Part shown: piece by piece, positions 1-64,000 of the stretch | Numbering within the stretch: the stretch's first letter is position 1 | Layout of the letters: every line of letters begins with the position of its first letter | Source of the DNA: Pontederia crassipes | Taxonomy: Eukaryota; Streptophyta; Magnoliopsida; Commelinales; Pontederiaceae | Length of the DNA stretch: 64,000 nt | Reading direction: 5' to 3' | Assembly: GCA_030549335.1 (NCBI GenBank) | Contig: CM060194.1 | Location: 64,136,547 to 64,200,546 of the forward strand | The notes under the pieces: model-generated | Told to the model about the DNA's origin: nothing | Databases searched by the model: none | Seen by the model: only the letters and a program-made list of their open reading frames with translations | Translations under genes and position numbers: made by a program

Positions 1-52
1 ACTTAAATAACTTAAGTTTTTAGATTTTATATAAAATTTAATTTTAAAACAT

Positions 53-119
53 TGTAAAATCTTAGCCGACCCCACCTAGTGGGATAAGGCTTTGTTGTTG
101 TTGTTGTTGTAAAATCTTA
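53..119 (+). mobile_element. 5'-truncated Au-like SINE with target duplication
   Basis: Only the 3' end of the SINE remains (about 65-107), ending in a GTT-repeat tail. It is flanked by a perfect 12-bp direct repeat, TGTAAAATCTTA, at 53-64 and 108-119, as expected of target-primed reverse transcription. The same 3' sequence ends the longer copies at 1056, 2399, 3138 and 4000. Confidence 0.85.
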
Positions 120-120
120 T

Positions 121-367
121 AAACTTGCTGCTGGCGAGTGGTTCACTGCTCGGGTTTCCTCTTGCGGTCTCTTTCATATTGTTTATCCAAGTGCACCAGA
201 TCAGTTGAAGACAGAACTGAGGTCCACCTATGCTCAATTGTGTCAAGATGACATGCCAATGGTAAGAAGAGCTGCTGCATCAAATCTAGGAAAGTTCGCT
301 GCAACACTAGAATCTACTCATTTAAGGGCTGATATGTTGTCAATATTCGAAGATCTGACACAAGATG
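121..367 (+). pseudogene. Orphan exon of PP2A 65-kDa scaffold subunit A (RCN1/PP2AA family)
   Basis: Frame 121-367 encodes HEAT-repeat sequence characteristic of the PP2A A subunit, including GEWFTARVSSCGLFHI, LCQDDMPMVRRAAASNLGKF and FEDLTQD. The A subunit is the cytosolic and nuclear scaffold that joins catalytic and B subunits. A normal donor follows at 368 (CAAGATG then gtactt). There is no splice acceptor at the left edge: the coding match begins at 121 directly after AT-rich sequence and a SINE. No adjoining A-subunit exon was found downstream. A real gene has a dozen or so exons, so this is most likely a captured or broken fragment. Identity is confident; lack of function is inferred. 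Confidence 0.8.
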
Positions 368-1055
368 GTACTTTATGTCTTATGTTCTGAGTATGTTTTG
401 CATTCTTGTATTTTCTTCTAAAATCTAAAACTTACATCAAATGTGCTTCAGTTTTTATTTCCGTAAACACTATTTTACATGATTTTCTTCTAAAGTTCAT
501 CTTCTTCATATTTGTTTTAGAGAATAAAGGACGAGTTTCACAAAAGACACTCGTCTATGTTTATTGATATATATATGAAGTTACATGGAGCCTCCTTTGT
601 CAGAATTGCATACAACCAACAAAGATATTCAGTTCTCACAAAAACTTCTCCCAATCCCTTGAGAGTTATCATATTGTACAATATTATCAATACAACAGAT
701 CTGGCCCCTAAAATTCATCTTCTCCATTAAATTATTGGGCAAACTAGATAAGAACAGGAAAACCTACTTAGTATGTTTTTCAGAACTCCTTGATAACTAA
801 AAAGAATCTGACAATTTTTGCCAAGAAAAGTAATTGATCATAATTGAAATTTCGGTTTCCTTTATTAATTGGAGGAATGATTTAAGACCAAAATGCATTT
901 GTTCTAAGGATTCTTTTTAATTTATTTGTTTGAAATTTTAATTTTGACTCCCAATTTTGTTGATGTTCAATAATCATTTACAATCTGGTGATATGAGTTA
1001 TAGCACTCAATTCCATGGTTAGACTTTTATATATGATGTAATGTTCTTACCATTT
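368..1055. other. AT-rich spacer, no gene seen
   Basis: No exon of the PP2A subunit or another recognisable protein was found here after the donor at 368. The sequence is AT-rich and without long open frames on either strand. Confidence 0.5.
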
Positions 1056-1239
1056 AACTCCGCCTATGTTTTATAGCCGGTCCCAAGCCCGGATAAAGGA
1101 GGAGGGTTGTGTTAGGCCCCGACAGCCAGCGTAAAACCTTGTCGAATCGCAAGAACATGGATCAACGAATGGCGTCGTATGATCCATGTAGCCGACCCCA
1201 CCTAGTGGGATAAGGCTTTGTTGTTGTTGTTGTTGTTGT
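1056..1239 (+). mobile_element. Au-like SINE, near full length
   Basis: The copy begins AACTCCGCCTATG, continues through TAGCCGGTCCCAAGCCCGG and the TTGTGTTAGGCC region (possible degenerate pol III A and B boxes), and ends CCTAGTGGGATAAGGC plus a GTT tail. It matches the copies at 3138 and 4000 base for base over most of its length. I could not identify a target duplication next to it. Confidence 0.85.
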
Positions 1240-1434
1240 CGACCTTGTGGAGGAAGAGAGAGAAAGAGAAAGAACAGAGAGAAAATTGCAGGAGCTTTCT
1301 ATTTTCCCTCTCCTCTCCCTCTCTCTCTTCCACTTTACCCAAAGAATAAAAATCTTAGGGTTCCGAAGTGCTCTCCGTTTTGTCTTCTGGAAAGCTGCCG
1401 GATCCTAGATTTCCACCTCCCTGGCCAGTCGAAG
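1240..1434 (+). other. 5'-UTR-like exon with splice donor
   Basis: A GA/CT-rich stretch typical of plant 5' leaders ends CGAAG followed by gtgagt at 1435, a consensus donor. A pyrimidine-rich acceptor (tttctgatttcag) lies near 1938, followed by an ATG at 1983. That ATG frame closes quickly, so no intact protein follows. It could be the leader of the broken CCT8-like copy just downstream. This is inference from splice signals only. Confidence 0.3.
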
Positions 1435-2052
1435 GTGAGTACAAACAAAGATCTTGACCATTTCTTTTTCTGTGGTTCTAAAGGTCGGATATTTTTTGAG
1501 TCAAAATTGTTTTTTGAGCCAAGTTTTGCTGTCCGAAGCTTTAATTCTTAGTGGAAGGAACAGACTTTTCCTCTTTTTTCATTGTTTGGTTTGAATTTTT
1601 ATCAACTATCGACAGTAGACAGAGTTTGTGGTGTCTGGTGTTGAGAATTTTTTCTTATTCAAGTCCTTAAGCATCTTGAACTGTTATTAGGCCTGATCTC
1701 TTCCTCGGGCAGAAGGTATCGCCTTCTTAGCTTCTTGTTTCTGACAAAAAAAATGTGTTGATCTTTGGTATTTAATGATGACAACGAGGATTGTGAAATA
1801 AATTTGAAGCAGCTACTCATACTTGTGTATGTAGTGGCCAGAAGATTCTCGCTTCCTTTTGACATCACAGTTTTTGTCGTCTAAAGCTATCACCTGTTTG
1901 TTATTTTGCCTCAAACATCTTCTTTTTCTGATTTCAGCTTATTTTTAGTATTATTACTTTGTTCGGAAATAGCAGCAAGAAGATGAATTGGGATTTAAAT
2001 TTTGTCTTTTATTGTCATCATCATTGCTGATGCATGCAATACCATGCCCTCT

Positions 2053-2226
2053 CATTGCTGATGCATGCATTCAAGTTTGTCCAAAGAACCCAGCAAATTT
2101 TAATGTTGATAATGTTCGTGTGGCTAAGCTAATCGGAGGTGGTTTGCACAACTCTTCTGTTGTTCGTGGTATGGTATTGAAGAATGATGCTGTTGGATCT
2201 ATAAAAAAAGTGGAAAAGGCGAAGGT
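2053..2226 (+). pseudogene. Orphan exon of chaperonin CCT theta subunit (CCT8)
   Basis: The frame encodes IADACIQVCPKNPANFNVDN, then RVAKLIGGGLHNSSVVRGMV and KNDAVGSIKKVEKAK, a highly characteristic stretch of the theta subunit of the cytosolic TCP-1/CCT folding complex. A donor (AAG then gtgatg) follows at 2227. No other CCT8 exon was recognised on either side. At its left edge a 17-bp sequence, CATTGCTGATGCATGCA, is duplicated at 2022-2038 and 2053-2069, so the exon start has been rearranged. The open frame runs into SINE sequence on the right. I read it as a broken gene copy rather than a working gene. Confidence 0.75.
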
Positions 2227-2398
2227 GATGTATGGTATTATCATATTACGTGGTATTTGTGGTCTTTTGCTGTGTCAAAGTTTTTTTGGCTTGGTATCTC
2301 ACACGACTATGATGATTAATGTGCCATGTATTATAAATTTTGACTCTTGGAAACTGGCACAAGTAATTATTATTTGTTTCCCGTTGCTGCTTTGTTTT

Positions 2399-2537
2399 GG
2401 TCCCAAGCCCGGATAAAGGAGGAGGGTTGTGTTAGGCCCCGACAGCCAGCGTAAAACTCTGTCAAATCTCATGAACATGGATCAACGAATATAATCGTAT
2501 GATCCATATAGTCGACCCCACCTAGTGGGATAAGACT

Positions 2538-2570
<33 letters not shown>
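2399..2570 (+). mobile_element. Au-like SINE, slightly 5'-truncated
   Basis: It starts at GGTCCCAAGCCCGG, lacking the first 20 bases or so of the full copies, and ends in about ten GTT units. The 16 bases after the tail (2571-2586, TAAAATCTTATAAACT) are identical to those after the truncated SINE at the window start (110-125). Confidence 0.85.
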
Positions 2571-2571
<1 letters not shown>

Positions 2572-3137
2572 AAAATCTTATAAACTCTTATAGTCTTTAT
2601 ATTATTCTATATGAGTATGTATGGCCCTTCACTCTTTATTGTGTACTATAAAAAGCTTGTAGGATTTTAAATATTTTATTTAGCTAATATATTTGTCATT
2701 CCCGTTTCAAAAAATATATTTGTCATTGAGAATGAAATTAGTACACCTTTAGTCATTTTTTATTCTCTTGTTATTTCTCTAACTTAATAAACCTAATTCT
2801 TGATAGCTACTCAGCACTTATTAATTGTAAGTGAGTATTTATTTCATTACTTTATATTTATCTCATATTAATGTTTATGATATATCGATAATAAATATGT
2901 GCATAATATTGTATTGTGATTGCATAATGATTTTATAATCAAATTTGTTTGGTACATAGATTTTACGAGTTCATGATACACTTTTATGACATGAATTTAT
3001 GGGACAAGAAACACGTCCATATAAATTCCTGAACTTGACAACCTTGGGTGGCTTGACATTGTTCAATCTGTCTTCCTCAGCCTGGTTTTAGCTTATAGCA
3101 TTGCAGCACATTACTTTAATTTTTTCATGTGATAAAT
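2571..3137. other. AT-rich spacer, no gene seen
   Basis: No coding similarity, RNA gene or repeat structure was recognised between the two SINEs. Confidence 0.5.
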
Positions 3138-3312
3138 AACTCCGCCTATGTTTTATAGCCGATCCCAAGCCCGGATAAAGGGAGGGTTGTGTTAGGCCCC
3201 GACAGCCAGCGTAAAACCTTGTCGAATCTCATGAACATGTATCAACGAAGGCGTCGTATGATCCATGTAGCCGACCCCACCTAATGGGATAAGGCTTTGT
3301 TGTTGTTGTTGT
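3138..3312 (+). mobile_element. Au-like SINE, near full length
   Basis: Same consensus as the copy at 1056, with a 3-bp deletion (AAAGGGAGGG in place of AAAGGAGGAGGG). A 9-bp repeat, ATGTGATAA, lies at 3127-3135 and 3325-3333. The right copy is about 12 bp beyond the tail, so it may or may not be the target duplication. Confidence 0.85.
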
Positions 3313-3333
3313 ATAGGCCAAACTATGTGATAA

Positions 3334-3984
3334 TGTTTTTTTGTTGAAACAAGAAAGGACGACTAGCAAGCTGATAGTCATCCAAAAGTTTCATTAATAA
3401 TAGTAGGGGTTACAAAAAGTTTGATAGGAAGGCCAACAGAACATTAGGGTTCAAGGCCATGAAACCAAAATGACAGCACACACTACTCGATATTAAAGAT
3501 GACTTCTTTATTCCAAGCACCGTTAACCACCATCACTCTTGCATCCCAGTTGAGGAGTTGACAAGAGCCACACCGGTCATCCCATAATACGAAACACCTA
3601 TTTCCTGAGGAGGGCACCGCTCATCCTTTAAAGGTCGCAGACCCCAAGGCCGCCTTCTTTGGACAGCGCATGACCTTTGAACGATTGGGTTGTGGATATG
3701 CTTTTGCCTGACACCCAAGCCTAAGCCACCAAAGAAATGATGTCCGGGTCACATACTAGAATGGGTTCAGAATCAGCAAGTGCAGCTGTCTCCAGCCACA
3801 TCCGACATGTACCTTGCTCTGACTCTGCTGCAGGATCCTGGTCAATCCTCACAGTTGCTTGAGTCTCAGATATGGACCCCAGTCCCGAGCGAGGAGCCAC
3901 ATGTGCCAACAAGGGCCCCACAGCAACTGCCTCATCTCCCGTGGCAGAAGTTCTCGGAAACGATGGAGGATCTCTTTTTTTTTT
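3334..3984 (-). mobile_element. LINE-like 3' fragment (tentative)
   Basis: On the minus strand there is a short A-rich tail (T-run at 3334-3342). It is preceded by sequence resembling the 3' end of a plant L1 (TTTTGTAACCCC, then TTAATGAAACTTTTGGATGA). Upstream is a broken frame with CPKK.ALGS-like residues near 3650-3700, recalling the reverse-transcriptase C-terminal region (usually PKK-GGLG). Frames are interrupted several times. A SINE sits at its 5' edge. Another retroelement class is possible. Confidence 0.35.
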
Positions 3985-4188
3985 GGAGGAAAAGGAAGGA
4001 ACTCCGCCTATGTTTTATAGCCAGTCCCAAGCCCGGATAAAGGAGGAGGGTTGTGTTAGGCCCCGACAGCCAGCGTAAAACCCTGTCGAATCTCATGAAC
4101 ATGGATCAACGAAGCGTCGTATGATCCATGTAGCCGACCCCACCTAGTGGGATAAGGCTTTGTTGTTGTTGGAGGAGGAAAAAGAAGG
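3985..4188 (+). mobile_element. Au-like SINE with 15-bp target duplication
   Basis: The SINE body is 4000-4173. It is flanked by GGAGGAAAAGGAAGG (3985-3999) and GGAGGAAAAAGAAGG (4174-4188), which differ at one base. This is the clearest full insertion of the family in the window and suggests a fairly recent event. Confidence 0.9.
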
Positions 4189-5449
4189 CAGCCCAGCTTT
4201 GGAAGCCATCCACAGAACTGGGATAATTAAGTGACAAAATATAATCTACGTTATGCTATCTTTACACCGACTCCCGATTAGTTAGATGTTAATAACTTTG
4301 AATAGAGAGAGCCCCCGAAGTGGGTATCCGAAAAGAAAAAGAAGTGATATCGCTCTCCAGCACCACCATTGGCTAATGTTATCAACCCTCAAAACCTTCT
4401 GGGATTAAAGACGTTTTATTACATTTTCATGTGACAGTTTAAGCTGTTCTACTTATTTTCTTCTGGCGTGGACAGCATGGAAGACCATCCATGTCAGGAC
4501 ACGACCAGCACGACCAGAATCATTGACTATAATCCAAGAACACTAAACTGTTATGTTTAAGGGAAAGCAACGTACAGTTTTTTTTAAATGTGATGTTCGT
4601 ATTTATGAGTTGTTGACATACAACTGATCCACATTTTGACGCCAGAATTCTACATTTCTGTAAGTACTAACATCAAACGAGATACGTCTGATGTCATCTA
4701 TACATCGCTTGAAAATAACCTTCTTCACCAGCAAGCATTTTTTTTAGGAGACTTCACCAGCAAAAGTTGGCACGTGCATAGGGGAGATTATATCTGCAAA
4801 GACCTAAATGTCACCTAGGTTTGTCTTTCCCACCAATATCTTTACTAGCAGCATTGATACTGACACTGATGAGTGGTATAAGGTGATTGCCCTCAGCATA
4901 CTCTTTTTTGAGATTGATGTCTTATTATCAGGAATATCATAAAAAAACTTTTAGAGAAGTTTGCGGATCAGCTACTGAAATCAACAAAAATATTTTCTTT
5001 CAAGCAAAATATCGGAATGTCTCAAACCATCTTTTCCTCAAGCAGCACTTGGGGATTTTGAATGGCCAATTGACCATGGTTGGTTTGGACACATTGGAGC
5101 TACTGGCCTTTGATAATGCATTCTAGAATAGAGGAGAAAATTGAACACTCGGACTAAGTTGTGACACTGCTCTATAGTTTACAGTCTACGAAAAAAGAGG
5201 AGAAAAATGGAGGAAAATCAAATTGCTAAGAAACATTGAGACGTGCATAGACTTTTTTGACAGATTCTGCTTCCATTCAGTGCACATGAATTACATCAAA
5301 CCAGCAAGAGTATTTTTTAATTGAAAAGGATGTCTATAAGGAATCCAGGATGTAGACATCCTATGTTATTTTAGTAAATTAATAAGATCACCAGCAAGAC
5401 TATTATATTCAAGTTATTGAAGTTATCGAATCAAAGTTCACATACATAC
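4189..5449. other. Spacer or 3' flank of the DDR4-like gene; nothing recognised
   Basis: This is where the final exons of the minus-strand DDR4-like gene would be expected. I looked for its continuation after the TYTF motif and did not find it. Short open frames are present on the plus strand (4636-4818 and 4887-5126), but their products resemble nothing I know. Confidence 0.4.
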
Positions 5450-8400
5450 CAAAAGTATATGTAACAGGTTTCCTATCCCGAAGAGATCGGCCTGACGTAA
5501 GCCCATCAGCTGTTAAATAGCTGTCTAGAAGAAGTGCTTCTCTGTGTTGCTTTTTCAACAGCCTCTCTTTCTTCTGCTTCAATAAAAGCATCAATGACAT
5601 TTGATTGCATGAATGGCTTATAATATCCAACCACTAATGTGGGTTGTATAAATGACAGTTTGATTAAGAAAATGAATTTGACCAGAATCCATTACCTTGT
5701 GATTTTTTTCAATATCTGGCAGAAAATCCATCTTTAACTTCTTCCCAAGCGAAGCCTCTGTTCTATTTTTACTCGTAAAAAGTTTCTCCTGCAAAGGGTA
5801 AATGTAAATATAAAGAAAAAGTGTAAAACATTAAATAGTGACAAACTAGAGGGTATGACCAACGATTGAATCATCATCTTTCTCCACATGCATGAAGAAT
5901 TTCAATTGAAATTCTTGTTCAAAATACCAAGATTCTTTTTTGAAGGGCAAAAGGATATGATTGCCAATTGTAGTATTCATACAGCTATGTCATTGGACAA
6001 GCTCAACATTCTTAAAATACAATTTTAGGGAATATATAACTAACCCTGTAACTTTTCCAGTTACATAAAGCAACAACTTTTTTATATAACTCATAACAAG
6101 AGTTCAAGACCACTTGAAATACAATTAAGATCTTTTTTCTTCAAATTATAATTAAGCTAAATGAAATTCAGGTTCCTAATAGTGCACAATAAAAAATATG
6201 AATCACCACTTATACCAGCTTATTAAATAGGAACATCAAGATTAAAGAACTTACTGCAACATCTTGGAATTCATCCAGATTTGTTGCAACTGTTTCCCAC
6301 TGGTAAGATACAAGTGGATTGACAATAGATCCTTTTGCTTTCGCCTTCTTTATTTCTACACGTCTAATTTCACGATATAATCGATGGCCAATGATAGGAT
6401 CATCTTCATACCTATCAATAGATGGACTCAGAGAATAATATAAACATTACAAAAGAATGCTCAGAGATACTTGAATAACTTCCAAATTCAAAAAGTGACC
6501 ATGCTGAATTCAAGTTACCAGTATGAAATCCCCTGAGAGTCGCCTCCAATTCGTTCTTTCCGAAACAATGGAAGTTGAATACCACGTTTTAGGCAATCAT
6601 CAATGAAATTCCGAATATCCTCTTGCTGCAAAAAGTCAAATCTTGATGCCAACTCTTTTGTTTATACCGACTAATGCACAAATGAATATCATATTCATGA
6701 GATCAAAGAAAAGGCCAGTTAAAAATGATGAAAAAAAGGACTGAAGCACTTCAAGTTTTTTTTTAATTAAAGTGCTTATCTATTAAACACTTCAAGTTTG
6801 ACGACCTAGTAAGTTAACCAACATAATAAATTTGGGTTGCTAGAGGGGGGATCAATGTGTCTAGGGATACTAGCTCCTAATTATTTCAGACGAGGTTGTA
6901 GAGTATTAAAGATAATCTCTATCCCAATGGTGGGATACAGGGCCTGAACTTAAAGCTACTAGCTCCCTCCTTCCTCAACTCAGATCTCAGCCCATTAACT
7001 ACCATCAATAGTTCTCTTTCAAAAAAATCCAATTGGCACTTGCCAAGATAACAGGAATGGATTCAAACTGACAATAACTCAATTCAAATGCCTTTTTTAG
7101 AGGATCATAATTGAAATGTTAAATATAGGAATAAAAAATTATGAAATTTCAGTCAAGATGGCTACAAAGTCATTGACATCTAAGAGAAACTAACATAAAC
7201 ACATATGGACAGTGGGAAACAGACATGACATAGATTTGTGATCAAGATGCCTAGTCAAGCCTCTTATTAGACTATAATAAAGAACCAGCATGAGTGTCAG
7301 AAGTTGATTGATGACGAGATTACAGGTAGAAAATTAAGAAAGCATCAACAGAATTGTAATAATGTTTGAAACATAATTGAAGTATTGCTTTCGATGAACT
7401 AACAGATGTTCATATCGGTAGTATATGATGTTAACTTGAGAACTCTACTGAGAGCGACAATCCAGATGAAAAACTGTCCCGTTTAAGCTATCGCATGGCA
7501 AATAAATATCCCAGCATGATCCGGAAAAAGAATGCATAAAAGAAAAAATTATGTCCAAATCAAAATGAAAACGTCCGTTTAAAATGCAACCCAGACTTTC
7601 ATTATCAAACAGAATTAATACCTCGACACGAATGTCACATATAGCCTTTAGGATCCGTACACGAATTCCAGGTTCAAGATTTTTGTATGTTTCAACCTCC
7701 GCCCTGATAAATTAAAAGGGCAAACAATGTTAACACATTGAAATTTTGAGACATTTCAAATTTAAAATGATTCAAAGACTCACCCGTGGGAAGCAACGAT
7801 AGGAATTTCCCCTTCAGCAACCTGCAAGTAATATACTGTTGTTAAACTGCTCCATGTGGTACCAACCAATGTTGTCAAACTCATAAAACGGAGTCAACAC
7901 GGAAAGTCTGGGTAAACACGTAAAACGTGAGATCGTAACACGACTCGTCCGATTCTACTGAAATCATATTTTCAATTAAATTAATATTGATTCTACTTGA
8001 ACCTAATTTACCTATAAATTAATTATTCAATATGATTTAGAAAATCTAATAATAATTAATGATTAAGCATCTATGATTTAATAAGTTATAATAATTAATT
8101 TAAAAAGTTATAATAATTAATAAATTAGCAATACATTACATGAAAGAGCAGAAAAAAAAAGCATGGAAAAATATGAACCAAAAATAAAATAAAGAGACTG
8201 CATTCTCTCTCCTCCATGAGATTACATGAGTCTTTTCTTGCTGTCAAATCAGAGAAAAAAAAGGAGACTGTATCCTCTATACTCCCACAGAGAGTCTTCT
8301 GGAAATCCCACAGGGAGTCTTCTGGAAACCCAAAAATTAAAAGGCTACCGAGCAGAGTAGGCAGAAAAAAAGGAAAAAGACTGCATTTCTGGTCACAAAC

Positions 8401-11400
8401 CCAAAAATAACTGGACAAAAAAAAAGGACTGCAGGAGAAGAGAGGATGAGTCATTTTTCTGTCTCGTCCTCCTCCCTGCTCGGGCAGTGGTTCTCCCTCC
8501 TTGTGAGCAGAAGAGGAGAGGGAAGATGAGTGAGGAGAGAGAACGAGCGACAGAGGAGAGAGAGGGAAGATGGAGAGAGGAGGGCGCTGGCGAGCTGCGG
8601 CATGCACCGAACAGCGATGGCGAGCAGCAGTGTTGAACAGCACCGGCAGCGACCAGCAGCAGCAGCAATGGCGGCAAACAGCACCGGCAGCGCAGCGACG
8701 AACAACAGGCAGCAAACAGTGGTGGCGCACAGCAGCTTGGTTTTGGGACTTAACTGATTAGGGCATCGGGTGAGTCACAAACTCATGTAACAGAAAAAAA
8801 AAGTTTCAGAGTGACTCGGCAGAACGCCGTTTCTACCGATTTCACGATCCAGCACGCGATCGAGTCAACCCGTTTTTCTTTGGTGAGATCGTAAAATCGT
8901 CCGATTCCACGAGTCAAATCGCGATTTTGACAACATTGGTACCAACAACTTGTTTTTTTGACAGGAATAATGGAATATAAACAGCTTGTTGTCATGATCT
9001 AATCAAATAAATTAGTGTAAACCACATACCCAGTGCCACCAATCTCTTAATTTCCTGCATAACATCGTAACCCAGGTAGCACGCCCCATTGCCATACGAG
9101 TCACAGGAGGAATTGCCTGCAACATGAAGAAAAGGAATAATGTTTCTTATACAATACAGAGGTTTACTCAAGAATGCCAGAAAAATACCTTTTAACTTAC
9201 ATTTCAACTATTGAACTCAAAGTTACAGAACACACTATGGGAAAATTACATAAAAATAATGAAGTTTCACTACTGTCTAAATTGATGGCCACCCAAGCTC
9301 AATAGTTATCCTTTCCCTTTCCATAAAAGACTATCCTGATATTCTTTTCGAGATAGAAAGGGAAGCTTAGTTTCCTTGTCAATTTTAAACTTCATCTCAG
9401 TTCAACTTCCATTACTGTTTATTTGAGTTATATTTATGTATTGATGTGTCACAGCTAAATGATCAGAGAAACACCCTGCAAAAATGCAAATTCAACATAA
9501 ATTAAAAGAAGAAAACACCAAACTGAGCATCCTATGGGCTTGGTTTTCTCGGGACTAAAGACAATATGCAGCAGAATCTTAGCATATGTAATCTGGTTAA
9601 TTAAACCAACCAATTCCTTCTAAGCCTCAATGTTCAAAGTAAATATCTCCAGTGACAGAAATGACCAATCCTGTCTTTTACAAAGCCTACAGGCAACCAT
9701 GCATGCATATATCTGATTGTAGAAAACAAGGGTTAAGAATGACATGACTACATAAGAATATTGAAACTCTTTTCAATTGGTTATGGTTTTAAATCAAGCT
9801 TTATTGCAATGTTTTGTTTTTTAGGTTTCATCTGAGTGTATCCATAAGTCAAAGGTATATCAAATTTCCAAGATGATGATGATGTGAATCAGTCAAAATT
9901 CTTTTTGGGAGGGGAATCAGTGGACAATTTCTGAAGTATATTTGCAGAGAATAATCATATAGCTGTTTGCCTAAAGATGAGAACAATTTTAGAATGAACT
10001 ATCAGGTTCTAAGCTGGAACCTAAGAACTTTATGTACCCATGAAAACATGTGAGTCAAAAATAGGAAACTATAGAATAAGCATCCCAATCTTGAAGAGTC
10101 ATTTACCTCATAACTAGTGTTCGACAAACCAAAGAACATCCAATTCTTGAACTAAATGTGTCAATTCTATATAATTTATAATTCCTCATGATGATTTAAA
10201 AGACAACCACTAGTTACCCAAAACAAATTGTGTAGCAGCATGATCAACCACCAATTGCCACTACTTATCTAGACAAAATCATAAGAACTACTTGACCGAA
10301 ATGTCCTAAGGATTACTTATAGTGCAACATAATCATTCCTGCACGCACTCAAAAGAAATTCTTGCAGTGCAACAAATCCCGCTATCCATCAGAAAATCAT
10401 AGGAAAGAATTTTTTCACCTGCCAAACTTCTACTTTTATCAGTCTTTCTTTTGCTCACACAATCGACTCAGACATGGAAAGTGCGTTGAACAACTAGCAT
10501 ACTACTATGGTCTTAGATATAAAAGTCCCTGGATCAGCATTGTTTTAACTAGCATATTAACACTTGATCGATGACAAATCTAATCAGATATATGGCATAG
10601 TGATGGACAATCTAAAATAGCAGGATCTACATGCTAAGCATTCACCAGCTGACGGGTAGGGGGAATGAGCATATGCATCCAGAGTCCCCTCTGTTTTCAT
10701 TGAAAGACCATTTTTCTCGAGTCAAACCCATTGCCTCCTATTGATATGTTAGTTACTTTTAAATTATGCAATTAGGAAAGGAAGAAGCCTGGATATCACT
10801 TAGGAGAAACCACATCAGATTGATAACTTGCACCTCATTCTGAGTTCATAAAAAGCAAATCATATACTGAAATTTCCAAGATTCGTTAGGAATGGTATTG
10901 GTGTAACATCAGATATAGCTACAGATTGTCTGCACGATTGAAGAAAACTATCCAAGATTATGATTTTAGAGGAACAATCTCCCAGAAAGTTCATGAGGTA
11001 AATCCCATTCTCAACCTACCAACATACCATTCATGCACCTTACTTGAGCACTTGAATAAAGCCATCACATATAGACATCCTCTAATAAGATTTGATCATA
11101 CAGATCAATAGGAAGTCTTCAAGTTACCATAAGTTATCTTATTAAAAAAATATGCCAAAATGTTTTACATAAAAATGACTTAAGGCAAGTTATTGTACAA
11201 CTATATGAAGAGACGACTGAAATTATCATATTACAAGTTGTTTAAATAGATTAAATGCAAGCACAGACGCAGGAATAAACTGGTAGGGAAGAATGAATCA
11301 ACACTATAAATGTATGGCTTCCATGCAAGAATATAAGTTAATAATCATCTTCCAAAGAAATTATTCAACAAAACTAAAGGTGCACTTCGCCTGCGTATCA

Positions 11401-12634
11401 CATGAAAAGTCACATCATGGTAACATGAGGAATTTTTAATCAATTCCATCGATTTTTCAGGAATTCTCTTAAAAGAAAAAAAAATTGGAACTCTAGGACT
11501 ATGTCTTAGAGCGAACACAGGTGGAAATCATTGACTTATGATAAGTTAATTCTGCCGAACTAACTTCATAACTCTGAGAATAATGGTCCACAACATTAGG
11601 GTGGAGCAATGAAACAAGATAATTGAGTATCGCAAAAACCATTGAACAACCATCTGAACTGATTTAAAATTGAAGGAAGTAAAATAAAAATAAAATAACA
11701 TGAACAAACGATGCAATAGAATCCACGATAACACACTAGTTGAATATCTGGCCTTGAATCAGGACAAGCATAACAGAAGCAAATGGCTACATGAAGTTCT
11801 TCCTCCAACAAAAGGTACAATCTTAACACAATAGCGTGCAAGCAGCTGGAGAAAGAACAAGAGCGCAAGCAAAAGTACGCATAAAGTGCCAGCTTCTCGT
11901 TCAAACTGTAAAAAACGAACCTTCAGCAAAGGCATGTGGACGTCGTCCAAGGTGCTGTTGGGTGTGATCAGCGCCGTCTCCAGCTCTTCTGCTGAGAACT
12001 CCAATCCAATGTTAAGGAGCGGTCGGAAAACCTAGTAAGAACACAGACAACAATAAGGAACCGAGAAAACGAAGAAAAAACGCATAAAGGAGGAATATTT
12101 TCGAGACCAAGCTGCCGGGAAGACGGAGACGAGAGTAGGGCAAGCGCTCACATGAAGGAAGTTGAGAACGGAAGCAAGTTCCCACATGGAGCGGAGCTCC
12201 CAGCGGGGAAGCTGCGACGGGGACGGCGGAGGCTGTGCGAGAGGGGTGACGACACGGCTGCATTGCTGTGCGTCCTCCTTTTCCCGCCGAGCAGACGTCC
12301 GGCGCTCCGGCGGCGGAGGGGGCTGCGGCGCGGGCTTATGGGCGGAGCGGGTGTGGCAGGCACGGGGGAAGCGAGGGGGCTTTCGAGGGGATGGGTCCTC
12401 CGGCGCCGAAGCCGGGGCCGGCGGGGGAGGCGCGGCGGTCGGCGGCGAGGATCGCGGCTGCTCCTCCTTTGGGGACGGCGACGGCAAGGGGGAGCCGCCG
12501 GAGGACATGGGGGGCTCCGGGGAGGGCCTAAGTGGGTGATCGGACGGCGGAGGACGGGCGGTGGGGGAGAGATCGACGGCCGAGAGCAGGGGTGGAGGGA
12601 GGGGGCGATGGCATGGCGCAGGGGCGGAGGCCAT
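5450..12634 (-). CDS. DDR4-like DDT-related chromatin protein (nine exons, C-terminus not found)
   Basis: Exons on the minus strand: 12152-12634, 11921-12031, 9030-9116, 7784-7821, 7622-7703, 6519-6625, 6255-6411, 5696-5788 and 5450-5573. All joins use GT-AG and keep one frame of about 427 residues. Residues 1-130 are proline/serine rich. A DDT-like region (LRSMWELASVLNFLH, then RPLLNIGLEFSAEELETALI) spans about 147-230. A WHIM-like region with YWYEDDPIIGHRLYRE lies near 300, and a basic end (KKERLLKKQHREALLLDSYL, GRSLRDRKPVTYTF) follows from 387. DDR proteins are nuclear accessory partners of plant ISWI remodelers. The start could be the ATG at 12634 or one 42 codons later (MSSGG at 12508). 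Family members continue after TYTF with acidic sequence that I could not find, so the gene may be truncated or have a distant last exon. One intron holds a hAT element. Confidence 0.8.
7859..8946. mobile_element. Non-autonomous hAT element in a DDR4-like intron
   Basis: The element is 7867-8938 (1072 bp). Its 13-bp perfect terminal inverted repeats are CAATGTTGTCAAA at 7867-7879 and the reverse complement at 8926-8938. An 8-bp target duplication, GTACCAAC, occurs at 7859-7866 and 8939-8946. Both ends contain related subterminal sequence (GAGATCGTAA...CGTCCGATTC). The interior carries no transposase. It does have a GC-rich CAG/CGG-type segment (8430-8760) with the direct repeat AACAGCACCGGCAGCG, plus a duplicated GAGTCTTCTGGAAA at about 8290 and 8316. 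The open frames across it are low complexity and probably not genes. Confidence 0.9.
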
Positions 12635-12699
12635 AAAAGAGAGGAACGAGGAAGAGAGAACGGGAATTTGGGGACTTGGGGGGAACCTGAGGGCGTTCT

Positions 12700-15440
12700 G
12701 GGAATTGCACTGCTTGAAAATATACGTACCGTCTTATTTTCTTCACATATTTTTATAGTTTTTTCAACTTGCATTCTCTATTTGTTGTATTTTTTATTTT
12801 GTATTTTTTTATATATTTTGATTTTTTTTTTTGTACTTACTTATATACCTTTTCAACTCGTATTCTATATTTTTGTATTTAAATTTTTATTTTTCTAATA
12901 TTTTCTTTTTATTTATATATATTGGAATGCAGCCTGTAGAACGGTCATCTCAGTCTCTTTCTTTATAAGTATTATTGTTGTTTTTTACTTTCAGGTCTTT
13001 ATTATTGCAGTTAAACTTTCATCATTTTTTCTCGATTGAAATTTAATTTCAATTATTTTTTTATTGGTTTTTCTCTCCTTTTTATGTCCAAACTGCAGAT
13101 TCAAAAAAAAAAAAAAGTTGTTGACGTTGCATTGAAACACCGACCAATTTCAAACATAATAATATCCACTTCCATCAATTATGCTACTAAAAAAAAGATA
13201 TAAAACGTGAATATTTATCCTAATAATATTAACGTTGGGAAGGAAAATATTTGAGGCAAGTTAACCAACGGTTGCTTGCACTGGAAGTCCACCAAAAAGG
13301 CAAAAACTAAAACCAGGCTGACGGCTTTCCAATTTCAGATCCATCCATATATACATACACATGAAATGTGTATTTATTTAAAAAAGAAGAAGAAAGAAAT
13401 GTGTATTTATTTCGTCCAGCAAGTTTTCGGAAAAAAAAACATATATGGAAAACAATTCTCAGAAAGTGCAATTCAGAAATGTAAACTGATTTAATTTTTA
13501 TGTTTAGAGACTACCTTAATGTTTTATATTTAAGTGAGGAATGACATTTCCCCAAATTGTATATAATTTTTGTAGATCGAATTGAGGATGAACCCGATGA
13601 TCCAAATTGACATCGATTGCCTATGGCTTTTAATTTTTTCTAACCCAACAAAGTCCTGACCTTATAGTGTACTTTATGTTTAAAGTATTCGATCGATTCA
13701 CATTTAATATCAAGGTGAAACGAGTCACAAATATTCGATGAGCGCTAATAATTTTAGATTTAACTTTTGAAATTTATCGGAAAAAAATTATTATTATTCT
13801 ATTTTTTTCGATCTTGAATTAGTCGTAGTATCGACTCTTGAACATCGAATGCGATAAATTTACGTCATAGAGTACAAAAATATACTAAAATAAAACATTA
13901 TATATGCAGAGACTATCTTATGTTGAAAAAAATGCTTTTAAAAAGATAAATAGCATTAAATTTATTGTAAGAAAGAGAAGAAAAATGAAGAACGAAAAAT
14001 AATTAAATAACCACTGATGATTTGACCTAACTCATCCTCAACTTAATGCAATTCGAATGGTAGTGAGTTTGATGATCTTTTTATTGGATCATGGATCGAA
14101 TTTTGATTCCAAATGAAGTCAAACTCAACCCATAATCTGATGTAACTAAAATGACAGCAAATATGAGTAAGTGCACTAGTCGCGTACACGTAATACGATT
14201 AATGCACAGACTTATCATTCCTTCAACAATGATTAATAACTAAGATCTTATAAAAGAAAATTAAAAAATGATGAATTTCCAAATGTAAATAAAAAACAAC
14301 TGCTGAAATAAATAATAGTTTGATGATCACGACATCTAATTTACATCATCTCAAAGCAAAATTTTCTCAAAGTGTAGCTATTGGAATCAACAATCTAATC
14401 TAATTTCAAAATTTTAGTTACCCAATAGTTTAGCCTTTAACTATTAACTTATAAATAAGTAAAATAAATTAAAACCTTTTAATTTTTAACTTATACAACT
14501 AATAAAAAAAGATTCAATGACTACAAATTATTAGCTATAAGGATTTTAACTGTACAAACTTAATATCTTTATATCTTGTCAATTATGGCATACATAAAAT
14601 AAAATGAATCATACAAACTATTATAAAATTAGATTCATCTTGGATAACAATCAACTCATAAATTATAACATTACAGAAAAGTGTTATATATGACCAAAAA
14701 AAAAAGATAATTGAGCATGAGAGTACTTCTATTGTAACTTAGAGAATAGTTTTTTTTTTTTGTATAAAAGGTTGTAATCCTATCTTTTGAGTTAAAGAAA
14801 ATGATATGGTGGGGATAAAGTCGGTCTGATTAGAGTTATGCGTATCTCTTAAGTGAAAGAAAACAGGTGAAATTCCTTAGGAGGACATGCTCTCTTTTCT
14901 TTCTAAGCGGAAAAGAAGTTTATGTAAAAGAAAAATTATTTCTTGTCACATTTGAAACTGAGTATTAGTGAAACTTTTAACGATCTTAAAAGTCAAAGCA
15001 AAATGCCAAGATATTATCGAACTTCCTAAACAAAATTCTTTAGTTTAGTGTTTTCATTCTCTCTTCTTCTTATTTTCATTTCTTTTTCAGGAATAAACTT
15101 TATATTTTAGCATTTAATTGTATAAACCGGTTTAAATTTTTAATCAACACCAATTTATCTCCCTCCTTGTTCTTAAATGCGTTGTGGTCCAAAATAATGG
15201 AGGTATAATTGAACTTAACGTAAATCAAACATCAACCATTCAATTTTTTGTCCTTTTAAAAAATTAAATTTGATTTTATATCAACCGTTGGATGTTTGAT
15301 CAAATACATCAACATATAAAATTAATTAACGAATTTTTTTGAATATATATTATTAAAATGGGCGGAGATGAGGACGTCTTGAGGTTTTCCAATATTTGTC
15401 CCTGCGCCGACCCAGAAAATAATTCAATAATACTCATGCA
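12700..15440. other. AT-rich spacer upstream of the DDR4-like gene
   Basis: This holds the promoter side of the minus-strand DDR4-like gene followed by long AT-rich DNA with T-runs near 12780-12900. No coding similarity or structured repeat was recognised. Confidence 0.5.
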
Positions 15441-15583
15441 TTTAGCCGGTCCCAAGCTCGGATAAAGAAGGAGAGTTGTGTTAGGCCTCGACAGCCAACG
15501 TAAAACCCTATTAAATTTTATGAATATGGATTAAACCATGCAGCCGACCCCATCTATTGGGATAAGACTTTATTGTTGTTGTA
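15441..15583 (+). mobile_element. Diverged, 5'-truncated Au-like SINE
   Basis: TAGCCGGTCCCAAGCTCGG through CCATCTATTGGGATAAGACTTTATTGTTG matches the SINE consensus, with many changes and an internal deletion near 15520-15540. ATTTAGCC occurs at both edges. It is older than the copies at 1-4 kb. Confidence 0.8.
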
Positions 15584-16904
15584 GTATTTAGCCAACTTAA
15601 TAATTGTGAAGAATCTAAACCAGGATACTGGATCTCAAATAGAACTCATACCAACATTGGATAAATAGTGACAAAACAAGTTATCACTTTTCTAATAAAA
15701 ATAATAATAAGAATTGTGAGGAACAAAAAGTGATCATATATATACGTCATGGAAGGGTCGTGATTCGACAATTCATCCCAATTCACACAGAGGCACTTGT
15801 GAGGCACTTGTTAACATCTTGTCGATGCTTAACATGACTTTTTGTCCCAAGAAAACCTCAGTTGACAACTTGGGCACCTTTCTTCTCTGCAAGATCAAAT
15901 CCGCTATCATTATTGACCAAACCACAAAGAAAGATTTCCACAATGCCCCATTAGAGATTATAACTTTTGTCCCTGATATCCCTTTTATGAAATAAAAATC
16001 CAGGCATACATTCAACTGATAGAATAAAAAACTTTATCCCATTTTAGGATCTTAATTTAGACAAGTCCATCCTTGCTTTTGCATTTTGGTAATAATCATG
16101 TGTTACTTGAAATCAAGATCAGAAAACATAAAATTTTATATGTAGTCAATGGTGGTACTTCTGGCAGCGCTACCGGTAAGGGATGAGACCTATATCAACT
16201 TATGCTACCATGCAACTCCATCTCGACATATTGTAATTTAGTAAAAATAAAAGATGTTACAGATGTAGGGATAAGCTCAGTTCCTTTGGAGAATGAACCT
16301 TTTAAAACATTGATATGTATAAACAACAGTCATTCGTGCACGGAAAACTTTAGTCAAATGATGTATATCACCATTTTCAATAATAAGCAACGAGTACACA
16401 CATATTGGTAAGCAAGTGAAACCAATAAGAACGACAGAATCCCTTTTTTTAGAAGGTAGGGCAAAATCCTATGTTACGCGGAAGCTGGTACAACTACGCA
16501 TTTTGTAATGAATTCAGTATATAACAAGAATATATAAATGTGCAAGCTTCATATGAAATAATTAACTCAGAATACAGAATATATACTCGTTGCCAATTCA
16601 AGGTTGCAGGTTTTGATATTATATGGGGTTGTCAAGGAACATAGAAAATAGATATTAGCTTCTCAACTTACAATATTCCTTGAACCCATCAACATTTAAC
16701 TTGAAATATTGAATTGTTGTATGAATATATCAATCAGAAGCAGCGTGTGACATAAAAGAAATCAGCTACTTCTAACCCTGGATTATTTGTACGGTTCTCT
16801 GAAATGATAAATACAATCTGATAGGCAAATAGGTGATATATCCAGTTAGATGTTCCCACAGCTCATAGTACACTTAGATGCAGCTGAATTCATCGATCAT
16901 CAAC
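15584..16904. other. Spacer and 3' flank of the glucanase gene
   Basis: No recognisable gene. A minus-strand open frame of 80 codons at 15773-16015 has no recognised domain. The part next to 16905 should hold the 3' UTR of the glucanase. Confidence 0.4.
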
Positions 16905-19900
16905 TCATGCTGCCAAAGCAAAAATTAGAAGCCCTATACAAGCAGTGAGAACCATAAAATATGGTGAAGCATAACTCGGAGCACCAATATCCTGTGATTG
17001 TAACAACAGAAGTGAGGAAGTCAATTCAAACCTGTAGTAACTAAAACAAAGGAACAGCTAAAGGAATGTTACAACAAGAAGGAGCGATAAAGGAATCATG
17101 GTTTTCAAGTAATTCATCCGTATTTCACCAATAAAATTTTAATTCAGCCACATATGAAAAACCAATGTATCTAAGCTAATTTCCAATCAGCTTTATTGAA
17201 ATAGATTGCAAGAAATATACCTAAGAGAAGGCCTTAGATCATTGCAAACTAACTTTATTTGCTGCTTTCTCTTTTATTCTTGATGTTGCATTAGGCTTTG
17301 ACACAAATTTGCAGTAAGTCCAATATTCCATTAGAGTCGAAACAACTTTCAACAGTTCTTTTTAAGTCCCATTCTAGCATAGATTAACTTAAGTTCGTTC
17401 AATGGATGCCGAATCAAATATCAAAGATCACTATACCCAAAGGAGAAAGATGTGGAAAACCACAAATAAGATGATCTAAGTTTGCAAGGTGATGTTTTGG
17501 ATCCAAAAGTAACAACGATTCCGGCTTTTGACTGGACTGGGTAAAGAAAGAGAGCCAGGATTAGATTTCAAAGACAAGTTCACATTCCAGAAAAGAATAG
17601 GATAAAAAAATATCATGCCTACCCATCCTTTTGGAACTGCACAATGTAAGAGCATGACATGAAAACAAATGTAATAGCTATCTACATATTCCCACATTCC
17701 TTACAGATTTGGGAAAATATATTTATCTCCCTGTGGTCTAATGAGTATAATATCCTTCCAAGTGCTGCAGATGCCAAAAATGTCAAATTTATGGGGAAGT
17801 ACCATTTTGCAAACACTTGTAAAACATCTCTTTTTATCTACTAATTCCTTAGACATCTCATTTGTGGCTATAACCTTAATAAACTAATCCCTCAGATTAT
17901 ATTAGTAGTCATATGTGCAGCGGTATTAGTAAATTGCCCTAATTGGGATTATTTCGTTGCTTTAAAGTAGTAGTCAAATGCAAATAACTTAGATCCTACT
18001 CACAGTGCCAATCCTTGGAACTGAGAAATTCATTTAACAATATGAAACACATTCTGAATTGTGGAGGTTTACTTTCTGATTATAAGAATTGCACTAGCAT
18101 ATCATAAAGACAGACTGCAGATATGCCAGGAGTACGTGAAGGGATGGGAGGAAAGAAAGGGCGGAATACATTTCAAGCAATTCCAAGTTGACCAAAATAA
18201 TAGAACAAAAGTAATCCTACAAAATTTTAAATTCCAAGAGAATTCAAATTTTGGCCAGAGGAAGTTATCAAATTTTTCTTTTTGTTTGAGAAGGTAACCT
18301 CTAATGAGAAGTAGAGAAAATCATACTATTTAATATTTACCATACGAGACAAGAGAAGACAGATGGTTTTACATGCTTAACATAAGTTTCTATGGGACTT
18401 CATGAGTTTAAAAATGACAAGAAACAAAACAAAAATCAAAACCATCTGTCCCTTAACATGGTTAAAAATTGACAGCAGGAATAAATATTGATCAATGAAG
18501 TGCTTAAATCTCACTGATACTCAAAGAGATATTATAAACAATTATAAGTTGTGAATTGAACTTTTTCAAGGAATCCTGAATTACCATAAAGGACAACAGG
18601 ATAAAGAAAGGAAGCACCAAGTTATTTATTACCTTTAGAGACAAGAGAGATCGAGATGCCTTAGAGGATTTTATACCAGTGAAGCCAATATCATATGAGA
18701 TGCTCCCATCGGCCTTGAATAGCCCATAGTGTTTTTCAGAGCTTGGACCCGTCTTCTGATATTCATTAAATAACGCAAACACATATGCCTTGACTGCAGT
18801 CTTGGGCCTGCGTGGAGTTCCTTTCTTCTTAAGAAGTCGCTTGCGCAAATTAAAATTGTAAGTCCTCGCATTCTCCACAGTAGCTCCTGCTTCATCATCA
18901 TCACCTGCAGAAGCCCAACCTGTTTCCGAAACTCTGACTTCCATTTTGTCATAGCCGGCTGCTTCCAATGCAGCATAAGCAGCATCAACTTGAGCATCAA
19001 ACATGTTGTCATAGTGCAAACTGGTGTTTGCATCATAAATCCCAGAATTTGACTTAAAAAGAGCATAATTGATGTCGATATTCTCAGGATCACTTTTATA
19101 AGCCAGAAAAGGATAAGCATTGATATAGAAAGGAGCATTTGTCTGCGAAAAGAATTTCAAGATGGGATTCATGTATACAAAGACATCTTCCTTGAAAACA
19201 CAAGCAGATGGAGGATATGACGTGGCAAATACAGCTTCTGAATGTGCTGTTGAGACCTCAATCTGATCTGCTAATTGAGTCCTATTGAGAGCACTGTAGA
19301 CATTCTTGATTGCACCAAGTAGAGCTTCTGCAAGTCCCTGATCCGTGCCTCCTAATACTTCGTTCCCAACAGCAATCCCACGAATACGTGTCTCAGGCAG
19401 AAATGGTTGCACATTCTCCTTAATCCAGTCCATTGCACGGACTTCATTTGCACTTACATCTTTTACATATTCATTAGGAAGACCCACAATCAAATCAAGC
19501 CCAGAACCTTTGAATGCTTTCAGCACACTATGATCTGCGTCATATATCCTAACATTCTTTATCTTAGCTGCTTTGAGAAGAGTTACAACACTTTCGGGTG
19601 GAGGAATATTATCCGCTATCCGTCCATAGTTGATCCCATAGGTTCCAGTAAATGCCTGAGCTGTCATTGGTCCTATCACAATAAATTACAAAGTTATGAT
19701 CATAGGCAAAGCCAAATAAATACACCTTGGCACTTTTGGCATCTCACAAAATGAAAAGAGATTGAACGAGCCCTTTAATATGTATCAATCTTTTGTTAAC
19801 CAGATTGAAGGGAATGAAAGAGTTTCAAATCTCTGTTTTAAGAAAATTACAACAATTCCAAAACTTAACAACAAATTAATGAAAATGAATTTGACCAAAT

Positions 19901-21088
19901 AAAGCTAGGATATTTGAATATAAATATGGTATATAATGGAGAGCTAAAAATCCCAAGTATCCAACCCCTAGATAGACGCTAGCAAAAATACTGTTTTATG
20001 TCTGGAAATGAGTCCACTACAACTAGATAGAATAGAAGTATGAAAAAAACTGAAATTTAAAAATTTCATTGTCTTACAAACATCCTTAATTTAAAGTAAG
20101 GGCATCGACAAAATCAGCATGATTAAAGAAAAAAAAAGAAATGAAGCAACAAATCCAGCACACTATTTCATTGCTAAAATCATCGGAATCAATTGTCATC
20201 TTCAGATGATTAAATAAACTTGACGTTGACATGAAGTTATAAAAGTAGCGTGAAAATTAGCACCTTCAACGGTACGAGGTAATCCAGATAGATTACCGGT
20301 TATTTTATTTAAAATTCCCAGAGCCCACTACATTACCTCGTTTGGCTATCACTAATTATCGGTAACTTTAATTGGTAATCTTAATTATCAGATAGTAATC
20401 TTAATTATCAGATAGCAATCAGGGATGTGGCTTTCCAGATTATCAGTCGCTTGGCATGCATTTTGATAAAAAATATTCGTTTCATTTTTTTTTTAATTTC
20501 AATATTTTATTATTAAATAAATATCATTAAATGTATCTCTCTTATTATTTGAATCTTTTATAAATAACTCTTACTTTTTACTCATCTTGTTTTATTTATA
20601 TTTTTCTATTTTTTTACTTTATTTATTTAGAATATCATACTATGAACGTGTAAAATAATTTTTAGGGGTATTTTGATAATTTGCTCTTTAACTATGTTAG
20701 TCATGATTTACATTATCAATGCTTGCCAAACACTATAATGTTACTAGTAATTTAAATAGTGATAATCTATTTAAGTGGTAATCTATATTACCAGTTAATT
20801 AAATCAGTAATCCACCAAACGCCCCGAAGAGTCAAACAGTTGACATAAAAAACATAGTTCAAAACAATCGAAGAGAATTCACAATTTCACATCCAATTCA
20901 GATACTCGAAGTTGTAAATAAAAGCAGGAGGAAACTTCAGAGTTCACGACGAATCAGGAAAATAAAAAAAAAAGGAAAAGAAAAGTGTAGGCAAGGTGTT
21001 TGACGGATTGCAGGTCGTTACCTCCGGAAGCGAAGAAGATGGCGAAGTAGCAACAGAAGAAGAACAGCCGAGAATCCCCAATCATCAT
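16905..21088 (-). CDS. GPI-type glucan endo-1,3-beta-glucosidase, GH17 family
   Basis: Exons 21022-21088, 18633-19672 and 16905-16991 join in frame to 397 residues and a TGA stop. Residues 1-27 are a hydrophobic secretion signal (RLFFFCCYFAIFFASG). The GH17 barrel begins at FTGTYGINYGRIADN, about residue 30. The predicted acid/base is Glu127 in IAVGNEVL and the nucleophile Glu272 in VSETGWAS. The last exon encodes only SYASPYFMVLTACIGLLIF and a few flanking residues, a hydrophobic tail typical of GPI attachment. The enzyme should cut beta-1,3-glucan (callose) in the wall or at plasmodesmata, as inferred from the BG11/BG14-like subfamily. The acceptor at 16992 (ttacaatcacag) and donor at 18632 (AAG then gtaata) are consensus. 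The longer frame that reads on to 18504 is intron read-through. Confidence 0.93.
20275..20823. mobile_element. Possible foldback/MITE in glucanase intron 1
   Basis: Two arms carry related inverted sequence. The left has GTAATCCAGATAGATTACCGG and CTCGTTTGGC. The right has GTGGTAATCTATATTACCAG and CCAAACGCCCC. Short direct repeats (AATCTTAATTATCAGATAG, twice near 20379-20415) lie in the left arm. The ends are imperfect and no target duplication could be fixed. Confidence 0.35.
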
Positions 21089-21644
21089 TCTCTTCTTTTC
21101 CTTATTCTCGTCAAGTAGAAGGCAGAAGACGACGACGCAAGCGGAGAAGGACCGGAAACGCAAAATCGATAGCAAGAACGGTAATAACAATATCGCAGAC
21201 AACTAGAAGAAGAGCAGGAGGTGGAGGACAATGGTTGCTTGGACCAGGGGCATGCCATAGACCAGATCTTTCGCCCTTCCTTCCTTGCTTCCCAAACCGC
21301 CGCCGCCGCCTGCTCCACAACCGCCACGACACCCACCAGCCGAAGAAAAGCAAGGAACCACCGCCAGCGGGCAAACGATCACCGCTCGCACAGCGCCGGC
21401 GGGCAAGGAATCTTCCGCTGCCGAGAACGCCGATTTGGTGCTGACATGACGAAGAGCCACGGCACTCGGTGTGTGGAATCTTGGTTCAGGCGCCGCCGTC
21501 GCGAGAGGCCGGTCGATGGAATAGGAATCGATTCCTCTTCGCGTTCCTCTACCGGCAAACTTATTTCTTCCGCAAACAAAAGGGACAGGAAGGAGTCGGC
21601 CGCGCGGTCTCAAACGGCGACGTCGACTTGCTTCGGCCCGCCGG

Positions 21645-21676
<32 letters not shown>

Positions 21677-21830
21677 GCGATGCCGCTGCTGGTGGTGGTG
21701 GTTGAAGTGGGTGCGCGAGGAGCAAACGCGGAGGAGGAGGAAACGAGTGGGAGAGCGCAGTGCAGAGTTTAGAGGGGGAGAGGGGGAAGAAGACTTGGGA
21801 GTTAAGACTCGAAAGGGACCCTGCATCCGC
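21089..21830 (-). promoter_or_regulatory. GC-rich leader/promoter region of the glucanase, with C28 run
   Basis: Upstream of the chosen ATG at 21088 the DNA is GC-rich. On the plus strand it contains an uninterrupted run of 28 cytosines (21645-21672), flanked by simple GGTGG-type sequence. A long minus-strand open frame from 21826 to 21203 crosses this run. Its product is low complexity and would be an upstream frame at most. No clear TATA element was identified. Confidence 0.4.
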
Positions 21831-22079
21831 CCCCCTCTACGGTGGGATCATATGCTGTGGATCCGTTTCTTTTTTCGAAAAAGGGTACCAAAGTCATTAC
21901 CGTAGTTCAAATTAATAATTTATCATTTATATGTAATGAAAAGTTTATTGCTGCGTTGTCTAATATATAGAAAATAAATTGAATCATCATTTTTTATTTT
22001 TATTTTAATGAGACTTAACGAATTAATGAAAAAAAAGTAACACACGACTGGGTTTAGCACGTGAAATTTTCATTTTTTT

Positions 22080-22990
22080 TATTAACACCTGAATCGGTTG
22101 AAATATAGATATTAAAAAAAATAAGAATGGAAGACTTCGAGTCTTCGACAGACTTTTATGCCATGGGACGAAATTCAAAGACTATTTTAATTCTTTAAAT
22201 ATTTATATATAATAATTTGCATATAAATTTTTTTTTTTGTGCTACGAATTGCGCTTGTATATATTTGCACATTGGTGTTAAGTTTTTTTTAAAAATAATT
22301 ATATAGTAATAATTAGTCAGTTAATATTGCAGCGAAATTTGGTGGTTTTATTGTAACGTGTCAACTAACGGTTTTTTTCTTAATCAAAGCAGTTGCGATT
22401 GGGAACATAAGAAAAGCTATAAAATTTTCCTAAGAAAATTTAGTGATATTTTTGAAATATTTTCGAGAAAATAATTTGTTTCCACTGTGGTGTCGGAAAA
22501 AAATAGGTGTTTAAAATTGTTTTCTTACACATTCTATTCAGCCGAAAAATATTTTTCTTTTTTTCTAAAAGAGAAAAAAACAACGATTATCTGGTGAAAT
22601 TATATTTCTATTAACATCTGAATAATTGGATATAGTAATAATGAAAAATAAGAATAAAATACTTCAACTTTTGTACAATCGGATGAAATTCGAAGACTAT
22701 TTTAATTTTAAAATACTTATATAATAAAATAGTCAGTTAACATTGCAATGAAATTAGCCTGTTTTATTGTAACGCGCCAATGAGCATCTTTTTTTTTTTA
22801 ATCAAAGCATCTGCTATTTGGGGAAATAAGAAAAGCTTTCCCTAAGAAAAAGTAGTGAGAACGTTACTTTTGAAATGTTTTCAAGAAAACATTTATTTTC
22901 CTCAAATGGTGCCAGAACAAAAAAAAAGTATGTGCTTTAGAATGTTTTCTTACACATTTTTATTCAGCTCGAAAAATAAAATTTCCCCCT
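22080..22990. repeat. Diverged tandem duplication, about 0.5 kb unit
   Basis: Two adjacent segments begin ATTAACACCTGAATCGGTTG (22081) and ATTAACATCTGAATAATTGG (about 22610). They share the order: GACGAAATTC.AAGACTATTTTAATT, TAGTCAGTTAA.ATTGCA, TTTTATTGTAACG, TTTTCTTACACATT.TATTCAGC. The offset is about 530 bp. No coding content was seen. Confidence 0.75.
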
Positions 22991-23296
22991 TTTTCCACTT
23001 AAGTGATAATTAAAATTGCTGAGCCCCACCGCTGAGATGGTTTGGTACTTGCATTCATGCGCATGCATTACACGTGTCCTTCAATTCTGTGCACAACCCT
23101 CATGAAATTATTATTATTATTAGTATATATATATATATATGAATGAAAAAAATAAAAAAAAATTAATGACGAGGAAGTTAATTAAGTCGATGAGATGGGG
23201 GTTTGTGGCGATCTGAGCGTAAAGTAAGACCTTTACCGTCACCATTCCACAATTACCTGATCGACTGCTCCCTTCATGTCCCCTTAAAAAGTTTTG

Positions 23297-23444
<148 letters not shown>

Positions 23445-26145
23445 GTTCATGGAAGGTGCCCAAGGTTGTGGAAGATGTGAATGGATGAAATTATTTTGAT
23501 TGGCCTGTGTACAACTCTAGACTTGGTTTTGTCAATTAATTGTCATTATCGAATGAACGAAATGTGGCCACTTGTATTTTTTAAATGCTTTGCATGAGTT
23601 TTCTTTTATAGGTACAATAATAATTATTCTTATAAGTTAGAATGCAGGTAGATAATTGAAATGGACTACCAGTTTTGTCTGTTTAAGCTTCTCCTCTAAG
23701 CAAAATGGCCACTTGTTTAAGAAAGGTTGCTATTTAAGAAGTAGTCTAATCACAGCTTGATGTGTTCTTTTGGAATTAATGGTTGATTGGTTGTTGGCAG
23801 CTTGCTGCTGCATGCCACCTGTTACAATTAAATGAGGTTGTTGTTAATTATATACACTAATTGAATTTATCATACTTGTTTTTCCGGTATCTAAAAAAAA
23901 CATAGAATAATTTTGGTGAACGATGTAATCCGTAATTTATCATTTTAGTTCAAAATATGTTGAAACATCATGAGAAAATGAGATATTCATACGTTGATAA
24001 AAGTAAGGGCTATTTCTTCTAACATAATCTAAATTGTATATTATTTTGATATCTAATCTCAAATTACAAATTTTAGTTTTTTGAATTTATTCTGATTTAT
24101 CATTCAAATTCTTCTGCCACGTGCATTCAAAATCTGGTTGAGTCAAGTCTCTAATGATGATATAATATCATTTTTCCACTTACTTCTTTAATACAAGGAA
24201 AAAAATTCACGAGCACAATGTTTTATAATTACTAAATATTATTTCAAGCACTGACACTTCATTATTGTTTTCTACTTTTTCTGTTGTACTAATTCAGTAA
24301 GGGTAAATATGATATTTTATAATTATTATAAAAATTTAAGTTAATAAAAATTTAGCTTGAACTTGACGAAAGAACCATAATAAAAAAAACATAAACTTAT
24401 AATTTAAAGTAGATGAAGAAAGAAAAAAATGTAGTTGAGAACAGTGTGAGATAAAATAACTTTTCCCCTTTGGTTTACTAATTAATATCTAAGCAAAAAA
24501 AATTACCACTTTCATATGCCATAAATAATAAATCTACTAGAAAAAAAAGTAGCACTGACATAAACAATACGATCTACTAGAAAAAAAGAAGTAGCACTTA
24601 GATATTTTAGCACTTTGCCACACACGAATTAGATTCGAAATGCCAATTGAATCATCTGTGGGCTGGCAATTGTCTAATTTAATTAGCTATGAACTTTCCC
24701 AAAAGGCTCTTCGATTAAAATCATCAATCGTCATTTTTCATTATTTTAATCCAAGTTGCATGCAATAATGTAATTAAATTAGCCTTTGTTTTACAAGGCT
24801 CGATTATTATAATAAAAAGACAAAAATATATTTCAAATGTTCGAACCTAAATTTAAATATTATCTTCCGGACTTTTTGTAGTCTTCTTTTTTTTTGTCCT
24901 TTTTAGGTCGCCATCTTGTTGTAACATCAAATCAAGAATCTATCTGTAATATTAACAAATAATAATAAGAATCTACTTCTCAAAATTATATATGACTTTT
25001 CGATCTGGAATAATATTATATCATATTTTAAGTGCCTCGTCCAAAATTCAAATCAATTAGCCAATTGAGTGATGGGTGATTAATTGTCTTCTTCGAATCA
25101 GTTGAGGGATTAGTCGTGCAAATGAGATGGAAAAGAAAAAGTCAGATTTTTAAAAAATCTGAATTATAGAAAACAACTGCATGATCAGAAGCAAACAAAG
25201 TTCATATTATGATTTTTTTTTTCTGAACTTTGTTCATTGACTTAATAAACAAATAGAGATAAAGTTTATCTCACCTAAAAACTGATTGATGGATTATAAA
25301 TTGATGTGTGTTTTAATTTCTTTGTGACGCACAAATTTTGTAATGAGCACAAAAAATTGTGTAATATGAATAAATTTGTAGGTATAAAATCTTAGTCAGG
25401 TTTGCATCACCGCCCCACTCACGGACCATGACATCCTTGGAATATATAATTAGATGATATAATTAAGTAATAACAAAATCATATATAGTTAGAAAATTTC
25501 TTATGGTTAGGGGGCCATGGCATGCATGTTTAGGTCGACATTAACATTAATTATCAAGAATTATTTATTTCGTATGCATGGTGCGGAGTTCACTTTCTTC
25601 GTCATCATATTTATTGATTATTTTATTCCGAGTACATAGAATCGTAAATACAATATTTCGTCATCTATGGAAGAAAAAGTATACCGAGGACAAAAATAAA
25701 AGAGCATGACATGATGCATGTCGTAGGTTTGACTCAATGACTAGGGTTCATTTTCCTGTATAAGATATGAGATAAATTAATTAAGCCATTAAGTGTTGTT
25801 ATACTTAACATGCCTATCATTAGCTGCTAAGAATCGTCCAAACAATTATGACATATATTATACATTGAATACATTTTTTTGTTGCTTTCCTCTTTTAAAC
25901 TATGCAGAAAAAGATAATATATATAGATACAAATAAATTTAGGTGAGTTGTAATGACGAAGTCGATAGTATAAGTTCAAAGTTTAAATGCATCCTCTATA
26001 AGGGATTTAATATATAATGCTTTTATATTAATAAACATGAATTCTGTATTTTATTTCCTTTCAAAATTAGTTTTGTTGACCAAGGCACCGAGACAGATTA
26101 CTCCTCCTCCTCCACTTGTTATGTTGAGTGGTGCAAACAACATTT
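23445..26145. other. AT-rich spacer, no gene seen
   Basis: No coding similarity. A short duplicated motif (ATCTACTAGAAAAAAA.GTAGCACT) occurs twice at about 24530-24600. Otherwise I see only AT-rich sequence. Confidence 0.5.
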
Positions 26146-26956
26146 GTTTTAATCAATATTATTAAAATTAAACCGGACCAATCGGTTTAATCATGAATCG
26201 AGGTTTGGTTTGGTATGATTTGAAGGCAAAATTATAATGATGATCTCATCGAAAAAAATCGGTTGAATTAGTATAAATCGATGAACCAAGAAAAACTCAG
26301 TTCAATTTAAAAAAAGGAAAAAAAACTCAAAAATCGGTAAAAAAAGAAAAACAAAGATAGGAAGAAAATAATACAAGAAAAGTAACTTATTTGAATCATA
26401 GAAAAAAATAGAAAAATCAGGATAATTGATGGAGAGAGAGAATGAAAGGTAAGAAAAAGTAAAGCAAAATAAACGAAGAAAGAGATAAGGAGTGGGGAAA
26501 TAGAAATAAGAATAAGAGTGGTTTATGGTAATAATAAACTAATATATTGTTAAGAGTATTAAATGATAAAAATATAGAGAATTAATGAAAAGAGAGTGGA
26601 AAATGAGAAAATGGAAAGTAAAATTAATGAAGAGAAAAAGGAAGAAATTGAAAAAAGAAAGTAAAATAAAAATAAAACATAAGAGTAATTTATGGTAGAA
26701 AACCTTTGACATGTTATTAATAGCACTTACCATGTAAATAAAAATTTAATAACAATAATTCAATATTAAAAATTTATGTTATTATTTCTAACTTTATAGA
26801 TTACTAATTTTTTTATACATAATATAATATTTATTATGCACATATGGTATAAATTATTATATAAAAATCTGATTCAATCCGATCGAATCCGATCTGATCG
26901 GTCTAACCACGACCCAGTTAATCGTCCGGTCCGGTTATAATAACATTGGTTTTAAC
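26146..26956. mobile_element. Non-autonomous hAT element (about 795 bp)
   Basis: The element is 26154-26948. Its ends are inverted and related: CAATATTATTAAAATTAAAC on the left, and CAATGTTATTATAACCGG as the reverse complement of the right. Both lead into ACCGGACC-type sequence. The flanks GTTTTAAT (26146-26153) and GTTTTAAC (26949-26956) form an 8-bp target duplication with one change. No transposase; the interior is A/GA-rich. Confidence 0.8.
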
Positions 26957-29287
26957 CAATTACACTAAACGAAGTAATACTTCTTCTTGCCTTCCGTGAT
27001 TAATTACCAATTAAGTAGACCACCAACATTTATTAACTCATTTCAATCATTACCAAGTGGACATAAAACAACAAGCAAAAACTCAAACCAAATGCCAAAA
27101 TAATCAGAAGAGAAAAATGAATCTTCATAGGACCCGATCAATATTCAGACAAGCTAGTAAAGAACAAATGTGTATCACAACACAGCTAGCTAATCACTAT
27201 ATATATATATATATATAATACCGGAAAAATAAATATGTCGCACATTTTTTCCCGGTATCATATTTTTTTACTAATAATTTAAAACTTCTTCTTCTTCTTA
27301 TTCTTCTGGGTGGAGTAATTCAGAATAATTGGCGAAATATCTCCATCTCATGTTGATCAAACATTATTGATAATAAAAGTTAAATTAATCAACTGTCATT
27401 TTTAATAAAATATCTTAATTATAAAATTTATATTAGGTGATATAAGAATATATTTAGATTTTTAAAAAATACCAGATTTTATTATTTTATTTTCTTCACA
27501 TTTATTCTCCCACAAAATGTCAAAACTTTTGAAAAAAAATGTAGTAAATAAGTCTCCTCATTTGAAGAAAAAAAGGAAAACTCAATTCATAAACGAGTTT
27601 GAAATTTATATTTTAAACTCGGTACATATTAAGTTACATACTCTAAAGTCTAAATATAATACTAGACTTTTTATAGCTGCCATGTTACTGCAAAAAGTCG
27701 AAGGTTTCCTTCTTCCAATTCGCGGAGCGAGCAGTAAAGAAATATTTATCCATTTTCGTAAAAGCTGCAAATTCCAAGATGTCCATATAATTAACAAAAT
27801 ATACGGGAATATATTAATGTCCATATATCACTAATAAGTTGAGAATAGACAAATAACATAAGTTCACATAATAAAATAAATTTGTCAATAATAATAACAT
27901 TTTGTCAGATATCCCCAAAATTTATAAATGTCATTTTATTATTCTCATTTTTATCTCTCCAATATATATGATTGTCTGACTTCGTTTCTAACTCATAAGA
28001 AAATGTTATGGTTTTCTTTTTTTTTTTCTTAGGGTTTGTTGAATTGAGAAATTTGAAAGGATGTGGTGGAATAGGAAGGAATTAAATTAGTTAAATCATA
28101 TTTATTTACTTTTTTATCTAAATTAAGAAGGATTAGTAGAATAGTTAAGTCTTTTAAATATCATATTTTTCATTCTATCAAATTAGTGGAACGAGAAGGA
28201 ATAAATAATTTTAAACTAAATTAATTCATCTTTTATTATCAAATTAAATCATCTCTATAAAAATTAAAGTATGGTAAAGTAATTATTTATTACTCATCAA
28301 ATATTACAAATAGTCTATATACAATATAGGGTAAAAATAACTTTTAGCAAATAAAACTTACATTCTTTGTAACATTATTTTTTACATTTTATTATTCAAA
28401 TATGGACTTTCTAATGACACACCACACTTCATCATTTTATCACTCAGTATACCACCACATCTTATTCATTTATTAGTTAATTGCTAAGCAAATCCTTAAT
28501 GTGGAAGCTCTCCGTAATGAATATAAGAAAAATGATCAGGACGAGTAAGGAAGGACAAAAAAATTTAGATGCTTCTAAATAAAAAAGAGATGGGGATGCG
28601 AAAGTTGAAGAATTTATATCCAAATTTATGGGTAGGTAAAGGGGACCAAAACATTTTGTGTATTATTTACATCGATGAATGTAAACACAGACAATTTTTA
28701 TTAGGAACTTAACAGGATTTGCATACTATTAAATGGCATTAGGCTTTTATGCTCATGTAATGATTTAGATAATAATCCCTAAACAATATTATTCTTGATT
28801 CAGAAATATTTATTCTTATGACACTAAATGTTAAAAATGTTTCATAGGAAACTTCCTATTACTATTCTCTTTAATGTAGATGGCTAATTATGTTTTCTAC
28901 AACCTCTAGATGACCTATGTTAGGATGTTTTTTTTTAGATCCATAAGATTCACCATCAAATTTCAATTCAATGATTGGAGTACACATGTAAATTCTTTAT
29001 AGGTTTACACATGCATTTTTCTCTTTCTTTATTCTTAATGTGTGTATTATCGGTATTGAGAAATATAAACACAATCATAGTTCTTATTAAGTAGTTAATG
29101 AGTTTTGTATGTTATGGTGGTCATAAATTGTGTGACTTCACAGTAGAGGCCCTAATGATGTTGACATTGCCATTATGATCATAAATTTTATTTCAATTGA
29201 AATTTGGTTATTCAGGATGGGGGCGTACCCAGTAGCTTCAAATAAATTGTAAACATCCAAAAGGTATGCTACTTTCTATCTGTTAGA
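26957..29287. other. AT-rich spacer, no gene seen
   Basis: Contains a short (TA)n tract near 27199-27216 and a plus-strand open frame of 105 codons at 27517-27834 with AT-driven composition and no recognised domain. Nothing else is supported. Confidence 0.5.
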
Positions 29288-29867
29288 TTATAAACTAGAG
29301 GTGTAAGAAAAATCCGACAAATCCGAAAAACTTACTAAACCCAAAAAAATTGATTCGAAAAAATCGAAAATTAGGAGTCCGAATATGATTTAGGGTGATT
29401 TTTCATAAATTAAAAATCACCTGCTAAATTTAGGGCACCACCCGAAAAAATCATAAGGTTCGTGAAATCTATTTTTTTGCAATTATTTATTTATATAATT
29501 AATTCATAAATTACATATTTTTATTATAGATGTAATATATTTTTTTAATAAAATCTCATACTTTTCTATCACATTATCGAACTTTAATTTGACAACTTTT
29601 AAATATTAGTAATATGTTTTATATATAATATAAAATTAAATAGTTTTATGTTAACTTTAATTTAATATATATATATTAGAATATATTTATATAAAAGTAG
29701 GGGTCCGAAAAAATCATAAAAAAATAGACCCGCCAAAGGGTAATCTTCATTTTTCAAAATAGTTTTATGATGATTTTTTAATTTAAAAAAAGACCCAAAA
29801 ATAATGGACAATTTTTTTGGACCGAAAATCTAACCCGACCCGAACTAGTTTCACTCCTATTATAAAC
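29288..29867. mobile_element. Non-autonomous hAT element (564 bp)
   Basis: The element is 29296-29859. Its ends are TAGAGGTGTAA and, as the reverse complement of the right end, TAGGAGTGAAA, similar to the TAGGGGTG-type termini of plant hAT elements. A perfect 8-bp duplication, TTATAAAC, lies at 29288-29295 and 29860-29867. No coding capacity. Confidence 0.87.
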
Positions 29868-30070
29868 TATGGCAACGCCTCTTCAACCCTAATGACCTTG
29901 CAATATTTCACTTCAGTTTGGCAGTGACACACAAACACAAATATGGCATTTTGTCAAACTCAAGCACACCTATTTTAATTTTTTAAAAAATTAAAATTAT
30001 ATTATGATTTAAATTATTTATATCTTATATTTATAGAAAGCTGAGCATCATTGACAGTTTCAAAGTGCTA

Positions 30071-30595
30071 TTCTTCTACAATGTTATATGACCCGACCTT
30101 GCGATCGATCCAGATTGATCAACGGGTCAGGTCGGACCGGTTGGACTGGATCGAACTAAATGGTTGGACTGGATAATATAAATTAATAAAAGAATAAATT
30201 AAATTAAATATATTGTTATAATCTTATTAATATATAATATCTTATTTAACAAAAATATAAAAATATAGTATAATAAAGTAAAATAAAATAATTCAGATTA
30301 AATAATATAATAAAGTAACATAAATTAAGTCATCAACATAAAAAAAATATTGTGAGGTAATTATAAATAAAAAATAGTGAAAAAAATTATATATGTGACA
30401 AGAGGACATTAAAATATAAATTTCAAGAAATATATGTATATAAACCCACTGGACAGTCGGTTGAACTTGAACTTGGGTTTGACCGAGTCAAAGCGAGTCA
30501 AACCCTTTCTTGAGTTTTAATCGACCCGCGGGCCGTTTTAGGTCCCGGACACCGGTCCGATTGGCCGGGCCGGGTCTGACAAGATTATTCTTCTA
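30071..30595. mobile_element. Non-autonomous hAT element (509 bp)
   Basis: The element is 30079-30587, with imperfect inverted ends (CAATGTTATATGACCCG and TAATCTTGTCAGACCCG). A perfect 8-bp target duplication, TTCTTCTA, lies at 30071-30078 and 30588-30595. The ends are GC-rich and the middle is very AT-rich. No transposase. Confidence 0.87.
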
Positions 30596-31501
30596 CCATT
30601 CTTATTATTTATCTTTTTGTTATTTTTTTTTTTTTGCATTTTACGTGTCTTCTTTCTTATACTCTCTCTCTCTCTCTTATTCATTATTATCATTCTCTAC
30701 GTTTTCTCCTTTGTATCATAATAGATAGATCAGTTATTTTTTCTTCAAATTTACTTGACCATCCAAACGTGGACGCTCCAAAGGACGTCAATTTTTTCAA
30801 AGCTAGATTTAAAAGGAGGACGTCTGTCAACCTCCACAGCAAACTCACTCTCCCTTCCTCCATCCTCCGACCACAGCACTCATCTCATTGGGGCAGCAGA
30901 GCAGGAACATCTCCATGGTGACTCCCGGTCTAAAAGGCATGAGCATACCACACATGTGTCCCTGCCCAGCCAACATTGTAACAATTGATATGAAGTCATC
31001 AGCGGTGCCCTTTCAAGCTCTCCCTGACGTTTCTCCGAAGCTAGGCGCCGAGCTATGGAGAAAGAGCAAGCACGACTGTAGCATCCTGAGACTTGGCCCC
31101 GTCACGTGGCGCGACCTCCTGTCGTGCACGACTTGACTCTTTACTTCTTTCTCTCTTTCTTTGACTCGTTTGTTGACTTGAATAGTCAGCACAAGGAAAA
31201 TGCAAAGCGGAAGACTAAATGAATAGAATAATACAACAATAAAAAGGAAAAATGCGGAAGCTAAATAGATATTGGTACATCCACAAGGCATATAAAAATT
31301 CATGCCATAAGTACAACTCTATAGACCTCATCTAAACTCTAGATAACCATGTGCATACACCACCAAGTTGTAGTCATCGCACACACATCAATAGCTCGCG
31401 ATCGTCATCTAATACTTGTGGGGATAACACAGGAGAGCAAGTTCAACCATTAGCATAAAGCTAAGTATAAGTTCATATAAATTATTAGTTCTGTCAGAAT
31501 A

Positions 31502-31681
31502 CAACAACAACAATAAAGTCTTATCCCACTAGGTGGGGTCGGCTACATGGATCATATGACGTCATTATTCGTTAATCCATGTTCATAAGATTCGACAGAA
31601 TTTTACACTGACTGTCAGGGCCTAACACAACCCTCCTCCTTTATCCGGGCTTATGACCGGCTATAAAACATAGGCGGAGTT
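31502..31681 (-). mobile_element. Au-like SINE nested in LTR 1
   Basis: The full-length SINE is in reverse orientation: (CAA)n tail at 31502, then TTATCCCACTAGG, and GGCGGAGTT at the other end. The flank beside the tail is TAGTTCTGTCAGAATA (31486-31501). The flank beside the 5' end is the inverse of this, so the insertion site was palindromic and a direct target duplication is not visible. Confidence 0.9.
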
Positions 31682-31731
31682 ATATTCTGACAGAACTATT
31701 CTAGTGGTAGAATAGTTCTGTCAGAATATAA
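31680..31731. repeat. Perfect 24-bp inverted repeat with 4-bp loop
   Basis: The left arm 31680-31703 and right arm 31708-31731 are exact reverse complements around the loop GTGG. The core TTCTGTCAGAATA also occurs at 31488-31501 on the other side of the SINE, giving three copies of one motif around the insertion. Confidence 0.9.
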
Positions 31732-32859
31732 TACGAAATTAATATAAGAAAAGGGAAATGAAATCGAGTTATCATAATCGGTTCCAATCAAAATATGGCA
31801 TGAGAAGGGCATATAACTTCATAGAAAAATCATGATAAGTGTGTCCCGTCAAAATGGCATAAAGGAGATTATAGCATCGGTATCATAGTAGGATCAGATT
31901 TTGAGTGAGAGAGATCATCTTTTCATAAAATGACATAATGGAGGTCATAGCATCAATATCATAGTAGAATCAAATTTCTCGAGAGAAATCATCTTTTATG
32001 CATTCGTTGTCATGTTTATCTTTCATACTATCATACATACTTGCTTACTTTTATACTTTCATTCTTTACAAAACTTTCACACTTTCACTCATTCATTCAT
32101 TCATACATTCACACTTTCATTCATGAGAAGAGCTCTTCATTCTTGAGGAGAATACCGTTGCTTGCACTATGAGATATGACTATCTAGGCATCATGGGCCA
32201 ATAGGTGATCAGTGCCATGGTAAGCCCCATCGGATTGGATGACCTCGCACTCGGTGGAAACATCCGTATGGGAGAAACTCCTGCATAGATAGAGCAAATG
32301 GTAACCCTCGAAGGAGGGCCTGTTACGAGGCTGGAACATCTTCCCCATCATACATGAGCCAGTCTTTCAATCCGTAGACCGATCAAGGCGTAGAGAAAAC
32401 ATCTTCTTATATTTGTTTTATTTACTTTAAAATCAGGTGGATAGAAGTTCATTTAAATCAGGTCGAGATGAAAGGTCTTCTCTTTCGGTCCACACGACAG
32501 ATGTCCAAAGGTCAAGGGTCACATGTCGTAATCATATCGGTCGACCGAAGGAGTGCGGTCGCTGCTTCTTGTCATTCTTAATCATCATATCATGTTTCAC
32601 AATCATTAATCGTCAAGTTCATAAGCATCATAATCATTTGTTGGGAAAGTTTGAGATGAATCATTATCATTCTAGACGTAAAGATCATAATCATATTTCG
32701 TTCATTTTTCGATGAGAGATCAATAAGCATATTCATGTGAAAAGTGTGGGCTTCATACAGAAATCACTGATCAAAATAAATATGTTTAATACGGTAACAA
32801 ATCAGAAAGTTGCATATTTAACTTGAAGTTAAATCATAAAGGTAGTATTCTAGGCCAAA

Positions 32860-33135
32860 ACTCGGGTCGGGTAAGGGTGAACTCGGACCGAGTCCGGCCT
32901 GCATCGGTCTCGATCATTCAAAGGAAAAATTAAGGAAAACTCGGGTCGAATCCGGATTGACGATCGGGTCGGGAGAGTCATCTCTCCCGATCATCTTCTT
33001 TGCGGTGAGCCCGGGCCGAGCCATGGGTGACCCGGACCGGGTACTTGGTTCGCGCCGAGCTCGAGCTCGGCGTCCATGGCGGACCCGAACCATGCTTGAC
33101 GAAACTGGGTTCAGCCAAACTGGGTTATGTCTTGT
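32860..33135. repeat. GC-rich degenerate repeat block of LTR 1
   Basis: CpG-rich block with repeated CTCGGGTCGG, GGACCGAGTCCGG, GGACCGGGTA and similar units. It lies about 0.94 kb from the LTR 5' end on the minus strand, the same relative place as the blocks in LTRs 2 to 5. Open frames here are not credible genes. Confidence 0.7.
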
Positions 33136-34083
33136 TGGATTCGTTTCCATTTAGTTTTCTTCGACGATCGACGACGTGACTCAACTATATATCAAATACT
33201 TTGAATACAGGTTTACATAACATTCAATAGCTAAGGCAAGCAAATATAGTACTAAACATTTCGTATAAAGATCAGAAGTTCCTAACTACATTCTTTTACT
33301 TTTCTATCATACATTTGGTTCATGGTCGTGAAATCATTCCGATGAAACATACATTAGTTCCTACATAGCAAAAAGGTCATCATGTAATCATCTTAAGGAG
33401 CATCATTCATGCATCTTCATTGGTTCTATTCATGGTTTAAATCAGGCATGCTTGACTCGTCGAGAAACTCGACCTATGAAGAAGATCCCGAATGTACACA
33501 CCTTAAAGCCTACGATTACGATAGTTCGTGCTTGTTGTGGTTCGTCCTTAACCTCGCTCGCTCCCTGCTCTCCCTTCCGCGTCGCCTGCGTCAAAGTCAT
33601 TCGCGGGCGCCGCCCTCTCGCTTCTTGTCCGCATTCGTCAGAGAAAAAGAAGCGGGTGAAAGGCAAGCTAGGAACGAAAGAAAACAAAGAGGGCGCAGGG
33701 GAAACTGGAGAGGGGAAACAAGGGAGGTCCTCACTGGTGGTCATCTGCCACTGTCTTCCGACGTTACCTGCGCCTGAGGTATCGCCGGTGAGAGAGAGTG
33801 GAGCGAAGCAAAAATGGAGGAGGAAAAGGAAGGGGTCGAGACCTTTATAGAGGATGTCCGACCTTGGCCTTCTGCCTTGGAGAGGAAGGTAGATCTTGCC
33901 TTGGAGCTGCTGCCCTTTGGGAACACAAATGGCAGGGTTGGACGAGAAAAGAGACAAAATGAAGAAGACAAGGAGAGAGGAGTAAAAGAGAGAGACAACA
34001 GGAAAAGACAAAGGAGGAGGAGGGGGGAACTTGGCTGAGACTCTTTAGCTTTTCCATTTTTTTTACTGTGGTGTTACAACGAC

Positions 34084-35058
34084 GATATCCACTTGGCGCC
34101 GGCGGGGCCCTCCGCATGCAAGGCGTTACACTAAAGACTATGGTTCTTCGTTTTCTGGAAGCACGTGTCTACACCGGCGATGGGTTGAAACCAAGGACAT
34201 CGGTGGTGTAGGTGACTCTTGAACCTACAATTTGGCATTTTGCCTTGCGAACAATAATCAACGTCGAAAGCGCTCGACCGAACTAAGGAGCGAAGTGGAG
34301 GATTACGCGGAGTTCGCTTGAGGTCCCAACGATGGCTTTCGTATAATTCCTTGTAGAACACTGTGACACAATCATTGATCAGTGTGACGCGATGCCACTG
34401 CAAACCGGCAATGCACATTGGAATGTGCATCTCCCACTTGATTCACCGAGCTTATAATGTTGTTTGTGGCTTGCTCCTGCCCGAAAATGTTGCGTTCAAT
34501 TGGCGATTAACCTTGTGGTATAATAATGACCATCAATGTCGTGTGTCCGGAGGAAATGTTCAACACATTTCAACTCATCGGCCACCATATCAGTGATTAT
34601 ACACCAATAACAAGGATGTACAATGAAGGAAATGTTTTGTATTCTCTTTTTTCCCCCAACGTTATAAAATAAGCAAAATCTAGCCCCATATTGAGAGGAG
34701 CTCGCTTTTATTCGTCTCTCTTTTTTGTTTATTTGTTGCCATGAGGGAGCTCACTTTTTTTTTACTCTAGTTAATTATTTAAATATCAAGTTTGATGCCA
34801 ATTGTTGTATGATTATCATAATTATGTTACATTCCTAACTACTTATGAATTTTTTAATGATTGTTGATGGCTATATACCAAATATGGATTGACATTGCTA
34901 TTATGTTAAAATTTTAATATTGAGAGAATGTATTGATAATGCATAATATATTCAATGAAGAATATGTCTTTTTCACTCATCAAAGTTAAGTTGAGAAGTT
35001 AATTCATGCACTTAGTATATGTATGACTTAGAGACATGATGAAGTTAACCTTATTCTA
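34084..35058. other. Spacer between LTR 1 and the Harbinger element
   Basis: The part 34130-34600 is less AT-rich than its surroundings. It has open frames on both strands (minus 34131-34430, 99 codons; plus 34363-34596), but no product is recognised. It could be a decayed gene or repeat. The rest is AT-rich. Confidence 0.35.
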
Positions 35059-35126
35059 GGGGTGTTTGGTTATTTTATGATGGATTAGGAGATATTATTT
35101 TCCTATTCTTCAATCCAAACAGCCCC
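35059..35126. mobile_element. Tiny Harbinger-type MITE (68 bp)
   Basis: Inverted ends GGGGTGTTTGG and, on the reverse complement of the right side, GGGGCTGTTTGG. The flanks are CTA and TTA, close to a 3-bp TTA-type duplication. It lies 45 bp from the large Harbinger element. Confidence 0.5.
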
Positions 35127-35680
35127 TTAGGCTCCCTTTGGCATAGGACTAAGGTGAAAATATAGCTTTTAGGCCCCGTTTGGTTGGCGAATATGTCTTC
35201 AGGAATAGCGTCATTTAACCCGGTGAATATCTTCTATTCCGCCACACACATGTCGATAACGCGGTATCCTATTCTCGCTCGCCGTTTGGTTTGTCGTGAA
35301 TATCGAAAGCTGAAAGGACATCTTTTACCCCTGTGCCACTATTTCCATGCCTTGTCCAGGTGTCATCTCCAAGCTTGCGCTCCACTTCTCGGCGGTCTAC
35401 TGAAGCGAGATAGAGCGGAGGTGGTGGAGGTAGGGCATGTTCAGTAGTTCTTTTTCAGGTGAGACGCTAACAACCACCTCAGCTTTTTAGGGACGAATTG
35501 TGTTACCTTTTCGTCATTGTGATGTCTCCGTTTAGTTCGTCTGGTTTCATGTGTGTTACTACTCGCGCAATGATGGTCTGGAGTGCGTTGGCTTTTCTGA
35601 GTGATGTCCACTCGATACTTCTTTAAGCAGGGTAGTTCGACGATGATGTATCCGTTCACGGAGACGCAGGATGCGCCGGA

Positions 35681-36033
35681 GTGCATTGTGAAGACGTCTG
35701 CGCTTTGAGGACGTCGTTGACTGATACAAATTCGGGGAGGCGATTTTGGGGATGTCCCCATTATGATGTCGATAACATTATCCTCTCGCTCCGTTGGTCG
35801 TATGTTTTCATGTACTAATGCTTTTTGCTTCAACAAACAGCCTCTCTTCATGGTGCTTGTGGCTTCTTCAAATGTGTGATCCGCCTATAGAGCATCGTGG
35901 TGCAAAGGTGATAGAAAAGGTGCTGGAGAAGTGTGACAAGTTGGAAGACTACATTAGTCGGCTGAAGCGAGAGAGAGTTGTGTATTTTGTCGTCGGGGTA
36001 TTGTTGACCTTGATCTTAACTAAGTTCGTATAA
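35681..36033 (+). pseudogene. GRF-type zinc-finger protein with C-terminal membrane segment (decayed)
   Basis: Two parts are visible. The first (from 35681) reads CALRTSLTDTNSGRRFWGCP, the core of the plant GRF zinc finger. After a possible short intron ending TTCAACAAACAG near 35841, the second part has GACGFFK, then DPPIEHRGAKVIEKVLEKCD and KLEDYISRLKRER (coiled coil), then a hydrophobic tail, VVYFVVGVLLTLILTKFV, that could anchor the protein in a membrane. The stop is at 36031-36033. A one-base frame break falls between GFFK and DPP, and the N-terminal zinc ligands look disturbed. It lies wholly inside the Harbinger element, opposite in strand to the transposase. Function is unknown; whether it is a standard passenger of this family is an inference to test. 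Confidence 0.7.
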
Positions 36034-36899
36034 CATTCAAAGTTGTGGTACCTGTTGCCCATTTTGAGGTCATTCGTGTTGTATGACAAAGTTGGGCATT
36101 ACTAGTGTGAAGTCTGTCTTTTGGTGCTTTCTAACATCTTTATTATGTTGACATAAAGACGAATGGGTTGCCTTTTGTATGAACTACATTCCATCCAAGT
36201 TATGCACTTTCCATTGTTATGCAAATGTTCTTTACTACTGCTTCTTGATACTTTTAAATTGATGAATTATCATATGCAATTGTGGACATAGTACGTTGAG
36301 TACACTCAGTTGGATGAATGAGGGCGCGCATTTGTGTTTGCTAGCGAATGTGCGAAGGCATCTTATATGCTTCTGGTGCATAGTTGAGCATGTAATTAAG
36401 CATACAATCACATTAACAGAGAATCCAAAATTGCGAATTAAGCATACGTTGCTTTATTACATATAGGAGTTGTCAATTAAGCATACGAATGTCAACCTAA
36501 GCATAAGATGCTTTGTTACAAACAATTAGGCATAAGAATGTCAATAAAGCACAAGTTGCTTCATTACAAACAGCGTGTTCATTATTACATTCGTAAAGGC
36601 AAGCACCTAAACTGCGAAGCAAATGCAATCCATAACAGAAGGCTAGCACGCGAACCAAGTACCACCGAATTCCATTGTCGTGTTCCTGCACAGCGATACA
36701 TAATTGTGATGTGAGTAAGATGGTGATTGACACTTATACAAGTTTAATAATAAATTACTTAAGTTAAAATAGGTCTTGAAGTTGTCAAAATGTATTACCT
36801 GCATACATGAAGTACACTCGACACTTGCACCCCATCGAGAATGGCACATCACATATCATGAGCTGCAAAGATTAAACAGACGTTACGTATCATACTCTT

Positions 36900-38288
36900 A
36901 CAAGTCACAGGATCAATATTTTCTTTTTCCTGAATCTTCTTACCTCGACGATTCAGGTGAGCATTCCAAAGTTGTACCGTAATGTCACTTCGAAGCTGCT
37001 CACCCCTTCTGCTCTCTTCAGTTCCCATATTCACATTTCCAATAGATTCCTTGAGATTGACATTGTTCGCATCGTCTAGTCCGGTTGTAGCCATGGGCCG
37101 GTAAAGTATTTGTTGCTTCCTTGGTAACACTTGATGAAATTGTGTAGGATGCAACAGGCAAGAACTATGCGTTCCTGTGTCCCTATCGAAAAATGAGTCG
37201 TTGTTCGTAGAATACTGAAACACGACTTTAAAATATCGAATGTCTTCTCAATACAATTTCGAAGTTGCACATGTATATGATTGTCTAACTCCTTTGGATG
37301 CTCATATGATCTCTGTCGATTATTGTACTCTGACAACTGATATTTCACACCTCTATAAGGAGCTAAGAACTTCGTGTTGGCATATCCTGAGTCGACAAGG
37401 AAGAATTTACCTACAAGTGTAACTTGCAAATTAACGTCATTTCCATCATTGACCAAGCAATGATTAGTTAGACACCATACCTTCGGGAACATGAAACACA
37501 ACATTTTCAACGCACCAATGCAGCACTCTCATATTAGCGGCGGAGCCCTCCCAACTAGTGCAGACGTAGAGAAAAGAATGGTCAAAGGACGTTGTTGTCA
37601 TCATATTTTGAGATATGAATCCCTTATGATTTCTATAACGAGTCTGGTCGATTTTACGGACCATCGCAGGTACATGAGTACCATCCACCGCTCCAAGTGC
37701 ATTCTACAAAACATATCAAATTGCCTTGATGAAAATGTGAAATAGAGAATAAATGGCCTCAAACCATAAAAATGTATCACTTACCTTAAAAAAAGGGAAG
37801 AACTGGCCACTACGAAGAATTCGTGGATGCACGTCCGCAAGTCCATTCGGAAGGGCTATTAACTCCTTAGAAAGAGAGCATATCCATTCGAGCACAATAT
37901 TAAAATAATGAGTATAGTCTGCCTGAATGCTGGAATTCCTCCGCCAAGTTCCTATTAGACATGTTGTGTCCCAAACAATATAAAAAGAAGGCTAGCTGCT
38001 CGCATGAACTGACATTGTGAGTGTTGTGTCTCTTGATGTGAGTAGTTCCTCCAACTTAAGAAACATTCTAGGAGACTTTCTGTACATGTAGTAACACCTC
38101 TGAGAATGGCCTTTTAGTATGTCTAAGATGAGTTGATGGCCAGTGAATGGGCGAGTCCTGTACGGGACCCTCTCAATTGTGTCCCGAATGCGTACTTCCA
38201 TCATACCAGTAGTCGTGATGATTCTTATAATATCTCCATGTATTCTCTCCTCCTCGATCAAGAGTTGAATGAACATGCGTTTACTCAT
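36900..38288 (-). pseudogene. PIF/Harbinger DDE transposase (ORF2)
   Basis: Exon a is 37785-38288, exon b 37481-37703 and exon c from 37410 down to about 37076 or beyond. They are joined by good GT-AG introns. The order is as in the plant Harbinger (DDE_Tnp_4) family: N-terminal region (HSQRCYYMYRKSPRMFLKLE), AEEFQHSGR, first Asp in AVDGTHVPAM, RYRNHKGFISQN, second Asp in LVDSGYAN, FLAPYRGV, and Glu in RNCIEKTFDILK, then ACCILHNFI. All three catalytic residues are present. There is a frame change near 38020-38030, before EQLAFFLYCLGHN, and another near 37090, before DDANNVNLKE. The protein is therefore probably broken unless spliced in an unusual way. Confidence 0.88.
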
Positions 38289-38889
38289 CTATAATGATGG
38301 ATGAAAACATGTAAAAACTATAACGATGATATAATGGATACAACTATAGAGAGACACTAAATAATGCAAAGTATGTTGCCCTACAAATATGCTAAGAAAA
38401 ACATGTAAGAACTGATTCGCGATAGTAGAGAGTCATTTTGAAAAGGCAACACAAAGGGTTCCACAAAAAGTTGTATCCAATGTACCAAGAACATAACCAG
38501 CACAACATATTGGTAAAATGCCTACATCCCCCTAACAAAAGAAAGGCACGGTGGAGCAGCTACTAACAAAATCTTTAGGGGGAACACGAAGCTCCCGTTG
38601 AGGTCAAACCACTGACTGATGGTGTATGGAAGTTGAATACCATTATAGTGCCGGAAGAAGGCCGTGCTGGAAGCTCAAGTCCCAATACACTCGCAGGAAT
38701 GAAGGAACTGCAAACAGAAAAAGGTGTGGCAGTTGTACAAAATAGGGACGGGGATAAGACAAAGGGAGTGGGAAAAGTTGTGTTCAAAGTAAATGACAAA
38801 CCAAATATGTTCGGTGGGGTGGCCGCGAATGGTGCTCTAAACACGCCAATGGGTATTGAGTGAGAGGCGCCAACACTCAAAGTCGAGCT

Positions 38890-40045
38890 CATGCACTCTA
38901 AGAAGTCTGAAGACTGCGCAGTTGGAGCTCTCTTCCTTCTATACGCGTCGACCTATTCCAAAAGTCATGGCTCCAACATGTCATCCTCGCAGGTCATGAA
39001 GGCCCAACAATTACTTTCATCCTTGAATGCTTCCATCATAGCCATCTTGAATTCAATGTTGCAATCTGTAACCTTCTAATGCAATTTGGCCCAGCATTTG
39101 GCCCTTGTGTATGGGTTGGCATCCTTCTCCCGTTTTAGTGCCTCATCCAACAACACGAGACTCTTCTTCCCTTGTTGTGTTAATTCCTTCGTCAGTTCAA
39201 CAGTTTCATTGTTGTTAGCCCTACCCTTACGTGCTTTCTTTTCGTGGCCACTGATTCTAGCCCTTTTTGCCGCAGCTGGGGGAGGGGACACACCGCCGCT
39301 GAAGGGATCATCAAACACAAGTGCATCTGATGGACTATTGTACGTGCCTTCGTTGCCTGTACCCCCACCTTTGCCTCGTTGCTGGTCGGCCCTTGGAAGA
39401 ACTACAAGTCATCGAAAGTTATGTCAATATCATCCGCGACTAGATCCTCAAAATGAGCATTGTCTTCGGCGGGCTTATCGGACATTGTAGTCGCAAATGC
39501 TCGGACCCCTGTGGTAGTGTTAGTCGAGAACATAAATTACAGTTCTTCGAACAACAGGAAGGGCTTATCCTTAATCCTCGTATACTCCTTGTTTGCCTAT
39601 GCAATGAAAAAGATTTTCGTCAGTAAAGAATGAAAACATTGGGCTGATGTAACACCGATGTGTAATTACTTACCAATATGACCTCATCCCACATTTTGTC
39701 CTCGCTGGGTGTAGGAACTTTTTCTCATGATCCTAACCCCAATCACTTTTGTTAAGCAGGCCTTGGTATAACTGGTAGGTCTTCTTCAAATTCTTCATTC
39801 TATTCTTCAGATTTTTCATATCGTAGCCCTTTTTCGTTGTTTTATTGAACCTTAGAACCATGCGCTTCCAACTGTCTGTTGAGAAGACACCGATTTTCTT
39901 ATGATTCCCATCAAGGTGTTCTACTTTCATAAGACCGACTAGAATTTCATCGACATCGTCATTCCAGTTGGATAGTCGCTTCTTTCTTAATGTTCCATCT
40001 TTGTTTCTAGGCGCAGTTTCTTGAGATATTTGTGTACAAACTGCT
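38890..40045 (-). pseudogene. Harbinger ORF1, Myb/SANT-like protein (decayed)
   Basis: The first part, about 39674-40045, encodes a trihelix-like SANT domain: NWNDDVDEILVGLM, STDSWKRMVLRFNKTTKKGY, LKNRMKNLKKTYQLYQGLL. An in-frame TAG at 39733-39735 follows SDWG, and a frame change near 39720 precedes EDKMWDEVI. A donor at 39673 and an acceptor at 39597 bound an intron. The second exon (ANKEYTRIKDKPFLLFEEL, later KRARISGHEKKARKG and LDEALKREKDANPYTRAK) has further stops, including one near 39549. In Harbinger elements this partner binds DNA and helps move the transposase to the nucleus. This copy cannot make a full product. Confidence 0.8.
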
Positions 40046-40483
40046 TACATAATTCACGCATCGATAGAAGTATGATCAAAATAAGTAAAAATTACTTTGA
40101 TGTCAATCTAAACCTGCGGGAAATCCTACTAATGCTAGGTCTATTTACATGACGGAAAGTGTAATACAACGATTAATACTACCATAGCAGCGAAACAAGT
40201 TATTCATAATAACCATGGAATCCTTCTAATGCTAGCCATGACCGGCGGAAAAAGTGAAATGAATCATCATAACGATGTAGCAAAGTTGTGATCGTACCTT
40301 AGGCAAGAAGAGAGTTCTTCAAGGGGTCGACACAGCAAGAGGTCCGCAGATCTACGAAGATACACCCCCATTTGCGTACACCAGAGACATGCATAGGACA
40401 ACATTGAGCAAAGGAGTTAAGCCGAAAAGAAGCACGCAACCAAAATGTAGTAGTCGACATGAGGGGCAAAAATAAGTATGCAA

Positions 40484-40857
40484 AACTTACCACGCGATGT
40501 CGCCAGAGCCTTAGTCGTTCGACGCCGATCCTCTAGTGTCGGCGAATCCCTAGTCCTTCGACGCCGATCCACATGTTCTTGAGATGATCCCTTCACGATG
40601 ATTATCTGCTGTACACGGATGCCCTAAAAGGGGAGAAAATTGCGATCGAAGTATGCAACGAAAAAAATAAGTAGAGGACATGAACGAAAATGTGCAAAAC
40701 TTACCACGCAATATCGTCGAAAGCGCACGTGGCCGATCCTGCCCTATCGCCGGACGCCGATCCGCCGCTGCACGCCAAAGCCCTAGGAGGGGGAAAAGAT
40801 TGCGGTCGAATGTCGATGATGTCGATGAAGTCCACCGCTGCACGCCAAAGCCCTAGG
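40484..40857. repeat. Subterminal direct repeats at the Harbinger right end
   Basis: Three sets: AACTTACCACGC.AT.TCG at about 40484 and 40700; AGTC.TTCGACGCCGATCC at about 40513 and 40551; and a perfect 23-bp repeat (CCGCTGCACGCCAAAGCCC, then TAGG) at 40765-40787 and 40835-40857. They may be transposase or ORF1 binding sites. Confidence 0.6.
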
Positions 40858-41194
40858 CTGAAATCGATGATTCCATAGTGCGTGGACGTTTTTGCCCCAC
40901 GAATGAAATGGATTAACACATATTCGACTTCGTCGGCCGAATACCCCAACCCGAAAATAGGCAGCCGATAGGATTAAACGTGCATCGAAAGCAGCGCGGG
41001 CGATGTCGACGTTTATTCCTATTCCGCTCACTATTTGGCGAATTTTGATCGATTAACTTCTTATTCCGCACCTTACTCGCGAACCAAACGTGGCCTTAAT
41101 TCCAGAAGTTCATCCAAACCTAAAGATTAACTTGTGGGGCCCACATTTAATGATTAGAAAAAAGTGTTGGGTTTTGAATTCTCTATCTACTTGT

Positions 41195-41628
41195 GGGGCC
41201 GTTTGATTGAAAGATAAATTTCAATAGAATAAAATTATAGAATATCGTATTCTTAAAAAATAGATATATTCTTATTCTCGTTCATGTTTGTTCAAAGACA
41301 ATATAATTTGAAAATATTATATTTATATTAAAAATATTTTATTATGAGTTGATATTTATTGTTATTATTATACAAATAACATTATAATAAATATGTGAAT
41401 AAATAATAAAAAATAAAGTATGATTAAAAAAATGTTAAAAGAAGAGAATATATCTATTTTTTTAATACACATATTCTTCGTCGTGGAATAAAAGTAGCGG
41501 TTTCACGTTTTTTAAAATGATTTTTGCAAAATCGAAGTTTGACATTTTATACTTATTCTACGTGATGTTTGATTATATTTCAAAAATAACGTGATATTCT
41601 ACTACTTATTCCAAAACCAAACGCCCCC
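41195..41628. mobile_element. Harbinger-type MITE or foldback (about 430 bp)
   Basis: Ends GGGGCCGTTTGATTG and, inverted, GGGGGCGTTTGGTTT. Internal inverted segments AAAAAATAGATATATTCTTATTC (41247-) and its counterpart near 41439-41465 fold together. No target duplication was fixed. It lies 100 bp from the large Harbinger element. Confidence 0.5.
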
Positions 41629-42095
41629 ATATAGGAACAAGAAGATGAAATTAAGGTTGGATTAGATAGCATTTGTTCTATAATAAAAAAAAAACTTTTC
41701 AAATGGGTCCTTAGAGTCTTGACTATGTGTTAAGAAAAAAAAATTCGTGCCCTTAACAAGATACTTAGAAGTGAAAGGTAAAATCAAATCTAAAAAAAGT
41801 ATGTTGTTCACAATTGAAAGACAGAAGGACCATTACGAGTTTGTAAAATTTATACGTACAATTGATCAACTATTATTCTTATGATGAAAAGTATTTTGTA
41901 CACGAAAGTTAGAATAATGAAGAGCGTATTTATTGGCTTATCCACTCCTAAGTTGTGAAGAATCTCAAACAACATGATATATTAATTAAGTAGATTATCT
42001 TGGTTGTGTTGCAAAACAAATATTGGACATAAAAAAAAGTATATGACTATTTGAGCATTTATTGGCTTATTCACTCTTCAATTGTCATGAATCTC

Positions 42096-42155
<60 letters not shown>

Positions 42156-44033
42156 TTAATGTATATACAAAGCAACTTTTATTTTGTTGGAACGTTGAAC
42201 GCATCTCAATTGTTGATTCACTTATCAATGAATCTGATCAAAAGTGATTAAATCCTATGATTTAAAAATATTAATTATCTCAATTATTAATCAATGGATC
42301 AACGATTAAAATGCGCTCAAGATTTCTACAAAACGAAACGTGCTTTGTACGTACATTTATCGCTATATATATACCAAAGATAGTTGTGCAAGCATGGCGC
42401 ACGCGTGACAATGTCCAATTGACACTCGTGACTGCTCCTTTCCAAGTCTTAATCATTCAACATTTTTTTATAAATGGGCACCAATATAGATGGCCGGTGT
42501 ATGCTTTAATTGTAGTTTTGTCCAAAAGTATTTGGGTTGTGGCAATGTATTATGTTCATCCGAGATTTAATTCTTGTTGCGAGAAAAAAATGTTCGTAGA
42601 AAAGTTTCAACAATCAATATTATTTTCAAAGGCTCTAGATTTATATATGTTATAAATTTGCAACATATATTAACAACTAATTAATTTGGACTAAAAAAGT
42701 ACAACGTCCTAATTAGATCCACTATGATGTCATAAAATAAACATCAAAGGTCAGAAATATAACAAAATATTTGATTTTTTAATGATTTAAAACTTCAAAT
42801 TATTTAACTCATAATTAAAATAAATAATCCATTTACTAAAAATTAATGAAAAAATAATTATGAAAATAGATTAGGATAGAATCCACCTCAAATTAATTAA
42901 ACTAGTGCTAATTTTAAATATTGCTTCATAAATTACAATATTAACTAATTAAATGAAGGATGTTGTAATGAAAAGAACATTAAGTTTATAGCACATGCAT
43001 GTATAAAAAACGAAGTAAAACATAAAGAAACATGTATAAAAAACGATGTAGAACATAAAGAAACTAACGAAGAAATTCATTAAAAGGCTAATTAATTAAA
43101 TACTCACTATGCGAATCTATCATTGAATTAACAAAGCGACCATTAATGTTAAAAAAGTTTTTATGTGAGCTGGGCCAATCAATTAATATTGTAGTCATAT
43201 AAGCTTCTTTTCTTGGCATCTCAACTATGTAAGGCAAATAAAAGAACTTTTTAAAAATTGCATGATAAAATTGTATCTATCTTTTTTTCTATAAACATTT
43301 TAGCCTAAGAAATTTGATGAGACAAGTAAGCTAGGTAACTATGCTTTAAGAAAAAAAATGTTTGTAAGATTTTATATGTTACTTATTGGTACCATTGCTT
43401 TTAAATTATACGCAATTGTGGTTAGCATGCAAAATAGAACGTCTAATTTCATTAATTAGAAAATTTTGCAAGTGTTTTATCTTTAAATGGTATTAGTTAC
43501 TATTTAGTATAACTTCAATATAATTTTTTTACGAAAGATATTTGTAGAGCTAGAAAAAGGAAATGTTAAAGCCTAATCTACAGCATAAGGATTAATGAAA
43601 ATATATTGCAATTGCTAAACTGGTATTTTTGTGTAAAGTTATTAAGCCCAATCTATACATTATTTTCACATGCATGTTTAAATTTTATTCACATGGTCAT
43701 TTTCATTAAATCAAATTAAATTGGACATTTGATCTAATCACTAACCTTGGATAATATATCGCTGGAAAAAGAATATTACTCAATGTTTTTGGAAGTTCCT
43801 TGTCATATAAATCTATGAAAATAAGCAATAACACTGGCATTATGAAAATTATATCTATACTATATTAAAAGCAAAGAAGTTTACGAGAAGTTGTTGACAT
43901 TTGGCATCACTATGTTTTGACAAATGTCCTAGAAATATCTAATTTAATTATAAATTACAAATTATTGATAAGTTATATTTGAACAAAATGAATGTGATAA
44001 TTATATAGTAACATTTTAATATATGATTATTTA
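41629..44033. other. AT-rich spacer, no gene seen
   Basis: Very AT-rich, with no coding similarity. Includes the (TA)27 tract at 42097-42150. A Helitron-like 5' terminus may lie near 43855. Confidence 0.5.
42097..42150. repeat. (TA)27 microsatellite
   Basis: 54 bp of uninterrupted TA, bounded by CTCG on the left and TGAGATT on the right. Confidence 0.95.
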
Positions 44034-46249
44034 TGTAACGCTCCCAAATCGACTTACGCCACGAGGCGAAAGTTTGAGGACGCTACAACGCTATGGCATT
44101 GACTATTATGTTGACCAATATTTAATCAAGAATGCTGAAGCAATAAAATAAAAAAAGAAAAAATAGAGAATGGCATAAATAGTGGAAGTTGAAAAGTTAT
44201 TACACGATCTAAAAGTAGAATATCATCATAATTACATCAGAGTTCATAAATGTGAAAAGAATAAAATTATATAACTAGACCTTTCGGTTCATTTGCTAAA
44301 CTGTCGTCTGAGTTCTGTTGCAGCACACTAACTCAACACCATCACTGACCTGGCCATGTGAAAATCAAACACAATAAACGAGGTCCTTCTGTAAGCTTTA
44401 CAGTCTAGTGTGGAACTAGTAAGAGTATATAATGCATAACTTTTAAATAGAATAGATCAGAAATGATGACATAACTTATCTTTTTCAGAGATTGAGTATG
44501 GAGTCATCTGAATAATAAAAATCAATAAATGTTAATAAGCAGTATGATCATGATAATACATGATAAACTTGGGATCAATAGTAAGTTTATTAATCATGAT
44601 AGAAATCATAATGATACTTGACTTGATATCATGCTTGCTTTACTTAAACATGCTTCTTAATCTTGAATCATACTTAGAAATCGGGTGACTTTAGGTATTT
44701 TTAAATTCTTAGGTCATGTCGAACAAAATAATACAGTCTGTGCGGGTCAATTGATGTTCAAATCATGACCAACAAAGTGACCCACAACCCATTATTCATC
44801 TTCTATATTACTTATTAGTCATTTTAGAATCTTGTTATTCATTGTTCTTCATGCAATGGAAATAATTGAATCAATATAAGGGTAAATCAGTAAAAGGATT
44901 CATATCTTAAATCGATGATGGATTCCAGTGAAATCATGTCCCTATTTCGATCAAAATAATGATAAATCATAAGGAGAAACAGACAATATTCAGATCAAGA
45001 AAATAAGGGTTAATGATAAACAAAATAAGGGATCACAGTTTGGGAGGGGGGAGGGGGTCGGTCGACCAGTTCGATTGAACGATCGACCGATCTGTGGCTT
45101 GGCACGAGCGTGACAGTCTAGTGGCACGGGCGTGCCAACCTAGTTGCACGAGCGTACAGGGGGACTGGCACGATCGTGTCGATAAAGGCACATTTGCAAA
45201 GGGAATGGTACAGACATGCCTGCAAGGTGACACAACCGTGAGGTTGGTCGACCAATTCGAGGGATCGGTTGACCGGTTCCAAGTTTGTTGCCGAGTTTGT
45301 TCGGCCAAATCATAGCACGGACGTGCCAAAAAAGTGGCATGGGCGTGCATGTAAGGTAGTATAGGCGTAAGGATGATCGACCGATTCGGTGGGTCGGTCG
45401 ATCGGTTAATGACACGGGCATGACAGTGGGGTGGAACAGCGGTGACAACAGGGTTCAGCCGGTAAATTAGAATGACAAGAGTTGTACAGTCAATCAATCA
45501 TTTACGAACACGGGTAAGATATTATGTAACATGAACAAGAAAGCAAGGTAAACTATTATTTTTGCACCAGTAATCCTAGCAAATCAAACACACAACAATC
45601 AGGATTTTTACATACAATCAATCGTACAACATGCAAGCAAAAAATAGATCAGGAAGCAGATTCGTCCTCATGCCTCGTCCTTCTTATTATTCATGCTTTT
45701 GTCATAATCAGATCATAACATGATTATTGATTAGATCTATCTAGAGTTGTGTAAAGTGATTTCAATTCACTCACATCTATTCGTGCTTGATCCCTGTTCA
45801 TTTCTTCATCTCAGATGCCGCACCCTTCTTGCTGTCCGGGTGCAACCCCTCTTCTTCCAAGTCGATCCCCACCTACGGAATCGATCAAACATCACGAGGT
45901 TGTGAGGAGACTAAAACAGAACCAGCGAGGTCTATGCGAAAAACAAAGGAGAGGCTACGGATGATCTTCACCAGAGGCGAAGAATGATAGGCAGAACTTC
46001 TTTCAGATGTGCTGGTGAGTGTGCAGAGCAATGGAGATGGGAAATCAACAAGGGGAAAAGACATGTTTTTCTACTAATTTCAAAGAGAATGGCTGATGTG
46101 GTTGTGGTTAATGCCTCAGATCCGAAATTTGCTCTTATTATTGTCATAATCCCATTTCTTAATCACTATTCCCCCTTTATTAGAAATTTATTTCTCTAAC
46201 TGGTTGTTACATTATTCTTTTATTTCATTTTTTCGAGTGTTACAATTTC
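44029..46249 (-). mobile_element. Solo LTR 2 (2.2 kb)
   Basis: It runs from TGTAACGCTC at 44034 to GAGTGTTACA at 46244; the ten-base ends are inverted copies with one mismatch. The flanks ATTTA and ATTTC agree at four of five bases. On the minus strand its 3' end contains GTAGCGTCCTCAAA, matching GTAGCGCC in LTRs 3 and 4. No internal retroelement genes on either side. Confidence 0.8.
45045..45460. repeat. GC-rich degenerate repeat block of LTR 2
   Basis: At least eight variants of GGCACGGGCGTGCC (GCACGAGCGTGACA, GCACGATCGTGTC, GCATGGGCGTGCA and others) alternate with GGTCGACC.ATTCG units such as GTCGACCAATTCGAGG. Many units are near palindromes. The block starts about 0.78 kb from the minus-strand 5' end of the LTR. 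Confidence 0.75.
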
Positions 46250-47018
46250 GGCATGCTCACTCTTTTTTAATGGCACGCTCACTTTAGTAAGTAAAGAATG
46301 GCATGCTCATTTGAGTAACTAATTTCCACATGGCACACTCATTTTAGTAACCGATTACCATGTGTCCACGTGGCAATATAAAAAGTTTTTAAAAGGATAA
46401 ACATTTGAAACCGTATAATATAATTACTACTTAATATGTAAAGATAGTATTGGAATGTGGTTGAGCATGTTATGGCCCATAACCGTGCATGTAACTGACA
46501 AAAGAATTAAACATGTAAGAGTATGTAGCAAATGGATTAAGGAAACCTAATATAAATAGTGTTAATAATGACTTGAATCATATCTCAATTGAAAATCGGT
46601 TGGATCCCAAGATACTCCGAAGTAAAAGGTGCCTTGCACTACGACGATCTCGCAAAAATTTTATGAGGTATTATGTATGTGATTCGAAATTGATTTATTT
46701 CTTTATCACGATATATGTGTCCTATTTTTTAGGAATTAATTCAGAGTCACAATCGGTATGAAGTTTCTCTCATCTCTAAAGGAAGTGCATATATGAACTC
46801 CCTAGAGGTCTGAACAGAAAGTAATCTGTTTTGTAATCCTCTTCTGTTTTTTCCCTCTAATAAAACTCTGCGACACCTTAAATTTTTCGAATTTTTTTAT
46901 AATGTATAATTTCTCTCGTGCAAAAATCTTAACAAATAGAAACTCGTCAAGCAAGCCCGGAAAAAAGTGATACCTCTCTCATTCCATATTTCCAATAGGG
47001 GAGACTATGGAGTAAGAT
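46245..47018. other. Spacer with short GGCAYGCTCA repeats
   Basis: Near 46250-46350 a unit like GGCAYGCTCAYTT.AGTAA recurs three or four times. An open frame at 46573-46761 is AT-driven and unrecognised. Confidence 0.45.
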
Positions 47019-47508
47019 TCTTTTAAATATATTATCGTTTACATAAGAGATGCATGTATCTTGAATTAGTATTTCTTTATGATTTCTTTTTTTTTGTGTG
47101 TGTCACACATTTTGATTACAAGAGAGTTTTGTTGAACTATATAGATTAATCTAAGATGTACTGAATGTGAGATTGTGATAAATTACAATACAAAAATTAT
47201 TAACCACATTGTCTCTTTTGAAAAATCTTACAATATGGTAATGCATTTTGTTTATATTGATAGCAAAATATTACATAAAAAATTATTGATGCTACAACAT
47301 CGTCTCTTTCAAAATATTACATAAAAAATTATCTCAATCTTTAATTTTCTCATTTGATATTGATCTTTTGTTTTGAGCAAAGATTATGTATTATTGACAT
47401 CAATCTTGTCATATTGTATAATAATGTAATATCTTATCAACATTTGAAGAGTATATATGTCCATTTGGTTTACATTTCATAGATAAATTAGTGGTGACAC
47501 ACAAATGC

Positions 47509-47558
<50 letters not shown>
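47509..47558. repeat. Compound microsatellite (GT)5(AG)20
   Basis: GT units lead into 40 bp of uninterrupted AG at 47519-47558. This expansion lies inside unit 1 of the 692-bp duplication. Confidence 0.93.
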
Positions 47559-47563
<5 letters not shown>

Positions 47564-48475
47564 TCTCTTTAATCTATAGACAAAACCCAACATCTACAAA
47601 TAAATAATAGCGATTTATACTACCTCTATTTAGTCATGGTTCTCTTGGTATGAGCTACGAGAAATAATAGTAGATGGTGCTTCTATAATCCATAAAGTCA
47701 TATTACGTGGTTCTTTTAAATATACTATTATTTACATAAGAGATGCATGTATCTTGAATTAATTTTTTTATTTTATTTTAGCATTGTTCTTGACACAAGT
47801 TATGATTACAATATAGCTTTTATAAACTATATAGATTAATTTAAGTCGTAGTGATGTGAGATTGTGATAGATTACAACATGAAAAATACAAGCGATATTG
47901 TCTCTTTTGAATAATCTTACAATATGAAAATGTATCTTTTTTTTTATATGGAGGCTATAACATTGCCTCTTTCTAAATGTTACATAAAAGGTTATCTCTA
48001 ACAACAATTAGTTTTCTCATTTGATATTGATAATTTGTTTTGCTATATATAGACAAATATTATATATTTTTTAAACCAATTCTGCCATATTGTATAATAA
48101 TATAACATGTTATCAAAATTTGAAGAGTATATATATGTATATTTGGCTTACATTTAATATATCTAACATATTGTAACGACCCGGATTTTCAGAAAAAAAT
48201 AGATAAATGAGATTTATTTTATTTAATGGATCTAAAAATCTAAATGTTAATATTTTAGAATTAATTAATTCCGAAATTGATGGAAATTACGAGATAAGAT
48301 GGTTAAAGAGATAAGAAGGAATTTGAGAGAGATTGGATTTAATTGAGTTGTTATTAATTAAATTCGAATTTAATTAAATCTGATAAATTATGGATAGATT
48401 AATTAATAATAGATGGTCAAGATTGATTCTAAAAGAGTCCAAGGCCTAATAGAATTGATATTGCAAATCTGCACT

Positions 48476-48484
48476 TATAAATAG
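48476..48484 (+). promoter_or_regulatory. TATA-like box of LTR 3
   Basis: TATAAATAG, about 305 bp from the LTR start. The same motif occurs at 63380-63388 in LTR 5, followed in both copies by related leader sequence (a GAGCC-type then CTCTTTTTCC stretch). Confidence 0.6.
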
Positions 48485-48904
48485 ACATTAAAGATGGTTG
48501 GAAACTCCTTTTTCTGTCACACAGAATTCTATTCACGAGCCCTCTTTTTCCTCTAGTTTGCACGCGAATCGAGGCGTCCCTAAGAATGTGTGGCGGTTGG
48601 TTTCGAAGCCTACACATAGGAAAAGAAGTTCCAGGTGGTGGCCACGAGTTTCGGAGCGAGGACAGAGAGCAATCGTCGGTCAAAATTTGGCGTTCGTGCA
48701 GATTTTTAAAGAAGGAAAACTAGTTGGGTTTTTCAGCCAAATTTAGGTACGTAAGGGGAATCCCTATGTCGTCGGTTTTCCGCGACATGGAACCATATCC
48801 TCTTCTCCTTAGTACCAAGATTCCATTGATATATCATGTGTATAGTTTGGACATGTTATGGCATAGTTACGATAGTCGAAAAATCACGTCGAAATGCATC
48901 TTCC

Positions 48905-49260
48905 CGTCGGCAATCGAACCCGACCCGGGTTCCGGCCAACACGGTCTAGGTTGAGGCCGACACGGCCCGGGTTCAGGTAAACACGGCCCGAGTTCAATAG
49001 AACTCGGACCGTGTTGATGTGTATCGGAATATGGTCAAACGCGGACCAGGTTAGTGACGACACGGCCCGAGTTTTTCAACGACACGGTCCGTTTCCTTCG
49101 GGCGCGGTCCGTATTGAATTGAATGATGGATGCGGGCATGAATCGGCCAACTCGGCTCGAGTTCACCGCACACCTGGCTCGGGTTTGTCATAGCCGAGGT
49201 GATATCGATCGTTTTCGAATACGGCCTGGGTTTCACCTGACGCGGGCCGGATTCTGGGGA
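48905..49260. repeat. GC-rich degenerate repeat block of LTR 3
   Basis: About eight variants of ACACGGCCCGGGTT (ACACGGTCTAGGTT, ACACGGCCCGAGTT, ACACGGTCCGTTTC, TACGGCCTGGGTTT) at 30-60 bp spacing. One is inverted (AACTCGGACCGTGTT at about 49002). It lies 0.73 kb from the LTR 5' end and about 430 bp after the TATA-like box, so it is likely transcribed. Confidence 0.75.
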
Positions 49261-50560
49261 CAAAAAATGTAAAATTATTATATTTTAGCATAGATAATTG
49301 AATAGTTATTATATTTCTTCCTAAATTGTATTGTTAATAGAACTGACCTCATCAAACTTTTATTAGATTTGATTTGAGATTATCTTTATCGCTACCATAT
49401 CAGATCCTATTATTCCTTATGTTATTGATCCAGTAGTTTTCTCCTTATTTGATCCTTATCTAACCTAAAGTAAATTGCTAAAGATATGTCTTTAGGTTAA
49501 ATAAGATAAAAGATAAAAACTGTTGGGTCTCCATGTTCTCCGATTGTCTCTAAGCCCCCTAGACCATTATTGTTATAGTATTGTATGGGGCAGATAGTGT
49601 ACCTAGATGTTTGAAATGTCATCTTTTAGGAAAGCTATGGCTGTCCTGTGATGGCTATAGTCCCCCACCATCACGAATATATTGTTAGCGCTATTATTAG
49701 AGGGTGACTTGCCATGGTTTGATCTCCCACTGGCCTACATAAAAGAGACATGAAATTTTTCATAATTGATCGAACGCTCCCTAACTGAATTGAATTGAAC
49801 ATCATTGAAATTGAATATAATTTAAATTGAATAGAATTGAATTGAATTGAAATTGATTAGATGCCATAGTGATCAGGCATAATTGCTAATTGATAATTGA
49901 TTGATTGATCCCTTGATCTCTTACCTAATCTCATCATTGATTTATGGTCTCATTGATTATTGAGCTCTTTCATATTATTCTATCTTGTGCTCTATTGATT
50001 AGTGATTATTGTTTTATTATTGAGCACTATTGATCGACTTATCGTTATGGTTAGACCCTACGTACTGAGTATTTTTATACTCATGGATTTTCCCCTGTAT
50101 CATGCAGGTGAGATGATAGAGGATGGTGATGCAGGTGGTCATGCTCAGTGACAGAGATGTTGCACATGGTGTAGAATTTAGTCCTACTAGATTAGCTTTT
50201 CTTTTCCGCATATTTAGTATGTTAGAGTTATGGACGTTTCCAGCTCCTTGACATTATATATTGTTAGACGATCTTTTCTTAATTCTGCATTTTATAGAGC
50301 TTTATTTCCGCAAAAATTATTTACTAATAGAATTGTGTAGCGCCTTTGGGATGACTTTGAGCACGTGATAGTCACATGGGTCTCGGGGCGTTACACATAT
50401 ATTGTGTATTTTTTTCTCTTTAATCTATAGACAAATGCCAACATCTAAAAGTATAGTAGTAATTTATAGTGCCTTTATTTACTTATGATTCTGGTGGGAT
50501 CACCTATTAGAAATAACAGTATAATCCATAATAGTCGTATTGCGTGATTACATGTATGTT

Positions 50561-53548
50561 TAATAACTAACTTTAAAAATTATATAGTGTTTTAATACAT
50601 ATACAAATCTTTCTTAAATAGTAAAAGTGCATCTATATGTGTGATTGTGATCTATTAATAATAAATGTTTCTTATCACGTCGTCTGATAATAACGTCTGT
50701 GATAAGCAAACTTGACCCGGGTTCACAAATACCCGGCCTGAGTTTAGGCATTGCACACAACTTGAGTCGGACTCGATCTGATGGGATAACCCATCCCGAG
50801 TGTATGTTAGACCCAGCCCGAATATTTCAAAATTCCAAGTTGTTAGCCCTATTTGACCTTATTCTTCGTGTTTTCATGCTCTAGACCTATCGTACCTCCG
50901 AAATAATGATTTTGCAGAACAAAATAGAAGTATGAGTAGTTTTTTACTCTAACAAATTTTAGAAAAATATAAGAAAACGGATGCATACCATGATAAAATT
51001 ATGAAAAATAACTTAAATTATGCATGAAAAATATGTATAAAATTGTATGCATCATGCACTTACCACACACATGAATAAGGATGGTTAGTAAATTTCATGT
51101 ATTGCATGCCTATCACGTTGGCGCTAGGTAACTTTTAACGTCATAAACTTTGCAAATACATTGCATGTCAAACAATGATATCATTCAATTTTTTTCCATG
51201 GTTAGTGTCATTCAATCTAGTTCCAATTAAAGCTCCTAAATGCCATATAATGGAGGAGCTCATTCTCAAATTACTTGGCATCAAATACAATCAAAATATA
51301 TGTAGAGGCCTCAAAAACCTTATTCACTTCCTTCCTATTTGCTTTGGAATCGAAGTCCAACCTCTTGCGTTGCTCAAGCCACACAGAATGGTGACTTGTA
51401 TCCAGAGCATTTGAATCCATGTTTGACAGATGGTGCTACTACTCATCGACAAGTGCATCACTTCTCTACGAACCCAATCACAAAGGGTGGAATGACTGAT
51501 TCCGCTATACTCAGCATATTCACATCTTGTACTTGATCACTGCAGAGATGAGTCTTGGAAGGTTACATCATCACCGAAGTTGTGACATCACGTAAAAAAA
51601 ATAAAAAAAAGGGAATGGGTCACAAAGGAGGAGTGATTCTCATGCCACACATCCGTCATGCCTATTCTGCCGCCACTAGCCCACCTCATAATAATTATCT
51701 CTCTAATAATAATCTTCTCTCTTTCTTTCTCCCATATCCACAGGACAATTTTATTTCCCACTTCCTCTTCTCTCATTGTTGAGGATGTGCAATAGGAGAT
51801 GGAGGAGAAACAAGTGGAGGAAGGAGGAGAGATAAAGAAAAAGAGGAAGAACGAAGGACACGAGGAAGAAATCATCGTCAAAATGATATAGTAACGGAGA
51901 TCTAAGTATTCTTATTATTTTTTTCTTCGCGAAACTACGATGATTCTCGAATTTATGAATGATATTATAAATTTCATATACTTCTGCCCCATTTTCAGTC
52001 TCAAGCATATGTTTGTTATCCTTCCTATTATGTTTAAACTATGCATAATTCTTCTATTACTTTTTTGTATGCTTCCTATGACCATTTAGTAAAGCATGCA
52101 TGTTTAGTGTTCCCAAATCTCTTTGTAATACTCAATGCTTGATATATTATTTGCACACTTTTGTAGCTGTGTATTTGTTAATCTCCCTCTTGATTATAGT
52201 TTCAAAATTGGACCCTCGGAGTCCAAGCAACTATGAATTAAATTAATAGTGAATTACTGTGGGAAATAAATTACCTTACGGTAATCAATATTAATTATGA
52301 ATAAAGTATTTTAAAAAATATCAGAAGTACATTGAAGATTAATATTTTTTTAGAAAGAAATACTTTTATCTTGAGGGAGGAAAAATGTATACACACTATT
52401 CCATAACAATTACAACTAAAACTAAAAACTAACATAAGAAAGAATCCAAAATTGATGTATTATTACAACTTAAAGTTCAACACAAAAGACATGACATAAT
52501 AATATAAAAAAGATTCATATCCATGTGCTACAATCACTATATCACTTAGCAAGAATCATATAACTATAGAGATCAACACAAGAGACTCTCCTCCTATAAG
52601 CTTTGAGAAATTTCGTGTGAAAAATATAACATATGAACTTTGTTCTCAAATACTTTACTAAAATAACAACCAATGTGATTGTATGTCATTATAGATTTAG
52701 AAATCACTAATAAAACATTACCAAATTTATCACTAGTATATGTAAGTGCAATGAGATCAATTCAATATTTGGTGTCCATAAGGATCGGTGATTAGATATT
52801 CATTTTTTAACAACAATGATCGATATCATAAGTTGTTCTTTCTATTTCTTTTATCTTACTCCATGGTAACACATTGGCAATTTATTGATAGTTTATGGTT
52901 AAATCAATATCATCAATATCAATGTTCTTTTACCACAAATATGGATAATTTAGTATTCCATCTTTGACATCATACTCATCATAAGTTGTTATTTCAAAGC
53001 TTTTGATTTAGTATATGGAATAGCTCTCATTTTTATAAGGTATGCCATATAAAATAATATAAACATATGCAGGTTTAGTCAATGATATATTGAATCAAGA
53101 GAGGTGTTAGACAAGAATGTGACACACTCTTTGTGTGTAATCTTTTTCTACTATGCTAACAATAAAACTCCAATGTAGAGATAAAAATGTTATCACTTCT
53201 TTTGTTTTTTTTATATTAACCTAATTATTGTCTTTTACACATCAATTATAAGACCAGGTTTGAGATACTTGGTTTTTCAATTGATGGAATACAAATCACT
53301 GCAATATTAATTGACTATAAGTGAGAATTGAAAATGGTAACAAAGAATTAAATTTATAAATAATCTCAGTCGATTTTCCTAGATTGCGATATGATTGAGC
53401 CCTAGCACAACGAATTTCATTATGTCTTAGCCATTGCACATGTGATATCACTATTGCCTAGTCATAAGGTCATTTAAAATTCTACGAAATACAAGCATAA
53501 TATTGTCATTTTTTGGTATTTTAAATTTCATTTACTTTCCTTCAGTTA
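50561..53548. other. AT-rich spacer with an isolated GC block
   Basis: A short block at about 50705-50825 (GACCCGGGTTCAC, ACCCGGCCTGAGTTTA, GTCGGACTCGATCTG) resembles the LTR GC blocks and may be a remnant of the family. A segment at 51060-51530 matches 56500-56850. The rest is AT-rich with no gene recognised. Confidence 0.5.
51060..51530 (+). repeat. Diverged copy of the 56.5-kb transcribed-looking unit
   Basis: GGAGGAGCTCATTCTCAAATTAC and later GAGCATTTGAATCCATGTTT, GATGGTGCT, CACTTCTCTACGAACCCAATC parallel 56570-56845 in the same order. The coding sense differs and is not kept, so this is shared non-coding or decayed sequence. Confidence 0.6.
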
Positions 53549-55202
53549 CACTACTACTAGAAAAACGCGGATTACCGACGGTTCGAACCGTCGGTAATCA
53601 GCCCGAAAATCGTCGGTAACGTAATTACCGACGGTTTTTCAGTCGGAATCGATCCGTCGAAAAAACGCTCGTCGTAAACGGATTTGCGATGGTTGAAAAA
53701 ATTCGTCGAAAATATCGACGATTCTGACCGTCGGAACAGTCCTCGGCGGTTTCATCCGTCGAAATTTTCCGATGGTTGCAACCGCCGAAAAAGTCCCCGA
53801 CGGTTCGAATCGTCGATATTTCCGACGGTTACAACCGTCGAAAAAGGCCGGCGGTCCGAACCGTCGATATTTCTGATGGTTGCAACCGCCGGAAAAGGCC
53901 GGCGGTCCGAGCCGTCGAAATTTCCGACGGTTGCAACCGCCGAAAAAGGCCGGCGGTTCGAACCATCGTAACTTTTCGACGGTCGCAACTGTCGAAACTT
54001 TGGACGGGCGTCACAACCGTCGATCTTTTGATGGTCGTAACCGTCGCAAATAATTTTTTAAATATAAAAAAAAATTAGCGGCCGGATCCGGCCGCTGGAG
54101 GCCGAATCCGCCGCCAAGAGGCCGGATCCGGGCGCTGGAGGCCGGATCCGGCCGTCCGGGCGCTGGAGGCCGGAACCGGCCCGCCTGGCGGCCGCTGGAG
54201 ACCGGAACCTGGCGGCCGATCCGACAGCCTGGCGGCGGATCCGGCCGTGGCCGTTCGGCGTGGGAGGGTCGTCGGGGTCCGGCGCGCGGGAGAGGCCGAT
54301 CCGGTGCTCACGACCGGGAGAGAGAGAGAGGAGAGGAGGGAGAGAGAGAGGAGTGGAGGGAGGAGGGAGAGAGAAGAGGGAGGAGGGAAAATATATAAAG
54401 GAAAAAAGTGGAAAGAAAGCGGGAAAAAGGAAAAAAAAAGCGGGATAACGAAATTTTAATTACCGATGGTTTCGGCCGTCGAAAACATAAATATTAAATA
54501 TTTTTATTTTATTTAGTTATATATAATATTTATTTTTTATTTTACCGACGATTTGGACCGTCGCTAGTTATATTAATAAAATACTCTTATATATGATATT
54601 ATTATACATTTACCGATGGTTACGACCTTCGAAAATTGCGCTGGATTTTGCGACGGATGGATATCCGTCAGAAATATCGACGTTCCTAATCATCAAAAAA
54701 TTAAATAATAATATAATAAATTATATAATTAATTTTTTTTATTTCCGACGGTCGTGACCGTCGGAAAATCCGTCGAAAAAATTTAATAATAATATTAAAA
54801 ATATATAATTTAAATTTTTTTATTTCCGACGGTCGTAACCGTCAGAAAAGTCGTCGGAAATTGCGACGGATGGATATCCGTCGAAAATATCGACGTTCCT
54901 AATCGTCGAAAAATTAATAAAAAAATTTAATAATAATATTAAAAATATATAATTTAATTTTTTTATTTCCGACGGTCGTAACCGTCGGAAAAGTCGTCGG
55001 AAATTGCGATGGATGGATATCCGTCGAAAATATCGACGTTCCTAATCGTCAAAAAATTAAATAATAATATAAATTATTTCCGACGGTCATAACCGTCGAA
55101 AAATCCGTCGGAAACAGAACCGTCGAAAAATCCGTCGCAAATTACGACGGATTTAGAACCGTCGAAAATTATCCGTCGGAAAATCACGATTTTTTTGTAG
55201 TG
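53549..55202. mobile_element. Non-autonomous CACTA (En/Spm) element (1.65 kb)
   Basis: The left end is CACTACTACTAGAAAAAC and the reverse complement of the right end is CACTACAAAAAAATC. The interior is packed with dozens of short palindromic units of the type CCGACGGTT.NAACCGTCGG, as in CACTA subterminal arrays bound by the transposase. A GC-rich core (54078-54310) repeats GGCCGGATCCGGCCG and GGGCGCTGGAGG. The right part has three repeats of about 140 bp (GCGACGGATGGATATCCGTC near 54650, 54863 and 55007). A 3-bp target duplication is not evident (TTA left, CAC right). No transposase gene. Confidence 0.82.
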
Positions 55203-56560
55203 CACGTGGTGTATTTAATCTATGTTTTATTGAAGTTGCTTAAACTCCTTATAATACACGCATGCCATGGGGGCATATTTGTAATGTTCATATGATACAT
55301 GAGCCATGAGATCATCTTTGTAACCTTCAGATGATACACACATGCCATGAACTAAGTCATTTAAAATTACATTCAATACATGTACATGCATAGTGTTGCT
55401 GCTTACATAACTTTAGTGTCATTTATTTTTTCGATTGTACGTGGTGTCATTTAATTTTTATTCAAGTGAAGTTGTCTAACAAACTATATAACAATCATGA
55501 GATCATCTTTGTATACACACATGTCATGAGCTAGCTAGGTAATTTAAAATTGAACATGTATAGTGTTGCTGCTTACATGACTTTAGTGCCATTTTTTTTC
55601 GTTATACTTAGTGTCACTTAATTTATATTCGAGTGAAGTTTCCTAAAATCTCTATAATGGCCGTGTGATACATGCATGTCATGAGGTCTTTTATAATATT
55701 AATGCGATACACGAATATCATGATATCATCTTTGTAACAATACACACATGGCATAAGCTGTCATTTAAAATTACATGTAATACACACAATTTTGCCGCTT
55801 GCATGACTTTAGTGTTATTTATTTATTATTATACTTAATGTCATTTGACTTTTAACTTAGTGTCATTTAATTTTTATTCCAATGAACTTGCCTAAATTCT
55901 CTATATTAGTTGTGTGATACATGTATGCCATGAGGCCATCTTTATAATATTCATGTGATACATGTATGCCGGGAGATAATATTTGTTTTCGGATGATACA
56001 CGATGTCTTGAGCTAGGTAATTTAAAATTACATGCAATACACGCATAGTGTTGAACTTACATGACTTTAGTGTAATTTTTTCAGATATACTTAGTTTCAT
56101 TTAATTTCTATTCAACTGAAGTTGTCTAAAATCTCTGTAACGATTGTATGATACACGCATGCCATGAGGTCATATTTATAATATTCATGTGACACACATA
56201 AATCATGAGATCATCTTTGTAACGTTCGAATGGTACACATGCAATAAGCTAGGTCATTTAAAATTACGTGCAACATGCACAATTCTATTGCTTACATGAT
56301 TTTAGTGTCATTTACTTTTTCGGTTATACTTAGTGTCATTTAATTGAAGCTTCAATTTCTATAACGGTCGTGTGATTGTCACGTATGGGATCATCTTTGT
56401 AACGTTCGGAGATACACGCATGCCATGATGTCATTTCAAATTACGTGCAGTACACGCATAATCTTGTCACTTATACATGACTTTAATGTCATTTATTTTT
56501 TCCATTATAATTAACGTCATTTACTTTATATTCAATTGAAGTTGCCTAAAACACCTATAA
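55203..56560. repeat. Degenerate tandem array, about six units of 170-260 bp
   Basis: The phrase GCTTACATGACTTTAGTGTCATTT recurs with changes near 55392, 55563, 55790, 56050, 56286 and 56465. Between the copies, ACACGCATGCCATGAG, GATCATCTTTGTAAC and TAATTT.TATTCAA.TGAAGTTG also recur. Unequal spacing indicates an old array. Confidence 0.75.
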
Positions 56561-57125
56561 ATAGTGGAGTTCATTCTAAAATTTCATCATAGCAAACTCT
56601 GCCAAATGTGCAAGAGCACCCCAAAACCTTGTCTACTTTCTTCCTAGATCTTTTAGGATACTCTGGTATTCAACCTCGCCGTTTTCCCATAGGCCACAGA
56701 TCGGCTGCTATCAGCTAGTGGCCTCGATCTCGAGCATTTTGCATGTCCACCAAATGGTGCTGCAGGTCCTCCAAAAGGTGGCTTGTGCTCATGGACAAGA
56801 AGTGGAACACTTCTCTGTTGAACCCATTCACAAAAGTGGAATGAGGTTTCGAATACGAAGCTCATTTCCGAAGTTGTTCTATCCGCGAGAGCTGAATGCG
56901 TTATCGTGCTCAACGGTGCCGATTGCGCCGTGCTATCATTCAGCATTCTGAAGCATGAGAAGCGGACGATCACGAAGGTGATCGAATGAGATGTATCTTC
57001 TGCTTTGTCGATGCATTTTCTGTCTTTTATTAAACTTGTTGCAGTACTAGTTGTAATCCTCAGTGCTCTGTTTGCAGCGAAAACATATTGTCGATGGCCT
57101 TTTAGAGTATGATGTTTGCACAATT
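56560..57125 (+). other. Promoter-like start and unrecognised transcribed-looking segment
   Basis: CTATAAATAGTGGAGTTCATTC at about 56575 looks like a TATA box with a start region. The sequence that follows is less AT-rich to about 57120. No reading frame on either strand gives a known protein. A minus-strand frame of 156 codons (56653-57123) is probably chance. The matching copy at 51060-51530 shows this unit has been duplicated. Confidence 0.35.
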
Positions 57126-57644
57126 CTGAGATGCTAAGTTGCAGAAAAGTTTTTATCTTCCTTTCAGTTATAGTTTGGAATATGGCATTCTGGTTTTCTC
57201 ATGGTCCAAGAAGGCACCAACTGACTTAAACTAAAATTACTTTTTCCTAATTAATCATTAAGTTCAGAGATGGGAATGAACAACCTAACACTAATCAACA
57301 ACTGAAATCATATCCTCTGGAAAGATATATTTCTGAACTCCGCACATGGCAAATCAGGCGAACTCCAAGGGAGAATGATTAAACTGCGAAACTTCCCTAT
57401 CCGTTTGCAAGATTGGGAATCAGTGATCCATGTTCATGCAGAGCAAGTGCAAATGCCAACATGATCAAGCACATATAAAGCAAGTGCAAGCCCCAAAATT
57501 TTACAATCAAATTAATGGCGGAAGTACCAACCATAGCACCACTGATCATGGTGAAATGTTCTCTGGTACTGAAACATCTCTAAGTTAAAAATTATATTTT
57601 CATTAAGGTTTGATTAAATGATTGCTGTATTAATCACTTCCGGG
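57126..57644. other. Spacer, no gene seen
   Basis: No coding similarity or structured repeat was recognised. Confidence 0.45.
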
Positions 57645-58015
57645 TCATAAACTGCCACATCCCAATCCAACCAACTTTTCGCTCAGCTCCCGCAGCCACT
57701 TCACTGGCTTCCTCTGGGACAACTGGTTCTCAAATGATGCGGGAGTTGCTGTTCCAGCTCCAGTACGCACCGAACTTGGTCGAACTCGGATCACTCACCA
57801 CTCGGTACGGGGTACGCCATTTTTTGACAGAAGCTTGAACAAGGGGATGTGGTCTCTGAAGACTGCCAGGGTATAAGGAGGCGAATGTGATGCCGGTCTC
57901 CTCGTGGAACCGCCTGTGGGAACCCCTGCATGGTCAGCACTCAGCATGTTGCACGCCTTGCTGTCCTTCTAGGCCTTTGCGCCGTCGAAATCTCCCTCCG
58001 TCGATCATGGTTGAG
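57645..58015 (-). pseudogene. Protochlorophyllide oxidoreductase (POR) C-terminal pseudogene
   Basis: Across broken frames the minus strand reads in POR order: SMIDGG, DGAKA, a TAG, KDSKACNML (the catalytic YxxxK region, whose Tyr codon is now the stop), [49 protein letters not shown], and ELSEKLVGLG. POR is the plastid light-driven enzyme that reduces protochlorophyllide to chlorophyllide. At least four frame changes and several small deletions are present (including between LYPG and VFRDH, and after FKLL), so it is dead. No introns were seen within the fragment, and a retrocopy origin is possible. Confidence 0.85.
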
Positions 58016-60109
58016 CCGCTCACTCGCCGGCGAGCCCTCTGATTGGTTCTTGTTTGGAGAATGGTCTGCCTGCCAAATGAAGTCTTCTAAAGTTGCCTGC
58101 TTTTGCGTGTAAGTAGTTAACTAAGCAAATCGTGCCAGTGCACGGTGTTTTCACCACGCTCCTCCTTTGCGCTAACCGGACTCCGCACGCTGCTCCATTT
58201 TCTACTGTGAAGGTCGTTTGATTTAACCGTCGATCACAACTTCGCCGGACGCCCTCGGACGCCGCCGGCCACCGAAGGGTTTCCGCCGCCGGCCCCCTGC
58301 TTTTTGTTCTTCCGTCGTGACATTGTGCGAACCAAACGACGTGAATGAACCAGTACTTTTTAAAATTACCACATTTATTCTTAGCCGTTTATCTACATTT
58401 ATGATTGCACAGCAGCCGTAGATCTATTGGTTTTATTTATTAAATCTACGTAAGATCTTAGCCATAGAATCCTATCAAGTTAATGAAGTTATATCGACCA
58501 TGGATTTAAATAAGCAATATATGAGACCATCGAGAAATTTTAGGCCGAGGGCTTATTCGCCCTTTTGACCGGCCCATTATACTTTTACGGACGACCAATA
58601 GTAAATCGGAAACATAATTCTATTTAGGATTATTATGTTAGTCAGAACAAGTGACACTTTCTTATGAGTCCATAGGATGTAGTACCAAGATTTAAAATTC
58701 TGTCATAATATCTTTTTAGTTAAAATAATCAAACGTATAATCATATATCTTTAAATGCTAGTTATTAAATATATAATTTATTTATCTGTATTTAATATAA
58801 CATAATGTAGGTTATCTATATTTAATAATATGATTATATTATGATTGTAGAGACTATAGAGAAGGAAATCTTTTCAAATTGTTAGAAAATTTTCGTTGTT
58901 GTTAGTTTATTAGAAAATTATGCAAACTTGTCCAATCATAATCTTATAAGATATTGTTTGACACGTAAAAATTAATAGAGTATTTCGTAGCAAGTAACGT
59001 TTTATTAGAGTCAAAACGTTATTATAAGTATTTGGTAAATATTTTTTTAAGTAACGCTTAGATGTTTGAACACAAAACGTCATATGTTACTTGTACTAAC
59101 TTATAGAATATAGAGGTAGCGTTTTTATATTTTCTTCCTATTATACTCTTATTTTTTAAATAAAAAATAATTTAATTATTAAACATTATATATTATTTTT
59201 ATTTTATATATCACATCTTTAATTTTACTTACAATCCAAATAAGATTTTTATTTTTAAGTGATCAATATTTTATATTAAAATAATATTCTAAAAAGTATC
59301 AAAATTCAGGATAAAATATTTAAATTAAATTTTATAAATATAATGCATATAAAAATGATCGTAAATTATATTTGTGTCTATTTTTATCATTTTATACAAT
59401 ACACTAATTTAACCGTTATTGTTACCACTCAATTTTTATTGAATTTATAAATAAATCGCTATCCGCTAATAGCTAATCACCAAATCGCTATCATCTAGTC
59501 GAATCACTATCCTCTAATAAAATCACGAATTTTACTAAAAAGCCTTATATTTATCTACATACACAATCATTCTCAAACAACCATTCACATTTATCTTTTT
59601 CTTATATATTTTAATGTTTTATATTTTTTTCTAATATTTTCTAACTTAGGTGCCATAAAATACCATTAATTATTCTTGCCAATGACATTATAACTCATTA
59701 CATCACTATAATCAAGAAACCTTTCCAATTCTGATCTATACTATTATAATCATTTTCTATTCATTTAAATGAAATATGAAGAGCTCTCAGCCACATCCAT
59801 AAATCCGAGAGCTATTACTTTACTTCCGGAAGAACTACAATTCCGAAGGACAGTGGTAACACGGCAGAGGCACACTCTCATCTCCCTGAAACCCCCCATG
59901 GCGCGCCTTCCTTTTGCAGCCATCCTCGACCACCATTGAATACCTACAGGTGTGATCTCCCTTCTCTCTTGTTCCTGTTGGATGGTTTGTCTCATCTCTC
60001 TTTCCTGCAGATGCTTGATCGTTGTTGCTTCGCCAATCTTTCTTACGTATGCTTGGATATTACTACTTTATCATTCATTTTTTCGTTTGCTCTTTTTTTG
60101 GATTCCTCT
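58016..60109. other. Spacer upstream of LTR 4
   Basis: 58100-58340 is GC-rich (CGCCGGACGCC, CGCCGCCGGCC) without a recognised product. 58340-59760 is AT-rich. 59770-60109 is more balanced and contains a short ATG frame at about 59899 but no known gene. Confidence 0.45.
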
Positions 60110-60895
60110 TGTAATGCCTTTAAAATTGACCCTCCTGCTACGTAGGCAGTCAGTTTAACTTTGAGGGCGCTACACTGCCTGCTACATCCTTGATTTTGAC
60201 TAGTCAACAAATGACATACGTGGCAATTGAAATAATAACAAAACAAGTGGAAAAAAATTGCGGAAGAGAAAACCTCAGAAAATCAAAGGACATCAATATT
60301 TAATGAAATCAATCAAGAGGAAAGAGAAGATTACATATTTCAAACAATTCGAGCAAATTGACACATGTACAATGCCAAAAGAGAGAACCATAATATCCTT
60401 CGAATACAAGAACTAATTATAAGAATAATGAAATAAGAGAGTGGGAAGCTATTGCGTTGGACAAGTCATGTGCAGTTGTCCCTAGCTCTGTGCCCTCCAT
60501 CACCTCCTTAGGTAGGATTCTCACCTGTAAAATCCCAACGAAGGAGCATAGAATACCCGTGATCGAAACACCCAGCACTATAGAAACATAGGTGATGAAA
60601 TGATGATTCATATCATGATTAAACAAAATGGTTAATCAATAAAATAACATGCTTTGATCACTAGTCTCAATACCTTGATCACAATAAACTATGAACAATA
60701 TTTATTCATATATATACTTTGTTCTTTACTATAATAATACCTTGTTATGTACTTTGTTATTGCTTTGCTCCACGTGAACTACATCTTTTACATTACTATG
60801 CAGTCCTTGAGGTTTGTTGTCCTATGCGAGCTCGACTTGATTAAGTTGAGAAGCTAAATGTTGCTCTATACATCTATGTAGTCAGGGATGCTCAT

Positions 60896-61215
60896 GATAG
60901 GGAAGGTGTATGCCGAAGCATACCCTTTTCGGAATACAGGTAGGAGATGACATGTACCCAAGGAACCGTGGTCATTAAAGACCCGTAGGTTCATTGTCTC
61001 CTCAGCTAAGCTATTTATTCCTCTAGCACTATACTTTGTAATTCATATGTTGCCCCCTTTGGAGGAGGGGTGTGTCAATACATCACCCTTTTTTTCGGAA
61101 TACAGGTGGGAGAGGGCATGTATTCCAGGAGCAGTGGTCGTTAAGACCAGTAAGTTCACTGTCTCCTCAGTTCAACTACTTATCCCTCTCTATGCTATAC
61201 CATGGTCATTGCTCT
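60896..61215. repeat. Tandem duplication of about 165 bp inside LTR 4
   Basis: TTCGGAATACAGGTAGGAGA (about 60929) and TTCGGAATACAGGTGGGAGA (about 61096) are each followed by GTGGTC.TTAA, GTAGGTTCA or GTAAGTTCA, TGTCTCCTCAG, and ACTTATCCCTC-like text. Confidence 0.8.
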
Positions 61216-61437
61216 ATACTTTGGACGGCACATAGCTATCCTGTAGTTTCATCTTTTTTTTGTACCTATTTTATTATCATATGTGGGGTTTAGAAATCGT
61301 ATATCAGAGAAGGGTGGAGTCAGATCCCCTATCTCTGAGGCAATGACATTATGTCATGTTGCTTTGTTCTTTGTATCAAGTCCTAACTGTCCTTCAGGGT
61401 GAGAAGGGTTCATTAGGATAATTTCGTCTTTTGTAAT

Positions 61438-61870
61438 ATAACTCGGACTGGATAAAAAAAACTGGATCGGGCCTTTTGTCTAAAGTCCATACGCTTGACC
61501 CGGGCCGAGTCGGGGTTCGACTCAGGATGGATCCGCGTTTGCGTGTGGAAATTGGCCCGAACTCTGTTGTCACTGTTGTGCCTTCTTCTCGCACGGCCAT
61601 GCCATCAGAGCACGCTTTAACACGTCCGTGCTTTCGTCATGGCCGTACCATAGATCGGCACGGGCATGCCAGGGTTCAGATCGGTTGACCATTCGCCCAA
61701 ATCGATCGATTGTTCTCCATGGGAGGCATTGTCGTGCCTCTTACAAGGCACGTCCGTGCCGTGACAGCCAATGTCCTCGTGCTTGAGCACGCCCATGCCA
61801 CTTAACCGGCACGACCGTGCCATCGCGACTGGAAACAGGGCATCGATCTGCGCCCGGCTTCCCCCTCATA
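61438..61870. repeat. GC-rich degenerate repeat block of LTR 4
   Basis: Contains both motif types seen in other copies: GACCCGGGCCGAGTCGGGG (like LTRs 1 and 3) and GCACGGGCATGCC, GGCACGTCCGTGCC, GGCACGACCGTGCC (like LTR 2). It lies about 0.70 kb from the minus-strand LTR 5' end. Confidence 0.75.
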
Positions 61871-62679
61871 TCCGACCGTCTTCCGGTCGTCAAATCACGA
61901 TGATCATAATATGAAAAGTGGTACCCGTCAACTCTAGATCTAGATGGAGTCATCATATGTATTAAACGATCAACAGTTTATTGCCTATGGGGATGTAACG
62001 TATAAGGTACCTTTTTCGATCGTCGGGGGTTTGTCGGCGGTTCTTCCTTCGTCTGCTCCGGTCTCGATCGTTCCCAGCCGACGATGTGGTGCGGCCGGCC
62101 TCACATGTGTGTCGAAGGGTCCTCTATTCGTGCGGGAGGCTCATTTGTCGTTCACCCTTGTTCTTGCTTGATTCGCCTGGATGCGTCGTTCGTCAGAAGG
62201 AGAAATGGAGGAGGCGACGATCGAGTGTGGAGTCCAAAGGGGTTGAGCGGCTCTTCCTCATGGCCTCTTATAATCGTTGCCCTCACTCGTAGGTGGAAAC
62301 AATGTGGCCAAGAATCGGGGGAGGTGACGCCCCCCTCCGTATTCTCGGTTTGTTTCTTCCTTTTGTTTCAGATCAAGTTCGAATTTGAATTAGAATTCAA
62401 ATTCGAATTCTCTCCGTTGTTAGAGAGGTTTATGGCTGGTTGTTGCACTTCTGCTACAATAACGAGCAAGGAAATGCGGCGGCCATGGTGACAGAGTCAT
62501 GCCCGTGCCCAAACGCATCTCGGCTAAGAGTGTCGAGTCTTTTCGAACCACGAAGTTTAAGGAATGTGACACATTTACCCTCTGTTTGTGCAAAGTTTGC
62601 ATTTTTTTGTCGATCCAATCTGGTGGGAGGTCTCGGTCTCCCGTCCTCAAATAATTATCACATGGAGATATAAGTGGCC

Positions 62680-62788
62680 ATGGATCTCCTATTGGAGAAG
62701 GCTCTCTTGGGCCTGTTCGCGGCGGTGACGCTGCCCATTGTCGTGTCCATGCTCCAGGGGAAGCGCTTCAAGCTTCCCCCAGGATCAG
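62680..62788 (+). pseudogene. Cinnamate 4-hydroxylase (CYP73A) N-terminus, cut by LTR 5
   Basis: ATG at 62680 opens MDLLLEKALLGLFAAVTLPI, then SMLQGKRFKLPPG, the membrane anchor and proline-rich hinge of plant C4H, the ER P450 that hydroxylates trans-cinnamate in phenylpropanoid synthesis. After 36 codons the frame is interrupted at 62789 by TGTAACACC, the start of LTR 5, which gives an immediate in-frame TAA. LTR 4 ends only about 108 bp upstream of the ATG, so the native promoter is also displaced. The rest of the gene, if present, lies beyond the window. Residue changes around IVVSM suggest it is not a canonical functional copy. Confidence 0.85.
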
Positions 62789-64000
62789 TGTAACACCCCA
62801 CAATTTCATCAAGGGTAATATAATACTTTTATAATTCGGTTAGAGTATTTGATGGAAAAAAATAAAGATTAAATCATATTTGGAGTAAAAATTATAATTA
62901 GATTGAGATTAGGGATTTCAATTTGATTTGAGATTCAAAAGAATGTTTAATAGATATAGGACTCTCAAATAAGATAAGATTGAGAATTTTATGGCTTAAA
63001 AATATTTCAGCATTTAATCAAAAAATTAAGTGATAAAATATTGTGGAATTAAATAATTTCAAAAAATAGATGATAAAATCTTATCATATTAAATGATTAC
63101 GAAAATTAAAGAAAAGAAAGAAATAAAAAGATAAAATAAAGATATAATTTGGTTAACATAAGTTATTGGCAAAAGATGGAAATAGAGTTTGATTGATAGA
63201 AGTTATCGAAGAGATAAAAATGAGTTTGTGTAGAGATGGATTTTTTTATAAGTATGGTTATGAAATAATTAGTAAAATTCATATTTGATATTTAAGAGAT
63301 GATAATTAATGATGAATGATCATGATTGATGGAAAAATGGCCTAAGGACTAATAGAAGTCAAAAACCTTAGGTGAAAGCTATAAATAGGATCTAAAGTGT
63401 GGTTATAGATTATTATTTGCCTTCACATAATTTCTGCATCAGAGCCTCCTCTTTTTCCTTCGTTTTCTCACAAACCGAGGCACACTATACCGTTTCAAAG
63501 CCCCGACAGTGGAGAATAAGATCGAAGTGGTAGCCTAAGATTTTTGGATGTTAATAGGTAGAAGTTGTCTGCCAAAGTCACAATGTCCATGCAGTCCAGT
63601 GACAACAGAAATATAGTTGATTTTTCAACCAACTTAAGATACATAGAGATCCCCATATCATCGATTTTTCTACGACATGGATCCATGTCTCTTCTCCATT
63701 ATACAAAAATTATATATTATTTACATCGATTGAATATCGAATAACTTAGATAGGATTGTCGAAAATTATGTTGGAAACATAATTCTTGACGGTGACAGAA
63801 TATGGCTCAAGATTTGTCTGACATGGTCGGGGTAATGATCGACGTGTATCGAGTTCTGGAATAGAAAATATATTTTTATGAATTGATTTATAGTTTATTA
63901 GATTGTTAAGATTATTAATCATTGCCGATCATTTGATCAACATCCCTGATTTTAGTATGATTATATCAAATCATATTGTCATCATATTGATTATTATTGT
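62789..64000 (+). mobile_element. LTR 5, 5' part (runs off the window)
   Basis: Starts TGTAACACCCC. A TATA-like box (TATAAATAG) is at 63380. Leader sequence GAGCCTCCTCTTTTTCC and, near 63660, ATCATCGATTTTTCTACGACATGG parallel LTR 3 (48535-48790) in order and orientation. A short decayed GC block is at about 63775-63860 (AATATGGCTCAAGATTTG, ACATGGTCGGGG). Whether it is solo or the left end of a full element cannot be seen. Confidence 0.85.

Follow-up and report, generated by a model that had tools for sequence, protein, structure and literature searches.

A small GRF zinc-ribbon gene under purifying selection recurs as a convergent third gene of PIF/Harbinger transposons in Pontederia crassipes

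Our results show that a lineage of PIF/Harbinger elements in the genome of Pontederia crassipes carries, besides its transposase and its Myb/SANT gene (ORF1), a third, convergently oriented gene that is under purifying selection and encodes a small GRF zinc-ribbon protein ending in a hydrophobic tail. The recurrence of this gene in related elements and beside an unrelated transposon suggests that it helps the elements survive or move, and we tentatively read it as a selected accessory gene, perhaps for a tail-anchored DNA-binding cofactor of the transposon life cycle. Descriptions of PIF/Harbinger elements usually give them two genes, and a selected third gene that is paralleled beside a second type of transposase would, if this reading is correct, represent an overlooked membrane-linked or anti-silencing component in plant cut-and-paste transposition.

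The window, that is, the whole stretch of 64,000 nucleotides that was analysed (P. crassipes assembly GCA_030549335.1, contig CM060194.1, positions 64,136,547-64,200,546, forward strand), contains the element at 35172-41095, with a DDE_Tnp_4 transposase and the Myb/SANT ORF1 on the minus strand and the convergent GRF gene on the plus strand near the left end. Its features, in window coordinates, are:

35169..35171, no strand: left target-site duplication, TTA
35172..35193, plus: left terminal inverted repeat (TIR), GGCCCCGTTTGGTTGGCGAATA, 19/22 identical to the right TIR
35643..35767, plus: GRF gene exon 1, the zinc-ribbon half with CxC and the NPGRRFW-GCPHY-like part; a single-base frame break lies here
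35768..35836, plus: GRF gene intron, placed by alignment
35837..36033, plus: GRF gene exon 2, with the CGFFKW part, linker/coil, hydrophobic tail and stop; a single-base frame break lies here
35977..36030, plus: C-terminal hydrophobic tail VVYFVVGVLLTLILTKFV, tail-anchor-like
37076..37528, minus: transposase 3' piece, DDE_Tnp_4, with the second D and the E
37464..37703, minus: transposase middle piece with the first catalytic D (AVDGTH)
37716..38288, minus: presumed transposase N-terminal pieces without a Pfam match, in one frame, split by an in-frame stop at 37992-37994
39076..39408, minus: presumed downstream piece of ORF1, without a Pfam match
39733..40044, minus: Myb/SANT-like DNA-binding domain of ORF1, Myb_DNA-bind_3
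41074..41095, minus: right TIR, complement of GGCCCCGTTTGGTTGGCGAATA at 19/22
41096..41098, no strand: right target-site duplication, TTA

TTA duplications, short TIRs, DDE_Tnp_4 and a Myb/SANT ORF1 are all present, and the element is a PIF/Harbinger element. Its borders are those that the original prediction had drawn, with TTA on both sides of 22-bp inverted ends; a TIR-derived search pattern (up to three mismatches), which had been fitted to these same two ends, had no further match in the window and none in 100 shuffles. Aligned locally over 201 bp each, the two ends scored 18, no better than shuffled sequence (maximum 21), so the similarity between them is limited to about the last 22 bp. 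The transposase and ORF1 had also been recognised correctly: Pfam DDE_Tnp_4 matched two transposase pieces (3.5e-12 and 2.4e-4), Myb_DNA-bind_3 matched at 39733-40044 (6e-14), and the residues D, D and E are legible in AVDGTH, VDSGY and NCIEKTFD, which we take to be the catalytic motifs. Scans of the window for tRNA genes and Rfam families returned none. As for the plus-strand GRF gene predicted near the left end, its presence stood and its structure had to be corrected, the gene consisting of two exons and being broken in this copy. The half-finger at 35636-35818 scores 18 bits (E 0.0031; Pfam cut-off 25.9), the frame is interrupted at two single bases compared with the relatives covering those sites (13 and 12 of 13), and the 3' splice region is altered. 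Given these lesions and the in-frame stop in the transposase, the window copy is a decayed element.

The protein can be better appreciated from the relatives, in which the GRF ribbon, its cysteines, an intron at one site and the hydrophobic tail are retained over about 105-110 codons (zinc ribbon, linker/coil and C-terminal tail). The spliced proteins of all four relatives tested matched Pfam GRF (PF06839) above the cut-off of 25.9 bits (35.3-40.7 bits; 1.2e-8 to 2.5e-10), and the nearest solved sequences were those of NEIL3 (1.8e-5 and 0.001) and an AP-site enzyme (5u6z; 0.21). The intron measures 61-115 nt in the relatives, with GT and AG exactly at the aligned site in 15 of 22 loci, and in 36 of 39 frames 0-3 residues separate the hydrophobic stretch (hydropathy 1.5-2.7) from the stop. 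Both exons are uninterrupted by gaps or stops in only 18 of 41 loci. Judging from its domain family, the protein may bind nucleic acid, as the NEIL3 GRF is known to bind single-stranded DNA (accessible part of PMC9266487), and its tail could tether it to a membrane.

The original prediction considered a captured host gene or a recurrent passenger and took recurrence as pointing to a role in the life cycle. That the gene recurs within the genome rather than being a one-off is evident from loci chosen by transposase similarity alone, 24 of 30 of which carry it (a count that leaves out 20 loci picked for a nearby GRF match). A one-off capture in the window copy is ruled out by 13 same-family and 11 further loci, and a restriction of the gene to the family of the window element by the seven diverged loci L022-L028. 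Full-length relatives lacking the gene, combined with insertion borders around the GRF region or a match to one host locus, had been named as evidence that would count against the idea; all 13 same-family copies retain the gene, at least in part, and five of them (L009 and L011-L014) align without a break from the left end, or close to it, through the GRF gene. A selection of 20 of the 21 best non-self matches left out the tandem copy C14:52006915. Convincing TIRs were found in two of the seven diverged loci searched: L026 has a perfect 18-bp TIR (18/18) and L028 a TIR of 15/18, and both have a TAA duplication and enclose the GRF gene. Target duplications were not clean in several other decayed copies.

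At the genome scale, 87 of the 150 transposase matches listed have a GRF exon-2 match on the opposite strand at their 3' side, against 0.3 expected, at distances of 946-2948 bp (median 1582 for these 87 pairs among the matches listed), while 61 of 150 transposase matches and 56 of 150 GRF matches have no partner among those listed. Four of the 56 partnerless GRF matches were inspected; two (L079 and L082) belong to elements with internal deletions in which GRF exon 2 is preserved, and for the other two (L080 and L081) no explanation was found. The gene is present, at least in part, in each of the 24 clade loci chosen by transposase, and in six loci of the sister clade it is absent within 3.5 kb on the 3' side of the transposase. 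Presence and absence split the transposase tree on one branch (support 100/99), which, together with the six absences, fits one gain or one loss. Because of these sister-clade absences and the partnerless matches among those listed, the data do not make the gene a requirement of all PIF-type elements. Viral contigs were searched for relatives of the transposase piece, and viral and bacterial contigs for relatives of GRF exon 2; none were found.

Purifying selection on the GRF gene across copies, for which the original prediction had proposed a test, is borne out by constraint that is specific to its reading frame. Median dN/dS is 0.254 over 188 pairs, as opposed to 1.085 and 1.22 in the shifted frames, and stops occupy 10 of 3447 codons in frame vs. 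293 and 177 of 3363 in the shifted frames; a chance open reading frame is ruled out by this constraint. Between four families of transposase-selected loci, dN/dS ranges from 0.12 to 0.39 (0.98-1.67 in shifted frames; these between-family medians leave out L032 and the 20 loci picked for a nearby GRF match). Recent pairs (dS 0.05-0.2) show a median of 0.498, a value in line with the decay of most copies once inserted. All values were obtained by the Nei-Gojobori method from related, non-independent pairs, 241 of 814 being saturated, and the selection and distance counts leave out WIN, L015, L017 and L018. GRF and transposase distances correlate (r 0.45; none of 2000 permutations as high).

A second, separate subgroup of GRF genes was found next to a different transposase. 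The C-terminal 285 aa of this transposase match SWIM (1.2e-5) and, weakly, a zinc knuckle, and with its presumed resemblance to FAR1 it is apparently of the Mutator/FAR1 type. Among the matches listed, 53 of 136 SWIM-type transposases have a convergent GRF exon-2 match on their 3' side (0.29 expected), 535-7948 bp away (median 915 over the 53 pairs listed), and 82 of 136 have none within 8 kb; 96 of the 150 second-group GRF matches are without a transposase match among those listed. By GRF exon 1, 18 of the 150 matches listed lie within 10 kb of a SWIM-type transposase, all 18 convergently. The spliced GRF protein of one second-group locus (L084) scores 25.1 bits, just below the Pfam cut-off, and no scored Harbinger transposase match occurs within 8 kb of any of the 150 scored second-group exon-2 matches. 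By its proximity and orientation, the GRF gene is a putative component of the SWIM-type elements.

The window element is a decayed member of a three-gene PIF/Harbinger lineage in which ORF1 and the transposase run from the right end and the GRF gene runs convergently from the left end. Under the reading that we tentatively favor, the third gene would be an accessory gene serving the life cycle of the transposon. In MuDR, each end drives its own transcription unit, and the ends of the present elements may do the same. By analogy with NEIL3, the GRF ribbon might bind single-stranded or forked DNA arising at excision or replication, and the tail would anchor the protein in the ER/nuclear envelope with the ribbon facing the cytosol or nucleoplasm. 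So anchored, the protein could keep transposition complexes or the DNA of the element at the nuclear periphery; alternatively, it could shield them from processing or silencing. A broader version, which we consider rather doubtful, is that a tail-anchored GRF module of plants has been recruited by at least two unrelated DNA-transposon superfamilies, into an equivalent convergent slot, and holds single-stranded or forked intermediates at the nuclear envelope. In plants, many small membrane proteins of the "GRF type" are annotated as host genes; if the broader version were true, these would largely be transposon proteins, and in any case small GRF-type genes in plant annotations should be treated with caution, as they may belong to transposons.

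It is also possible, if somewhat unlikely, that the GRF protein counters silencing or has a regulatory function, with the chromatin of the element or its small-RNA precursors as target instead of the cut-and-paste reaction, a role comparable to that of VANC of VANDAL elements and mudrB of MuDR. The equivalent convergent slot beside two unrelated transposase types favors this alternative, since a host-facing role is the easier explanation for a factor that is not bound to a single transposase. However, chromatin factors do not usually have a membrane anchor at the C-terminus, and the correlated GRF and transposase distances also speak against it, though shared descent alone would yield such a correlation as well. 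Regulation of the element through convergent transcription or antisense RNA, rather than through the protein, would suit the convergent layout with both transposase types, but the constraint acts at the protein level and makes this explanation improbable. We find it harder still to believe that the element profits by supplying the plant with a useful small GRF membrane protein: the gene is under selection, and in other settings GRF domains function as parts of DNA repair proteins (accessible part of PMC9266487), but many copies are dead, and selection on one of many interchangeable copies should be weak. The least probable alternative, a captured host gene hitch-hiking without benefit to the element, could draw on the transduplicated gene fragments carried by plant DNA transposons (accessible part of PMC2528002) and on the broken state of the window copy and many others, but is at odds with the conserved position, strand, intron site and stop position, the low between-family dN/dS and the retention of at least part of the gene by every clade locus picked by transposase.

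Our literature search, which covered large result sets in part and had Repbase and subscription papers outside its scope, found no work combining "GRF zinc finger" with "Harbinger", and none on a third GRF gene of Harbinger elements or a membrane-tethered transposition step. The terms "third", "ORF3", "additional ORF" and "GRF" are absent from the accessible parts of PMC2213677, PMC6850418 and PMC4565680, as are "ORF3" and "GRF" from that of PMC2528002. In three of the papers with both "Harbinger" and "GRF", GRF is a program (PMC6913007) or a row of a transcription-factor table (PMC4076063 and PMC6686938).

Compared with known systems, the putative second-group elements share with FAR1/FHY3-type MULEs a multi-copy SWIM and zinc-knuckle frame, beside which, in this genome, a GRF gene takes the equivalent convergent slot; the transposase is unrelated to that of Harbinger and the GRF gene belongs to a separate subgroup. 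MuDR (mudrB) and VANDAL (VANC) elements also carry an accessory gene besides the transposase, convergent from the other end in MuDR, whereas a GRF ribbon with a hydrophobic tail makes a different protein. The domain is of the same family as the GRF of NEIL3 and APE2 (PF06839), above the cut-off in four relatives, but here it is a stand-alone ribbon in a protein of about 105 aa with a hydrophobic tail, encoded inside a transposon, and not a domain of a repair enzyme. Finally, the PIF/Harbinger superfamily (PHIS) is characterized, in the accessible part of PMC4482050, by TWA duplications, a short TIR starting with G, DDE_Tnp_4 and a Myb/SANT ORF1, with most candidate autonomous elements described as having two ORFs. 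The window element shares the TWA duplication, short TIR with an initial G, DDE_Tnp_4 and Myb/SANT ORF1 of these two-gene elements, and its lineage differs in adding a third, convergent and selected GRF gene with a hydrophobic tail. With this gene conserved across families, the coding capacity departs from the two-gene pattern, yet that pattern is usual rather than strict, and membership in PIF/Harbinger therefore stands.

The element at window positions 35172-41095 is a PIF/Harbinger transposon, as the original prediction had it: 19 of 22 positions of its terminal repeats are identical, TTA duplications flank both ends, and by Pfam two pieces on the minus strand match DDE_Tnp_4 and ORF1 matches Myb_DNA-bind_3. 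A pattern built from both ends (≤3 mismatches) found no further site in the window and none in 100 shuffles. Local alignment of longer ends did not rise above shuffles; hence, the terminal repeat is short. Alignment with 13 same-family copies divides the small plus-strand GRF gene near the left end into two exons and reveals two frame breaks in this copy, each of a single base; the GRF half-finger, taken alone, falls under the Pfam cut-off.

Several other features were observed in the window. A 393-codon minus-strand frame (18504-19685) resembles plant genes for beta-1,3-glucanases (glycoside hydrolase family 17), 23301-23425 is a perfect (CT)n of 125 bp, 42097-42151 is a perfect (TA)n of 55 bp, and 53700-56600 contains arrayed short units whose motifs are CCGTCGGAAATT-like and which may be the subterminal repeats of a further DNA transposon. 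A dispersed repeat of ~160-185 bp has six copies (74-97% alike, one inverted):
1052-1239, dispersed-repeat copy
2399-2559, dispersed-repeat copy
3136-3314, dispersed-repeat copy
4000-4174, dispersed-repeat copy
15443-15605, dispersed-repeat copy
31480-31685, dispersed-repeat copy

Recurrence of the GRF gene in other copies, which the original prediction had raised as a possibility, was borne out in this genome (1.13 Gb, 43 contigs). Loci were sampled by transposase, taking 20 of the 21 best non-self matches and 10 more picked for divergence. All 20 best-match loci carried GRF exon matches, and at seven diverged loci (L022-L028) the longer of these showed ~37-62% protein identity. In most cases the gene was at the left-end position and opposite in strand to the transposase; most of exon 2 is missing from L015, the left part of L016 is inverted, and L017 combines a normally oriented but partial exon 1 with a fuller, inverted GRF copy. 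The gene was present in four of the ten divergent loci. The other six divergent loci (L033-L038), which have sister-clade transposases, showed no GRF within 3.5 kb on the transposase 3' side; two of these six transposase matches have frames of ~300 aa. Diverged copies also yielded element ends: perfect 18-bp ends with TAA duplications enclose the GRF gene of L026, the ends of L028 agree at 15/18 positions, and convincing ends were absent in the other five of the seven loci tried. Two internally deleted Harbinger copies (L079, L082) have lost most of the transposase and kept GRF exon 2.

The opposite-strand layout likewise recurred genome-wide. A GRF exon 2 match lies within 8 kb of at least 89 of 150 scored transposase matches, and at least 87 of these are convergent (opposite strand, 3' side), at 946-2948 bp, vs. 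0.3 expected by chance; reciprocally, at least 94 of 150 scored exon 2 matches have a transposase match within 10 kb. These counts are lower bounds, drawn from the best 150 of 993 transposase candidates and the best 150 of 965 exon 2 candidates, and the GRF-partnered share of transposase matches drops from 23/25 (best) to 4/25 (last).

Among 22 GRF relatives, the exons are spaced by 61-115 nt at the identical place, with GT and AG exactly at the intron borders (phase 0) in 15 and not in seven. The protein (~105-110 aa) runs from CxC...NPGRRFWGCPHY through CGFF(K/R)WxDP and a charged linker to a hydrophobic tail, which stops 0-3 residues short of the stop codon in 36 of 39 frames. Spliced proteins of four relatives exceed the Pfam GRF cut-off, and among sequences with solved structures the GRF domains of NEIL3 come closest.

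Purifying selection on the GRF gene, for which the original prediction had proposed a dN/dS check, is evident: median dN/dS was 0.254 (41 loci; 188 pairs with 0.3<=dS<1.6) vs. 1.085 and 1.22 for shifted frames of the same sequences, and the transposase exon gave 0.156 (104 pairs). Six between-family medians, for transposase-found loci only and families grouped by eye, were 0.123-0.387 vs. 0.984-1.665 shifted. Young pairs (dS 0.05-0.2) showed a higher value (0.498), as expected if copies decay after insertion; both exons lack gaps and stops in 18 of 41 loci. GRF and transposase protein distances are correlated (r 0.45, reached by 0/2000 permutations). Further, one branch (support 100/99) splits a 50-row transposase tree into 44 rows with GRF and six without, although 20 of the 44 were picked for having the gene, making the unbiased set 24 vs. 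6; since the root is a midpoint, the tree fits one gain or one loss alike.

A related gene is also found beside a second type of transposase. At least 63 of 150 scored exon 1 matches (1602 candidates) have a scored Harbinger transposase match no more than 12 kb away, 60 of them convergent, and a further group adjoins none. One of this group, L084, has the two-exon layout with one frame break (spliced, 25.1 bits, just below the Pfam cut-off) and a minus-strand frame that we take to be a FAR1/FHY3-type Mutator-like transposase:
143-615, plus strand, related GRF gene that encodes a hydrophobic tail and converges on the SWIM-type frame
1576-2430, minus strand, SWIM-type transposase frame (SWIM domain 1.2e-5, weak zinc-knuckle match)

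When this frame was searched (136 scored of 2931 candidates), a SWIM-type match lay within 10 kb of at least 18 of the 150 exon 1 matches, and each of these 18 pairs was convergent, with spacings of 979-1965 bp in 17 pairs and 8302 bp in the remaining one; among the matches listed, 69 of the 150 adjoin neither type. With L084 exon 2 as the query (150 scored of 471 candidates), at least 54 of the 136 SWIM-type matches had an L084-type exon 2 within 8 kb and at least 53 had it convergent, vs. 0.29 by chance and at a median distance of 915 bp, with the partnered share dropping from 13/17 (best) to 1/17 (last). Reciprocally, at least 54 of the 150 exon 2 matches adjoin a SWIM-type transposase; among the matches listed, 96 are near neither type and none has a scored Harbinger match as close as 8 kb. 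Exon 1 cores of loci L083 and L084 are 54-71% identical to six Harbinger cores, about the same spread as these show among themselves (54-82%). Therefore, two unrelated transposase types each have their own GRF subgroup in the same slot, as defined by proximity and orientation.

As to function, the GRF protein could plausibly meet DNA via the ribbon and membrane via the tail, and the N-terminus of a tail-anchored protein stays on the cytosolic or nucleoplasmic side. Hence, we favor the hypothesis that it may be a cofactor that keeps the DNA of the element, or intermediates of transposition, at the nuclear envelope; the main rival is an anti-silencing or regulatory role. Because the GRF gene converges from the opposite end, the arrangement suggests a separate promoter near each element end. 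A literature search of openly available papers found, among those listed, none joining GRF zinc fingers with Harbinger, and most PIF/Harbinger candidates are described with two ORFs in PMC4482050.
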